From: Cenococcum geophilum 1.58
Lineage: Eukaryota; Ascomycota; Dothideomycetes; Gloniales; Gloniaceae
Assembly (NCBI GenBank): GCA_001692895.1
Contig: KV748184.1
Span: 1-64,000 of the forward strand
DNA length: 64,000 nucleotides
Reading direction: 5' to 3'
Positions within the stretch are counted from its first letter, which is position 1; each line of letters opens with the position of its first letter. Positions 1-64,000 of the stretch are shown piece after piece. The notes under the pieces are model-generated. The model was not told where the DNA came from, ran no database searches, and worked only from the letters and a program-made list of their open reading frames with translations. Made by a program: the position numbers and the translations under genes.

Positions 1-1548
1 ATCTATAAAGCCATTGTAGAGGCGTACCCAGGCCTTGATATATTACTCAGCAAAAACCCGCGGTTCAAACATCCACGTATGCCTTCTATTAATGTAATAC
101 CCGCTGCGCGGACGTCTAGGTTTAACCTAGGACCTATTATGACTGGAGAGGCTTCTATATCTGAAACCTATAAGGTACTAGACGACATTTTTCTCCATCA
201 AATGAATCTACAACGCACCGATAAAGCATTTGAGGAGCGACTGTTTCTGATCTATGGTGATCAAAAGACCGCAAAGCTTATTCGGTCATGTCAGGGAGAA
301 CGTACTGAGTCAATATCCGCCTATGATAGCCTGCGTTGGGCTCTGCCTATTCCAGCTCTTTGGCACCTAAAGCTGAACTACCTGTATATGGTTATACGGT
401 ATCACTATGGTGGCAAGCAATCAGCCCAAGAGTACTCTACGCTGTACACCCACATGAACCACCTAGGTCGAAGAAATATCCCAGCCGAGCGCGCGCCGTT
501 TCATCATATGGAGGAGCTAATTCTCCATAGCTTCGACGCTCGTATCNTAGCGTTGCTCCATACTCAGATTAAGGAGTCTTGTAACACCAAGTCGCCTATA
601 GATATCAAGCGGTACCTTAAAAGCCTATCTCCGCAACGTCTATTAGCAGTGGTCGAGGATATCCGCACAGCGGTTTTCGGTCAGGAAGTCTCTCGGGCGG
701 CCAACCATGCCAGCCAGCCTGCGGAACCACGGCAAAAGGGTCACCTTAAGCAGGCTGGCAGTGCTGCATCCTCACAAACACTTTCTAAGCCTGCTGATGC
801 AGAGTTTCTAACGCACGTCCGCTTTTTACAACTGGTAGAGACGTACAAGGTCCTCAAGCACGCCATCAAGCTTGCGGATATTGGCCTGCTCAGCCGCGTG
901 CTCCCCCGCATTTGTATCTATTTCGCAGGTGGTCGAAACAAGAACTATCTACCAGAGATGTTACGTTTCTTCCAGTTAACTTCAACAGATGCTTGTTCCC
1001 CTGAGCTCCAGCAAGCTATCCTAGTAAATAGTCTAGTGAATATCCGCGGCGAACAGGATAGTCACTACCCGATAGATCTCGACAACGAGCTACTTAATGG
1101 GGAGCTAAAGCAGCTTATGCACACTCGTGGCAATTCGACATTTAACCTAGACTCACTCTTCCGCTGGAGCATTCATATGACTAATTATACAGGGCCACTA
1201 CGTGCAAAGTTTGAGATCACGTTCGGCGAACGGATGTCTACTCGACATACTGTTAAATCTCCTGCAGCGGATATTCAATCGCTTGCTAATGCGATTGCCG
1301 AAGGTTCTATTATCCGCCGTCAGGCACGGCGAGCAAAGATGGAAGCGCCGCCTCTACTACAACTAGGTATTGAACGACTTAATCAATCTGCCCTCAACGA
1401 GTTCAATTCACGGCTAGGCGGTGATCTTTCCGCCGTGTTTGATGAGCTTGATCTCCATGACGATGATAATGAGCTAGATGGCTTCGTACTCCCTGCCGAC
1501 TTTGCTCAAACCCAGCTTCAACCTGCGTATGAGTTGCTCGATGAGTAA
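1..1548 (+). CDS. DUF6589-family protein, 5' end outside window
   Basis: The frame is open from base 1, so the ATG at 79 is internal; the protein began upstream of the window. About 515 residues are visible, ending at the stop at 1546-1548. The stretch YGDQKTAKLIRS (about residues 85-96 of the visible part) matches the GDQ-T signature I associate with fungal DUF6589 proteins. The C-terminus is acidic (LDLHDDDNELD). There is one N near 547. Molecular function is not known to me; a role in moving or maintaining the repeat unit is inference from the convergent RecQ-like helicase 289 bp away and from five ATATCCGC motifs inside this frame. No intron is evident, which is unlike the host genes in the window. 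Confidence 0.75.
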   Translation: MYKAIVEAYPGLDILLSKNPRFKHPRMPSINVIPAARTSRFNLGPIMTGEASISETYKVLDDIFLHQMNLQRTDKAFEERLFLIYGDQKTAKLIRSCQGERTESISAYDSLRWALPIPALWHLKLNYLYMVIRYHYGGKQSAQEYSTLYTHMNHLGRRNIPAERAPFHHMEELILHSFDARIXALLHTQIKESCNTKSPIDIKRYLKSLSPQRLLAVVEDIRTAVFGQEVSRAANHASQPAEPRQKGHLKQAGSAASSQTLSKPADAEFLTHVRFLQLVETYKVLKHAIKLADIGLLSRVLPRICIYFAGGRNKNYLPEMLRFFQLTSTDACSPELQQAILVNSLVNIRGEQDSHYPIDLDNELLNGELKQLMHTRGNSTFNLDSLFRWSIHMTNYTGPLRAKFEITFGERMSTRHTVKSPAADIQSLANAIAEGSIIRRQARRAKMEAPPLLQLGIERLNQSALNEFNSRLGGDLSAVFDELDLHDDDNELDGFVLPADFAQTQLQPAYELLDE

Positions 1549-4500
1549 TACAAGATATTAGCTATAAGCTATTACTACAACCGTTCAATATCCGCTATAG
1601 TTAGTAGCACTGGTACATATTCCCAAGTAATTGATATTATTAATTAATTAATCTATTTAGTTCCTGGGCCGCGCTTGCTAGGGGTGTAGGGTATAAGGGG
1701 AAGGGGGGGCGTCATCCTAATAGATATCAGCTACTATGGTTGCAATATCCGCTTGGCGGATATAAGGTAAACTCACCTAGTATTAGCTAACCCCGCCTGA
1801 TATCAACTAACCTCGCCTAATATTAGCCCGCTGTATACTAATTGGCGTTGCCGTTGATTTCCTGTAGTGCTCTTCGCATACGTTTGCCTCTGTTTAATCG
1901 CGCCGACCGCCTTTGCGGTACCAATAAAGACGTATCCAACTGGCGGGTTGCTGGCGGCATAGATGTATCTNACGGCTGGTATAAGGGTAATGATGGAGGA
2001 GTAGGAGCTGGAGACCCAAGAGTTGGCGAAGGCATAGGTACATCCTCTTCCTGAGTTATTGGCAAGAGGTCTATGGCTGACTGTTGACTAGCCTGCGATA
2101 TATCAGCGCCACAGTGAGGCGCTGATTGCCACGGCGCTGATATTTCAAATCTCCTATCTGAAACCTGCGAAGCCCGTATAAGAGCCTGTGATAAGCGCTC
2201 ATCCGCAGCAGCGTGCTGCTCTAACGCTTGGGAAAACCGCTCTGACATCTGCATAATTAACCCAGAAGAACCTGAGAGTTGCCCTATTTCTTTCTGTTTC
2301 TGCTTTCGTTCCTCATCTGCTAAAAGCTTAATAAGGGACGGAAGCTCCTCACCGAGGATATCAGGATCCCACTCAGGCATTGCTTGCCTTAATGATGCCG
2401 CATCTGGAACCCACCCTATGTTACAGAGGCGACAAAGCTGCTTATCCGGTATAACACAATTAACTGTAGGCGTCCATAATGTATCCTGATACCTGGCCTC
2501 CGCCCATTGCGTAAACCACTTCTGTATATTGCTTAACATAGGCTCCCGGCGGGTTTTCGCAATATCCGCACTATGGCTAGTGCGGATATCGTACTCGCAA
2601 TCCATGAATATTGCTGGGTTGCAGTTACTGCAACACAAGTCTTTACTAACAGTAGACTGTGGGTCTCCATAGTGTGTAAGTTGTATTGCTCGTAAGCATA
2701 CCTGATCCTCATTAACTAGCCGCCATAGGGTGAACGGCAGTTTACCACGCAACTGCGCATTAGTCAACCGCTTCTTTGGGCGTAGGGTCGGTACGATAAG
2801 CTCTTCAGGTAGGCGTACTGTAGAACCACCAGGGCTTAACCCACGCCCGCTTCTTGTATCTACCAACTGCTCAGTACTGACTGACGCTATAGATGAAGCA
2901 TCGCCCGCAATATCCGCAGTCTCTGCGTTTTGTCGCCCGCGGATATCATTGCGCAGCGCGCTTGCGCGAAGATCGCCTATACACTGAGGTTGTGTATGCT
3001 TAGAACCACCTAATTCATCGCAAGGACCCCGCCAGCGGCTCTCAACCATAAAGATTGCTTCGCCTGAGAGGCCTTCTCCTCGGCCTGCCCGGCCAAACCG
3101 CTGTGCCAGCATATTACAGGATTTGTGGCGAGGCATTCCATATTGGATCGAACGGTAGATATCCGGGACATCTGCACCGTGTGCTACTGCATCTGATGCA
3201 ACGAAAATTCGAATTCGAGACGTTGGGCGCGCGTATTCGGCGTACAAGCGGTCTTTGTCAATATCCGCAAGCGTTGCGTGGTAGCTCTGCACCGCTTCTC
3301 TAGCAACAGCAGCATCGTAGCCGCGATGGATCAACCAGCTGCGAATAGTATTACGACAGGCAGCTATCCACTCCTTAGAATCAAAGAAGATGATCGTCTT
3401 TGGAATCAGCTGAAGTTGATCGAACTGTTGGCGGTATGTCTGCTGTGCGGATATTAAGCGGCTTCTTGATTGCTCGCCTTCTCCTCGGTCACTATTACTA
3501 GCAGTGTGCGAATACACTGGAGCAGCAGCAATAGTAAAGTAAAGAGCTCGAAAGTCCTTCTTCTCTGGCGCGGTCATGACCCTCCGTATAATCTTTAGCT
3601 CCGGCCGATCGATTGGGGTTTTAATAACTTGTATATTAGGTTTAAACCCAGCCAGCTTGCATACAGTCCGAAACGTAGATGGGTCTAGTGTTGCGGTACA
3701 TGCAAACCAAGGCTTATCAACTAAGACTGAACGTACTTTAAAGAGTTGTGTGTACGCTATACGGAAGGTCTCTCCCCAATCAGCAAGCAGGTGTACTTCA
3801 TCAACCACCACAAGGGCAACATGGGAACGAAATATCGGGTCTATCAGAACCTTATGCAGCTTGTCACTAACCAAAAGCTCTGGGGAGATAAGGATATGTG
3901 TGTAGCTGCCCGTGCGGATATCCTCAATCAGCTCGGCGGATATTGTTTTCTCCCACACATGAACAGGTCGAACATAAGGTAGCTTTGCAATCTTTTTTAC
4001 TTGCTCTGACCCAATCGCGTTAAGTGGAAGAACAATAATAACAACTGCATTAGGTACAAGACATGGTAGTGCTTGCATTATCATACTCTTGCCAAAAGAC
4101 GTCTTTGCCACAAGCATGAGATCTCGCCGCTCAAATATCAGCACCCTCAGGGCCTCGAGCTGCTCCGTATGACCGCGGTACGGATATATCTCCGCAATAG
4201 CTTCATCTAGCTTGCTTATTTGAAGTTCATGAGAGCTGCTCATAAGCTGGGGTAGCTCCCTCCGCAGGCTATATAGCCGTGGAGACCGCTGGGGATCCAT
4301 TTCAATATAATCCCCAGCCCATTGCGTACTGCCAGCTTGTTGATCTGCTTGACTGGCTTGTGGTTTGCGACCTCTTTGCCTTATTCGCTTTGATGGAGGC
4401 ATTGGTGGATAGCGCTTAAAAGCAGCAGAGGGAGAATAGAGGGTTGGATAAAGGCAGGGAGGACTTAAACACGTTGTAATAGATAGATCTTAATGGGTTT

Positions 4501-4765
4501 TAATCATTGGATTATGGATATAATGGATGGAGAGTGGGTGGTTGAGATTGACGCGTCGTTGGTGCGGATATTGCTGATTGTTCACTTTGGCAAACCGCGT
4601 CACGGCTATTTTGAAATTAATGTCAGGAACGGGAAGGCGGGGAGACTTCTTACGTAGACCATTTGATTCGCCGGAGCCTAGTGTATAATCGATGGATTTT
4701 TCAAGCTGCCTAAACTTGTCGTAAGAATAAGAAGTGAATATCCGTAATATCAGCCATGCGGATAT
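313..4765. repeat. Dispersed 8-mer ATATCCGC/GCGGATAT, 18 copies
   Basis: Exact copies begin near 313, 659, 874, 1040, 1267, 1588, 1745, 1756, 2562, 2582, 2910, 2939, 3261, 3447, 3914, 3936, 4564 and 4758. About 0.14 would be expected by chance in 4.45 kb counting both orientations. Five lie in the DUF6589 frame, eight in the helicase frame, three between the genes and two beyond the helicase start. In coding DNA they are read as ADI, DIR/NIR or ISA, that is in three registers and both orientations, so the constraint appears to be on the DNA. Only three other copies outside the 9-bp array were noticed (30965, 33258, 53041). Confidence 0.85.
1838..4402 (-). CDS. RecQ-like superfamily 2 DNA helicase, repeat-borne
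   Basis: Intronless, 854 aa, starting MPPSKRIRQRGRK. Helicase motifs in order: Walker A AKTSFGKS (about 99-106), DEVH box in VVVDEVHLLAD (201-204), motif III ACTAT (234-238), and the C-terminal helicase lobe ending in QRFGRAGRG (434-442). Cysteine pairs follow (CCSNCNP, and LCRLCN further on), possibly a zinc-binding module. The C-terminal 150 residues are Ser/Pro-rich and end in a basic tail (RRSARLNRGKRMRR). The family unwinds DNA with a 3'-5' polarity. It converges with the DUF6589 gene and contains eight GCGGATAT/ATATCCGC motifs. This is not the cellular RecQ/Sgs1: it lacks a recognisable RQC-HRDC arrangement and resembles helicases spread by repeats. One N near 1971. Confidence 0.8.
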   Translation of the reverse strand: MPPSKRIRQRGRKPQASQADQQAGSTQWAGDYIEMDPQRSPRLYSLRRELPQLMSSSHELQISKLDEAIAEIYPYRGHTEQLEALRVLIFERRDLMLVAKTSFGKSMIMQALPCLVPNAVVIIVLPLNAIGSEQVKKIAKLPYVRPVHVWEKTISAELIEDIRTGSYTHILISPELLVSDKLHKVLIDPIFRSHVALVVVDEVHLLADWGETFRIAYTQLFKVRSVLVDKPWFACTATLDPSTFRTVCKLAGFKPNIQVIKTPIDRPELKIIRRVMTAPEKKDFRALYFTIAAAPVYSHTASNSDRGEGEQSRSRLISAQQTYRQQFDQLQLIPKTIIFFDSKEWIAACRNTIRSWLIHRGYDAAVAREAVQSYHATLADIDKDRLYAEYARPTSRIRIFVASDAVAHGADVPDIYRSIQYGMPRHKSCNMLAQRFGRAGRGEGLSGEAIFMVESRWRGPCDELGGSKHTQPQCIGDLRASALRNDIRGRQNAETADIAGDASSIASVSTEQLVDTRSGRGLSPGGSTVRLPEELIVPTLRPKKRLTNAQLRGKLPFTLWRLVNEDQVCLRAIQLTHYGDPQSTVSKDLCCSNCNPAIFMDCEYDIRTSHSADIAKTRREPMLSNIQKWFTQWAEARYQDTLWTPTVNCVIPDKQLCRLCNIGWVPDAASLRQAMPEWDPDILGEELPSLIKLLADEERKQKQKEIGQLSGSSGLIMQMSERFSQALEQHAAADERLSQALIRASQVSDRRFEISAPWQSAPHCGADISQASQQSAIDLLPITQEEDVPMPSPTLGSPAPTPPSLPLYQPXDTSMPPATRQLDTSLLVPQRRSARLNRGKRMRRALQEINGNAN

Positions 4766-5534
4766 CGCGACGTGCTTTACAAACGTCGGCCAAAGTGTCT
4801 CAGACCACACAGGGACAGATGGCCTAAACTGGTTTAGTGCCATCGGGCCGGATTTATCCGGCGTCCCATGTGGTCTGAGCATGCTGAGACAAGTCTGCGT
4901 TGGCGTGAGCGCCTGATCACCTGACCCTTTCGCCAATAATGATAACAGGGCTAGGATTTGGGTCGTGCTTCACTCTAAGCAACGCTAGTTGAAGGTTATT
5001 TATATCAAAATACATTCATTTTAGGGTATTACCCATCATTTATTAAATGATCTATTTTGGTATACTATATAAGCTCAGTCCTTTAGAACCCGACCACCCT
5101 CTAAACTCAGGCCATTTTATATAAATTAGCGATCTTTTGCCCCTATTAAAAATAATAGATAATTAAAAAAAGTTAAATATTAAAGTTATAGTTTATATAG
5201 TTAAGCTAAACTATATATTAAGCTTTCAAGTTTTAAGTTTTAAGTTATTACATAATATATCAGTTTTTTTACAGGGGTAAAAACGCTATTTTGTATGAGA
5301 AACGAGTCCCAATACCCATCAAATCTTGAATTGAATATCAACCTCAAATCTCATGCAAATGAACCAATTAGTAACCCCCCCCCCCAAACAAACAAACACC
5401 AGTGACCTGACAAGTAATGCAACGCCTAATGCTCCCGAGTATGCGCGTAGCACAATAATGGTCTTGTAGGGTTTGCTTTCATACCCGCGAATGTGATTCC
5501 CACGTTGTTCCCTCCAAACGTTAGTATAACAAGG
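4403..5534. other. Non-coding flank of the helicase module
   Basis: Upstream side of the helicase gene. It contains two further motif copies, the palindromic block at 4797-4890, then a very AT-rich stretch (about 4990-5280) with repeated AAGTTTT words, and a C10 run near 5375. An open frame on the minus strand (4490-4936) has no ATG near its start and runs through the palindromes, so it was not called. Confidence 0.6.
4797..4890. repeat. Compound palindrome able to form a three-way junction
   Basis: An outer stem pairs CTCAGACCACA (4799-4809) with TGTGGTCTGAG (4869-4879), and GGGAC (4812-4816) with GTCCC (4863-4867). Inside it are two separate hairpins: GATGGCCTAAAC (4818-4829) with GTTTAG and GCCATC (4832-4844, one bulged base), and GCCGGAT (4847-4853) with ATCCGGC (4856-4862). 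A further palindrome, GTCT-G-AGCATGCT-G-AGAC, overlaps the right arm (4873-4890), and GGCG/CGCC follows near 4902-4913. It lies just beyond the last ATATCCGC copies. A terminal structure of the repeat module is inference. Confidence 0.7.
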
Positions 5535-7065
5535 CTAGACCTGCTCCACAAAGTTTGAGGCCTTGTATCCTTCTGATGGCCGCCTCTTCTTCTGTAACCG
5601 TTTTGATTGCCGCTTCTCTCCGGATTCAAGATCCCTATCATCGCCCGCTGGTGGCGTGGCTACACTGAATGTGCCTGGCCGGAGAATCTCGAATCCTGAG
5701 TTAACTTTGCGTAGAACTTCGGAATTGCGATGAACTTGTGGTACCGAGGCCTGCTGTGAGAGCTCGGCATCCTCTTCTTCGGTATGCGGTCCGCGGGGTT
5801 GATAAGTATCTGGTAACGGAACGGCTTGCTTTGCTGCATTGTTTGGATAGCTGTCTTGACTTGAAGGCCTCACGGGAGTGCTTTGGCTAGGATAAATTTG
5901 AGGGTCAAAGGCAGCCGAGAGAGGAGGCGAAGGTGTTGTTCGTCGAGGGATAAAGTAATCGACTGGGCCAGCAGCTGTGTTCTCCGGTTTGCCTGATTCG
6001 ACTATACTGGCCCATTCGCCGCTGAAACCAGGTTTACGAATACGTGGAGTAAGTTGACCAGTTTCAGCGACATGGGACAGGCGATGGCTCTGGAGAAGGT
6101 CAAGATCTACCCTGGGATCAATTGGGGGCGCCGACGCAACTCTGGGACTAGGGTATGCTGCTCCATATGGCCGGTCTTGTTGAAATCGAAGTAGTGACGA
6201 TGCGTTATAATCAGATTCGTCACTTTCATCACTAGACTTGCCGGAGGATGCAGAGCTTTGCTTGCTACTACTAGGTTCACCAGTTGCTATGTATTCTATC
6301 AGTTCTTTTTCCCAAAGTAAATACAACCGAGGAAAAAGAAAAACCTTACCATATGAAGCTCCAGAGTCCAAGCCCTCTAGAGCATTCAACGTTGAAGAGT
6401 GTCTCAGGAGATTAGGATTACTGTATCTTGACTGTGATGTTTGCATGGCTTGACGTCCGCGGGCGGAAGTGCTGAGCCTTGGAGATGATGGTCTACTCTC
6501 CGGAAGTTGCTCAGCAGAGACAGCTCGGTCGAATGAACTCGCCCGACTAGAGGATCCATGGACAGGCTGGGGCAATTCTAATTCTATGCTGTCGCAACTG
6601 GGGCTTGTGCCATTCTGGCGGTTTCTCGGTTCATTACAGATTGATGAGGCACTGCTGGGGACTGGAGTATTGTTTCGTGAAATCCAGACACCGTCCACTT
6701 CGATTCCACTCTCAATTGCTCTTATACCGAAAGGTATTTCATCCTTCTCCTCTTGGACTCCTTCGGGTGGCTGTTGTGCCTCGAGCACCTCTGGTTTTTG
6801 AGCAGCCTCGGTCGCGGCAACCTTGTTGTACTTTCGTATCTTCCAATGTGAGTACTTGAGCTTGCAGAGTCCGCCGATGATTGTGACCACCTATATAGTT
6901 AGAATGTGAGGTATGAATATATTTGAACAGGACGTACTATGCCACAAGCTAGAACCTAGTAGCAGAAGACATGTTAGCAATAAAATATTTCTGACGACTA
7001 TTTTGGGAACGTACAAAGGTCATCTTCTCCCATAACGCCCAGTCTTGAAAGAATTTTCGCCCCAT
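5535..7065 (-). CDS. Conserved fungal single-pass membrane protein, low-complexity tail
   Basis: Spliced from four exons: 7065-7015, 6955-6938, 6890-6350 and 6286-5535 (about 453 aa). It starts MGRKFFQDWALWEKMTF and continues VLACGIVVTIIGGLCKLKYSHWKIRKY, giving one transmembrane helix at about residues 18-32 followed by a basic segment, so the remainder is probably cytosolic. The rest is Ser/Pro-rich and disordered, with a basic C-terminus (KRQSKRLQKKRRPSEG). The second exon is only 18 nt. The third intron (63 nt) is a multiple of three without a stop, so unspliced RNA also stays open. I remember the N-terminal pattern from unnamed proteins of other ascomycetes; no function is known to me. 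Confidence 0.75.
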
Positions 7066-8833
7066 AGCTAACTTCGAAAGAGATAATTAAGGATAATGGG
7101 GCAGCGATAGTGACAGACGGTAATGGCTTGACGATCGGATCGTTGTAGGTAATTAGGAAAGAGCGAGTGTGTCGAATATTAAGGTGGTGAGATTTAAGTG
7201 AGGGTTACCAGAGACCATTCATGTAGAGAATGGAAGGATAAGTTTGGAGATGAAGTAACGAGTGTTTGCTCTCCCGGCAGTCAGGTTCATGAGTGTCTGG
7301 TTGCTTGGAGGCCTGGTCTGGAAGGCTCGATCACGGTAAACCCGGATACTATTCAGCTGCTGACATCGGTATCCAACCCAGGATCCCGCCTTAATTCCAG
7401 ATGGAGAAAGTACTGAGGCCGAAGAAAGCTACACTGCTAAACGAACGTTCGGAATGATTGTTATGACGTGCGCCGTGTGGGCAGCCTGCAAAAGAGAGCG
7501 ACGGTGTGATTCACTAGAAGAGCCAAGAGCCCAAAAGAGAAATCGATTGTGTCACAGATGAATCAGAATCGGGTGAACTTGTGGCTAGACGTAATGCTTG
7601 TAGAACTCGTGCATGGGCTGCTGGTATCCGTTGCTCGGGGTGGGTGGAAGCACAGGAAACTTGGTGAGTCTTTGGGTCAAAGGGAGACATATATCGAAGC
7701 CAGACGACCATGCCGCAACTACCAAGGAAAAAGGAAAGAATGAGGCTAACGTGAAAAAAACGAAGCCGAGCTGAAGTGGCACCATGAGGCAATTTGAAGG
7801 CACCTAGGGCGTCAAGCAGCTGTCTAAATTCTAAATTTGTCAGTGATGAGCCGCTTCTGGGCAAAAGCCGCCTTTGGGCTCTAGCCACGGGTTCGTAGTC
7901 AAGGGGTGGAGGTCTGCGACAGGGGCATTACTCGCCGCATCTCTCGGCCTTACAGGGCGTTGCCTTGGAACAGGTGCGTTGTTTTTACATGATGATCGTC
8001 CGCTGCGCGGCACAGCAAAGGGCAACTCTGGCATCTATTGGAGCTTCGAAGCAGGTACACGAATTCACTGACGCCGTACGGGACGCTCTCAGCGAACGGT
8101 CTCTTCACGGCCTATCCGGGGTTGCTCTGCTTTGCAGATGCGAGGTTTCGGAGGCTCTCACTCGGTGAAACGACTGTGGAACTCATGCGGGCATGGTCAC
8201 GCAAGTGGAAGATATTGGCTTTTGACGTGTCCTGAAGTGCGTCCGCTTGGCTGGCTCGCCACTTCGCTAGGCGCCCCTCCCTGGGGACAAGCGGGACCGT
8301 TTGATCACCGAATCGCGTGCTGCCAGGGCAGTCCTGGACTGAGCTTCTCAACCTCCCCTTAATCTAATCATCCGATGACGCCTTTCCCGAGGTCAAAAGA
8401 GACCTGTGCCACTCTCCCGTGGATCGTCATTCTCATCTCTCTCTAGATTTAAGAAACCGCCTTGGACAGATTCAGTGCTACAAGCATGAGCATCCGTCGC
8501 ACCGGCTGCAGTTGCTGAATCCTTAGTCCTTCGATCGACATAAGGCGCTGCATTGACACATTATTTGCCTCTCAACTGCGCCGTCTTCGAGAGGCGTAAG
8601 AGGTTACCTCGGCGCGCTTTGACTCTACATGGTCACGGAATGGCTCGTAATAATATCGAGGCAGTCAAACATAGCTTTTGTGGAACCAAAAGCAAGTCCG
8701 CCGCACCGCTTCCAACACACCGCTGGTGTGCAGCACCCGAGATCCTCTCCATGGTACTGGGAGGTGAGAAGCAATATCGTCGAACACGAAGCTTAGGTAC
8801 AGTATCATCTGACGAAAGTTCGTCCAATAGGGG
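7066..8833. other. Gene-poor region, nothing recognised
   Basis: The first 150 bp are the likely promoter of the membrane-protein gene. The remaining 1.6 kb has only short overlapping open frames (none above 125 codons) with no family signature or convincing splice partners. Base composition is ordinary, not AT-rich, so this is unlike the mutated block at 18.3-20.4 kb. Confidence 0.5.
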
Positions 8834-9128
8834 TGTTCGGTTGCAACTTCAAAATCAATCTCAATTAGAATATAACCGATCTGGAGCTCAAATCTGAATC
8901 TGGGGCGATTGTTCGGTCAACCCTTTAGAATCGGAACCCGGCCACAAAACTTTTGGTTTCTCAAACCGCTAAAAAAAACCGCTAAAAAGCTGCTAACTTT
9001 TGGCGTATTATTTTGGCATTTTGTGACCGGTGAGAGGAATATTAAAATCCTAAGGCCATGCAGGTAAAATTACTCCGAAATTAATGTATTCTGAGGCCTT
9101 TAGATTAATCTGAAGTTGCAACCGAACA
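8834..9128. mobile_element. MITE-like element with 18-bp perfect inverted ends
   Basis: TGTTCGGTTGCAACTTCA at 8834-8851 is exactly inverted at 9111-9128, bounding 295 bp without coding capacity. The left flank reads TAGGGG before the repeat, giving TAGGGGTGTTCGG, which resembles hAT-type termini. A clear target duplication could not be found, so the outermost ends are uncertain by about 10 bp. The interior has short A-rich repeats (CCGCTAAAAA twice near 8970-8990). Confidence 0.65.
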
Positions 9129-10851
9129 TCTTAGTACCCCAACTCTTGCTGGCGTCTTTTAGCGCAGGACCTGGGAAATCTCAACGTGTCCTACCAGTGC
9201 ACTCACGAGCCAGGAATCTAGAAGCTGGAAGACGCTGAATAGAATATCGCGTGGTCTGAGTAACCGGCCTACATTGTACTCGGCCTATCAACGCAACTAA
9301 TCTCACGCACGTGTCCGAATGATCCTATCATCAGACAACAAAGCAGTCTCCCTGATACGGCTAACAATACAAGCCGATATTTTTACCATCAGCATCCCTC
9401 CACCATCATACTCAGTGTACGGATTTCTGAGGCATAATGATACATACTTAAAGGACCAGACTAGAGCATATGTTTCCAGCTTGTCTTTGAACCCTAAGCG
9501 GACTCTGCGAGTCTCACGTTCCTCATTCCAGTTATCAAATAAACTTATAGTATTACTGCAAGATTCCGGTATGAATGAATACACACCCCAAGTTGATGCA
9601 TTGTATATTCAAAACCATTACCACATATGTTAAGATTCTTGAAGTCTACAAAAATTAAACGTAGAAGAAGTACAAAGAAGACTTAGAGGTGCCCCTCAAC
9701 ATGAGCATTAACGCAAGCTTCACCTTGGAGATGATCAATTACCATCATGTGCTGATAGTTGGTTTATGAAGAGTGCTAAGTAAATATTTTGGAGGCGTTT
9801 GTAGCGTTGGGTTAATGACCTGGGTGCAAGTCCTACCGCACGGATTCCGCTGACAATTTTTACCGTCAGCATTATTGGTGCTGCTCCAGAGTTGCAAACC
9901 CTATCAAAAGCATGCTGAAGGTGGTGTGTAGATTTCGGCGGCATCACCTGAACGACTGTATCAATTGGCTGCCATGAAATGAAAATTTCGTTATCACACT
10001 CTGAATGATCACCTGCACAACGCCGAAGCACTCTGTGTACATCACGAGACAACCTCGTTCCCAAGTAGAGCAACCTGGGATTTGGGACAATAGTCATCCG
10101 AAAGTCTGCTTCGCGTGGATACAACACCAAAAAGTACAGGACGGATGTCAAGATAAGATATCGATCAAGGGTCCATTCTCCATGTCCGCAGCGATTGCCC
10201 AACTCCAAATGCAGGGACGCGCGTGACGTATCTAGTGCGATACGTTTGTTTAGCCGAGCGTATCGTAATACCAATGGTATTGTTATATCAAGAGTCACGT
10301 GTTTGGCGAATAAGCAGGAAAAAGAGGAGCTTAGTACCTAAAAAGGCTTAGGATGTCTACCTCGCGACCAAATAGGGCCCTCTCCTATACAAATTCTCTA
10401 CTGGTTATACCAATATTGGTAGTAAGTGCTTAACGATGTCGTCAAAGTTAGGATATCGTAATATTACACCAATAAAGTTTGATCAGGGGATATAAATCGT
10501 AATATAAATGATATTGTTATATACCCCAATATAGTATGAAGGAGATTTGACTCCACGGGTCTTTGCGCCTCTGCCGTGATCTCCGACCCGCACCGTTCCA
10601 CCCCGTACGAGATATTTCTCCAGACGTTATATGTCTTCGCGTATTTGAAATTCGAGTGAGCCTTACTCGCCACCGCCAGCGTAGCCATCCGATAGTGCCC
10701 AGCGATCTTTCCTTTCTAAATTCGGCAACTCGGAATCTGGAAGGGCCGCTTGGTTGATTTCATGACGACGCTTGCACTGCCCTGCTCTGCCTTCTTTTCA
10801 CTCTAACATTGACAGCCCAAGTTACAAAGAACATTGACAGCCTCATCAGTC
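9129..10851. other. Gene-poor region with a short direct repeat
   Basis: No gene recognised. A 187-codon minus-strand frame (9735-10298) has no family signature. Two 25-bp near-copies lie 234 bp apart: CGTAATACCAATGGTATT at 10264 and CGTAATATAAATGATATT at 10498, each followed by GTTATAT; the core of each is itself palindromic. The last 300 bp probably hold the promoter of the gene starting at 10852. Confidence 0.45.
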
Positions 10852-11782
10852 ATGCCTATCCGCAATCCCTTCCGGAAAACCGTCGGTGGTGTAGAGATCA
10901 ACGATGAGAATCGACCGCTCTCCCGGGGCGGGGCGGATCGAGGATTTCAGAATACGCCTGTCGCAGGATCCAAACCGATGGACATTAAGGAGCCCACTGA
11001 GTACAAATTAAGTGGTAAAGCCTCTTTCTTTACCATCGTTTTGCGAATGCGCCCCGCATTGCACATATCTGCGGCGGTTGGAACGTGCGAATTGGCGCTT
11101 ACATGCAACAGAAATCAATGACAGTGGAGTCTATCTTCCAGTACGATCGCCCTCCTACCCCTATACTCGAATGCACATGCATGAATGGAAACGCTGATGT
11201 TCAGCCTCGTAGCCGTCGCCTCCGGAAAAACCGGGTTTTTGGCACAGCAGATCTAATCTCTCGACCACGTCGTCGAATCACCGAAGCCTGATGAGTGAAA
11301 ATGAGCCATTCAGCATCTCTCGCGAGTCTTTCGACTCATACCGGAGGTCATTCGTATGTCTAGCATCTTCATGCGCTATGTATGTGGCTAAATAATGGGA
11401 TCAGGACATCTCTGCACGTTCTCCAATCCCAGACGTAGACTGTCGGCCTCGCCAAAGCCTTGATTCCCGTCGAGCAAGAGTACCGCGATCGTCCCTGAAC
11501 GAGCGTCGCATTGACACTCCAGATGCGACGGCCGAGGAAGGCTTTGAAGAAGTCGGTTTGAACGACGAAGTCAAGCCAGTAAAGAAGCGCGGGCTTTTCT
11601 CAAGGTTCGGCGATAACTCCGACACACCAGCGAACAGCAACACTGAAAACAGGCCGTCTTCGAGCCATCATACTTTCCATTTTACAGGCAGGAAGCGGGG
11701 ACAAAGCGGGCAGGGTGCAGAATTGAGGAACATGCCTCCGCCCAACAGCAGCCACAAAGAATTGCCCGTAGAGGCCCGATGA
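10852..11782 (+). CDS. Small conserved fungal protein, function unknown
   Basis: Four exons: 10852-11014, 11112-11140, 11213-11353 and 11405-11782, giving 236 aa. The start MPIRNPFRKTVGG is the only in-frame ATG after a stretch of non-coding leader. Joined exons read YKLS-EINDSGVYLP-PSPPEKPGFW and then SENEPFSISRESFDSYRRSF-DISARSP, a Ser-rich pattern I recognise from unnamed proteins across ascomycetes. The C-terminal part has KKRGLFSRFGD, NRPSSSHHTFHF and GRKRGQSGQGAEL, which I also recall as conserved blocks. The protein is basic, without membrane segments, and probably disordered with phosphorylatable serines. The splice choice at 11141-11212 is supported because the alternative frames hit stops and lose the PSPPEKPGFW block. 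Confidence 0.75.
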
Positions 11783-12177
11783 ATTATGAGTCAATGGCTG
11801 TATTAATGGTAAAGAAATGTTAGGAGGGAAGGGGTTGGTTTTCCTGTGAGAATGAAGGCGTTTGGATGGATCTATCAATTGGAACAATTATCTTCTGTAC
11901 GGCTACCCGGAGCATCACGGTCGTTTCAGCAGCATTTTTCGGGACATGCTTCTGGAGTCTCATCGCTATACCTGTAGTTATAAATTAATGGAATCATAAT
12001 GACTTTACTAATAGATGCTTTTGATTTGTCTGTGCGAAAGCAAATTAGTTCCGCGACCTCCGCCTTCTTGGCGCAGGCAGGAAATCTCTCACCGCCTGGA
12101 ATTTTTCGTGATGCTTGAATTTTGCTGAGTTCCACAAACAACCGACCTCGAATAAACGCATACTTCGCAGAACCACA
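11783..12177. other. Intergenic, 3' and 5' untranslated DNA
   Basis: Between two co-directional genes. It carries the 3' end of the upstream gene and the leader of the PUF6-like gene; no other signal seen. Confidence 0.5.
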
Positions 12178-14462
12178 ATGGCTGCTGGACTGAAAAGAAA
12201 ACAAGCTACGGAAGATGCCAAATCTTCCAATGGTGTCAAAGCTAAGAAAGTGAAAGTCCGCGACGCAAAGCCTGCTGGGAAAAAAGAAATCGTAGTCCCC
12301 GCCAAGAAGGCATCTAAGCGTACACCCGTATCTGAGTCTGAGGAGCTGGTGGAATCAGACACGAGTGAAGATGAGAACGGATTCTATGGCTTTGCAGCGA
12401 AAGAGGAATCTGAGCAGGATAACAGCGACTCTGACGAAAGCGAGTCTGAAGCGGACGTAGGAGATGAAGGTCGGGAAGTTAAGAAAGCCAAGGTAGAGAA
12501 GAAAGATAAGGTCAATGGAACAAAACCGTCTACGGTAGAGGCGTTGAACGGTATGTTCGTACGTTTTTATGGCATTACGCATGGACTAATATCTTACAGC
12601 TTCATCGTCAAAGGAAGCACATGCCAAGCAGAAGGCGCTCTCGAAAGAACGAAAAGCTGCGAAGCCCAATGCAGATATCATAGCACGGTCAAAGCAACTG
12701 TGGGAGCGGTTACGACGCAAGTCTCACGTTCCCAAGGATGAAAGAGACAAGCTTGTGGAAGAGCTCTTCGAGATTATTACTGGGAGAGTAAAGGATTTCG
12801 TATTCAAGCACGACTCCGTGCGAGTCATCCAATGTGCTCTGAAATATGCGAATATCGAGCAGCGGAAAATGATTGCTAGGGAATTGCAGGGCGAGTTTAG
12901 AGCGCTTGCGGAGAGCAGATATGCCAAGTTTCTGATTGGCAAGTTGCTTGTTCAAGGGTAAGTTCCATCCATCACTTCCACAGATACTTAGGATGCTAAG
13001 CTCGCATGACAGGGGCACTGGGATCCAAGAGATGATTGTTTCGGAATTCTATGGTCATATCCGTCGCCTGATTAACCATCCCGAGGCCTCTTGGATCTTA
13101 GACGACACCTACAGAGGCATGGCGACTCCTGAACAAAAGGCCATTCTACTCCGCGAGTGGTACGGTCCGGAATTCGCCATATTTAAAGTAAAGAAGGGAG
13201 GGCCTATTACCTCCGATTTATCCAAAATCCTTGAAGAATCGCCTGAAAAGCGCCAACCCATTATGAACTACCTGCACAACCTCATCAACCAGCTTATCCA
13301 AAAGAAGCTAACCGGCTTCACTATGCTTCACGACGCAATGCTGCAGTACTTCCTCACCTGCAAGCCCGGCAGCAGTGAGGTAACCGAATTCCTCGAGCAC
13401 TTAAAACCAGATACTAAAGAGGGCGAAGAACCCGATATGGATCTCCTAAAGAACCTTGCCTTCACGAAATCGGGCTCGCGCCTCGTCTGCCTCGCCTTTG
13501 CGCATGGCAACGCCAAAGACCGCAAGCTACTCCTACGCGCATACAAAGACACCATGGAACTCCTCGCCTTCGACACCCACGCCCACCACGCCCTACTAAC
13601 CGCGCTCTCCGTAATTGACGACACTAAACTCTCATCCAAATCGGTCTTCGGTGAACTAATCCCGCAGGATGCCCCCGCAGACGCGCTGCATGACAAGATC
13701 CTCGCCCTGGCCACTCGCCTTGACGCCCGCACCGTCCTGCTCTACCCTTTTGCCGGTTCCGCCAAGTGGCTCTTCCCAGATCCGAACGCCACGAGTCTCA
13801 CACTCCTAACTGAAGTGCACGCCATCCGTGCGTCGACTTCTAAAAAAGACCCCGCGGTGCGCCTGCAGGAGCTCGTCCGCGCCGTATCCGCGCCCCTCCT
13901 CGCCGCCATCGCCGCCCGCGCCCCCGACTTCGCCACCTCGTCTTTCGGATGCCAGTTCCTAACCGAAGTCCTCCTCGGCGCCGGGGGCGACAAGGCCGCC
14001 GCGCTGGCTGCTGTAGCTGACCTCGCGGCCGGTGATCCACGTCCTGAGAACGAAGCGCATATCGCGAATTCAGCGGCTGGGTGCCGCATGCTGAAGAGCC
14101 TGGTGCAGGGCGGGCGGTTCGACGCAGAAGCGAAGAAAGTCGTGCCGGTAGAACCGCAGCTGGGGTTTGCTGAGCTGCTTTGGGGACGGGTTAAGGGCAG
14201 GGTTGTAGAGTGGGCGACGGGACCTGGCGCATTTGTTGTGGTGGCTTTGGTGGAGGCGGGTGGGTGGGAAGGGGAGAAGGAGGTTTTAGGTGCGCTTAAG
14301 GGGCAGAGGAAGGCGTTGGAGAGGGCAGCCGGAGATAGGCTGGATGGTGATGATAAGGGAGCAAAGAAAGGGAAAAAGAGGAAGGGCGGAAAGGGGGAAG
14401 AGGAACTGAAGGGGAAGAAAGGGAATGCAGGAGCGAGGCTATTGCTACAGAAGTTGGGGTGA
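12178..14462 (+). CDS. PUF6: PUF6/PUM3-type pumilio ribosome-biogenesis factor
   Basis: Three exons (12178-12550, 12600-12957, 13013-14462) give 726 aa. The N-terminus is Lys-rich and acidic with nuclear-localisation-like stretches (KKVKV, DSDESESEAD). It is followed by KERKAAKPNADIIARSKQLWERLRRKSHV, and the diverged PUF array begins with LFEIITGRVKDFVFKHDSVRVIQ and FLIGKLLVQG. The CPL part of the family follows (FTMLHDAMLQYFL, SGSRLVCLAFAHGNAKDRK). The C-terminus is a lysine tail (KKGKKRKGGKGEEE). The yeast protein acts in 60S subunit maturation in the nucleolus and in ASH1 mRNA repression; nucleolar function here is from the family. Length is close to the usual 650-700 aa. The 3' half is noticeably GC-rich. 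Confidence 0.9.
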
Positions 14463-14606
14463 CAGTCTAGATTTGTAATTTTACTAACTTAAAGGAGCTT
14501 TGTGGGCTGCTAGCGACGTAGTTATGAATGAGCAGGGACTATTGCTCGCCGTATCGAATAGGTACATAATCACCTGAACGTTCTAGCGGTTTTCGAGACC
14601 CTTCTT

Positions 14607-16218
14607 TTAAAGTAAGTCCTCCAGCTCCTCCACCCGTTTACCGAGCCCTTTCATATAGTCGCTCAATTCCTTGTGGTTTTTGAGTAGCTCGGACATAACG
14701 TCTTCTACGTGTTTGCCCGTTGCGGCCACCTGTGCATGTGGAGTGTCTAGCTTGTCGACATGAGCACCGAACCGCCCATCCATTCGATCGGAATTGCTTT
14801 TGATCGGCTTTTGGATCCCAGTGATTTCAGACGGTAGTGCCTCCAGCTTGTTGCCATGGGTTTTAACTGTTCCTTGAAGAATGGTTAAGTCCTTCTTCAA
14901 GGCTTCAACGGCGGCAACTCGAGCTATATCAACACCCTCAAATTTATGCAACTTGATGTTCAAGTGATTCTGCACGGCATAAATGGGGTCCAGCGACGTC
15001 TTGAGCTTGCTGTCGACGGTTTTCTGAACATTGGAGCTGATCTTAGCAACAGTGTTCTGAAGTTGGGTTAGGTTGTTGCTTGCGTCAGTATTGACGCTCC
15101 TCTGAACCCGCTTGAACTTGGAAAGATCTTCAACTACGTTCTGGACGTTGTTGACCATGCTGCATAGCCCTTCTCGCTGCTTTCCGATGGCTTTATTCAA
15201 TTCGGCGTTGATAGAAGATTGCGAAGTCTTTGTCTTTGTCTCTGTAAGTTTGTCGGAAACGATGCCAATGTTACCCGTTAATTTGTTGTTGATGTCGGAT
15301 TGGGTTCTTAGAAATTCCTGGAGTCGCTCATCTGTCCTTTTCTGCGAGTCACGGACTTGCTGTAATTCTTTGTGGTAAGTGTCCAAATCACAGTCGAGAT
15401 TAGCTATATGACGGCCCAGAGTAGCTTTCATTTCCGACTGCTTAGAGCCGAGTGCTTCTAATTCGCGCGTTTGCATTTGGACGTCAGACTGAATTTTGTT
15501 GAATTGGTCTTGTAACTGGCTCGCGTGGGCCCCTAGGCGACTCTGTATTTGAGATATTGTAGCCATTTGCGCAGCGAAGTCGCCTACTCCCAGGGCCGCG
15601 ATCTGGACTGCAATACTCTTGACCTCCGATGAAACGCAACGGAGAGCGCTCTCTAGCTTGCGGGTGGTTTGTGGTCGGTTTTCCGAGACCAGCGACGTGA
15701 TCCGATGGAGATGATTGTTCAGGCGGGTTTGTACAGTCGACATTACGTTCTCGAGTTCAGTGAGACGGCCTNCATGGTTGCCAACGCACTCTTCCATTTG
15801 ATTGATGGTGGAAGCATCCACAACTAAGCCATATTCGCCACTAATTTCTTCGTGGATACTCGGTCGCCGATCTGCTTCCTCGACCAACATCTAGAATCTT
15901 GTTAGTAGGCATACTGCAAGTTCGTAGGAATGCCAGGCGAAACTTACTCCATTCAAGAAAATTGCGGGTGTAGTAGTGTATTCTTCTTGAATGTCATCTT
16001 GGGGCCGCGGATTTCCGCTGGCGCCATCGTTCAGGTGATTCATATCCCGGGGCGTCTTTACGCTGTGAGGGTCTCTAGGCCTTTCCGAGAGAAACTCCCA
16101 TTCCTCGTTGGGGCAGCCAAGGGGGCTCTCAGTGTTTTCGATACGCTTGATTCCGAATTCCGACTATCGGGCAATTAATACACAAAGTATTGAACTAGGG
16201 TAAAGAGCTACATACCAT
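14607..16218 (-). CDS. Long coiled-coil protein, unrecognised
   Basis: Three exons: 16218-16216 (the ATG only), 16163-15948 and 15890-14607, giving 500 aa. The last intron has a classic TACTAACA branch site. The first 70 residues are acidic/Pro-rich (SPLGCPNEEWEFLSERP); from about residue 100 to the end the protein is almost continuous heptad-like helix (SKFKRVQRSVNTDASNNLTQLQ, LSDYMKGLGKRVEELEDLL). There is no signal peptide or membrane segment. No family recognised; probably a lineage-restricted structural or scaffold protein. It ends 145 bp from the convergent PUF6 gene. One N near 15772. It resembles the coiled-coil gene at 22647-24157 in build and in its ATG-only first exon, although no clear sequence homology is visible. 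Confidence 0.7.
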
Positions 16219-16980
16219 GTTGTAAGGTTGAATTTCCTAGCAAGAGCAGTGTTGGTGATAATAAAGTAAGCAGGTTGGGAGAGCAGTTATATAGGGAAGA
16301 ATTGTGATAGTTCAGAGCGCTGAGTAGACTTTGTAAACTCAATATTAAGGTAACGTAAGAGTCACCATTTGTCGAGCCGTTCAAGGCAAGATAATATTTA
16401 GCTACCGAGTATTCCAGATTGCATTAACCAATTTTTTCAAAATTAAACCGGAATCCTTATTGCTAAAATTTCTATTCATTTCTATTCAGAACAAGTCTTC
16501 ATATATTTCACTAAATGCAAGATTAACTACCGGTTCAAATGACAGATGCCATACACTGATATGTCGTTTCTGAAATTCTTTTACAGCAAATTCTTCAGCA
16601 TCACGGTGCTGGAAGCGAAAATTCAACAATTCATAGGAAACTTCCGGTAACGAAAGTATATTTTTAAGCTACACATCGACGAACTTTACCGAATTTGGAA
16701 TTTGGAATTTAGAAAGGGGTTAATACAAAATCCACCTGCAAAATTTCGTTTATTTTTAATATCCACCTGTCAACCTGGAGCATGTCTGCCTAGTGACTTG
16801 ACTTTGTCAAGACTAGATTTGGATCCTTCGTAGGCTTCAATCCTGTTGCCTACCTTGCTGTCTACCTACCCACTTCTTGGTGCGCTGCTTCTTTTTGGTT
16901 TGGCCACTAGCCACCGGCCCGTGCACCAGGTCTCTCTCGGACCTCCATCCTCTTGGAGTCTGTCAACAGAATCAACCACT
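16219..16980. other. Intergenic, AT-leaning, nothing recognised
   Basis: Promoter side of both the coiled-coil gene (minus) and the fructosamine-kinase-like remnant (plus). Slightly AT-rich; an open frame leads into the ATG at 16981 but no motif stands out. Confidence 0.45.
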
Positions 16981-18002
16981 ATGGCATCTGAAGGGGGACC
17001 AGACGCGGAATTTCGTGACCCAAAGCGCGAAAACCATCTTGAGGCCTTGAAAACTGCTCTAGGTGTCGATGCAATACAAAGCCCAACAGTCTGCTACAAC
17101 CCGTGAAAGAGAAGGCCCTGGAGTATTCACTTAGACTGAAAACATTTTTTAAAGCTTTGTCGACAGTCACAGATTAGACATGTTACATAATAGATAGCTT
17201 AGGTGTTGCGATATAGGAACTCCACTCCTCTTTATCACGTCAGCACTGTAGCAAAGCCAGCTTCAAGAATCAAGCTTCATTATCTCGCGTACTACCGTCA
17301 CATTAACTTCGGCCGTGTGGCCCGTGGCAAGGCGCTTGACCACGAGTAAATCGCATCCAGACGCGAATTGTCTCGTTATTTTTCTGCCTCACCAATTTTT
17401 GTTGGCATGAACACGGTCCTTATTTGTGTTTAGCTAGTGCGACCACCGCCAAAAGAAGCGGCACCCATCCCTAAAAACGGAGGTGAATGTCCCCGGACAT
17501 AGAGTCTCTGCGGGAAAGCTGGCCAATTCGGACGGACACTTCCTGCTCACTGAATTTCTAGACGTTAACGCTCATACAACTGAAGTGGGTAGCGGACTCT
17601 CATTTGCGCAGAAACTTGCATTGCTGCACAGTGCACCTACCTCAATACCTGAAGGCTGTAATCAACTAATGCCCGGGTTCCACATCACGACATACACCGG
17701 CCGGGCCAGGCAGGGCAATACGTTCCGCCGCTCGTGGGCCAAATTCTATACTGATAACCGTCTTCGCGCGATATCAAGACTAATTGAAGAGGCACATGAT
17801 ACTGATGACGAGCTCCGCGGTTGGATTAAGAAGGCGGCTTCCGTTGTGCTGCCGAAATTACTCGGGAATGGTCACCTAGGCGGAAAGAGAGGAGTTAAGC
17901 CAGCTTTTGTACATGGCGACCCATGGAGTGGAAATAAAGCACATGGCAGGCTAGGCGGCAATGGAGGGGTTGAAGATGTAGCATTCGATGTGAGCTCCTG
18001 CT

Positions 18003-20512
18003 CAGGGTTGTTTTGGATAATGCGAATAAGCGAGCATAAAATATCCTTTATCCAATAGAAAATGCATAAAATATCGCAATCGATAAGGATAAAAGTGCCC
18101 GTGCGGAGCTTTTCTACCCCAACTGGTAAGACTCCTGGCAGAATTCGGCAGAATTTAGTAGACTTAGCAGAATTTGGCAGATATTGCAGATATTACAGAT
18201 ATTATAGATATTGCGGATATTACGGATATTGCAGATATTGCGGATATTGCGAATACTGCGGATATTGTAGATATTGCGGATATTACAGTACCTTTCCCCC
18301 CTAACTATATAGCTAAATACTTAGAGAAAAATTACCTATTTCTCTTATAGTTCTTCTCTAATGCTAATTCTTTAAATACTTTGTTTTCTTAAGAGTTTCA
18401 GAATCTATCTATATTCTCTCCCATAATACTATACAACGTTCTCCTAAAAAGACTTTTTCTAGCTTATCGCTTATTGCTAAAATTAAGAGAATTTTAATTG
18501 CTATAAGCGAGAGCCGTGGCCAGCGCTTTTGTTACTATTCTTAAGACCACCACTAAAGTGCAGTTATTGAAATCTTATATGGCGTCTTAGAGATAAAGTC
18601 CTTATACTTATCTTAACTTTTTAGTTAAAACATTATACTATTAAGATCCTTAGTAATCTTATTAAACTCATTAAGGTCTTAAGCTAGAGCTAGCCTTTTA
18701 TACAACGATATACTTTTAGGCGTAAAACTCCTATTCTAATATCTTTCCTAAAGCTCTTTAACGCTATTAAGTATAGGCCTACGCCACTCCTTCTTCTAAA
18801 CCTGCTTAATATATCTTATATAACGGGCTAGATAAAGAATAAGTGCAGCGGCGTAAAGGGGCAAGTTATCTATTTTATAATAATATCTATTAAAGGTATT
18901 CTAAGCATTTTTAATACGTTTAAAGAACTCCTTATTAGATATATACTCCCTCTATTATATAATATTAGCTAAATTAAGAAATAAAAGGGGGGATAAACTA
19001 ACCTAGGATTTATTAAGGTACTTAATTATAATATTTATTATAAAGAGTACATTCTTAAGCGTTGCTTTATATTCTTAGCATTTTAGGGTTACCTAGTAAA
19101 ATATTTAAAGAAAACTTTTTATTATATAAAGCGCCTCCTAGTCCTTTAGACTAAGATAGTCCTTTTTAAGCGTATTAATATTACGCTTAGTATACATATT
19201 AAGGGCAGACTCTTTTTTAATTACTACACTAAGTATAAAATACTAGCTATTCTATCTTATATAATTATTAAGCGGAATTCTTTTCCCTATAAGACTTTTA
19301 AACTCCTTTATATAACTAGCTAAGCTACAGGTATATATAGTAATATTATAAAGCTTTCTAAGTGCGCTAAGTTTCTAAAATATATTACTTTTCTCTTTCT
19401 CCTCTTTTAGATCTAACTTTTTTCCTTTTACCTTATCTTTTTTATATAACTTAATGTTATTAAAACTAATTAAGTTTTTAAAGAGGAAAGCCTATATAGT
19501 AAGGTTAAGAATATAACCCTAATAGCGGATCCGTTAGTAGATGGGATTCTATTTAATTCCTTGTTCCTAAAAAAGCTAGTCGCTTATTATATAACAAAGC
19601 TTATTATTTATAGTATGGTTATTAGATATAACAGTACCTAGCTTTTACATAATTCTATAGTCCTTAAGTACTAAAAGGAGAGTATTTTATTACTCGTCCC
19701 CGCTATAGGAGGCTACCATATAGAGGCTGAGAAGAGCGTTTATAAGCTTTTTCTAACTATTTATAAAATAGCCGCAAATTATAAGGAGAAGGTAATTATT
19801 TAGAGAGGTCTAGATATTAATAGAGAGATAAATACTTATTAGTGTAGACTATAGCCTCTTTTATATAATATCCTTTTGCGATAGCTATAAGTTATAAATC
19901 TTTTTACTAACTATTAAATGGGCTATAGTTATATAGCCGTCTATTTTAGGATTAATTAACTATAGAAGAATATAGAACTCTAGCCACTTAACTATCTAAA
20001 ATAGTAAGTTTTATATAACAATTAATGTAATAAGGGCCTTATTAATAACTTCTTTATTTAGGACTACTTAAAGTACTTCTAAATCTAGCTCTTCTATCTT
20101 ATTTTAAGATAACGCTTTAAGGTAAAGGTCTTTTAATTAATCCTATATTACTTCTTTTATATAACTAGTTTTAGGCTTAACCGTAATGCTATGCTTTAAC
20201 ATTAAGTGGTTTCAGAAGTTAGAAGTTGACTATATAGCGTATAACTCTATATAGTGTTTATAATAGAATAAAAGACGGGCTTTTTTATTTTATACGGGCT
20301 TATTACTGCCTAGTAGACAGGTATGCTCTTATGTTAAAAGAGCTAAGTGACCTCTTATATTTTTTAATTTAGAGGTATTAATAGAGTCAAGAGCTTCTAA
20401 TTCCACTTCTGAAGTTATATTTTGTACAATAATAAAGAAGAAGAAGGCGACTGAAAATTTATTTGGGGTATGCCAAGACTTATCGCGATAAGATTTATCC
20501 AAAACAACCCTG
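18003..20512. mobile_element. hAT-superfamily DNA transposon, AT-rich (RIP-like) interior
   Basis: The 18-bp ends CAGGGTTGTTTTGGATAA (18003-18020) and its exact inverse (20495-20512) are flanked by the perfect 8-bp duplication CTCCTGCT (17995-18002 and 20513-20520). An 8-bp duplication and CAGGG ends are typical of hAT elements. Subterminal DNA holds ATCGCGAT/TTATC words and the 9-bp array. From about 18300 to 20440 the sequence is extremely A+T-rich, rich in TA, and stops occur in all frames; no transposase can be read. This is the pattern left by repeat-induced point mutation. Ends intact with interior mutated suggests insertion followed by RIP, or mobilisation in trans. Length is 2510 bp. 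Confidence 0.88.
18177..18284 (+). repeat. 9-bp minisatellite, consensus GCGGATATT, 12 units
   Basis: Twelve contiguous 9-bp units; four are exactly GCGGATATT (18213, 18240, 18258, 18276) and the rest differ at one to three positions (GCAGATATT, ACAGATATT, GTAGATATT and similar). Degenerate GGCAGAATT units precede it from about 18137. It lies 175-280 bp inside the left end of the hAT element, where transposase-binding subterminal repeats usually sit. Its unit contains the same 8-mer that is scattered through the DUF6589/helicase module. Confidence 0.9.
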
Positions 20513-20663
20513 CTCCTGCTATGCCCATTCCGAGTACGAATTGAGACTCATGAGGATGTTTGGTGGGTTTTCTGCAGGTTTCTTCAGTGAGTATCATCGT
20601 TTAATACCCAAAATGGAGCCGACACACGAGTATGAAGATAAGATGAAGTTGTATCAGATGTAG

Positions 20664-21359
20664 GTGCACTTCTGGAGTCAAAGTGTCCCATGAAATGTGG
20701 CTAACCCTAAGGCGTGATGTAGATACCACTGGCTAAACAACTGGCTGCTGTTTCGCGGTGGATATAGGGATGATGCTATGGGCTGCATGCAAGGCTTGTA
20801 TGCTAAGTATGGAAAGGAAGACTAGGATAAATTTAGGGTTGAGACATCGATTCAAAGCGATTGCCACCTTCGGTCACATTATCATTGCTTTTGATATGAC
20901 TTTTTGATCATGAAGGAGAGGCTAATTTTAAGGATGGAGCCCAAATGTTAATAAATTGCACAGTATCAAAATCTCGAATGGTAAGCGTTTTAACTTTAAA
21001 AGCGAAGCCGTTTCTCGTGTCATAGGTCGTACGCGGTAAGATAACATTTCTGGGCCGCTTCTAATGAGAATGAGCAGATCCTGGGAACATCGTGTGATAG
21101 GAGTATTATTTCTAAGTTAAGCTGCCGAAACCTTTCCTAAGTTTAGATAGCTTCAACCTCGTTCTGTGTACTTTGGGGTAATTGTGATCAACCGAGAATT
21201 GCTGATGACAAATGGACTAGACAGGTCCGCTATTCCGCAGAACTCCTTTGAAATCCTCCTGTCAGATAAGAGTGATCTTTGCAACCAAATATCCTTCTGG
21301 CTATAGGCCAAGAGTATATAGCATCAGCGCCCTTAATGACCTTTTCATTCAGATACCAC
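20664..21359. other. Intergenic, nothing recognised
   Basis: Follows the kinase-like remnant. Only short frames; base composition back to normal. It probably contains the 3' end of the minus-strand coiled-coil gene that ends near 21360. Confidence 0.4.
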
Positions 21360-22141
21360 CTAGAGACTGTAAAGCGAGAAGAGCGTTATATAGCCTTTTA
21401 GAGACCTGTAGTTTCTGCTTGCGGCGTTCAACATGAATATATGGAGTGCTTTATCCGGGTTTCCCACCTCTTTGGCTCGTCCACGAAAGTGCTCCAAAAA
21501 AATTCCATCCGCATCACTTTCAAGTTCTTCTAGCATAAAAGTCGCTAGGATGCGTTCAGTAAAGTCAACTAGGGCATTGAGGAAATCCTAAGTGGGACAA
21601 ATTATGAGCTCACACGGTCTCTTTATCAGTGAAATTCGGCACGCTATCTTACCGCCTCCCTGCTGAGCCATTCTCCATCCTTTTCAACTTCCTCTAAGCG
21701 ACGAATTACTAGTTTATAATCCCGGCGGGTTTCAGAATTCTCCAAACTTCCGATACGAGTGTGTACGTTGAAGATTTTGTGCGTAGAATCCTTGACGCTG
21801 GTCCATAACTCACGTACGACTTGCGAGAACTCGGAAACCTCTCTTGAGACGGTATTGATAGCGTCCTCTGCATTTCCAGGAAGCTTCTGTTGGGACAGTT
21901 TTAAGATCTGTTTCTCGATTAGAGGCCTTAGAGATAAAAGGTGATGTTAAAGGGCTACAAACCAATGCACTAGCAGCCTTCCGTTGCTGAGGAAGTGAGA
22001 TCTTGCTAGATCCAGTAAGTGTTTCACTGGTTGGATTAGGCTTAGCCGCATTGGCTTGCACTTGCGCTAAATCTCTATACGTTTTAGTAGATTTCTAGTG
22101 GAACGGTTGCAGCATTCCTCACCTGTCTTAGGTGACGACAT
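21360..22141 (-). CDS. Small coiled-coil protein, unrecognised, spliced
   Basis: Proposed exons 22141-22123, 22066-21963, 21913-21653 and 21587-21360 give about 203 aa. The start MSSPKT-AQVQANAAKPNP is followed by a Ser/Ala-rich head, then helical coiled-coil sequence (KQILKLSQQKLPGNAEDAI, NTVSREVSEFSQVVREL, RRDYKLVIRRLEEVEKDG) and DFLNALVDFTERILATFMLE. The third intron is GTAAGA..CACTTAG. The second intron is the least certain: an alternative with an upstream ATG at 22146 also keeps the coil frame but gives an unlikely basic head. No family recognised. It is divergent from the coiled-coil gene at 22647 and shares a 505-bp intergenic region with it. Confidence 0.55.
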
Positions 22142-22646
22142 CTCATGATCGGGGCGGCAATGTGGCGAAGGGCGCAAGGGGGCAGGGCGAGACGAAGTTG
22201 TGCAGATTAATGGGAGAGACGGGAAGAATTTGAGGTGAGAGAATGAAGGTGGATTAATTGAAGAGAAGGAATATGCAACAGGAAATGATAGTGTCAAGGA
22301 GGGAGAGGACGATGAGGAGAAAGGAAGCAAGAGGGCAAACGAGAATAAAAAGAAGCAAGAAAAGAAGGCAATCAAGAAGAAAGTCAAACAGACAGTCAAC
22401 AAGGGAGAGGAAAAGAAGAAGAAAAGTGCCCATATGTGGAGCGTTGGAATAGATACTACTCGAGTGTCTTCAGCGTGCGGATTTTTAGCCAATCATCAAA
22501 GGATGAAGTGAAGAGTAGCAGCAGATGACTTTTGTTTGCGGTGAAGTCGCGTCGTCAACTATTTCTTTGCCTCGTTCCTTCCATTTGGAGCGTTGCATTT
22601 TCTTCTTCCACCACCCACCTTCCAATACTCTCGTTTTGTGAATGCA
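22142..22646. other. Divergent intergenic region with long polypurine tract
   Basis: Shared upstream DNA of two coiled-coil genes. About 22200-22435 is almost all purine on the plus strand (GAAGAAGAAAAG-like). Read in one plus frame it gives a Lys/Glu-rich peptide (EGEDDEEKGSKRANENKKKQ) ending near 22504, without an ATG; a decayed coding tail is possible but not shown. Confidence 0.45.
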
Positions 22647-24157
22647 ATGGTAAGCCGCGCTACTCCATAAAAGCTACCTAGATGTTGATTATGCTTAGGC
22701 ATCCGTAAATACTCACGAAACAGTTGACAAGCTGCTGGAAGAGATGAGGCCGGTGATCGAGCCGCTTCAAGCGGGCTCTAATGCCACGCATGGATTCACA
22801 CGCAGAGCTCACAACTGGATTCTGCACAGCAATAGGGATGTTGATCCTTCACATAACCTTGCTCCCGTTGTTGACGCGATCCGTCGAATTAGAGACGTTC
22901 AGAGTGGGATGACTGATACCTTGGACGACCAGGGGAAGGAACTGACGGAGATCAAAGAGAAACAGGCGGGAATCATGAGTAAACTGGAAGCCCTGCGAGA
23001 TGGGACAGCTGCTTTTGAGGCACATATGCAACTGGAGAGTGAGGAAGCAGGTTTAAAGCATCCAGACGCGACCATTCGCGTTCTTTCAGCTGCTGTCCGT
23101 CACTTGCAAAACAATCAAACCCGGATGAGAGAGATCATCACTGCGCTTCGCGACCAGCTCGATAGTAAGGACAAGGAAAAAAGGAAAGAGTTGGAAATGC
23201 GTGAGCTCGAGCTGGTGAAAGCAAAACCTGCAGAGCAACACAAAAATTCTCGTGAAGCTGAATCACCTATTCGCAAAAAGATTAGAGAAATAGGGAAGGG
23301 CGGCTCTGGGCTGGCTCCCGACCGTTCTCATCGCCCACCTATCGGCCCTCGATCCGGGTTAGATCGCTCGATCTTAGACCTGAATACACGCTTACAGAGC
23401 TTGGAGAGTAACTTCGCCAAGGGAAAACAAGAGTTTGCCTTCAATTTCGAAAAGAAGTTGAAGGATTTCGAGAAAGATTTGTTTGTAGAGTCGAGCAACC
23501 AGACACTCACTACGACGCTTAATCGCGTGTACCTAGCCACGCAAATCGAGACGCTTAAGCATCAGATGGCTGTTATATGGCACATACTAATGGAAGCTGA
23601 AAACATTCCTAACAGCCCAGTCTACGGCGTCCAAGCCGGCAAGGTGGCTAGCGTGGTATGATTACCCGTGGATCCTTAGTGTTCTCCCACTGACCTTTGT
23701 ATGCTAGGATTACGCTGCCAGCATTACTTACTGGCGTGACAAACTCGTCAATGCGAGTAAAAATGAAGGTCGCGAACAATCGTCTGTGCATAGCATTATG
23801 GGGACTATTAAATCCAGTTTGCCACGACAGAGGGGAGGCTGGAACAATCCTAACGTGGAGAAGGCACCTGACGGAACTGGTGTGAGTTTTCTGAAAAAAG
23901 TTGGAAGATGGCTCCAGAGTTGCTTCGACGATATTCATGAGACTCGTTTGCGAGTTTGCCCAACCACGGTAACGACGGATCTCATTACGACTCGGAAGCG
24001 CTCGGCAGATGAAGTTTTGACCGGGTTTCAGGCTAAGAGACGCCTTGCTGAAGCTGTCCCGCCAGGATTCATAGGAGGGAGTTTCTATCCTCCTAGAGGG
24101 ATAGACTCATACCATCCAAAAAGCCGAGCTCCATCCAGTCGTGGAGGTAAGATCTGA
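22647..24157 (+). CDS. Coiled-coil protein with basic C-terminal region, unrecognised
   Basis: Exon 1 is the ATG alone (22647-22649); exons 2 and 3 are 22699-23655 and 23708-24157; 469 aa. It reads M-ASVNTHETVDKLLEEMRP; the ATG at 22642 is excluded because it runs into a stop after splicing. Residues about 65-130 and 145-195 form coiled coil (GKELTEIKEKQAGIMSKLEAL, KRKELEMRELELVKAK). A basic linker (SPIRKKIREIG) precedes another helical part. The C-terminal exon has WRDKLVNASKN, FLKKVGRWLQSCFDDIHETRL and an NLS-like RKRSADEVLTGFQAKRR. No family recognised. It is divergent from the gene at 21360-22141. Nuclear location is inference. Confidence 0.7.
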
Positions 24158-24480
24158 AAAGGATGGTATGGTAGTGATGGGTAAGATTTTGTCCAGGTGC
24201 TTGTGTCCAGGTTTTCAAGCTATCTAGATAGGATAGGAATTCCTTGGATGGAAGAAAGCGATGCGATAGGGTGCTTTTGGCACTTCTTTACGCTTGATCT
24301 GGTTTTAAGTAGCTGCTTTCAAGCTTAATTAGCTAGATACACGGCTATAGACCTCGAATATAATTAATAAAATTCTCTTGCCCGCATGCTGTGAAGATGT
24401 GGTTGTGAGAGCCTACTCTCGAAATTCTACATAATCCTCAATATGAATTAGTTGCCACACTCATGCGGGAGAGATCTAAT
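24158..24480. other. Intergenic, nothing recognised
   Basis: 3' flank of the coiled-coil gene up to the left target duplication (GATCTAAT, 24473-24480) of the second hAT element. No other signal seen. Confidence 0.5.
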
Positions 24481-25225
24481 CAGTGATGGAACTGGATTGG
24501 CGTGGATTGGCGGCAGCCTTCAAATCCACGCCAGCTGATGTAATCCTTGGCGGCGCTCCAGGAGCGCTGCTGGATATCCAGCTGTCAGTATAGAGGTCTT
24601 GGCACGATTTTAGTGTTGGTTAAGAAAGGTGGTGGGTGGCGAATATTATAAGATTGACTATATTACTCCTCTAACTCGTCCTCCTCGTCCCCCTCTTTAG
24701 GATTGTCGCTGTCCTTGAGCGGTATTACCTCGCTTAATGCGTCGCTGTCGTCGTCGACCTTGATAGCGGCGAGAGTCTTTTCTAGCGGCTTTTTATATGC
24801 GGCGACAGCTGCTTGCTCCGCATTCTCTTCTGCCCTAATAGCCTCTTGCTCCGCGATGCCTTAGCATAGCGAATGATACCAAGGGAGAGGTAGTGGTAGA
24901 GGTTGGTGGAGGGAGAAACGGCCTGATTAAGGGCGACATTGTAAGCAAAGCTGCGGTGGTAGCGGTAGGGGGCAGCGATAATCGGGCGTCCTTAATTTAG
25001 TGGCTGACACTATTGCAAGGGACGCGCAGTTATCACTTAATACTCCCCCGATTGGCTATTCACCGNGCACCGACCGCATAGCGCCTAACCTCCCTCCCGA
25101 TAAGGTATAAGCTGTGGCGCGCCAGGAGCTCCATGAGCTTCAATCCACGCCACGCCGGCGTCAAGACCAGAGGATCCAGATCCAGATCCAGCTGGAGCTC
25201 CACCGCCAATCCAATTCCATCACTG
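24481..25225 (-). mobile_element. Internally deleted hAT element with transposase tail
   Basis: Ends CAGTGATGGAACTGGATTGG (24481-24500) and its inverse at 25206-25225 (one mismatch; similarity continues to about 22 bp) are flanked by the perfect 8-bp duplication GATCTAAT (24473-24480 and 25226-25233), which marks the hAT superfamily. The 745-bp body is too short for a transposase. On the minus strand from about 24863 to a stop at 24663 it reads QEAIRAEENAEQAAV, KTLAAIKVDDDSDAL and an acidic end (DEEDELEE), the type of acidic tail seen on hAT transposases. This makes it a deletion derivative of an autonomous element. It is not AT-rich, so it has escaped the mutation seen at 18.3-20.4 kb. One N near 25066. 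Confidence 0.85.
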
Positions 25226-25233
25226 GATCTAAT

Positions 25234-26083
25234 AATTCAGATACCTTAGCCCGTCCTCTCATCTGGTACTATTTGAGTTATGCCGAACCATATTATCCCA
25301 GCTTAGAGTAGTCCAGCTCGGACTGCTCCAGGTTGCGCTGCCCATTTTGGAGTACTCCGGAGTATAGCATTTCAAACCGTGCTTCTCTAAGTTCAATTCA
25401 ATCTCATTGGCACTAGGCGAGAAGACGCACAGCCACAACCCAGATAGAGAAGGAAATGGAAACCGCAAACTAAAATGCATATTGTTAGAGATCTATTGTG
25501 TAGCATTTAGAGATTTTATTCTGCTTATTATGTGCTGGAGGATTGCCAACGGATTAACTGGTGGTGTCGACCTGAATCGGATTTCCTTACCACCATCGAA
25601 CTACTGTCTGACGACCTAGATCGTCTATACGAACTATGTCTCATCGAACGTCTCATCGAACGTCTCATTACCTGTTTCCATTAACTATGACCTACTGAAT
25701 GACGTCGTCGTCATTCTATTTGTCACCTATCTGATGTATATAGAGAGCTTCTAGAGCCCTCTTTAATAGACAGAGTCCTCATCCTAATTCTACGTTCAGC
25801 AGGTGGGAACAAGACACTCCTAGCACACTCCCTCGATCGCGATTCCAAGACAGCAAACTGCAAGCCATCCAGGGTGGACTGTAAACGAAGTCAGGTTCTC
25901 GAGGACCAGCCCTCGCCAGTTCCATCGGGGCCCTTGGTATCGAGAAAAAAAGGCGAAGTAGCGCGACACGGGCAGTCTTGCCGAGGGTGCCAATGAATTA
26001 CTTTTTGTCTAATCCTAACACCCGTCATCCCTCCGAAGACCTGCGGGGGTGGGGTTATAATCGTCATCCCAGTATACTGAATC
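25234..26083. other. Intergenic, nothing recognised
   Basis: From the right target duplication of the hAT element to the 3' end of the next gene. Short frames only. A repeated CATCGAACGTCTCAT word occurs near 25639-25668. Confidence 0.45.
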
Positions 26084-26797
26084 CTAGGAGAACATACCTC
26101 TCTCGAAGATTATGTCGCCGATCCGGGTTCGTACCTTTCGATAGCCGTTCGGGAGACATTTCTTGATAAGCTCACTCGTCTCTTCCATGTCATTATCGTC
26201 CACCTCTATAGTAGCTCTGCTCGAGACGTACTGGTTAACGCACTCTAGTACAGGCTTGAGCTCGGTAAGCCATTCGTGCACCTCTTGCTCGAGCGTAGGA
26301 GCATTGTCGAAAGTTCTAGCCTTTAGGGGCTGCTGTGCCACGATGTATAGCCTTCTCAAACTTGCCAGAATAGGAGCCAAGCTTTCCAGAATAGGAGGCA
26401 CGATGTGAGGGTCTGAGTGGAGCAGCGACCCGTAGAAAGGAATACCGTGATAGGCAAGGAGTTGGAGGCGCCGGATTCGTTGCCTATTAGCTGGCGCGAA
26501 TTGGCTGAAGATAGTTTGACTGCTCCTATTAAGAGAAAACTCGAAGACATTCTCGCCATAAAGCACATTCAGCGCTTCCTCGCTAAGCTGCCTCGATACA
26601 AGAAGGACGACTGGGTGTCTTTTGGTGTTCAGGGGGTAATCCTTATTAGGCCACTGGTCGCAGTAGAAGATGGGGGGCTGCAATTCAATGGGCTCCCGTC
26701 GGGTAAGGAGATAGCGATAGATCTCTAGGCGTATCTCTAATGGGACACCAAGCAAGCCCGTCGGTTGGGTAGGGTGGAGTGGTTGTATCCCTAGCAT
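26084..26797 (-). CDS. F-box-like / DUF7730-type fungal protein
   Basis: Single exon, 237 aa, ATG at 26797 (MLGIQPLHPTQ). Residues about 14-30 read LLGVPLEIRLEIYRYLL, the F-box-like opening helix found at the start of the large fungal DUF7730/2EXR-type families. It is followed by HPVVLLVSRQLSEEALNVLYGENVFEF (ligand-module pattern with L-VSRQ, A-NVLYGEN) and LRRLYIV. These families are much expanded in filamentous fungi; no biochemical role is established that I know of, and ubiquitin-ligase adaptor activity is only suggested by the F-box-like helix. No introns. It sits at the border between repeat-rich DNA and the housekeeping block. Confidence 0.7.
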   Translation of the reverse strand: MLGIQPLHPTQPTGLLGVPLEIRLEIYRYLLTRREPIELQPPIFYCDQWPNKDYPLNTKRHPVVLLVSRQLSEEALNVLYGENVFEFSLNRSSQTIFSQFAPANRQRIRRLQLLAYHGIPFYGSLLHSDPHIVPPILESLAPILASLRRLYIVAQQPLKARTFDNAPTLEQEVHEWLTELKPVLECVNQYVSSRATIEVDDNDMEETSELIKKCLPNGYRKVRTRIGDIIFERGMFS

Positions 26798-27214
26798 GAG
26801 TGGCTATTGGTGGGATTGCAGTAGGCTTAAGAGAGCGATCGGGCTAATATAGATGAGTGGGAGGTAAAATGCAGAGATGCAGCTGAATGAGTGGAGTGAA
26901 GGAAGATGCTGTACACTCTGAAATGAAGCTTGGTGCAGTAACTAGCCTTTCAACTGTGATTGTTCCTAAATCGGAAGTCAGTGATCACGGTGAGACTTCG
27001 ACTTGTCTAACTGCTTTGGTAAAGCTGGCGGGTACATCAATATGTGTCAGACGAACTCGTATGTATGGTGGATGAGTCACTGGCATCCCTGATCTAACCC
27101 TAATATGGTAGTGATCAGCACCGGTCGAAGTAGTACACGTGATTAGTGTCATCCAACCTTGGATACCTCTAGTCTTCCATTGTCTAATATCGTATCAATC
27201 ATTCGCATGTGATG
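26798..27214. other. Intergenic, nothing recognised
   Basis: Upstream of the F-box-like gene and downstream of the ankyrin gene (both minus strand). A 62-codon plus-strand frame has no support. Confidence 0.5.
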
Positions 27215-27916
27215 TTATTCCACCCTCCTCCTCACCTCCCTCCCCTGCTGTCCGGCCGATAAACCCGTCACCGCTTCCGTAACCAATTCCCTTAACTGCC
27301 TCTGTCCCTCCTCACCCTGAAAGTCCTCTCGGGCAGCCAACTCCTCAATCCGTCTCCTGAACTCCGGATCCGGCGCATCCTCCATAACCTCCTCCTCCCC
27401 AACGGTGCCCATATTGATCTTGATCCCATTCGGCAGCGGCGGCGGATGATGGAGCGCGTCGCCGGCACCACGCTCACTCTCCGTGTGCGCAGCAGCACCG
27501 GCGTCTGAAAGCGCACCGGCGCGCGCCATGACCTGGCGCAGATACGCCGCGACAGGAATGAAGTCGGCGTCCTCGCTCAGACGCTCCTCGGCCGTCTGGC
27601 CCTCCTTGTTCCGCCAGGCGACGGTCGCGCCCAGCTCCTCGACCAGACAGCGCGCGATGTCGACGGCCTCGCACACGAACAGCGGCGTCTCGCCGTCCTC
27701 GTCGACCAGGTCGGGCGACACCGAGTACGTCTGCACCAGCGCGCGCAGCAGCGCCGGGTGCGAGTACGAGGCCGCGGCGTGCAGCAGCGAGTAGCCGTGG
27801 CTGTCCTGCGCGCCGGCGAGGTGAGGGTGGCGCGCGAGGTGGGCGAGGACGGTTTGCGGGTGGTCTGGGACGGCGTTGAGAAGGACGTCGATGGTGGGTG
27901 CTGGGGGGGACGTCAT
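27215..27916 (-). CDS. Small ankyrin-repeat protein
   Basis: Single exon, 233 aa, start MTSPPAPTIDVLLNAVPDH. Two to three ankyrin repeats occupy about residues 20-115: DSHGYSLLHAAASYSHPALLRALV, DEDGETPLFVCEAVDIARCLVEEL and NKEGQTAEERL. The C-terminal part has NGIKINMGTVGEEE and FRRRIEELAAREDFQGEEGQRQLREL, which I recall from the yeast YCR051W / fission yeast SPBP16F5.05c group of cytosolic ankyrin proteins; that assignment is from memory. The function is probably protein binding. The gene is strongly GC-rich, giving long shadow frames on the other strand. Confidence 0.8.
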   Translation of the reverse strand: MTSPPAPTIDVLLNAVPDHPQTVLAHLARHPHLAGAQDSHGYSLLHAAASYSHPALLRALVQTYSVSPDLVDEDGETPLFVCEAVDIARCLVEELGATVAWRNKEGQTAEERLSEDADFIPVAAYLRQVMARAGALSDAGAAAHTESERGAGDALHHPPPLPNGIKINMGTVGEEEVMEDAPDPEFRRRIEELAAREDFQGEEGQRQLRELVTEAVTGLSAGQQGREVRRRVE

Positions 27917-28715
27917 TGCGGGATTTGGAGCGGCTGTTTTCTATTTTTTATTTTTGGCTTACGGAATGGATGATGCGGCGGGTCGAGAATTAATGTTTTA
28001 GGTGTGGCGACGCGGGTGGAAAGGCGGTACTGGAAACCAGATCGGGCAGTTTGCGGCTGAGTGGTGCGAGGTGGTGGCATTTTTTACGATTTGACATCGG
28101 GATGCCGCATAGACGGCATGGTAAAATTGTTTAGCCGAGCTGCGAAACGCGCAGTGCCAAGTTGCGGCTGTCAATCTGGAAAACTCGGGAAAGGCGAAAC
28201 CGAAGCATCCTAGCTGCACATCAGCTCGCTGACGCGTCTCCCCCCGGCTCACTCAGCAGAGCTAGCCAAATGAGGGCCAATGAGATTGCCATTGCTTTTA
28301 GGGGGTGCAGCCCCCGCATAACAAGGTTAGTAGGCCATTAGACTGTCGCGTGCCCTGCACAAGGGTGTAATCAGTGGCTGGTTAATGATGCTTACAGCTG
28401 CAAAGTGCAGATTTTATCATGGGCTAACTACGGCTTACTTGTCCGGCGCGCTTGCTAACGACCATCGCTCTTTTTTAATTTTTGGCCATTCTTCTGATGG
28501 TGGAGAGGAGGGGGGGGGGTTGCGTGTGTGCGGCGAGCGGCACCAAGCTTTTTAGGGCGAGTCTTGTGTTTTTTATATCTTACCCTCCGTCGAACCCACA
28601 AGTCCCACTTTCTTTCCCTTTCATTTTCTTCATTTTTTTCCTTTTTTCTTACTTACTGTTTGTTGGTTCAATTTAGTAATTGACCTGATATCTCCCCTTT
28701 CTATATACGGTGAGC
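27917..28715. other. Divergent intergenic region
   Basis: Between the ankyrin gene (minus) and the PAP2 gene (plus). It holds a G8 run near 28511 and a pyrimidine-rich stretch (28570-28670) directly before the PAP2 start, a common fungal promoter/leader feature. A short GGGGGTGCAGCCCCC inverted repeat lies near 28300. Confidence 0.5.
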
Positions 28716-30309
28716 ATGAAACCGCTGAATACAATGATACCGTCCAAACGGTTGGTTGCCTCATACATCTTCGACTGGATTGTTATTATGTGAGTTCTAC
28801 ATGCACTGAGTTATGCTCTACCTCGCCCAGCACACCCACCATTCCATCCATATCACCTAAGCCTACCTCGACACCCGAACACCCAAACATTTGAACACCA
28901 TCTGAACACCATCTGAACACCATCTGAACACCATCTGAACACCATCTGACAACTCTCCAGCGCCATTGCAGCCCTCGGCGGCGGCGTGAATAACATAACG
29001 CCCAACTACCGACCCTTCTCACTCCTCGACCTGTCCATCTCGTTTCCGTACGTCGAGAAGGAGAAAATACCAACATGGCTCCTCATCGTCGCCGGGCTCG
29101 TCATCCCCGGCGTCATCATCTTCCTCGTTTGTCTGATCTTTGTCCCGGGCCCGGTGGTTAGCAAGCGCACATCGAAAGCACTGATCTGGCGGAGGAAGTT
29201 CTGGGAGTGGAATAGTACGTCTCTTTCTCCCCTCCCCTCTCTACCACGCCTCGCTTCTCTTCTCGCCATCACTCTCAACGCACTGAAAGTGAGAAGAATA
29301 CGCGAGAGCGAGAGGGCGAAGAAGTACCCAGAAACGCCATACTAACATATTTCTCCCTCTAGCTGGCTGGATGGGCCTCGGCATGTCCGTCGCGACGGCC
29401 TTCATGCTGACCCAATGCATGAAACAGCTCTTCGGCAAGCCGCGCCCGGATCTGCTCAGCCGCTGCAACCCTAACGTAGACGCGGTATCGACGCACCGGC
29501 TCGGCGGCGACGGCATGGGGCTCTCGCCGCTGTGGGAGCTGGTCGGCGCGACCATCTGCCAGCAGGCGGACAAGGGCATCTTCAACGACGGGTTCCGCAG
29601 CTTCCCGAGCGGGCATTCGTCCTGTAAGTCGAGTCCCTCACATCCCTTATTTCCGCTTTCCCTTAGCGCTCTCCCTCAGCGCTCTCCCTAATCCCCTCCC
29701 TCCACCATCTACCGCGCATGCCCAGACCCAGCGGACCTGCAGAACCACCACTAACGACCTCCAGTCTCCTGGGCCGGCCTGCTCTACCTAACCCTCTTCC
29801 TCTGCTCCAAATTCGCCATCGCCATCCCCTTCCTCCCGCCCCGCCCCTACACCACCGACACCCCCGTCTTCGAGCCCTCCCCCAACCCCACCCACAGCAT
29901 CCTCCCCACTCACCACCAAAACCCCACCACCAAAACCCCCTCCGCTTCCCCTCCGGCATCCGTACCGCTGCGCAACCAAGCCGCCGCGCCCCCAGCCTAC
30001 ACCCTCGTCATCGCCCTCATCCCCATCTGCGCCGCCATCTACATCTGCTCGACCCGCTACTCCGACTTCCGCCACCACGGCTTCGACATCCTCTTCGGCT
30101 CCTTCATCGGCGTCGTGTGTGCGTACTTCAGCTTCCGGTGGTACCATTTGCCCATCCGGCGGGGCGCGGGCTGGAGCTGGGGGGTGCGGAGCCGGGAGCG
30201 GGCGTGGGGGGTGGGCGTTGGGGTGACGGGGTATGTAGGGGCCGAGGGGTGGGGGTCGAAGGATAGGGAGGGGGGAGGGCTGGAGAACGGGAGGGAGGAG
30301 GCTGTGTAG
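28716..30309 (+). CDS. PAP2-superfamily lipid phosphatase (DPP1-like)
   Basis: Four exons (28716-28789, 28961-29214, 29363-29623, 29765-30309) give 377 aa. Joined start: MKPLNTMIPSKRLVASYIFDW-IVI-IAIAALGG. Several membrane helices are visible (IPTWLLIVAGLVIPGVIIFL, YTLVIALIPICAAIYI). The three phosphatase motifs are present: KQLFGKPRP (C1), PSGHSS (C2, completed across exons 3-4) and TRYSDFRHHGFDIL (C3, with the catalytic His and the Asp). This is the layout of diacylglycerol pyrophosphate/phosphatidate phosphatases of fungal vacuole and ER membranes. A 45-residue Pro/Thr-rich insert lies between motifs 2 and 3. The C-terminus is Gly-rich. Intron 1 contains an 11-bp tandem array ending next to the acceptor. 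Confidence 0.88.
28892..28946 (+). repeat. 11-bp tandem repeat TGAACACCATC x5 inside an intron
   Basis: Five perfect head-to-tail units occupy the 3' third of intron 1 of the PAP2 gene, ending 14 bp before the AG acceptor at 28959-28960. Likely variable in length between strains. Confidence 0.9.
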
Positions 30310-30741
30310 AGGCGGGGGTTTTGGGGGGGATAGGGAAGATGGAGGGGCTAGGAAGGGTGGGATTTATACTGCGGGCCAGGGGCGGGAAAATAGTCGTGTG
30401 GGGATCAGGGAGGGGAAAATGTCGTCTGCTTCTAGCGTGGCGTTGGCGGGTTGCGGAGGGGAAGTGCTCTATGGAGCGTGTTGTAATATCTTGCTGGGAC
30501 CAGGTCTTTTTCGTTTTGTATGTGTAGATTAGCGAGACTGGCGGTCAGATTGAATGTCCAGTCTAGTTCGATTCAATCAGGGAGATGTTGGGGCGTGTTA
30601 TGGTGGCTGTAACGGTAACGTCGATTTCTATTGCGACGGCGGCGGCGACGGCAATGCACCGGCTTGCTCTTCGGCCCCTTCGCTTTCTAGATTCTTAAAG
30701 CCTTGGAAGTACTGCGGGGGTAGTTTGGAGTTAGTTTGCTC
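30310..30741. other. Convergent 3' intergenic region
   Basis: Shared 3' DNA of the PAP2 gene and TRM11. G-rich on the plus strand at its start; GGCGGCGGCGACGGC near 30640. No gene. Confidence 0.5.
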
Positions 30742-32722
30742 TCAATACGCTGTTTGCGGTTGCTGTGGTGGGGCTAAGCGAGAGAGACGAACCTTTCTTC
30801 TAAAATCATTGAGCTCGTCTGCGTGAATCCCGGCGCCGCACTCGCGCCTCGGGATCAGCAAGCTGCGGTCGACCTCGTTATCTGGTAGCCGGCGGTACGT
30901 GAGCAGTCTGCGTGACCCTGTGTTCGATTTCAAATATCAGCAGTGGCTCGGGGATCATCAATGGATATCCGCTTCGAGAATTAAGAGGATAGGAGAGGAG
31001 GATCGGAAAGGCGATGTGGAAAGATGCATGCGGATGTGAAAAGGCAAGGGGTGGGACAGAGGGGCTGGCGCTTATCTTACACTTGTTGAATGGCTGCGCG
31101 CACACGCTGACGATTTTCAGACATGGATGCGTCGGGATGGCGAGCTCAATGTCCTCGTCATTGGCGGTGGGCATCCACATGGCCAAACGCCCGTTTTCGA
31201 CTAGCGTCAGGGAAGCAAAGTGCAGGATGTCGTCGAGCAGGGCCGTGAAACTGTAGGGACGTTTCGGTGGGATGTAGCCAGGTTCTCTGGACGTGGGTGT
31301 TAGCTTGGGATTAGGTGAAAAGGAGGATATTGGAAGTGAGGTAGGGTCAGGTATTTGATGTGAAAACATGGAAAGCGAAGGAAGATATGAAAATGAGGGA
31401 GGAGGGATAGTGAAGAAGACAAGGAGAGTGATTGGGAAGGAGAAACAAAACGAGAAGACGAAGTCGTACTGGTATCTATCATGAGCAACGCCTTTCCTCC
31501 CATCACCCCTTCCCTCCTTCAACCCCAATACTTTCAGGCCCTCACGCACGCCATACGGCGGATCACAAACTATGCCATCCAGCCATGCTCCTCTCTCGCT
31601 CTCTCCCCCATCCTCTCCCATACAACCCCTCATAGGCGAATTCGTTAAATCGCTGATAAACCCATCCAAATACAACCCTTCAAGCCCATACTGCCTAAAA
31701 TTCCCCCTAACATCCCGTCCACCCTTGCCCCTAATACTGCGCCCATCAATATCACTCCCCATGCCAATCGCCCCAAAATGCGCCACGGCAACCGGAAACC
31801 CACCGGTCCCCATAAACGGGTCATAGAACAACTTCCCGGGTGCCGCGAGCGCGAGATTCGCCGTCACAAGCGCCAGCTCCGCATCCATCGACGTCGTGCT
31901 GATGTAGTGCCGCTTCTTGAGGTCGTATGTCGTCTTGGCCGCACGCCCGGAGCCCGCGACGAACGCGCCGAGGTACAGCGCGTGCGGCTCGCTGGCGTTC
32001 AGGGTGTAGTCTTCGAAGACGCAGAGGTCCAGCGTCGGGTCTTTCATGCGGATCGGGCCGTCGAGCGACATGTAGGAGAAGGACTCGATGATGCTGCGTT
32101 GCGCGCTGCTGGTGCGCGAGCCGCGGAAGGAGTCGAGGGTGAAGCGGAACGAGGATGTGCGGTGCTGCGCCCATTTTGGGGTAGAGAGAGCGCGTACGGA
32201 TATGTGAAGATCGGTATAGCTGGTTCCGCGGCCCCAGAGCTCGTAGATGCCTTGGGAGAGTATGCTGCGGGTTATGAGGTGGATGGCGGCATCGGAGGAG
32301 CGGAGGGAGATGATACAGAAGGGTGACTATGTAGAGATATTAGTTTATAGAAAGAGACATTTTGATATTGGAAGGTAATGATGATGGAGGAGATATTCAA
32401 AGAAATAGCTATCAGGAAAATGGGTAGACTTTGGGAATGACTGAAGGGCAGAGATAGCAGTTCTCATTTGTGACTCAATATATATGTTGAGATCTTCTCA
32501 TAGAAATGTAAAAGAGATACGAAGGTCATATTCTAAAAGACGCTCAACGGAGCTATAAAATTCAAGGCTATTGAATACACGAGCACATCAAAAATCCAGC
32601 CTTACATCTTCGCTATACAATATAATTTCCATCTTGATGCCCGTCAACTCGGCAAGAGCCTCGAGTTCGGCTTTGCGGAAGCTCTCGTGGACTTGAGCGA
32701 GCCTAACGAGATATTCAGGCAT
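30742..32722 (-). CDS. TRM11: tRNA (guanine-N2)-methyltransferase, Trm11 subunit
   Basis: Four exons: 32722-32606, 32326-31470, 31286-31081 and 30917-30742, giving 451 aa, the usual length. Exon 1 supplies MPEYLVRLAQVHESFRKAEL, joined to SPFCIISLRSSDAAIHL, the THUMP-type N-terminal part. The methyltransferase core has FYDPFMGTGG (SAM-binding motif I) and the catalytic CDPPYG. Later blocks GYIPPKRPYSF, AMWMPTANDEDIEL and QPFNKW-SRRLLTYRRL match the family. With Trm112 the enzyme makes m2G10 in tRNA. The last exon is essential: it restores the SRRLLTYRR end. Intron 2 (183 nt) is a multiple of three with no stop, so an unspliced reading gives a spurious internal segment. Confidence 0.92.
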
Positions 32723-33269
32723 ATCGACGGTCTTCTCTAGAAACGAGTGGAATTATATGTTTGAACAAGCAAAATTTTATAAATCCAAAATGAGAGCACG
32801 GATAGTGAACGAAATTAATCGGGTATTGGCATAGCGGCCTTCGAGGGCTTGCAGGGAAACTGAACCCAACCTTTTAATGCATCTTTAATATTGTTCATCG
32901 AGCTGGTTGGAAAAGTGGGAGTCATGTGTGCCGTTAGGCTGAGGTTGACGTTGTGTGGGCAAGCGAACATCAAAGGATTTGGTTTCAGACTCAATATATC
33001 TCAAGCCAGAACTCTCGTCCGCAGACCTGATGGATGTATGAATGTTATATAGGGCTGTTGAATTATTGCTATTGTCCATTCTGAGACTGGGATGTTGCCC
33101 CGAGTCCACTGGTAGAGCGGAAATTTACACACTTTTATCCTTTCTCTGACCGTTGTGCTACCCATAACTAAATAGTTTCATGATACGTATAAAACCAGGT
33201 GCGCCGCTCAAAAATAGACAACTTCAAACTTAGATATATAAGGACCGCCATCGTCATATATCCGCAAAA
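32723..33269. other. Intergenic, nothing firm
   Basis: A minus-strand frame of 74 codons (32885-33109) has a late ATG and no family signature. The region lies between the TRM11 start and the 3' end of the FYV6-like gene, so most of it is promoter and 3' untranslated DNA. Confidence 0.45.
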
Positions 33270-34159
33270 TCAGTCATCCTCATCTGACGAGTAGTTGGCT
33301 AAACCTAAAGCGAGAGGCTTAGGATGTTGAGGTTGTGGAGATGCAGAGAGCAATTCTTTTGCCGGACTCTGAGCCTTGGCTTGTTGATTTTGCCCCGGAA
33401 TGACCTTCGTGGGACTGGTTAATGCTTTCACTGTCTCAACTGGTTTCACCTGCATCGCTGTGGGTTTTGCGCGTTCAGGCGGAGGAGCCTCTGGTGACAA
33501 AGCGGCTTTGGAAGCTGGTAGAGCTTGCTCTGACGTTGATGACTTCCGGAGTTTCACTCTCCTTGGGGCCTCCTTATTCTTGCCTTTCTTACGTTTCCTC
33601 TCGCTGATGACCCACTGCTCCTCTTCGCCCGGTGGATCACCAATACTCTGTTCTGCAAGTGTTGCCTTCTCCGCTTCCTCCTGCTGTTTGCGAAATAGGT
33701 CTAGTTGTTCGATCGTCTCTTTCCGAATCGCTGCTTCCTTAGCGCGTGTAGACTCGAGTACGGAATCAAGGAATTCGACTTCGTCTTCGTCAAGGGAGCG
33801 GAATTGGTTCTTGAGGCGGTTTGCCTGTAGTGTATAATTGTCAGAAAAGCGGTGAAATGGGCCTTTGGTGGAGGCGATGGAACATACCTCTTCAAAAGCT
33901 TCCTGTTTTGCGGCTGCAATTACCAACCAAGATCTAACATGTTAGTCTTGCGTTCGATGAAACATCAAACTGACACTATGACATGTGCAAATCCACCTTT
34001 ATTGGCTTGGAGAACCTCGTAGAGTGACTTCCCGTCTGCCTGCCGCCCTTCTTCCTCCTTCCGTCTTCGGGCTTCTTCTATCTCGTTTTGTGCTTTTAAC
34101 CACCCATCATCCCGCTCTAGCGGCTGCTCGTTTGTCCCACCGGAAACGAAGCGTGACAT
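33270..34159 (-). CDS. FAM192A/Fyv6-type protein (splicing factor family)
   Basis: Three exons (34159-33997, 33913-33888, 33824-33270) give 247 aa. It begins MSRFVSGGTNEQPLERDDGWLKAQ, the conserved start of the FAM192A/Fyv6 N-terminal domain (SLYEVLQANKAAKQEAFEE-ANRLKNQFRSLDEDEVEFLD). The middle exon has only 26 nt and is needed to join KAAKQEAFEE. After the domain the protein is disordered, with a basic cluster (ERKRKKGKNKEAPRRVKLRK) and a terminal LGLANYSSDEDD typical of the family. Yeast Fyv6 is a second-step spliceosome factor; human FAM192A/PSME3IP1 binds the PA28-gamma proteasome activator. Which role holds here is not visible in the sequence. Confidence 0.88.
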
Positions 34160-34596
34160 AGCCCGGACGGGGGTAAGGTTGGTAGGTAGTTGTTTAATCC
34201 GGTTGGGTCGGAGGACTCCGAAGCTGTTGCGGGAAAGTCCAAGCTGCAGGTCGAGTAAGTCACCGGATTGCTCTGCTTACAATAGTTTCCAGGACAGACA
34301 CCGCGGCAACTGGATAGAATTTGATCAGCATCGGCCGTCTCGGCGCAAAGATTATCATCCTACAAATTTAGCTGGTGGAAAAATTATGGTAGGGCGCCCT
34401 TTCAGTCTGGGTCATAGTGCCCTCCAAGGTTTGGCATGATGAAATGGCAAAATACGAGAATGGATATGTCCCTAAATAGAAAATATTGAAGCCTCCCCAC
34501 TCAATTCCCATTTTATCTGCTTTATCTCCTCTAAAATCTTTCTTTCACAAATAATTCCTCTCTCCCTGAATGCTAAGATCCCAAAGTCTACGCAAA
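34160..34596. other. Divergent intergenic region
   Basis: Shared promoter DNA between the FYV6-like gene and the aldo-keto reductase gene. A pyrimidine-rich leader (34530-34566) precedes the reductase start. Confidence 0.5.
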
Positions 34597-35656
34597 ATGG
34601 CTCAGCACACGAAGTCTACTTACACCCTCAACACTGGGGCAAAGATACCCGCTATCGGGCTAGGTACCTGGCAATCAAAGCCCAGCGAGGTCCGCGAAGC
34701 CGTTAAGGTTGCTCTTCAGCGCGGTTACCGCCATATTGACACTGCCCTTGCCTATGGCAATGAAGAGGAGGTTGGTCAGGGAATCAGAGACTCTGGTGTT
34801 CCGCGTGAGGAGATCTGGATCACAACGAAGCTTGACAACCCATGGCACCATCGCGTCGAAGATGGTGTCACCTCTTCGCTAAGATCTTTGGGCGTTGACT
34901 ACGTTGATCTCTACCTTATAGTAAGCAAATTCGAACAATTGCACCGAAATTAAATTAACAACTCTCAGCACTGGCCTTCAAGTACCGACCCGAATGATCT
35001 GAAGAAACATCTGCCTGACTGGAACTTCGTCAAGACATGGTGAGCCGTTCTTACGAGTCTTAGACACTAGACTTCCATAATTAACATGTTAATTCCAGGC
35101 AAGAAATGCAAAAGCTCCCAGTCTCCGGACGCGTCAAGAACATTGGAGTATCCAACTTCGGCATTAGGAACCTTGAGATACTTCTAAATGACCCGTCATG
35201 TAAAATTGTTCCTGCTGTGAACCAAATTGAGCTTCACCCCAACTGCCCATCGTAAGGGCTCTTATTCCCTCGTAGAATGCACTGGAATTCCAGTTTAGCT
35301 GACTTTGAAATAGTCCTAAACTCCTAGGATACTGCAAAGCCAAGGGAATTCACTGTACCGCCTATTCCTGTCTCGGTTCGACCGATTCTCCTCTCTACAG
35401 AGACGAAGCTCTTCTCAAGATCGCCAAAGCCAAGGGGAAGACACCACAGCAGGTGCTATTGATGTGGGGCCTACAGCGCGGGACGTCAGTCATTCCAAAG
35501 AGTGTTACCGCCTCCCGTATCGAGAAGAACTTCGAGCTTGACGGTTGGGAATTGACCCCCGAGGAGGTCCAGAAGCTGAGCTCACTCCCCGACCGCTTCA
35601 AAGTCTGTAGAGATGCATGGTTGCCGATCAAGGTTTTCTTCGGAGATGATGAATAG
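34597..35656 (+). CDS. Aldo-keto reductase (NADPH, Gcy1/Ypr1-like)
   Basis: Four exons (34597-34920, 34969-35039, 35099-35251, 35314-35656) give 296 aa from [14 protein letters not shown]. An in-frame ATG at 34570 would add nine residues (MLRSQSLRK) and cannot be excluded. The catalytic tetrad is complete: Asp48 and Tyr53 in [11 protein letters not shown], Lys78 in TTKLDN, and His109 at the start of exon 2 (HWPSSTDP). The cofactor-binding [10 protein letters not shown] near the C-terminus fits NADPH use. The family reduces aldehydes and keto sugars or oxidises glycerol. The conserved GVSNFG and NQIELHP blocks are intact. Cytosolic; the substrate cannot be told from sequence. Confidence 0.92.
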
Positions 35657-36418
35657 AATGGAATGTATTAATTCGTTGAACTCCGAGCGTACGAAATATA
35701 TGGGATACGATTAGGCTCATAGCCGCAGCTGGAACGAGAGGTGTACAGAATAACTTATGTCTCAATGAGCTTATTAAAATATGAATAAAATACCACACTT
35801 ACGTATTTACTCTAAAATTTTCTCTATGATTGGCTTGAAATGTGACCGTTCAAAGCGCTTTGTAATTGTGCACGGGCCTTATTTTCTCTGCCTAAAACCG
35901 ACTGTCAGCCTGGTCCTTGTTTATATCCTCGACACCACACCTCGTGTCTTATCATTAAGCCCTCACGTTTGATAAAAGTGCGCACTATGCTATAAACTTG
36001 CCAAAGTTCACTGTCTAGGTCAGTGAACGGGTAAGTGTGAGGATACGCACTCTATGCCCCTCCATCACAATGTAAGACAAATTCCGCACCTTCACACAAG
36101 CAGGAACCCGAACTGTGAATCATCAAGACATGAAATTCAGGCTCTTCCATCATGTCGGCAGTCTATTCCATTCCTTTGGTCATTGCTCTGGAACACTGTC
36201 AAGATCCGCGTACGTTTTTAATACCATCGTCAAATATAGCCACGTTCACATCTACTAGTGGACTGTTGACTTTGGATACGAAAAGGCGGGCATCTTTCCA
36301 GGAAATACACTCCACTTTGATCCAAGATCTATTTAAGACTTGGTTTGGGCTCTCTGGGACCTCGTGTTGAACAGACCCTCCAGCGAAGGAGTCCGCACAC
36401 AGCTGACAGCATTCCAGA
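35657..36418. other. Intergenic, nothing recognised
   Basis: 3' flank of the reductase and promoter of the HExxH gene. A 72-codon frame at 36152-36370 has no family signature. Confidence 0.45.
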
Positions 36419-38287
36419 ATGGACCCGTTTAGATATCGAAAGGCATATGAAGCGTTGACCTACCACTGCCAGCAGGTGGAGTCGCTTCTATCTCAATCAG
36501 TTCGTCCGCAACAGTCAGCGTTGTCACCGGGAGGCGCCACTGGTTGGCGTACTGACAATGAACAGAACTCTGCTGGATCAGAGCAAGACGGGTTAGACAC
36601 GGAAACAGCCACCGAACATGAGGATCCGGATGGCATGGAGTGGACGCCAACTGCAACTCCGATAATCCCGGTGAAGTGTGAACCGTCATCGGTTTTGCCA
36701 GATCAAGCACGTCATTTGCTGCCGAGTCGTACTGATGGCTCGCATACCGTTAACAGGAGCAACGAGACATCTGCCATCGTATCTCAGCTCCAAGGTGGAG
36801 TCCTAGTAGATAAGAGTATCGAAAAACTTGTTCAAGTACTCCCTCATGTTCTAAACTACGATGGCCCGAAGATATTCACACCTTCAACAATAGAAGTACC
36901 CAAAGATTTTGGCATGCAAATGAGCATCTCTATCAATCATCACCTAGCCCTGGTGGCAGATCGAAAGGTATTGGAAAAATACCGGAGACTACTTGGCCAT
37001 CGCCGGACTGCCTCTAAACGCAAACATATTAGGCTTGGATTTAATCCTGTTCAGATAATAAAGAAGCAGGCTCTAGTCTTACCAGACAATGTTCAGACAA
37101 AATCCTCAACTTTAAACAACGATATTCATTCCATCTTCAGGCCTGAAAACTTTCATGGATGTCCTGACGATATCTATGAGCAACTCAAACCAGCACTGCG
37201 ATTAGCTACGCTTTTGATACTGCACCGAGCGACTTCAAGCTTTTGGCATACCCTTCTCTTCGGAGAGCGAGAGTTATGCCGCAAAGCAACAGAGCAGTAC
37301 GGCCAGGAATGCTGGAGGATTCGTAATGATGTGTCCTGGTCGGCAGAGCAGGCCGCATGCATGGAGCAGTTTCTTAACAGCCAAGTTGACACAGTCCACT
37401 TTCTCTTCCACAAACAACCCTTGCCTCCAGATCCCCATTACGCCTCTATGGGATTAGTTACCGACTACAAGAATGGGCTCCGCCGACAGATAGATGGAAA
37501 GTGTCACAAAAGCAAGATTTGTTTGCATACCGACTTTTATACCACAGCAAAAAGGCTGAGTCTACTGCAGTACCCGGATCCGGCGATGGTGTTACGTTTC
37601 AATCTCTTCCTCGCAATCTGCCTTGCCCATGAGATGGCACACTTCATTGAGGTATCTGGACCTCACAACGAACGGCCCCTCGGTAGACCTGAAGTATTTT
37701 TCCATGATAACATATGGACCGAGTCAGGCATCGCTTTCGAACTCAAGGTATTTGGTGGTCGGGTACATCCAATTTCACTACGCATTGATTGTGGGCTTGG
37801 CCTTGCCATTCTCAATTATCCCCTAAAAGAAATCTATGAGCGGGAAGACAACATCTTATACACCGTACCGATGGACTACGTCGCTAGGATTCAACAGCAA
37901 GAGACTTGGGACCGGGACTACAGCAAGGCAGACCCGACTGTCTTTCATATTCCCCGAAATGGAACTCGCTCGACCGAATTGAATGGAACCAACTTGATGA
38001 TTTGGGAAGATGAGAAAGATGCGGACATTTCGGACAAAATTGATGGCAAGGACACAACTTTTCATCGAATGGATGATGGTCAAATTGTAAGAAATCTGTC
38101 AAACAACAGACGCCCTGTTAAACTACCCGAGGTTCGGCGTTGGGGCCCATACAACCGTCCGCGAAGTCAAAATATGGGAATTGAGACTTGCGTATCACCA
38201 AAGACTCCAGATTGCGAGCAGGACGAAGCGGAGGAGACGGAAGAGGCAGATACTACAGAGATAGTTGATGAGGATGCGATGGCATGA
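36419..38287 (+). CDS. HExxH-containing protein, putative zinc metallopeptidase-like
   Basis: Single exon, 622 aa. Residues 1-130 are polar, low-complexity and acidic. The centre (about 140-460) is a folded domain with CLAHEMAHFIEVSG: HEMAH at 404-408 is a zincin-type HExxH, with Glu in WTESGIAFE (435) a possible third zinc ligand as in gluzincins. Cys and His residues are abundant before it (KCHKSKICLHTDFY). The C-terminus is acidic (QDEAEETEEADTTEIVDEDA). No signal peptide or membrane helix, so it is probably intracellular. I recall similar unnamed fungal proteins but no characterised member. Proteolytic activity is inference from the motif alone. Confidence 0.72.
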   Translation: MDPFRYRKAYEALTYHCQQVESLLSQSVRPQQSALSPGGATGWRTDNEQNSAGSEQDGLDTETATEHEDPDGMEWTPTATPIIPVKCEPSSVLPDQARHLLPSRTDGSHTVNRSNETSAIVSQLQGGVLVDKSIEKLVQVLPHVLNYDGPKIFTPSTIEVPKDFGMQMSISINHHLALVADRKVLEKYRRLLGHRRTASKRKHIRLGFNPVQIIKKQALVLPDNVQTKSSTLNNDIHSIFRPENFHGCPDDIYEQLKPALRLATLLILHRATSSFWHTLLFGERELCRKATEQYGQECWRIRNDVSWSAEQAACMEQFLNSQVDTVHFLFHKQPLPPDPHYASMGLVTDYKNGLRRQIDGKCHKSKICLHTDFYTTAKRLSLLQYPDPAMVLRFNLFLAICLAHEMAHFIEVSGPHNERPLGRPEVFFHDNIWTESGIAFELKVFGGRVHPISLRIDCGLGLAILNYPLKEIYEREDNILYTVPMDYVARIQQQETWDRDYSKADPTVFHIPRNGTRSTELNGTNLMIWEDEKDADISDKIDGKDTTFHRMDDGQIVRNLSNNRRPVKLPEVRRWGPYNRPRSQNMGIETCVSPKTPDCEQDEAEETEEADTTEIVDEDAMA

Positions 38288-38685
38288 AGATATAATGGAC
38301 TTAAGATATGATGGACTTGGGTTTTCGATAGACTTTGCCTTGGTACGGCTTGGATAATGGATTATACCCATTTGGAATGTCAATGACACAAGATCTTAGA
38401 GGGAGGCGCACTATTTGTCTGTAAATATGTTCTGCTCCATATTCTTACCATACTGAGCGTTTTCGCATTTCTTGTATGGAAGGCAAATTTGAAGCAATAT
38501 TACAATATAATATGATAGTTATGAATTGTATTGAGAATACCAGGGAACTTGCAGCAATTGTGATACTACATTTTTCGCTTAACTTGGTAGGAGACGTCTT
38601 GGCGCTCACTGTGGAAATTCTGGTGAACTTGCGGCAACATTCTACGAACCCCTCTCTTCCACACGGCTTCTCGGTATCCACCACT
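38288..38685. other. Intergenic, AT-leaning
   Basis: 3' flank of the HExxH gene and promoter/leader of the eIF3h gene; open frames in it are not supported. Confidence 0.5.
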
Positions 38686-39886
38686 ATGGCAGACACTCTG
38701 AAAGACTCGCCGTTTCGTGCGGTGCAAGTCGAGGCGCTGGTAAGACCCTTCCCGCAAAAGACACAGTTCCCCACTAACAACAGTAGGTGGTTATGAAAAT
38801 CATAAAGCATTCTTCACAAACGTTTCCCACCACAGCGACGGGCTCTCTCGTAGGAATGGATGTGAACGGCACTCTTCAAATTACCAACACCTTCCCTTTT
38901 CCCACCGTCGATATCCCTGCGACAGACGGACACCAGGATTCAACATCGAACTTGGCCGCGGCTGCTCCCCGCGCAAAGGCGAACGCCGCATATCAGAACG
39001 AGATGATTAAGTTTCTTCGGGAAGTGAATGTGGATGCGAACAATGTGGGCTGGTATACCAGCACGAGCATGGGAAATTTCGTCAACGCGAACACAATCGA
39101 GAATCAGTACTTTTATCAGAAGGAAATGAACGAGAGGACAGTGGCGCTAGTGCATGATGTTAGCAGGAGTTCACAGGGAAGCTTGAGCCTAAGAGCTTTC
39201 AGACTTTCTCCTAGCTTCATGGCTGCATATAAGGAGGGCAAGTTCACAACGGAAAGGTAGGAATACTCCGTCTTTAATAGCTTGAAAAGAGGTATGAAGG
39301 GTATTGACCGTATCGCAGCCTTCAGAAGAGCGGTCTTCGGTACCAAGATATTCTAGTCGAACTTCCTCTGACTATCCACAACTCACACCTTCTTACTTCC
39401 CTCCTCCACCAACTTCCGTCGAACGCGCCAGAGGAGCTGCCGTTCCCTCCAAATCTCGCTGCACTCCAGCAAGATCCCAACACTCCGCAACCACCTCTAT
39501 ACCCCAACTTCGATTCGCTTGACCTATCAATCGATCCCTTCCTTGAGAAAACTTGTGACCTTCTCCTTGAAAGCATTGAGAACCATCACACGGAACTCAA
39601 CAACCACCAATACTACCAGCGATCGCTTGGTCGTGAACAAGCGAAGATTACCGCATGGCAGCAAAAGCGAAAAGCGGAGAATGCCGCTAGAGCGGCTGCA
39701 AAACAAGCGCCACTCCCAGAAGATGAGTGGCAGAGGCTTTTCAAGCTTCCACAGGAGCCAAGCCGGCTGGAGGTGCTGCTTAATTCGAGGCAAGTTGAGC
39801 AATATGCTAGGCAAGTAGATGGATTTACCGCTAGTGTGAGCGCAAAAATGTTTGCGGTAAAGAGCAATTTACTCCCTGGAGAGTAG
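38686..39886 (+). CDS. Translation initiation factor 3 subunit H (eIF3h)
   Basis: Three exons (38686-38739, 38787-39256, 39319-39886) give 363 aa, the family length. It reads [44 protein letters not shown]: the MPN domain without the JAMM metal ligands, as expected for eIF3h. Further family blocks are [37 protein letters not shown] and [10 protein letters not shown]. Exon 3 begins [18 protein letters not shown] and ends with a helical region ([16 protein letters not shown]). The protein is part of the cytosolic eIF3 complex that recruits mRNA to the 40S subunit. The acceptor at 38786 was chosen because the one three bases upstream would add a stop. Confidence 0.93.
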
Positions 39887-40321
39887 ATTATGGATCGGCC
39901 GGCTTTTCTTTTCCTTTAATCCGAATGCGCGTGCTACCCTCTGTTTGGCATGGGCACGGCGTTATGATGGCATGATGGTAGATTCTGGCGGGATGCTATC
40001 AACGCGAGCGCGAGAAACGGGCATTTAGCTTAGTAGAATAAAAAATCAAGCCTCTTCTTAAGACTATATTATTACTATGATGGTGAAATAAGCTTTCTAC
40101 AATATTGGATGAGGCCATCTCATTAATATCGCCAATAAATATGCGACGGGGTTCTATAGAAGCCAGGTTGAGAGAAAAGGTACAAGTTGGACATAACCTC
40201 CAAGGCTGGAAATAAAGAGCCGAGTGGGAAAGCTTAGCCTTTCACGTCCGATTCCCTCGATCTCCAGCCTTGGCATCGGGCATCGTGAGAAGACGCTTAA
40301 AGCAGCGACGAAAACTTGATC
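39887..40321. other. Intergenic, nothing recognised
   Basis: Between eIF3h and the basic nuclear-type gene; no repeat or RNA gene seen. Confidence 0.5.
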
Positions 40322-41645
40322 ATGGATCAAGGCGAAGTAGCTCTGCGGCACCATGGTCTGCCACCTGCTCTAAGAACGCTACAACCAGCCACTTTGCAGG
40401 CGCTCCACCAACCGCAAGATGCTCAGCTGCACCATCATGCACTTCAATCTCTCGCACCTAATTTGCAAGGCTTGGATGCAGCAGATCCAAGCACCCTCTT
40501 CCACCAGCAGCGATTCCACCATGAGCTAAGTGATGCTCCTCACCCCCATGCTCTACAAGGACCAAATCCTTTCAATCACGGCGCTCTACCTCACCTCCAC
40601 CATCTGCAACAAAGCCTTGCTCCTCAAGCTTATCCGCAACATCAAGATAATGGATGTCAATTCGGCATTTTGGCGGCGCAGCAGAGCCATCTCGGAGGCG
40701 CTGGCAATACTCCTAGGCCACAGCCAAGCCAACTTTCGCATTTGAGTCAGGATAATGAATTTGTGCAGATTCCAGATCAAGAGGACACCATTTTCAAGAG
40801 TGATGGTCAGTTTGAAGGCCTGAAAATTATCCCACATCCACCGGATCTACAGGCCTGGCGGGAGAAGTTATTCGATGTGGATGATACCATTGTCTTGACT
40901 GAAGACCAGTGGGTATTGCAAGCCCGCATGACTCAAGCAGTGATACTGATAGCTAGCGTCTATATAGATTCCAAACTTACTTCCCTCATATTGACAATGT
41001 CTACTCGCATCGCTCAACTCAGAAATACAAGCGCAAGCCTTTCATATCACATTACTGGGACTGTCGTCTGAAAGGGCGTCCTCCGGGCACGAAGAAGTCG
41101 ACCGATCCTGAGAAGAAGAAGCGCAAGCGCACTGCCCGCGAGCGGGATCTCTGTGATGTGAAGATCAAGATTACAGAGTACATGGCTGGAGCGGTGCCTC
41201 CAGAGCTCTATGCGCCATCAAACCAACAGTCTCCGCTGGACACGCTGAACGCGAATAGCTTCTTTCCTCAGCCTCAGTCAGCTTTGGCATCCCCAAGCCA
41301 GGTCTCGCCCTGGTCTATGCCCACAGTTGGGCCAGCAGTTTCGCTGAATCAATCGCCCTCTGGAGGCAAATACTATACAATACAGCGGGTTAATGGCAAT
41401 GGGGGAAATGGAAAGAGCGATGGAGTTGCTGGGCCTCATAAGCACACATTGGAAGAGAGCGACCGTGTTAAGAAGAACAGTGTTATTCGGTGGATGGCAA
41501 AGAACGAGAAGGACAAGAAAAAGACCCAGGTGAGCCCGGAATGTCTCTTAAACTCGAATAAATTTTATAGGATGTTGTGGTGCATATATTTGGGCCCTGG
41601 AAAGACATCAATTCTGTCACGTCATTCCAGGTGCGGAGAACCTAG
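40322..41645 (+). CDS. Conserved fungal nuclear-type protein with basic DNA-binding-like core
   Basis: Three exons (40322-40908, 40968-41529, 41571-41645) give 407 aa. The N-terminal 150 residues are His/Gln/Leu-rich (HHHALQSLAP, HPHALQGPNP), typical of transcription regulators. The core across exons 1-2 reads DDTIVLTEDQ-FQTYFPHIDN, VYSHRSTQKYKRKPFISHYW, DCRLKGRPPGTKKS and EKKKRKRTARERDLCDVKIK: a conserved Trp/Cys/basic block I recall from many ascomycetes, sometimes labelled FAR1-like. A Ser/Pro/Gln-rich stretch follows, then WMAKNEKDKKKTQ. The donor GTGGGT at 40909 was chosen because it joins the two halves of the conserved block. DNA binding is inference. The final short exon is the least certain. 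Confidence 0.7.
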
Positions 41646-41919
41646 GAAGATCACGGAGATTTGCGGGGCTCCTTGCATTTTCTTATTTGGAGGCTCGGTC
41701 ACTATGAAATATGGACATAAATCATCACCTCTTCCACCATCTCTACATCACGTACACTATTTCTGTGCTCAGTCAAGATATCGCGCTGTTCCAAGTCACT
41801 TGTGCCTCCACCTTTGCAAGCCGTGTCAAGTGCCAAGCCACTTACGTCAAGAGACTCTGTCTTATTCATCTTTTTCATTTAACTCTTCAGTTCATACGAC
41901 GTCGAAATTGTCCTCCAAA

Positions 41920-43004
41920 ATGACGGACGCTAACCAGAACAATCAATCTGAAAAGAAGACATACCACAAGAAGGCCACTGGCAATGCTTCAAACACTGTC
42001 AAGAAACACAGTAAAGAAGAAGACCTTAAGTTATATGGCAGTTGTTTCTGGTGAGTCTGATTAAAGGTTCATGCAGTCATCGTCAAATCCCATTCCAGCT
42101 TGGTGACGTCAGCCCCGTTTCTCGGCTAATCCTGTCGTTTTAGTCCCTTCGTTCAGCGTGTTTGGATATCGCTGGAGATGAAGCAGGCCATATATCAGTA
42201 TATTGAAGTCGATCCATACAAGAAGCCGCAATCTTTGCTAGATGTCAATCCCCGGGGGTTGGTGCCTGCGCTGCGCCATGGTCCCACTTGGTCTTGCCAT
42301 GAATCCTCAGTATTGATGGAATATGTACGCTCGTGAACCATGTGTTTTTCTGAACATCAACGTTGACATCTCGGCAGCTCGAGGATCTCAATATCGGACA
42401 GCCTTTGTTACCTACGGACGCACAAGGTCGAGCTACTTGTCGCCTCTGGAGCGATCATGTGAGCGCAACCATCGATACATCTTCAGGCACTATAAATTAC
42501 AGTTTCTAATACATCTTCGCCCAGATAAACCGCCATATAATCCCCAGCTTCTACCGCTTCCTGCAAGAGCAGGACTCCTCGAAGCAGACCTCGCACGCCG
42601 AAGAGCTCAAGACCGAAATCGATAAGCTGGTCGACGCCACCGACCCTACCGGGCCCTTCTTCCTGGGCCGGAACATGTCGTTTGTGGATGTGCAAATCGC
42701 GCCTTGGGTTATCCGTCTCAACCGCGTGCTAAAGCCCTATCGTGGCTGGCCGGAGCCAGAGCCCAATAGCCGCTGGGCGAGATGGGTGGAGGCGATTGAG
42801 ATGGATGAGCACGTGCAGGCAACGACGAGCACGGATGAGCTTTATTTGGACAGCTATGAGAGATATGCTGGTAAGTATTGCCCAGAGCTAGGGTTTATGC
42901 ATTATATTAGGGTCAGCAACAGTGGCTAATGTGGATGGGCAGAGAATCGTCCGAACACGTCCCAGCTGGCTAATGCGGTCAACTCAGGTCGTGGGTTGCC
43001 GTGA
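41920..43004 (+). CDS. Omega-type glutathione S-transferase
   Basis: Five exons (41920-42050, 42144-42324, 42378-42458, 42525-42870, 42943-43004) give 266 aa. The redox motif spans the first splice: LKLYGSC-FC-PFVQRVWISLE, the C-P-F-x-Q-R signature of omega-class GSTs with an active-site cysteine instead of tyrosine or serine. It is followed by NPRGLVPALRHG and CHESSVLMEY (thioredoxin-fold cis-Pro and glutathione-binding Glu-Ser). The helical C-terminal domain has INRHIIPSFYRFLQEQD and PFFLGRNMSFVDVQIAPW. The family performs glutathione-dependent thiol transfer and dehydroascorbate or S-glutathionyl reduction. A 45-residue polar N-terminal extension (YHKKATGNASNTVKKHSKEED) precedes the fold. 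Located 274 bp downstream of, and co-directional with, the basic nuclear-type gene. Confidence 0.9.
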
Positions 43005-43765
43005 GATCATTGGACCCACACTGTTTAGGGGTTTTTGAGTCTGACTTGAAGCCGTGGGAGCAAGTTCTCTACAAAGACATGCCGGAAATCAAAGTACTTT
43101 TCTCATCCTGCTTATATCTTGGCTCAAGGGCAGTGGGGTTTCCCAGCCTTCAGGTCTACTGGAAGCTCTTATGGAGAATGCGTTTCAATGGGTGGGGTAG
43201 CAATGGTGTGAAGATTAATGGAGCTAATGCTTAATTTCTTCCCCCTTTGGGATCAGTTTGGAGCAGGCCTCGATGGAGTATTGAGCTGAATAGCACGGTA
43301 GTGATTCTTGGAGTTATTAATGTTAATGACTATACGACTAGTTTGAGTAGGTGAAACAACGAGAAACGGGTAGGATTGAGTGGGTATGCGTAGCTAGTGT
43401 TTGATATGCTGGAATATATCCTCTACCAGACTAATTAAACAACGACAAGCGGATGTGACTATGCCATTTCTGCTCGGGACTGCTTTTCTATTTTTGTTCC
43501 AGAACGTCGACTATAGATGGCCTGACCTATCGCCTCCAGACTGTATTCGCATGCCGTGACGTCACCCAGCTCGTGACGCCAGCCTTCCCTGCACCAAGAA
43601 ACAAAAGGATACTTTAAAAGCACTAAAATTCCCAACTTAATCTACTTAATTAAATTCCTCAGAACAATCACTCTCCCAAACAAAATAAGAACTTCCAGCT
43701 TCTATATTATAAACTAAACAAACCCCCCCAAAACCAAAGGAAAAAGGAATTATATATCAGCAACC
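43005..43765. other. Intergenic with long AT/AC-rich leader
   Basis: 3' flank of the GST gene and promoter of the I78 gene. About 43610-43755 is A-, T- and C-rich with CCCCCCC near 43726, probably the untranslated leader. A 77-codon frame at 43001-43234 lacks support. Confidence 0.5.
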
Positions 43766-44234
43766 ATGCCTCTCGTAGTCCCAGGCCTCATGTCCAAGGG
43801 CGGCAGCAAGGACAAGACAGCCGACTGGCAGAACCAGCTCATGGGCAAGAAGCTCGGGGACACCAGCGACAACATGGTTCGTCCACCCTCTTTCCCCCTC
43901 GCCTTTGCCGTCCACCAGAACCCCCATATACATTCCCCCCTCCCTTTTGCAATCTCAACCCGGTTTTCGTAGCCTAGAAGCAGTCGAGCTAACATGCCCG
44001 GCAACGCACCAGACCTTCGCGAAGTCGGACCTCCCCAAGGAAACCCGCGTGGTGAAGGAGGGCGATGCGGTGACCATGGACTTCAGGCCGGACAGGTACG
44101 CCCAAGCCGCATGCCCCGTCCGAGGAAGCAGACTCGCACGGGAGCAAATAGCGTAAATGCTGACACGGAGCGCCGCTAGACTCAACGTCCATGTCGCCGA
44201 CGACGGCACCGTCACGAACGTCACGCACGGATAG
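43766..44234 (+). CDS. Peptidase inhibitor I78-family small protein
   Basis: Three exons (43766-43876, 44013-44095, 44180-44234) give 82 aa. It reads MPLVVPGLMSKGGSKDKTADW, QNQLMGKKLGDTSDNM, TFAKSDLPKETRVVKEGDAV, TMDFRPDR-LNVHVADDGTVT and NVTHG. The RPDRLNV..DDGTV block at the C-terminus is the I78 inhibitor core. There is no signal peptide, so the protein should be cytosolic. Family members inhibit serine proteases (elastase/chymotrypsin class) in some fungi; the target here is unknown. Upstream CT/AC-rich leader and short exons suggest strong expression, but this is inference. Confidence 0.85.
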
Positions 44235-45032
44235 GCCCTGCGTGGTGGTGGGGTAGGATCGGGCTGGGCTGGGCTGGCCGAGGGGTTGTTAGTGGTGGTG
44301 GTGGTGGTGGTGGGGGGTTAACGATATCACGATGGACATGGCATCGGGGTGGGCATGGGGCGCGTTCATCTAGGTGCATTGCTGCGTGATGGGGTAACTG
44401 GCACTCACGGGGGACGGGGAGGTTTTTTTGCGCTGGATTGTGTAGGACTACGCTACCTATTTACCCCCTTCTCAAAACCCCTAAATAGCACCAGTGCCAA
44501 TAGAATAGAAGATCGAATCATCCGAATGAAAACAAGAGTGAGAAAAGAAGTTTCTCGAAGAACGTGAAAATTTTGTGCTTGCGCGACGAACCGTGTTCTG
44601 AGCTCTCAATTTCGCCTTTGCCATTGAAACCGCAGTGAGAGGCGAGAAGGGATAGTTGTTGTTAGAGGAGATAGAAATATGTTCCGGTAGAAGAAAATAG
44701 GGGATGAGGGGTGGGGTATCGTGATACCCCACTACCACTTTCCGGGTGGTAGTTACAATAATCATATTCAAGAAAAAAAAGAAAGGAGGTGCGAAAAAAG
44801 GGAAGGAAAAAAATCCCAAATCCAAATCCAAATCCGTAATCGTTCTTCGTTCCGCGTCCAAAGATATCCCAACTCTTACTCCCGCCCTACCACCCAACAA
44901 CCAAAGGAATCGGGCCACGCGCTCATTAAACTCCGCTCTAGAAACTCCGCCATAGAACCCATTAAAGTCGTTCACCCCAATCCCACCCACCTACCACTCA
45001 CCTCCATCCCCCTTCCCCCTATCTCTAACTCC
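44235..45032. other. Convergent 3' region with simple repeats
   Basis: Between the I78 gene and the 3' end of the Fungal_trans_2 gene. It contains a (TGG)n tract at about 44291-44313, an A-rich stretch near 44770-44815 and repeated CAAATC units near 44818-44835. No gene recognised. Confidence 0.5.
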
Positions 45033-47282
45033 TCACCCCATCCCCATTCCCCCCGCCACCCCCAACCCCGCAACCCCCTCATCAATCCGCCTCTTCCTCC
45101 CCACTTTAACCTCCGCCCCAGCCTCCAACGCAATCCTCTCCGTAACCCTTAGCAGCCTCCGCTGCGCACTAACAACCGCAGCGCCATGCCCAAACGCCAA
45201 CACAATCGAACAGCGCACCGACATGGCCACGAGCCACTTCCGCAGCAGCCAGTCGCCGAGGCGCGCAGCCTCGCCGGGACGCGCCGCCGCGCCGCCGACC
45301 AGCGCGACCCATAACAGCACGCCGGCCATGTCGTCCCAGCAGTTGGAGAGGTCAGAGCGGTCGAGGGCGGCGCGGAGGGCGTGAAGCGGGGATGATGGCA
45401 GCAGGGGCGAGTCGGCGGGAGGGGATGGGGTGTGGAAGACGGAGTCGGCGCGGTAGGGGCGGGGTGGAGCGGGGTGGAGGTAAGAAGAAGAGTAAGGGGA
45501 TGCGGAGTATGAGTAGGCGGAGGATGCCGGGGGGTGGGCTTGCCATTTCGCGGCGACGGCGCAGGCTTGGGAGAGCGGGATGCGCCTGGTGATTGCGATG
45601 GCCTGGATGACGGCCGCGATGCGGCAGGCTTCGTAGGTCCAGTCGCCGTAGACGGGGTTGCTGGCTCGCGGGTAGTGGGTGGATGAGGGTAGCGAGAGGA
45701 TGCGGTGGCAGAGGAGGTCCAGCTGCTGGTCTTTTTGCGCAGTCGAGATGGTGCTGCCGTTGTCGAGGAAGAGGTCCGTCATGTCGCGGACGGCGGTTAG
45801 GAGGTCCAGCGTGTGTTTTGCGCAACGCGTTGGGTGTTTGATGGTCTCGAAGTCGAGGCGCGGGCAGAAGAGTGGGGATTCGGGGATGGGTTGCGAGCGT
45901 GAGGCCGTGCGGTGCGGGAGCGTTTTGCAGTAGTTTAGGTAAATAGGCTTGGGTTGGGTTCCCCGGAAGATGGCGGACTGAAAGGAAACGGAAGTTAGGA
46001 CTGAAGCCAGCTCTCCACCGACACCTAGTCGCTCCAAACCTCCGCGCTGTTTTACCATCTTTTCCATGCCGTCTTCGTGATAGTGGAGCGCAGTCTCATT
46101 GCCAGCAACAATCTCACTGCAGATGAGTTGCACAAGAGCAATGATGGTAAAGTCATCGGTGCGGGTAAGCGGGTTCGGGTTCAAAAGACTCTGGGAGATG
46201 AGATGTATAACCTCTTGCCGTAATGCAATTGTTTCAATGCTTTCAGTGGGGCGGTTGTTGATGGCATCTAGGTGGGTGGAAGCGATACAGAGCGTACTAA
46301 GAAAGGCATGGCGGCTTCGGATGAGTGCTGGTACCCAACTCAATCCCATCGCCTTTGTCCCGAAGACCCTACTGCCTGGTTCGTGTTAGTACTGCATTGA
46401 TACAATGGAGCAGGGCCAAATATCGCCCCAGAAAGTAGAGGGTGTACGGAATCGGTATGTCTCACAATGAATCTTCAGCTCCTCAATAGAAACCCTAGGA
46501 TGTGATACCTGGGGCATAGTGCGAAACGGATCTAAAGGTGCTCCAAGAGATTGAAGAGGTCCGACTGTAACCCTGTCGTAAGGTAGCCGTCCAAGGCGTG
46601 GGGGTACGACGACCGGTGTTTGCACAGGGATAGATATAGGAATAGATATCATATTTTCCATCCCCAATTGAGGTGAGTTTGGGGACTGAACAGCCAGTGA
46701 ACCTAAAGGCGGATCCTCATCTTCCACATGGGTTATTGATCGCGTCAAGTCTGACTGCGGTGAGGGCCTTCGACTCCTCCCCCCGTTAATAACTCGTAGC
46801 GCCCGCTCATTCGATGTCAATGAGGGCTCTTGGCCGTCTGAGATGCCAGAGCCTACGCTGGGAATCCTATCTCCTACCCTCTGTTCATAAGTTCCATTTC
46901 CGTGTAGACAGGCAGGATGCTTTAGATTCTTTCTCAAATAGTCGTGCATGGCCGCCTTGCGGACTTTTTTCATCACATTTTTATCTTTAAAGCCATCCAG
47001 ATCGGTAGAGGTAACCCACTGAAGAATCTCGCTATTATTATTATTCACAGAATTCCGTCGGCTTCTGGTGGTCCCAGGATCTCTAAAATTTTCCGGTTGG
47101 TCGACCGTGCCTTCGACGGCTGTAAGGATTGCAGCGATTAGCGGCTTAGCCTGAGCGTCTCTGGAATAGCTGGATCTCGCACCGTATGGATGCCACGATT
47201 GAGCTGAATCAGTAGATGCTGGAGACAACCGAGAGTCTCCAGTTGAGAGGCAGAGCGTGGTCGTTGCGGTTGGCACAGACAT
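45033..47282 (-). CDS. Fungal_trans_2-type (DUF3468) transcription regulator
   Basis: Two exons (47282-46448, 46375-45033) give 725 aa. Exon 1 starts MSVPTATTTLCLSTGD; upstream in-frame codons lack an ATG. It contains LQWVTSTDLDGFKDKNVMKK and VRKAAMHDYLRKNLKHPACL, a conserved basic block, then Ser/Pro-rich sequence and HCETYRF. Exon 2 joins as RSRVFGTKAMGLSWVPALI and is helical throughout, with LALVQLICSEIVAGN-like repeats, as in PF11951 regulators often (wrongly) named tachykinin family. No Zn(2)Cys(6) cluster is present, which is normal for this subgroup. The last 200 residues are Ala/Pro-rich. Target genes are unknown. Confidence 0.82.
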
Positions 47283-48245
47283 GATCCTAGTGGCGGGCTG
47301 GAAGTGGTGTTTGCGATTCAATGTGGAAGGCTTTCATACTCAGGGGCTAAATGAGGAAGGGGGTGTATAAGTGAAACAAAAAGCACGGGTGTGCGCAAGC
47401 GCCGGCGAACAGAGGAATGTGGGCGAACTGATGGGACAACGACAAGGGTTCTCGGAAAGGCGACGAAGGGTTTTATCGTTGACGGTACGTGTATCACGAT
47501 GCCCAAGCGCAATGATGGCGCATTGGCTGTGGAGAGGCGGTGCAATGGCGGTGGATGCTGACCAGCTCTTGAGGGCGCTCGAGGCAGGCAACGGGCAGAA
47601 GGGTTGGAAGGTTTGACACAATGGTGGGCTACGACGGAGAGAGTCTGGCCATCATTCGCAAGCAAGCGACGGGGACTGCGCCCCCGCCGGTCTCGAGAAG
47701 GCTCGCGAGGGCTTGGAGGGCTCGAGAGGGCGCCATGCAATACCGGTCAAGGGTGCGTGTGTGTAACGAACTCTGGAGGACGAGCGAGCGCGCGCGCACT
47801 GACAGGCGGGGAGACAGGCCAGTAACAAGCCCGCAACGACGCGCGAAGACGGCTTCACGTGCCAGGCTTACTCTTGCACATGAGGGAATCAGATTGCGTG
47901 CCGGAACAGACCGCCTGTCTACCTTGGCCTAACCTGACCTACCCTTGGCCTGCCTTGGCAGTAGTCTGAACAGGACCCACACTCCCAAGCTCCCAAGCTC
48001 CCAAGACCAGCTCCGGTGTGCATGTTTAGATCCGCGACAAAAACCTGCGCCCGCACACGCCCCACTTGCGCCCGCACTTGCCCCACAAGTCTCCCACACC
48101 AAACGCTTTTCGCTCCTTCGCGTCACTCCCGCTGGGACCAAGCGAGTTCGATGCAGGTCTTCCGGCACGGCAACCGGCAGCCTTAACAGGCACCCGCAGC
48201 AAAATGTAACAAATGCAGTAAGCCCTATGCCTTTTCGAACACTAG
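47283..48245. other. Long GC-rich promoter region
   Basis: About 960 bp between the regulator start and the 3' end of RIC1 (both minus). GC-rich, with CTCCCAAG repeats near 47983-48005 and several overlapping short open frames on both strands without family signatures. The size suggests an extended promoter and untranslated leader for the regulator gene. Confidence 0.5.
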
Positions 48246-51200
48246 CTATGCATACTCAATATCTCCACCGAACCTGTCGAGCTGGCCTCTGCTGCTGCTG
48301 CCGCTGCCGCTGCCACCGTCGCCCACCGAGTTGGCGCTAGTCGGGCTGCGGCTGCTCGACTCGTCCGTGGAAAAATCAATCCCGACCCCGTTCCACTTTT
48401 GTCGTGGCACGCGCAGCCGCGACCGATCGAACATGAAGCTCGCCTCCGCGCCCCGCTTATCCGCAGGCGACCCCAGCTCGACCATCTCCAAAGCTTCCCG
48501 AAGCGTTACTCCGGACTCGTCCAGAGCCATGAGAAACCGCGCCAGTTCCTTGCACAGATCCCAATCCCGCTCCTCTTTGGCGCGCTGCAGCAGCCGCACC
48601 AATTGATGCGAGCTCGAGCTTAGCTCCTCGAACGTGTGCAGCACCAGCAGGTATCCGCCGGCTGTCTTCAGCGAGCCTTTCTGCAGCGACTCCTCAAACA
48701 GCTCCTGTGGCGGTGGAAGGTAAGAGAACAGCGTACGCCACAACCGCACCTCGGTCTTGCGCGTGCACTGCACCACAATATCTAGATATTGGGGAAATGA
48801 GGAGAGGAACGAGAGCACGCTGGGTAATAGTGCTTGCTCAGGCGGCGGCGAAGAGTCTACCTCGTCATCTAGCACATCATGCAGTAAGACCTCCAATGCG
48901 TGTGGGAAGTATAGCAGCTGCTGGTAGTGGTGTGACAAGTGTAGGGCCGCAGGGGAATTGTATTGCGAGAGATGATGGCGGAGTAACGCAGGGAGGAAGA
49001 GATGCGTCTGCGTGTGTCAGCAAAGTGAGCAGCAAGACCATTTAGTCAGAGCCGGTCCCGAACTCACCCGAGTTCCAAAGCGAAGATAGCCAAAGCTGGT
49101 GTCTCGTCGTTGAACCAGTTCCGATTCAACACCAAACAATATGCCTTTATTAATCAACGCCGACAGGGGATAGAAATCGACCTCGATTTTAACTGCCGTG
49201 GGAAGATCCCTGCCCAGCTCAATCGTTGCTGAGGATAGAACATCCTGCATATCAACCCAAACCCGGACATCACACCCATCAAAGAACCATAAGGAATCCT
49301 TGAGATCATGGCCGTGCACACCATTCATTACCAATCCAGCAGACGGGCTCGGCGGTAACGAGTCTTCCTGGCTGTCAAGGTTGAATGACGGGTTGTCTCG
49401 CATAAGCACATAATACTCCACATTCTGAGCTATGATGCGCATTTCATACTTCAACTCTCCGCCTTCGGTAGTGGTTGGTTGGAGAAGAACCAGTTTACCG
49501 TCTACGAGAAAAAGAATGGCAGCAACCGCAACATCTTGAGACGGATCACCGTGATCTGTGGCTGTCAGCAGGTCCCTCATTGGGAAGTTCCACGCGACAC
49601 TTACGTAGCTGGTCTTCGGGCAGGATCCAGCTCAAGGCCCGTACCCGAGGCGGCGCACGGATTATTCCATGGAGGGCTATTTGGCCAACCTGCACTAGTT
49701 TTACTGATGCATTGGCAACGCTGATGATAAAGTGATAGAGTATGTTCTCGTATGTATACACTAAGAGCGAGTCGTCTCCAGAAGGGGCGATCAGTACTAT
49801 AGGTGCGGGGAGCTGCTCCACGTGCATTACGTGAGAATTATCAAGAGCCAATTCGCGTGAGTAAATCCGGATCTGACTCTAGAATAAGATTATACCGAAT
49901 AAAGAGCGAGACGCAGATAAGAGAAGGCTTACCTCGTGAGATTCGCTTGACTCGATGGCTGCTATCAGAACGTGTTGATACCAACACATACCGCCTCGAA
50001 CCGTGAATTCGTTCTCCATCAGCGGATCTTCGAATGTTTTCCATCTTCCACTGTTTACGCTGTAGTGTGCAAGCCCACGCCTGCCTGCCACAGCCACATA
50101 TCTGCCGTCAGCTGAGATCACGGCGCTCCGAATAGGCCATTGGTCGACTAGGTAGTGAGCCGGTACTTGGACATGATGCCAGAGAGATACCTCTGCAGAT
50201 ATCGTGGTAAGGTCAGGCAAATCGTACCCACGGTACATCAGGAAACCGGAGTTTGTTTGCATCAAAGGTCGTGACACGTTGGCAGAGGAGAAGCAACCAT
50301 TGATGGCGCTACGAGCCATCTCAAGCATCCACAACCGATTGTCTCCCTTTCCAAGCAAAAGAATCTCCGTGCCACCTCCGATCCAGAACCCGTCACGGAT
50401 GCCTAGCAGCCAACCTTCTCCGTTAAGATTTGATAGAGAACGATCTGTAGTGAAGCTGCTTGCACCTGGCTTCCCATATACGCTCCACATCATCCACCCA
50501 TTTTCGTACCCAGCAAACAGGCAGTATCCGTCAGGAGAGTAACTGAGGAAGTTCAGGCCTCCCGCTGAAGTAGTCGTAGTACTAGGTCGAAGCTTATGAG
50601 ACAAAGGTATATTCCCAGTATAGTCTCGTGCCGTATACACGCATATATCTCCGTTTGAACAGCCAACAGCAATTAACGAGAACCGGGCATTGATAGCGGC
50701 TTTGATTCCATGATCTCCTCCACCTTCGGGCGAGTGGAAAGCATAACCTCGAAATAGATTCTGCTGTGATTTTGAATCCTGAGAGGCAGTCGGTGCCAGC
50801 CTTTGGACAGCGAACGCTTTCCCGTCTCCTGTGATCCAAGTGGAAAGATTCATAGGCCTATCATAAATCATCTCAACAATTGTTGCTTTCTTCCCCAGCC
50901 ACGACATTCGGCTGAGCAGTTCTGTGCTTGTCTGGCTTCCCGTGCTGTCCGGTGCCCATCGTATGCATTGAATCGCCACAGGTTTCTCCGTAGCGACTAT
51001 TAATTCGTCGTCCAATGCCAATGCTCTAGCGATCCCGGCGTCAACCCTAATAACCATGCGGAAGCGCAGACTGAGTTCCCGCACTCCGCTGCCTTCTCCC
51101 GGTCCCGCATTTGCCTCCGTGCTGTGATGTGTCTTGTAACCTCCTACACTATGCCGTCGTGGGTGCCCACCAGTAGTATTTGCAAATTGTGTTCTGTACA

Positions 51201-51815
51201 CGCGGGAGGTAGGGTCGGTGGCGAGGGAATAGGTAATAAGATAACCTAGGGCAGTCTGCACGACAAAGATGGCCGAATCGGGGCGTAGGAGGAGAGTGAT
51301 GTTAGGTCCATAAGTTTTCAAAGACTGATCTGAGCGTAGTACTGATGCAAGAATTGCCGTAGGCTAACAACCCGGTCAGAGACATTGAAATTGGCCTTAA
51401 AGGGGTTTCAAAACGCTACCTTTGTCTGCCATATCGTTAGGGTAGAGTGTGTAATTGTCGCGAACATATGCCCACTCCGCGTGACGCGTATTCCAATAAT
51501 TTCACCGGATATGTCCTCTTCAGAAGAAGACTCCTTCGGAGGAACATCCTTGGTTGCTGTTGATTTCTTCTCGTCATCGTCCATTCGTCTTTGTCTTTGT
51601 CTTGCATCCTCACCCTCATCCTCTGTAACGGGATCCGCTGAGCTCTCAGTCGATTCCGGATCCTCATCTTGGGCGTCTCCATAGCTAGCACCAGGGTGCG
51701 TCTGCAATTGCCCCGGGTGGCTGACGCCGTCGTCTGAAGTTGCAATGCATGCTTCGGGCAGCTTCTGCTTGCTGGCGGCGTAGACGGAGGGAGCAGAGAT
51801 GGGCCAATACGTCAT
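48246..51815 (-). CDS. RIC1: RIC1, subunit of the Ric1-Rgp1 Rab exchange factor
   Basis: Five exons (51815-51420, 51363-49933, 49878-49605, about 49561-49068, 49007-48246) give about 1118 aa. It starts MTYWPISAPSVYAASKQKLP, then an acidic Ser-rich insert and GHMFATITHSTLTIWQTK-PT. The N-terminal half forms WD40-like blades (LNFLSYSPDGYCLFAGYENG, RSAVISADGRYVAVAGRRGL). The C-terminal half is the RIC1 domain: ALHLSHHYQQLLYFPHALEV, LLHDVLDD, SFPQYLDIVVQCTRKTEVRL and AGGYLLVLHTFEEL. With Rgp1 it activates Ypt6/Rab6 at the Golgi. Exon 4 may begin at 49561 or 49555; both keep frame. The Ser/Gly-rich end after KWNGVGIDFSTDE is typical of fungal forms. Confidence 0.92.
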
Positions 51816-52496
51816 GGCTCTCTAACAAGATTGATAGCTGCATTTGCGCGACTCCATCCCAATTTGGTACTCGTCGGAACCGTGAGAGCTGTAAAGCTGC
51901 AGGTAGTTGGCAGAGTGCTGGGGCGCTGACAGTGACGTGCGTTAGTGCGGTGGCTTACCGATTGCTTGGTGGAGGCTGTGCATATATCTTACACCGACCG
52001 CAACAGCAATCTTTCTTTTTCAGATATTACTTTTCTTTTGCCGAAGATGGGCTTCGATAATTGTCCGTCAGCAAAGAATGACGTCTGTCGAAACTGAGAT
52101 TAAGTGTACACCCTAGAGAATCACAACTTGGGTGAAGACTCTAAGCTTCCATGAATTGTTACTCTGCCCTCTCTGGTTATCCCATTCTTATCACATTTGA
52201 TCGATAACCGTATCTTTGCTTTATTCAAAGAGTCATTTAGCCGAATCAACCAGGGATGTTGGTTTCTTCTCAACTGCGACAGTCGAGGTCTAGAGGAGCG
52301 CAGGAAATAAGCGCACACAGGCAATCAAAGCAATCTCAGAGAATTCATTTTTTATTTCAGGCGTATGTAAAACCCATTACGCTTGGCCAGTCGTCCAGCC
52401 TCGAAATATTGACTTATTCCAGACCCTGATATCATGTACATGCTTGCCAAGTTCGATCCCACACCCAAACGCCCACTGTATGCCCGAGGAATAATT
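51816..52496. other. Intergenic, nothing recognised
   Basis: Promoter of RIC1 and 3' end of HIR1 (both minus strand). No repeats or RNA genes seen. Confidence 0.5.
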
Positions 52497-55400
52497 TTAC
52501 ATGTCTGTAATCATACCTTGATCATCTGGACGCTCATTAATAACTCCGAGCAGCCGAGCATAAGGTACAGTGATCCGTTGCAAGTCTCGGTGTTTTCCTA
52601 TTAGGTTGTTAGCAATTTTATATCCAAATAGCCTCTGCGTAGGGGACTTACCAAGTATAAGTACAACCTCTTTCAGCAGCTCCTCCCGTTTCCAACCGCA
52701 CAGCTCTTCCTCTGAATTCTCTAATTCTCGGTTCGGCTCTCTAACATCGACGAAAATGTCCCCAAGTAAGCTCCTCAGAAGCTCCTCGATCTTCCCCTTC
52801 AGACCCTCTGCGCCAAGCCTCTTTGCGTACATGAAAAGGTATATTCGGAATTCTTCTCGGGCACCCAGAGCCACCGCGGCCGCTACACGGTTCTCAAGAT
52901 GTGCTACAGAAACACTTGCCTCGAAGCTCTCATAGCCTTCAGCAGAAATTAGAGCTTTGATTAGACGCTGTAAGTAGTACGCTCGCCCTTGAACAAGTGT
53001 ATGGTTTGTTGTGTTACGTTCCAGAAGCGGGATGATACCAGCGGATATGTTTTCTAGCGACACCTCATCGTTGTCTTCCGTAGCCTTGGCTTGATCGCTT
53101 GAAGATTTCAGATTCCCGACGGACGAATCTGTAGTGTTCCAGTACTGACTTCCAACAGCCCACCATGACTCGGATATCCGTTGCCACACGTACATAGTAG
53201 GTGAATATGTGTAGCCGTCGCCATTTGACATGGCTACAATTATTCGTCCTGCTGAATTGAGACGAGCGAATATAATCCCGGGTGATCGTGTTAGATGAGG
53301 TCCTTGGGCATGCGCAGCAATGTCCAGGACTGGAGCGAGAGAAACAGGAGGGTGAGGCGAAGACGTCGTGTTGAGATTCCAGACATGACACATGCCTATA
53401 GCTGATATACATAGAAGCCACCATCCCCTGCAGTCCATGATGACAGGTTGGGCTTCAAGAACAAGCGAGTTAAGGATACGGCGACCGGCGGGAGTCCAGA
53501 CATATATTGAACCATCTTCACATGCTGCTGCCCAGAAATTGGTGTTGCCAGTCAAAAGGAGCACAGCTTTCGGTAGGTAGTCCTGCCAAAGCGATTGGCC
53601 TCGTTTAGTGCAGTTCATCCGAGTAGGGTCGTTGTCTTGTGGTCTTCCAGTACGCGAAGGCCCAGACGCATTTCTAGCTTCTAGCATGACAGCATCTTCA
53701 TTAGCGGGCTCTGTTCGGCCCCCAGGAGCCGCGTCTACTCCGTTTGCGTGAGGCGGTTCGCTGCCGTCCATAGTTCGCACAATAACGCTTCTGACCTTCG
53801 GTACGGCAAGTCTAACCTGACTAACGGTTAAAGCAGGGTTGAGAATTGCAGGTCGTAGAGCCCTTGGAGGCTCATTGTCGATAGCCTTTGATGCAGATGC
53901 AGGTGGTATTAGACCATCCGCGCCATTGAGGACGATAGCAGCACCGCCGTTGCGGGCAGCGCCAGTTAATCGTCTCTCTACTTTGCGGTCTTCATCGCCT
54001 TCGATTTCAGCAAATTTTCGTTTGTTCCCAATTAGCAAGGATGCTAAGCCACCTTTTGGAAATCCATCAAAGGGTTTTGATAGATCAAGGATGTTGTGCG
54101 GATTATCGCTCCGGACCCCTGTAGTAGCAGCCGATATTAAATGTGTTTGCGGCAGAGATGATTCCGCGAGTCCAGAAGATGCAGAGACCAGCATTGGCTG
54201 AATTCGCTTCTTCCCATCCTTTGTTACAGTCACACGCTGCTTCAGTTTGTCGACCCTGCTGTCAGGGGCCGGTTCTGCAGGTGCTTGGCTTGCTGTTGGA
54301 GCGGATCCATTTGTAAGCGCTGGTGTTGATCCGTTTGTACCGTTTGTTATCGGAGCTGCATGAGCTCCACTATCACCCATTAAAGCCCCCATCCTTCCCT
54401 GGACTCCTTTCAACTCCCCAGCTTTACTACTTTCCTCGAGCAATAGGGCGTCTGTGCCTTCTACTACGCCAGCTCTCCTGCCTGCCCCAAATTTGGAAAG
54501 AGACCTCTCATTCTCTTGCATTGAAGCAGGGTAGCCCAGTTCCCCAGTTTCGAAAACCACTGCCATAATGCTCCCATCAAGACTTGTGACAAACAAGGTC
54601 TCCCCATTTGGCGCCCAGGCAAGATCTGAGATAGACTTCATCGCGAGTTCCTGTGTAATTGTGAAGGGCCTAGCAAAACTCGTATTCCAAATGCTCAGAG
54701 TTTTGTCTTGACCAGCGCATGCCACCACTGTGACCGACGGCAAAGTGGGATTCCCGTTGCTATCCATATGTTCCTGAGTGAGTGGCTCTCTGTAGAACAT
54801 TCTCGGGGAAAACGCGCATACTTCCACAGGCCCTNCATGGCCAATCAGGTTGATGTCACTGTCCCAAGTCCCTCGACTTATGATTGCCACAGAACTGACA
54901 GGCCCATTCACTGCATTTGCCGCGGCAATATGATTCCCATCCGGAGACCAGGAACATCGACGGAAATATGTGGTAAGTGGCGAAGCGATGAAGGGACCGG
55001 CAATGGTGGTTTCAAGCATAAAATTGTTGACTTGGTCCTGCGCAGTCGCATTCGGGGGAGGGGAGCTAAAACGGAAGACCTTGATAGTTCGATCATCGCT
55101 AGCAGTAGCAAAGTATTTATTCGCCGGGTCAAAGGTGATGCCTTTGACATGGCTTTGGTGGTTTGATAGAGTCTTCAGCTTCTCAAACGTATGTCCCGAC
55201 CAAACAACAACCTTTGAATCAAGGCCCACTGAAATTAGAACTGACGAATCGTAAGACCAGCCTAGATCCTGTACATCATTGTCGTGGCCTATAAGACGGC
55301 GCAATACTCTCCAATTCTCTACCGGCGGAGGTTCGTTCGACCCTTGAAGAGGATATCAGTATTCACTCCCTAAACTGATCACAATTTAACAGACCAAATG

Positions 55401-55881
55401 TAGACGCGTGGGTAGGCGGATTTGGATCCAAAACATAGACACACACGATTTTATCATCTGCGCCTGAGGCAAGATACTTGTTATTTCCAGAGAACCGAAC
55501 AGTATGAATTGTGCCAGAATGGTGACTTATTGCGGCGAGTTGCTTCGGCTTCGTATAATCGGAGTTTGTGGAATTGAAAATAGCTTCTGTTGACCAAATT
55601 CGAACATGTCCGTCTATTGCGAACTGTTAGAACGATTCTTCAAGCTGCGCGCTTTGGTAAGGCTTGTGCGCATATGCGTATACCAACCTCCAGCAGCTGT
55701 GACCAGTCGAGTACCATCTGGCGAGACATGGCAGCTATATACTTCGAAATCTTTAAGTTCTCCTATTAACAGGACCAGTGGATTAGTAAATGCGCTTAAT
55801 CCTAGATGCCCAGTAGAAGAGTTGTGAGTCGCAGGAGGTGCTACCTGGATGGGTCAACCACAGAGGCTTGACGAGATGCAT
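52497..55881 (-). CDS. HIR1: HIR1/HIRA histone chaperone subunit
   Basis: Five exons (55881-55845, 55762-55688, 55613-55395, 55342-52652, 52597-52497) give 1040 aa. It starts [20 protein letters not shown] and continues through WD40 repeats: [60 protein letters not shown] and [20 protein letters not shown]. The middle carries the B-domain-like [15 protein letters not shown]. The C-terminal Hira domain includes [20 protein letters not shown] and [20 protein letters not shown]. The protein deposits H3-H4 independent of replication and represses histone genes. The last intron (54 nt) is a stop-free multiple of three; splicing gives the family reading [19 protein letters not shown]. One N near 54836. 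Confidence 0.94.
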
Positions 55882-56491
55882 TGTCGCGAATGATTGCCGA
55901 ACTGCTTCGTCATGCTCGAGATACAAAGATGAAAGGGCGATAACCTAAATAGAGCTGCGGCGCCCTGCGTGGTAGTGAATTGTCGTGGCCGTAATGCGGC
56001 CCTGAGTTGGTTTGTGAGACGCGTTTCATGTTTCTCGGCTTGGCGGTTGACCGCCTGCCAAGAGACAGGGCTGAATGCGAGCGAGAGCTATTGAACAGTC
56101 GATATTGGCTGCGCAGAGTTACATCTATACATAATTAAGAGCCTTATAAAAATGGTATCTACTGATGCGCAGAGGTACATATATTTGATTAAATCCTCTT
56201 TAGTTCCATACTGCCTATGGAGGTGATTAACCCCAGTTCCACTTAGTTGTGGGCATGCGAGCACCTAGCTGCCTCACGTTATGCAGCCGATTGACCTGCC
56301 ATTATCTGTCATATGTCTTATTAATACCGCCCACTCGACAGAGCCTAAGTGCTCGTCATGTCGAATTTGATCTTGGGATATCCATAATCGACCTGGCCAA
56401 TTGGGCCTCTACTATTGGTTTGCGTTCAGTGGCTGGATGGTAATGAGACTGCGGCTTAGCTCAGTTCTTATGCCCCATTTTAGTCTCATTT
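55882..56491. other. Intergenic, nothing recognised
   Basis: Promoter of HIR1 and 3' end of the zinc-finger gene. Short frames only. Confidence 0.5.
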
Positions 56492-57368
56492 CTATCGTAT
56501 GGCCTTGTTTTTACGCTTTTTGAAGACAACGGCAGCCGGAGGCGTATCTAGATCAGCTTTGATAGTCTGGTCAGAGACGTCTGCATTTGAAGAAGGAACG
56601 TCGTCGAGCGTTCGTTCTCCGGTCTCTTCCTTTATATTAGGCTCGTCCTTTACTTCCGCTTCGTCTTTGATCGCTGGCATTTGATCTGGCTTAGATATGT
56701 TTAGAAGCGCATCCAAATCCTCTTCACCAGTTTTCGAGCCTGGAAAGGCTTTAAAGGTCTGGCCCCAGCCTTTTTTCTTTGTGATCGTTTGCGCCGCATC
56801 TTCCTCATCATCCTCCCCTTCCAGCTTCCGTTTTCTCACACCAATATTGAGAGGCTGTGTTTCATCCTGGGCTTTTTGGTTTAGGCCCGAACCCGCTGGA
56901 TTATCTGGCAAGACCTGCCAATCTCCAGCCATAGCCATCTCCCGTCGAAACTCTTCCGGAACCGCAACGCCCAATTCAGCAAGCTGTGCCAGCTGCTGCT
57001 TCCGTTCTTCTGGGGTTGCTTGCTTTGGGGCCGCTGATACAGGCGTATTTTTTTTCCAAGGCGGATCTTTAGAGGCACTTGAGGCACCAGAGCCAGACAC
57101 AACGCCATTCAACCTCGCGACCTCATCTTTGGCCCGTTGCTTTTCCCGTTCCTCACGCTCATGGCCTTTGTGCAGTTCGCGGAGCGATCTTTGGATACTA
57201 TTCTGATGCTTCGGTGTGGCCTCGTGCTGTTGCTTCTCAAATTTCGTATCGCGGACAAATGTTTTGCAGAACTTGCACCAGTACTTGGGCTAGTGATCCA
57301 AGTTAGCGGTGGGACGTAAGACACGGGAAGGAGGAACACCTACTGTGGATTTCCAGTATTCAGCCATA
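56492..57368 (-). CDS. U1-type zinc-finger protein, WBP4-like spliceosomal factor
   Basis: Two exons (57368-57345 and 57289-56492) give 273 aa: MAEYWKST-PKYWCKFCKTF, VRDTKFEKQQHEATPKHQNS. The Cys-x2-Cys-x13-His-x5-His spacing is the matrin/U1-C-type zinc finger, placed at the extreme N-terminus as in WBP4 (FBP21) and related spliceosome proteins. A charged helix follows (RELHKGHEREEREKQRAKDE), then disordered Lys/Glu-rich sequence with GWGQTFKAFPGSKTGEEDLD and a basic end (FKKRKNKAIR). No WW domain is visible, so the name is by the finger and overall build. Probable role: pre-mRNA splicing in the nucleus. Confidence 0.82.
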
Positions 57369-58442
57369 GTTTCCAACTTAAATATTCAGACAAGCTGCAG
57401 AGTCGAACGCGGTATGGTTGGACGTTGTTGCGGCGATTTCAATGCCAAGCTTCTATCGCCAACGACGAATTGATACGGAGACTCCGCTTTCACAACAACC
57501 TCTTCACAATAACGATCATCTGAAAAAATTGAAATGGTATCGCAGGTCGTCCACGATAGGTTGGCTGGAGCTTAGGCAAACAAGTAGCGTGTTACTTTGA
57601 TTTTACGGTTTGCACCACTAACCTTGATGCTCTCCATATTCAGCAGCAAGGAGATAAATAGTATCATCACCGTCTTCCGCTTAGTTTTACCCTCTAAGTG
57701 TGCCAAATTCGTTTTGGGATTCTTATGTATTAATCGGGCCGCTCAAATAAGCGGTCTCTCATCATAAAGAACCTCACCCTCTATCCGTATCCATGGGTGG
57801 TTTGAGATACCAGTCTTTGCCACCTACTTAGTGTATATAGTGAGGCCCTAGGGCCTCTTGCAATAAGACAGTCATCATTCTTTTTATCTTTTGGTCTTCC
57901 GATCGGCACCAGCAGTGAGTGCAATATCAAGGGAAAAAAAATTGTTAACTTAGTGAGAGCGAGCTAAAGCGATTCAGAAGCCATGAAACTTCTGAGGACA
58001 ACACGAGCAACGAGAACATCGGCGCCGAGACGACTGCCTCAACATTCCTTTAAATTTGGAATCATCTAGCTATTCTGGTTGGCTAGCAAAATTTCTGTGC
58101 ATTGAAACTAAACCTCTCATAAACTGTTTTAGCTCATCGGGTTCGATTAAGGTTACGACCATAGCAGCCGGCGAAGGATCGTGGCTGACATCTTTATTTA
58201 TTCATATGGTGCTTCTCCTAAAGTAGGCCCATTATCAACAGTCCAAAGAAAGATGACAGTGGTATCAGTGTCTCTTTGCTTAGTTTTTTATTTAACACAA
58301 GTTCTATAGCCCATATGCTTACTACAAGAAGGAAAAATCATACATAACCGCAAACTCCAACAATCAAAGGGGATACGTAATTCAAAGATGAACCACATAA
58401 TCCACCACCATTCTAGTAACCACAAGTCTGTAATGCATTTAT
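57369..58442. other. Intergenic, about 1.1 kb
   Basis: Upstream of the zinc-finger gene and downstream of the ICL/PEPM-family gene. No conserved frame, tRNA or repeat recognised. Confidence 0.5.
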
Positions 58443-59822
58443 TTATACGCCCTTAGCAAATGCCGTTCCTCCAGAGGCCTCATCAATCACCATGCTCTCA
58501 CTCAAGCCACAAACATTGAAAATTGTCTTCGGGGTCACACTACTGCCGGTAGTTCCCATCTCCTTTAGCCACTCAAACGTGCTCTTGATCGCCACGTACG
58601 CTGGCGCAATACTAGCAAACGAGAAGATGATTACCCGGTAGCCCATTTCTTGTGCTTCCTGGGCAGTAATCAAGGGCGAGTGGCCGTTCTCAACGCTGTT
58701 GTAGCAGAGAGGCCAGGGTGCTAGGTCCTTCACTGCTTGCGCCGCTTGCTCTTTGGTCTTGACACCCTCAAGAATGCCCATGTCAGCGCCCTCGTCTCGC
58801 GCACGGCGCAGACGTTCGATGCATTCGTCATAGCCACGAGATTGTAGTGCGTCAGTGCGCGCAATGACGATGATGTCAGAGCGCAGCTGTGAAGCGGCGA
58901 CCTTGCAGGCTTTGATGCGCTGGATGTATGTGTCGACGTCGACAACTTCCTTTCCCGAGAGATGGCCGCATCGCTTTTGGATCACTTGGTCTTCGATGTG
59001 GAAAGCGGCGACTCCAGCGAGGTGATACTGCTGCACGGCTTTCGCAATAACAATGGGACCACCGTAGCCTGTGTCCATATCAGCGATTAAGGGCGGGCCG
59101 TCCGGGCGCAGGTTCGCAATCATTTCTGCGTTGGTGCGCATATCGTGGAGCTGTGCGATACCTAGGTCGGCTTGGCCTAGGCGTGAAGCAGTGGTGCCTG
59201 CCCCAGTCATATACATGCCTTCAAAGCCGACTTCAATGGCAACTCGAGCGGACAGGCCGTCGTAAACGCCCGGGCATTTTATGATGTCGGAAGAATTTTT
59301 AATCATGTAACGCAGCCGTGTTGCAGCGGGAGCGAAAGCGTCATAAATTTCAGGTGCGCGGATTTTGACGGCGGAGTTAGCAAGTTCGGGAGAGTCGACA
59401 ATAACTTCAGGAATTTCGCGCTCCAGCTTCGCGGTTTCCGGTGTTTCGGTCTCTGGCTTGAGTTCGATAGCTTCTTCGAGCTCAGCGAGAGCATCATCTA
59501 CGCTTGGTGCAGTAGAGGCCGAATCATCAGATGAAGCAGAGTCTTCACCGCAAATGGACCCATCTGTGGAGGCAGATTCCTGAGGAGTAACGGAGCCAGG
59601 GGGTGTCAGTTCGGAAGGAGTGGACGGCTTGTACGAGTAACTAATTTCATTTGAAGGTGTAATTGGTGCCTCTTTTGCTTCTAAATCTGCGGTTTGTGAA
59701 AGCATTGTGGCGAGGCTGCCCGAAGGAGTGATTTGATTAAGGGGCAATGGGCGCCAAAGACAGACATCGTATGAGTCCATTTTTGGTTGCGGGGTATCAG
59801 TTACTGTTTGCATCATAACCAT
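58443..59822 (-). CDS. Oxaloacetate-hydrolase-like enzyme (ICL/PEP-mutase superfamily)
   Basis: Single exon, 459 aa. The first 165 residues are low-complexity (Ser/Thr/Glu/Pro). The catalytic domain has CPGVYDGLSARVAIEVGF, GMYMTGAGTTASRLGQADLG, the metal site ADMDTGYGG (247-255), and the loop QKRCGHLSG with catalytic Cys285. It is very close to Aspergillus niger oxaloacetate hydrolase as I remember it. Ser401 in IIFSFASIAPAY aligns with the serine (Ser282 there) reported as a marker of true oxaloacetate hydrolases, which cleave oxaloacetate to oxalate and acetate. A related C-C lyase (dimethylmalate lyase type) remains possible. The neighbours handle oxalyl-CoA, which supports an oxalate role. 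No secretion signal; the long N-terminal extension is unusual. Confidence 0.8.
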   Translation of the reverse strand: MVMMQTVTDTPQPKMDSYDVCLWRPLPLNQITPSGSLATMLSQTADLEAKEAPITPSNEISYSYKPSTPSELTPPGSVTPQESASTDGSICGEDSASSDDSASTAPSVDDALAELEEAIELKPETETPETAKLEREIPEVIVDSPELANSAVKIRAPEIYDAFAPAATRLRYMIKNSSDIIKCPGVYDGLSARVAIEVGFEGMYMTGAGTTASRLGQADLGIAQLHDMRTNAEMIANLRPDGPPLIADMDTGYGGPIVIAKAVQQYHLAGVAAFHIEDQVIQKRCGHLSGKEVVDVDTYIQRIKACKVAASQLRSDIIVIARTDALQSRGYDECIERLRRARDEGADMGILEGVKTKEQAAQAVKDLAPWPLCYNSVENGHSPLITAQEAQEMGYRVIIFSFASIAPAYVAIKSTFEWLKEMGTTGSSVTPKTIFNVCGLSESMVIDEASGGTAFAKGV

Positions 59823-60983
59823 GAGGGAACAGAAGATAGATTAAGGAGGAATTGAAGGGAAAGGAGGGATAATGACTAGCACTTGGAGAAGAAGAAAAGT
59901 GCTGTCGAGTGTAGAAATGTTACCTGTGCACTGTATTTTTATGTAGAATTATATGTCGGTTCCCGAGTAGTAGGGACGGCGAAGCAGTAAGTTCAAAATG
60001 CTATGGAGTACCGGGGCTAGGCCAGATTCGAATCTTTCGAGTGTATCTCGTGGGGCGTGTCTGGGCTCCTTCAATCCGTAATCTTTTCTTAGCAATGCAG
60101 GTACGACGGCCTTACTCAACCCTTGCAATGAAACTACCCGCAGGTGGAATTTCTCGATTAATTCGCTATCGCAAAGGCACCGTTTATGGCTGTAGTAAGG
60201 TTTCGGATTGCGAGTATTTGATTTTCGGGTCGTAAGGCTTTCGGATCCCGACTAAGAGATTCACTGTCATCTCAGGTCGCCTGGAGGATGGCATTTCGTT
60301 CGACCAACTTCCGGGCTCTTTTCAAAAGGAAATACCTCGACAAGTGTACAGGAAGAGCGCATCACTACCCCTTGATAGGTTTGAGAAAGTGATCCACCGA
60401 AAGAGAGACAACTATGAAGCAGGTTTTTGCCAAGACAAGATGACATGTGAAATCATAAGACTTAGTATTCAGGTTTAAGGGCAGAGATGTATTTAGGATC
60501 CTCTAGAATCATGCCTAGATGAGGCTTTCTATATATGTCCAACAAAGATGAGCAGATGTTGACGAAGCGTCGTTGAAATCGATCGACGAAACCGGGGCAA
60601 GCGAGCCAAGACCTGTCCAAATTGAAACCTCGACTCTTCCACTTTCAACATCCACTCTATCCGCTCATGGAGATCCATCATAACCGTTATACACAGCCAT
60701 CTAGGGATTCTACGTAACTGATCCCTCTTAGTGTACCTTTAGATTCTTTCACATATATAACAAAATACGTGGAAAGTTTTAATGTTTCCACGTCGATTAT
60801 CTTCTGTATTACAGCCTAATAAGACTACACCTCCCATATACTCATGTTGTGGAAAAACCTCATCGAATTCATTTCTATTTAATGAGAGCCTACATTCATC
60901 TTACACAAAGGACTAGGAAAGCACTCATTTGTCCAAATCCTTTATACAGCGAAGATATCCTTTCCTCAAGCTTGAAAAGCCCC
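59823..60983. other. Intergenic, about 1.2 kb
   Basis: Promoter of the oxaloacetate-hydrolase-like gene and 3' flank of the acyl-CoA ligase gene (both minus). AT-leaning between 60700 and 60950; no gene recognised. Confidence 0.5.
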
Positions 60984-62780
60984 TTATTGGACCGTCTTCA
61001 TCTTCTTTGATCCTTGGACAAACGCCAAAACTCCTTGACACAGATTACCAACATAAGAAATTAGGGAACGACCAAAGGTCAAGAAACGGTTCAGATTTGT
61101 CACTTCTTCTATCTGAGAGGAGGCCGTGGGCGTGGGTTTCGATTCTGGAAGATTGTTCTTTTCATTGGCAATCATGGCTGTTGCGACGTGCCGACGCTGG
61201 ACCTTGCCTGTAGCGGTCTTGGGCATATTGTCGGTGAAGAAGACCTGGCATAGTCAGTTGGTCAGGAAATGAAGTTCAAGAGAAAAGCAGACTTACCTTT
61301 TTGGGAATCTTGAACTTCGCTGCTCTCTCGCCAAACCAAGCTAGGAGTTCCTCTGTAGTGAGCGTTGTTCCTTCCCGGAGAGCAATAGCAACCGCCACAT
61401 TCTGACCATAGAGTTCGTCATCAATACCAAAGCTGACTGCCTCAAGTATGCTTGGGTGCTGGGCTAAAAGGTTGTCGATCTCAATTGGGCTAATCTTTTC
61501 ACCGCCTTTGTTGATGAGCTCTTTTATGCGACCTGTCAGAAAAAGATATCCTTCCTCATCAACATAGCCTTGATCACCCGTACGGAAATAACCGGTCTTG
61601 GTGAATGGAGACGCGATACCCTCACCGATATACCCGGAAGTGACATTGGGACCTAGGATGCAGACCTCGCCGATTTTTCCTTGAGGAATACTCTCGCCTT
61701 CATCATCCATGATCCGGAGTTCAACACCTTGAGGACGACCCACAGAGCCAGGTTTCCGACTTGCAGGAGGGAGGGGGTTGGACGTCATTTGATGGGCAGC
61801 CTCTGTCATCGCGTATGCCTCCAACACGGGAGCTCCAAAAAGCGTCTCTAGTTGATTATGCACAGTCGGGGACAATGGTGAGGAGCAGGATCGAATAAAC
61901 CGAATCTTTGGCATTGGAGATGGAAGATCATTTTTCAACAAAATCTGGTGGATCGTGGGAACGGCGGTGTACCAGTTAGCCTCATGAGTGACAAAGTCAC
62001 GCCAAAATTCGGAGGCTGAAAATCGAGCAGGGACAATAATGGACCCCCCGCTCATCAACGGAGAGAGGAAGCCAGCGAGGAGACCGTGAACATGGAAAAG
62101 CGGCATCACCAACAGGGTCCGATCGGTGGGCGACAAGTCGTATGTTGCTTGAATATTTGCCATAGTTTGGCAAAGATTTTTATGGGTCAAAGGGACCTAC
62201 GGACTGTTAATATAAAAAGTCTCTGCACGAACTTGCGTGCACATACAGCTTTTGGTCTACCAGTGGTTCCACTAGTGTGTAGGATCAGAGCGACGTCGTC
62301 AGCCTCAGGCTTCTCCATCTCTGCAAGCTTCTTATTCCGTGGTCCATCTTGCTCTCCTACTTCCAGAGATACCTCAGACCCATTCCAGTATACCTCTGCG
62401 ATTGCCACACCGCATTTTCTCGCAGCGCGAATTGCCTCGCCATTACCAGCAATCGCACCTTTAGGTACCAAGACTAAAGGAGCCTTCAGATCCTCAAGAT
62501 AGAACTCGAATTCTTCCTGCTTGTACGCCGGATTTAGTGGTGCACAAATTGCTCGCTGAAGCGATGTCGCCAGGAAGGATATGATGAATTCAAGGCTGTT
62601 TGGAAGGGCGATGCCAACGGCTTCCTTTGGCGATATCCCAATCGCTGCTAACTTCTTCTGAAATGAAAGAATGTGGTCGAGCAATTGACTATGTGAAGCA
62701 ATGATAGAATTTGTCTCATTAGGTATTATAACTGCAGGACTTTCTGTCTTCGCAGACAGACAGCTCATAAGTGTAGACAT
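60984..62780 (-). CDS. Oxalyl-CoA synthetase / PCS60-type acyl-CoA ligase
   Basis: Three exons (62780-62247, 62196-61297, 61244-60984) give 564 aa. The ATG at 62780 (MSTLMSCLSAKTESPAVIIP) is the family start; the open frame upstream to 63002 has no ATG. Adenylate-forming motifs: ILHTSGTTGRPKA-VPLTHKN (A3), EAYAMTEAAHQM (A5), GYFRTGDQGY (A7), GRIKELINKGGEKISP (A8) and the late lysine in MPKTATGKVQRR (A10), provided by exon 3. This matches yeast Pcs60 and plant AAE3, which activate oxalate to oxalyl-CoA using ATP. A C-terminal extension of about 60 residues (NRFLTFGRSLISYVGNL) ends TVQ, so no PTS1 peroxisome signal is seen. Divergent from the decarboxylase gene. Confidence 0.88.
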
Positions 62781-63213
62781 GATGACGCGATTGGGCTGAT
62801 GTGATGAGGCCGCAGAAATCGGGGAAGGGTTTGAGAACAGAACGTTTGCAGGTACATTGCTAACCTCATAATCATTTTTATCATCTTTTACATATCTACT
62901 TGGAACGTGAGCTATACGTTTAGACCCGACCGATCGAGGATAGTCTCGGATTCCGAAGTGATGTGCGGATTGTGGCTGAGCTGCAGCCTCACCACTTACC
63001 AAAATACATCCCTACGGTTCCCGAATCCATAATCCACTTCCTCGGGCCGTTTGCCAATACCAGGATAATGGGAATGCGCACCGGAGACAAAGAACTAATG
63101 GTTGCGGTCTTGCAGCTAATGTTTCAGCAGCTTTCAGTGTCTGACATCAAATTCTAGGAACTCGCCGCAGAAAGCACTTTTCTAACTTGATCCTAATTTT
63201 CACGACTTTCCAG
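62781..63213. promoter_or_regulatory. Divergent promoter of the oxalyl-CoA gene pair
   Basis: 433 bp between the two start codons, so both genes probably share regulatory DNA. No specific site could be assigned. A minus-strand frame stays open across much of it but has no ATG. Confidence 0.55.
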
Positions 63214-64000
63214 AATGGCAGCAGAAACTACTACCTTGCGACCAACAGGCGCTGCTCTAATAGCGCGAGCGCTGCGGCAACTCGGTATCAAAGTTATATT
63301 CGGTCTAGTCGGCATACCGGTCGTTCAGATTGCAGAAGAAGCTATTGCTCTAGGCATAAGATTCATCGCATTTCGCAATGAACAGGCCGCAAGTTATGCT
63401 GCGACAGCATATGGGTACCTCACAGGTAGACCAGGTGTCTGTTTGGTTGTTGGTGGGCCAGGAGTACTTCATGCTATGGCAGGAATAGGCAACTCGTCCA
63501 TCAATGCATTCCCAATGCTCCTTCTTGCTGGGTCATGCGAAACGCATCTTGTGACAAAAGGAGCTTTCCAGGAACTCGACGCAATTTCCCTTCTTGCCCC
63601 GCATACAAAGATTGCCATTAGACCAAACCTGGACTCAATCTCTCAATCACTTACACATGCCTACCGATCTTCCTGGTATGGCCGCGCAGGAACTGGCTTC
63701 GTGGATCTTCCAGCAGATGTTATTCAAGGCAGGGGCATGGAGGAAACAGTGATGGCCACGGTCGTGCCAGCTGCACCGCGAGCTGGGCCAGATCCAACAA
63801 AGCTGTCCGCCATTGCGCAACTCCTGCGCTCTGCAAAGGCACCACTTGTTGTCGTTGGAAAGGGCGCGGCTTATGCCCAAGCAGAAACTTCAATCCGTCA
63901 ACTGGTTGATCAAACTAACATTCCATTCCTACCTACGCCAATGGGCAAGGGCGTGCTCCCTGACTCTCATCCATCAAATACGTCATCGGCACGCTCTACT
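63214..64000 (+). CDS. Oxalyl-CoA decarboxylase / 2-hydroxyacyl-CoA lyase, 3' end outside window
   Basis: Open from the ATG at 63214 to the end of the window (262 codons), no intron so far. [20 protein letters not shown] is followed by the ThDP-enzyme pyrimidine-binding domain: [40 protein letters not shown] with the catalytic Glu, [20 protein letters not shown], and [20 protein letters not shown]. The central domain has begun ([20 protein letters not shown]). The family either decarboxylates oxalyl-CoA to formyl-CoA or cleaves 2-hydroxyacyl-CoA; the visible part does not decide between them. The divergent oxalyl-CoA synthetase favours the decarboxylase. Confidence 0.85.

Follow-up and report, generated by a model that had tools for sequence, protein, structure and literature searches.

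Near the start of contig 9 of Cenococcum geophilum 1.58, one 8-nucleotide word, ATATCCGC (GCGGATAT on the opposite strand), recurs through a unit encoding a DUF6589 protein and a RecQ-like helicase. The question raised by this locus is why a single short word should be so frequent across two genes and the DNA around them, and what might recognize it. The window, i.e., the whole analyzed stretch of 64,000 nucleotides, represents the start of contig 9, and searches covered the whole genome (177.2 Mb, 162 contigs). According to the scan of the window, exactly 18 exact matches are located at 313–4765, nine per strand, which is the number given in the original prediction made from the letters of this DNA alone. 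As it had also stated, the matches are found in both genes and in the spacers (five in the DUF6589 frame, eight in the helicase frame, three in the spacer, and two to the right of the helicase gene). The features of the locus are as follows.

1..4892, right-hand part of a DNA transposon of ~6.44 kb (delimited using the contig-41 copy and the definition of the ends)
1..1548, plus strand, 3' part of the DUF6589 gene (PF20231, 7e-67)
313+, 659+, 874-, 1040+, 1267-, motifs in the DUF6589 frame (span 313..1274)
1588+, 1745+, 1756-, motifs in the spacer (span 1588..1763), the last two forming an inverted pair
1838..4402, minus strand, RecQ-like helicase gene, 854 aa, DEAD and Helicase_C domains (Pfam), convergent with the DUF6589 gene
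2562+, 2582-, 2910+, 2939-, first four motifs in the helicase frame (span of all eight 2562..3943)
3261+, 3447-, 3914-, 3936-, last four motifs in the helicase frame
4564-, 4758-, motifs to the right of the helicase gene (span 4564..4765)
4799..4879, right-end hairpin CTCAGACC...GGTCTGAG, without an exact motif
4871..4892, minus strand, right terminal inverted repeat, reading inward TTGTCTCAGCATGCTCAGACCA

The transposon and its copies

The unit is a DNA transposon of ~6.44 kb with terminal inverted repeats and 9-bp target duplications. Since the contig begins inside the element, its left ~1.55 kb are missing from the window; the predicted unit extends by this length beyond the contig start. 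The left part was supplied by an element copy situated terminally on contig 41, where positions 4660–4999 of locus L061 are 100% identical to window positions 1–340; locus L037 matches window positions 341–4184 at 99.9%. The assembled element is 6435 bp long between CTCAG and CTGAG, or ~6443 bp with the outer TTGA/ACAA. Both ends read TTGW-CTCAGCATGCTCAGACCA, and a second inverted repeat, the hairpin CTCAGACC...GGTCTGAG, lies inside each of them. Ten left flanks were taken for the analysis of target duplications, two of which had no left-end match and one a different start. In all seven remaining relics with both flanks assessable, a 9-bp duplication was found with 8 or 9 of the 9 letters matching, both mismatches being C/T, as compared with 1.88 matching letters on average (maximum 4) in mispaired control flanks. 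In addition, contigs 42, 74, and 149 start at the same base inside the element as the window does, their helicase and DUF6589 coordinates being identical, and this common start of four contigs probably reflects assembly breaks at near-identical element copies.

The DUF6589 frame comprises 939 aa in the full element, the ATG at position 79 being internal. The DUF6589 domain is known from fungi; no relatives were found in viral contigs, and 38 pattern matches in bacterial and archaeal contigs contained no relative. Single-sequence fold prediction of the part encoded in the window gave a pLDDT of 35, too low to be used, and no solved structure matched a two-sequence DUF6589 profile. As for the helicase, its residues 70–272 match RecQ (4tmu, 7.6e-20), and residues ~70–277 match RecQ, WRN, and BLM structures.

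Among the 53 helicase copies scored, eight are stop-free with 100% identity, all located within ~5 kb of a contig end, and stops interrupt the remaining 45. Most of these stops are TAG or TAA, TGA numbering 0–6 per copy. Alignment of 22 relics with the window shows C>T in 11,758 of the 12,100 changes at C (strands pooled), an excess as expected of repeat-induced point mutation (RIP) or a similar process.

Density and placement of the word

The whole window contains 25 motifs, versus a mean of 1.82 and a maximum of 7 in 100 dinucleotide shuffles. Scaled to 4.45 kb, the shuffle mean gives ~0.13 expected motifs, in agreement with the predicted value of ~0.14. The full element of 6435 bp contains 26 motifs, 13 per strand, versus Markov expectations of 0.30, 0.57, and 2.47 (orders 1, 2, and 3, respectively). 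This word is the commonest 8-mer of the element, and all other 8-mers with at least 8 copies overlap it. The motifs are distributed over all parts of the element: two in the 275 bp of the noncoding left end, 11 in the 2817 bp of the DUF6589 frame, three in the 292 bp of the spacer, eight in the 2562 bp of the helicase frame, and two in the 486 bp of the noncoding right end, so that coding frames hold 19 of the 26. The pair at 2562/2582 forms a perfect inverted repeat with a 4-base loop.

The original prediction placed the word in every reading register. This proved too broad for the two genes of the window, where three of the six possible registers are used (read as ISA, D/N-IR, and ADI); the remaining ones (YPR, RIS, and RGY) occur in the related families described below, and all six are present when the families are pooled. 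Counts pooled over the three families show a sharp word with a small halo of near-variants: there are 62 exact words, while each of the 24 one-letter neighbours occurs 0 to 11 times (0.4–1.2 expected), the most frequent being ATCTCCGC (11) and ATATCAGC (10). The motif is preceded by A at 18 of the 26 sites in the window's element and by G at 11 of 18 sites in the related locus L062, and the flanks vary between sites within the window's element.

The claim that protein conservation does not explain the motif was borne out by synonymous-codon shuffling. Four frames together contain 30 motifs, versus a mean of 3.75 and a maximum of 10 in 2000 shuffles; the observed and mean shuffled numbers are 11 and 1.17 for the DUF6589 frame of the window's element, 8 and 1.21 for its helicase frame, 5 and 0.47 for the DUF6589 frame of L062, and 6 and 0.91 for that of the related locus L063. 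The turnover of motif positions between families, considered in the next section, likewise led to the rejection of protein conservation as the cause.

General over-representation in the genome was also rejected as a cause. The genome-wide count, proposed in the original prediction as a check, gave 15,430 copies of ATATCCGC, fewer than those of its reversal (26,725), and the word is scarce in the remainder of the window. Seven motifs lie in the window outside the element, four of them within one 9-bp tandem array; without the relic at 18003–20513 that carries this array, three motifs remain in ~56.6 kb, which is far from the equal density in unrelated sequence that would have spoken against a signal specific to the unit. 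When the first 100 plus-strand motifs of contig 1 are considered, 24 are found no more than 8 kb away from the two DUF6589 relics present there (1.30 expected). Many genomic motif sites show no similarity to the elements compared, and some are located in tandem arrays.

Two other repeats carrying the word were observed. The relic at 18003–20513 is hAT-like, with ends CAGGGTTGTTTTGGATAA, an 8-bp duplication CTCCTGCT, and an AT-rich interior; its array has the 9-bp unit GATATTGCG. In a repeat family represented by L016 (positions 1372–3008) and L024, situated on contig 1 at ~427 kb and ~611 kb and 84.5% alike over 3 kb, ATATCCGC and ATCTCCGC lie close together beside a GGTTTCCTATACTAGAACTAAT-like stretch. 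No link between the latter repeat and the DUF6589 elements was found.

The position of the word at the element ends is regular on the left side. The left hairpin encloses a motif both in the window's element and in L062, in L063 a motif lies within ~90 bases of the left terminus, and a left-end motif is present in all three families within ~120 bases of the terminus. At the right end of the window's element, the nearest motif (4758) lies ~125 bases in. The pattern CTCAGACC-N20-50-ATATCCGC occurs 274 times in the genome, versus two occurrences of the reversed pattern.

Related families and outgroups

Two diverged DUF6589 families of the same genome carry the word, so that it has not been lost in other copies of the unit. 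L062 (contig 75), with the main frame intact, shares 52% protein identity with the window's element over the main part and 39% over the N-terminal part; for L063 (contig 4), which contains a few stops, these values are 48% and 37%, respectively. Each contains 18 motifs, in 5.6 and 4.8 kb of element. L064, a 97% copy of L062, has 15 motifs, and L075, L077, L078, and L079 of the L063 family have 7, 9, 7, and 7 motifs in 2.0–2.2 kb.

Codon alignment of the DUF6589 exon of the three families showed motifs at 13 homologous places. As to whether positions are kept between diverged copies, one of them (DIR) is common to all three families. Two are common to two families, namely, YPR and ADIG, the latter with N at one base in L063. 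The other 10 are family-specific, and at each of them at least one residue differs from both other families. At 48–55% identity these residue differences alone would be weak evidence; taken with the codon control, they indicate a steady density of a word whose positions shift. At one place, the motif lies on opposite strands in the window's element and L063, four bases apart.

Outside the DUF6589 exon, L062 and L063 have a second module that is 86.7% alike across ~1.77 kb and in which motif sites are shared by descent. Tandem spacings between motifs are 12 and 24 in L063 and 24 in L062. Because of the similar module and the tandem copies, the motif sets of these two loci are in part dependent on each other or on local duplication. 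Regarding the module itself (L062 4137–5896, L063 3–1749), its identity of 86.7%, versus ~67% for the DUF6589 genes, suggests exchange of modules. A local expansion of the word is seen at 4362–4405 of L063, where a tandem repeat of 12 bp (GGAATATCCGCT) carries four motifs.

In L062–L064, homology to the helicase was not detected (stretches of 5.6 kb for L062 and 4.8 kb for L063), so in the stretches compared the motif goes with DUF6589. A second gene common to the three motif-bearing families was not found, DUF6589 being the only shared gene detected.

Two more distant DUF6589 relics do not carry the word. No motif occurs in the 3.3 kb of L076 and the adjacent L080 (30% identity) or in the 1.5 kb of L081 (26%), 4.8 kb in total, of which ~3.0 kb is DUF6589-coding and part of L080 may fall outside the element. 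This outgroup sample consists of two relic families with one copy each; L076 has 49 DNA matches in the genome, 19 of them spanning the whole query. The outgroups are AT-rich (GC 0.38 in L076 and 0.35 in L081), but L077–L079 are as AT-rich (GC 0.34–0.37) and yet have 7–9 motifs in 2 kb. A word of the outgroup's own, AACTCCTA (six copies in the 3.3 kb of L076 and L080), was considered and is unsupported, since three of the six copies are at 10-base spacing and L081 has none.

The codon shuffles, the presence of the same word at mostly different places in diverged families, and its absence from the two distant relics make it well supported, on sequence grounds, that the enrichment reflects a DNA-level signal unexplained by the proteins. 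To this extent the interpretation in the original prediction stands; among its further suggestions, an identity tag and binding by a protein that the element encodes fit best. Nothing emerged in favour of a replication or packaging signal, nor anything to the contrary.

Possible reader of the word

The occurrence of the word in both orientations, at the left ends and throughout the elements, together with DUF6589 as the only common gene found, makes a recognition site for the DUF6589 protein the simplest reading. We consider it somewhat more probable than otherwise that ATATCCGC is this DUF6589 clade's own recognition word, most likely bound by the DUF6589 protein and kept by selection on DNA; a protein as the reader, DUF6589 as that protein, and its action in transposition or anti-silencing are what we infer. 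The putative reader would bind the left-end motif of each family and also body sites every ~250–310 bp, genes included, so that the whole element would be marked as self. Selection on the element would keep the density of the motif and not its position: substitutions would remove sites in one place and create them in another, even where this means a change in the protein, with some local tandem expansion. The word may serve assembly of the transposition complex, protection of the element from silencing, or both. Since end recognition alone needs no body sites, a coating role (self-marking, anti-silencing, or anti-RIP) is attractive. Against DUF6589 as the reader, the right-end hairpin of the window's element lacks an exact motif, Pfam recognised no DNA-binding domain in the protein (DUF6589 was the sole hit even at E up to 0.1 and 1), the motifs of L062 and L063 are partly dependent, and the word is rarer in the genome than its reversal and has many copies outside the elements compared.

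A different kind of reader would be a host protein that binds DNA (a regulator, insulator, or chromatin factor), whose sites the transposons would have gathered to stay active. In favour of this, all three motif-bearing families come from one genome and other repeats carry the word, including the hAT-like array, the contig 1 arrays, and L016/L024; however, two outgroup relics of the same genome are without it and few copies occur in the window's host sequence, which makes a host reader unlikely. An equally unlikely case is that the body sites act only against silencing or RIP and are read by another element protein, the end sites being incidental. The density throughout the element body fits this, and there is a precedent in VANC21, which reads short motifs that are dense within one transposon family (PMC5735166). 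In the 22 relics, the C>T rate at motif cytosines is also 0.55 of that at locally matched trinucleotides, with 16 of 17 sites below expectation and none of 5000 random window sets as low. This ratio nevertheless ranges from 0.34 (three bases before and two after matched) to 0.73 (one before and two after), other CCGC words reach 0.78 and one-letter motif neighbours 0.83, and the bases flanking the motifs show no footprint (0.94–1.03). Because of the low CCGC words and the flanks, the deficit is not counted as evidence of binding; retention of 259 of the 374 site-copies in relics proves nothing by itself. The systematic left-end placement and the failure to find a second gene common to the families also disagree with another element protein as the reader.

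It is improbable that the words mark where the element helicase loads or pauses, or that they do so for the replication of an excised element. Although the element encodes a RecQ-like helicase and some inverted pairs, e.g., 2562/2582, could form hairpins, L062 and L063 bear the motif without detectable helicase homology in the stretches compared. Least probable is a neutral origin by mutation bias, slippage, or sparing of the word by the C-to-T process. In its favour, neither CpA nor TpG is part of the word, mutation in relics is somewhat lower at CCGC words, and the spacings of 12 and 24 reveal tandem copies; on the other hand, an intact, undecayed element contains 26 motifs where no unrelated 8-mer reaches 8 copies, flanks are unlike from site to site, and the AT-rich outgroup relics have none.

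The word and its element can be compared with several known systems. Ac and En/Spm carry subterminal transposase-binding repeats, a short repeated word near the transposon end; the present word is instead spread over the full length of its element, both genes included. In Neisseriaceae, DNA uptake sequences are a short identity-tag word across coding DNA that serves as a genome-wide bacterial uptake tag; the present word belongs to a transposon clade of a fungus. Target duplications are short in AcademH (~3–4 bp) and ~9 bp in Mutator-like elements (MULE). The 9-bp duplication resembles the MULE superfamily, but a MULE-type transposase domain was not found, Pfam giving DUF6589 alone. AcademH and KolobokH are described as helicase-bearing fungal DNA transposons with DEAD/Helicase_C (PMC10799480). 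Compared by description, the present element is like AcademH in having a helicase gene with these domains and differs in the partner, DUF6589, and in the duplication of 9 bp.

The closest parallel concerns VANC and the VANDAL elements of Arabidopsis, where sequence-specific anti-silencing and motif reading by the element-encoded VANC are proven (PMC5735166, PMC10398659). Both systems have a short motif that is dense in one transposon clade, different or absent in relatives, rare elsewhere, and in part spread in tandem; the element-encoded reader, proven for VANC, is supposed here. VANC motifs are reported mainly from noncoding tandem repeats in one orientation, whereas 19 of the 26 motifs here are in coding frames, 13 are on each strand, and they arose mostly by substitution. 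Demethylation is described for the VANC system. In the literature searched, DUF6589 was not mentioned by name and no element-wide transposase motifs were found; among the matches listed, papers containing the letters of the 8-mer seemed unrelated by title.

More tentatively, the word may represent an element-wide self-identity code, in which the coding DNA of a eukaryotic transposon clade is selected to carry the recognition word of its own protein at steady density and free position, and the protein sequence yields to it; other DUF6589 clades would then use words of their own, dialects that serve anti-silencing or self-recognition. If so, this would be a eukaryotic DNA recognition word imposed on coding sequence across a selfish element and held by density. 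It would provide a handle on how transposons discriminate self from host DNA and persist in genomes that heavily mutate repeats, and would offer a candidate role for the functionally uncharacterized DUF6589 family. The prediction is that each DUF6589 clade has its own word, which can be checked by computer in other fungal genomes.

Probable short derivatives of the element were observed as well. The inner word of the terminal inverted repeat occurs 88 times in the genome, including 10 facing pairs ~1.0–1.6 kb apart (e.g., contig 84, 328556–329529), which are likely non-autonomous derivatives. Another non-autonomous derivative, of ~0.8 kb, is contained in L013 and carries two motifs, both at its left end.
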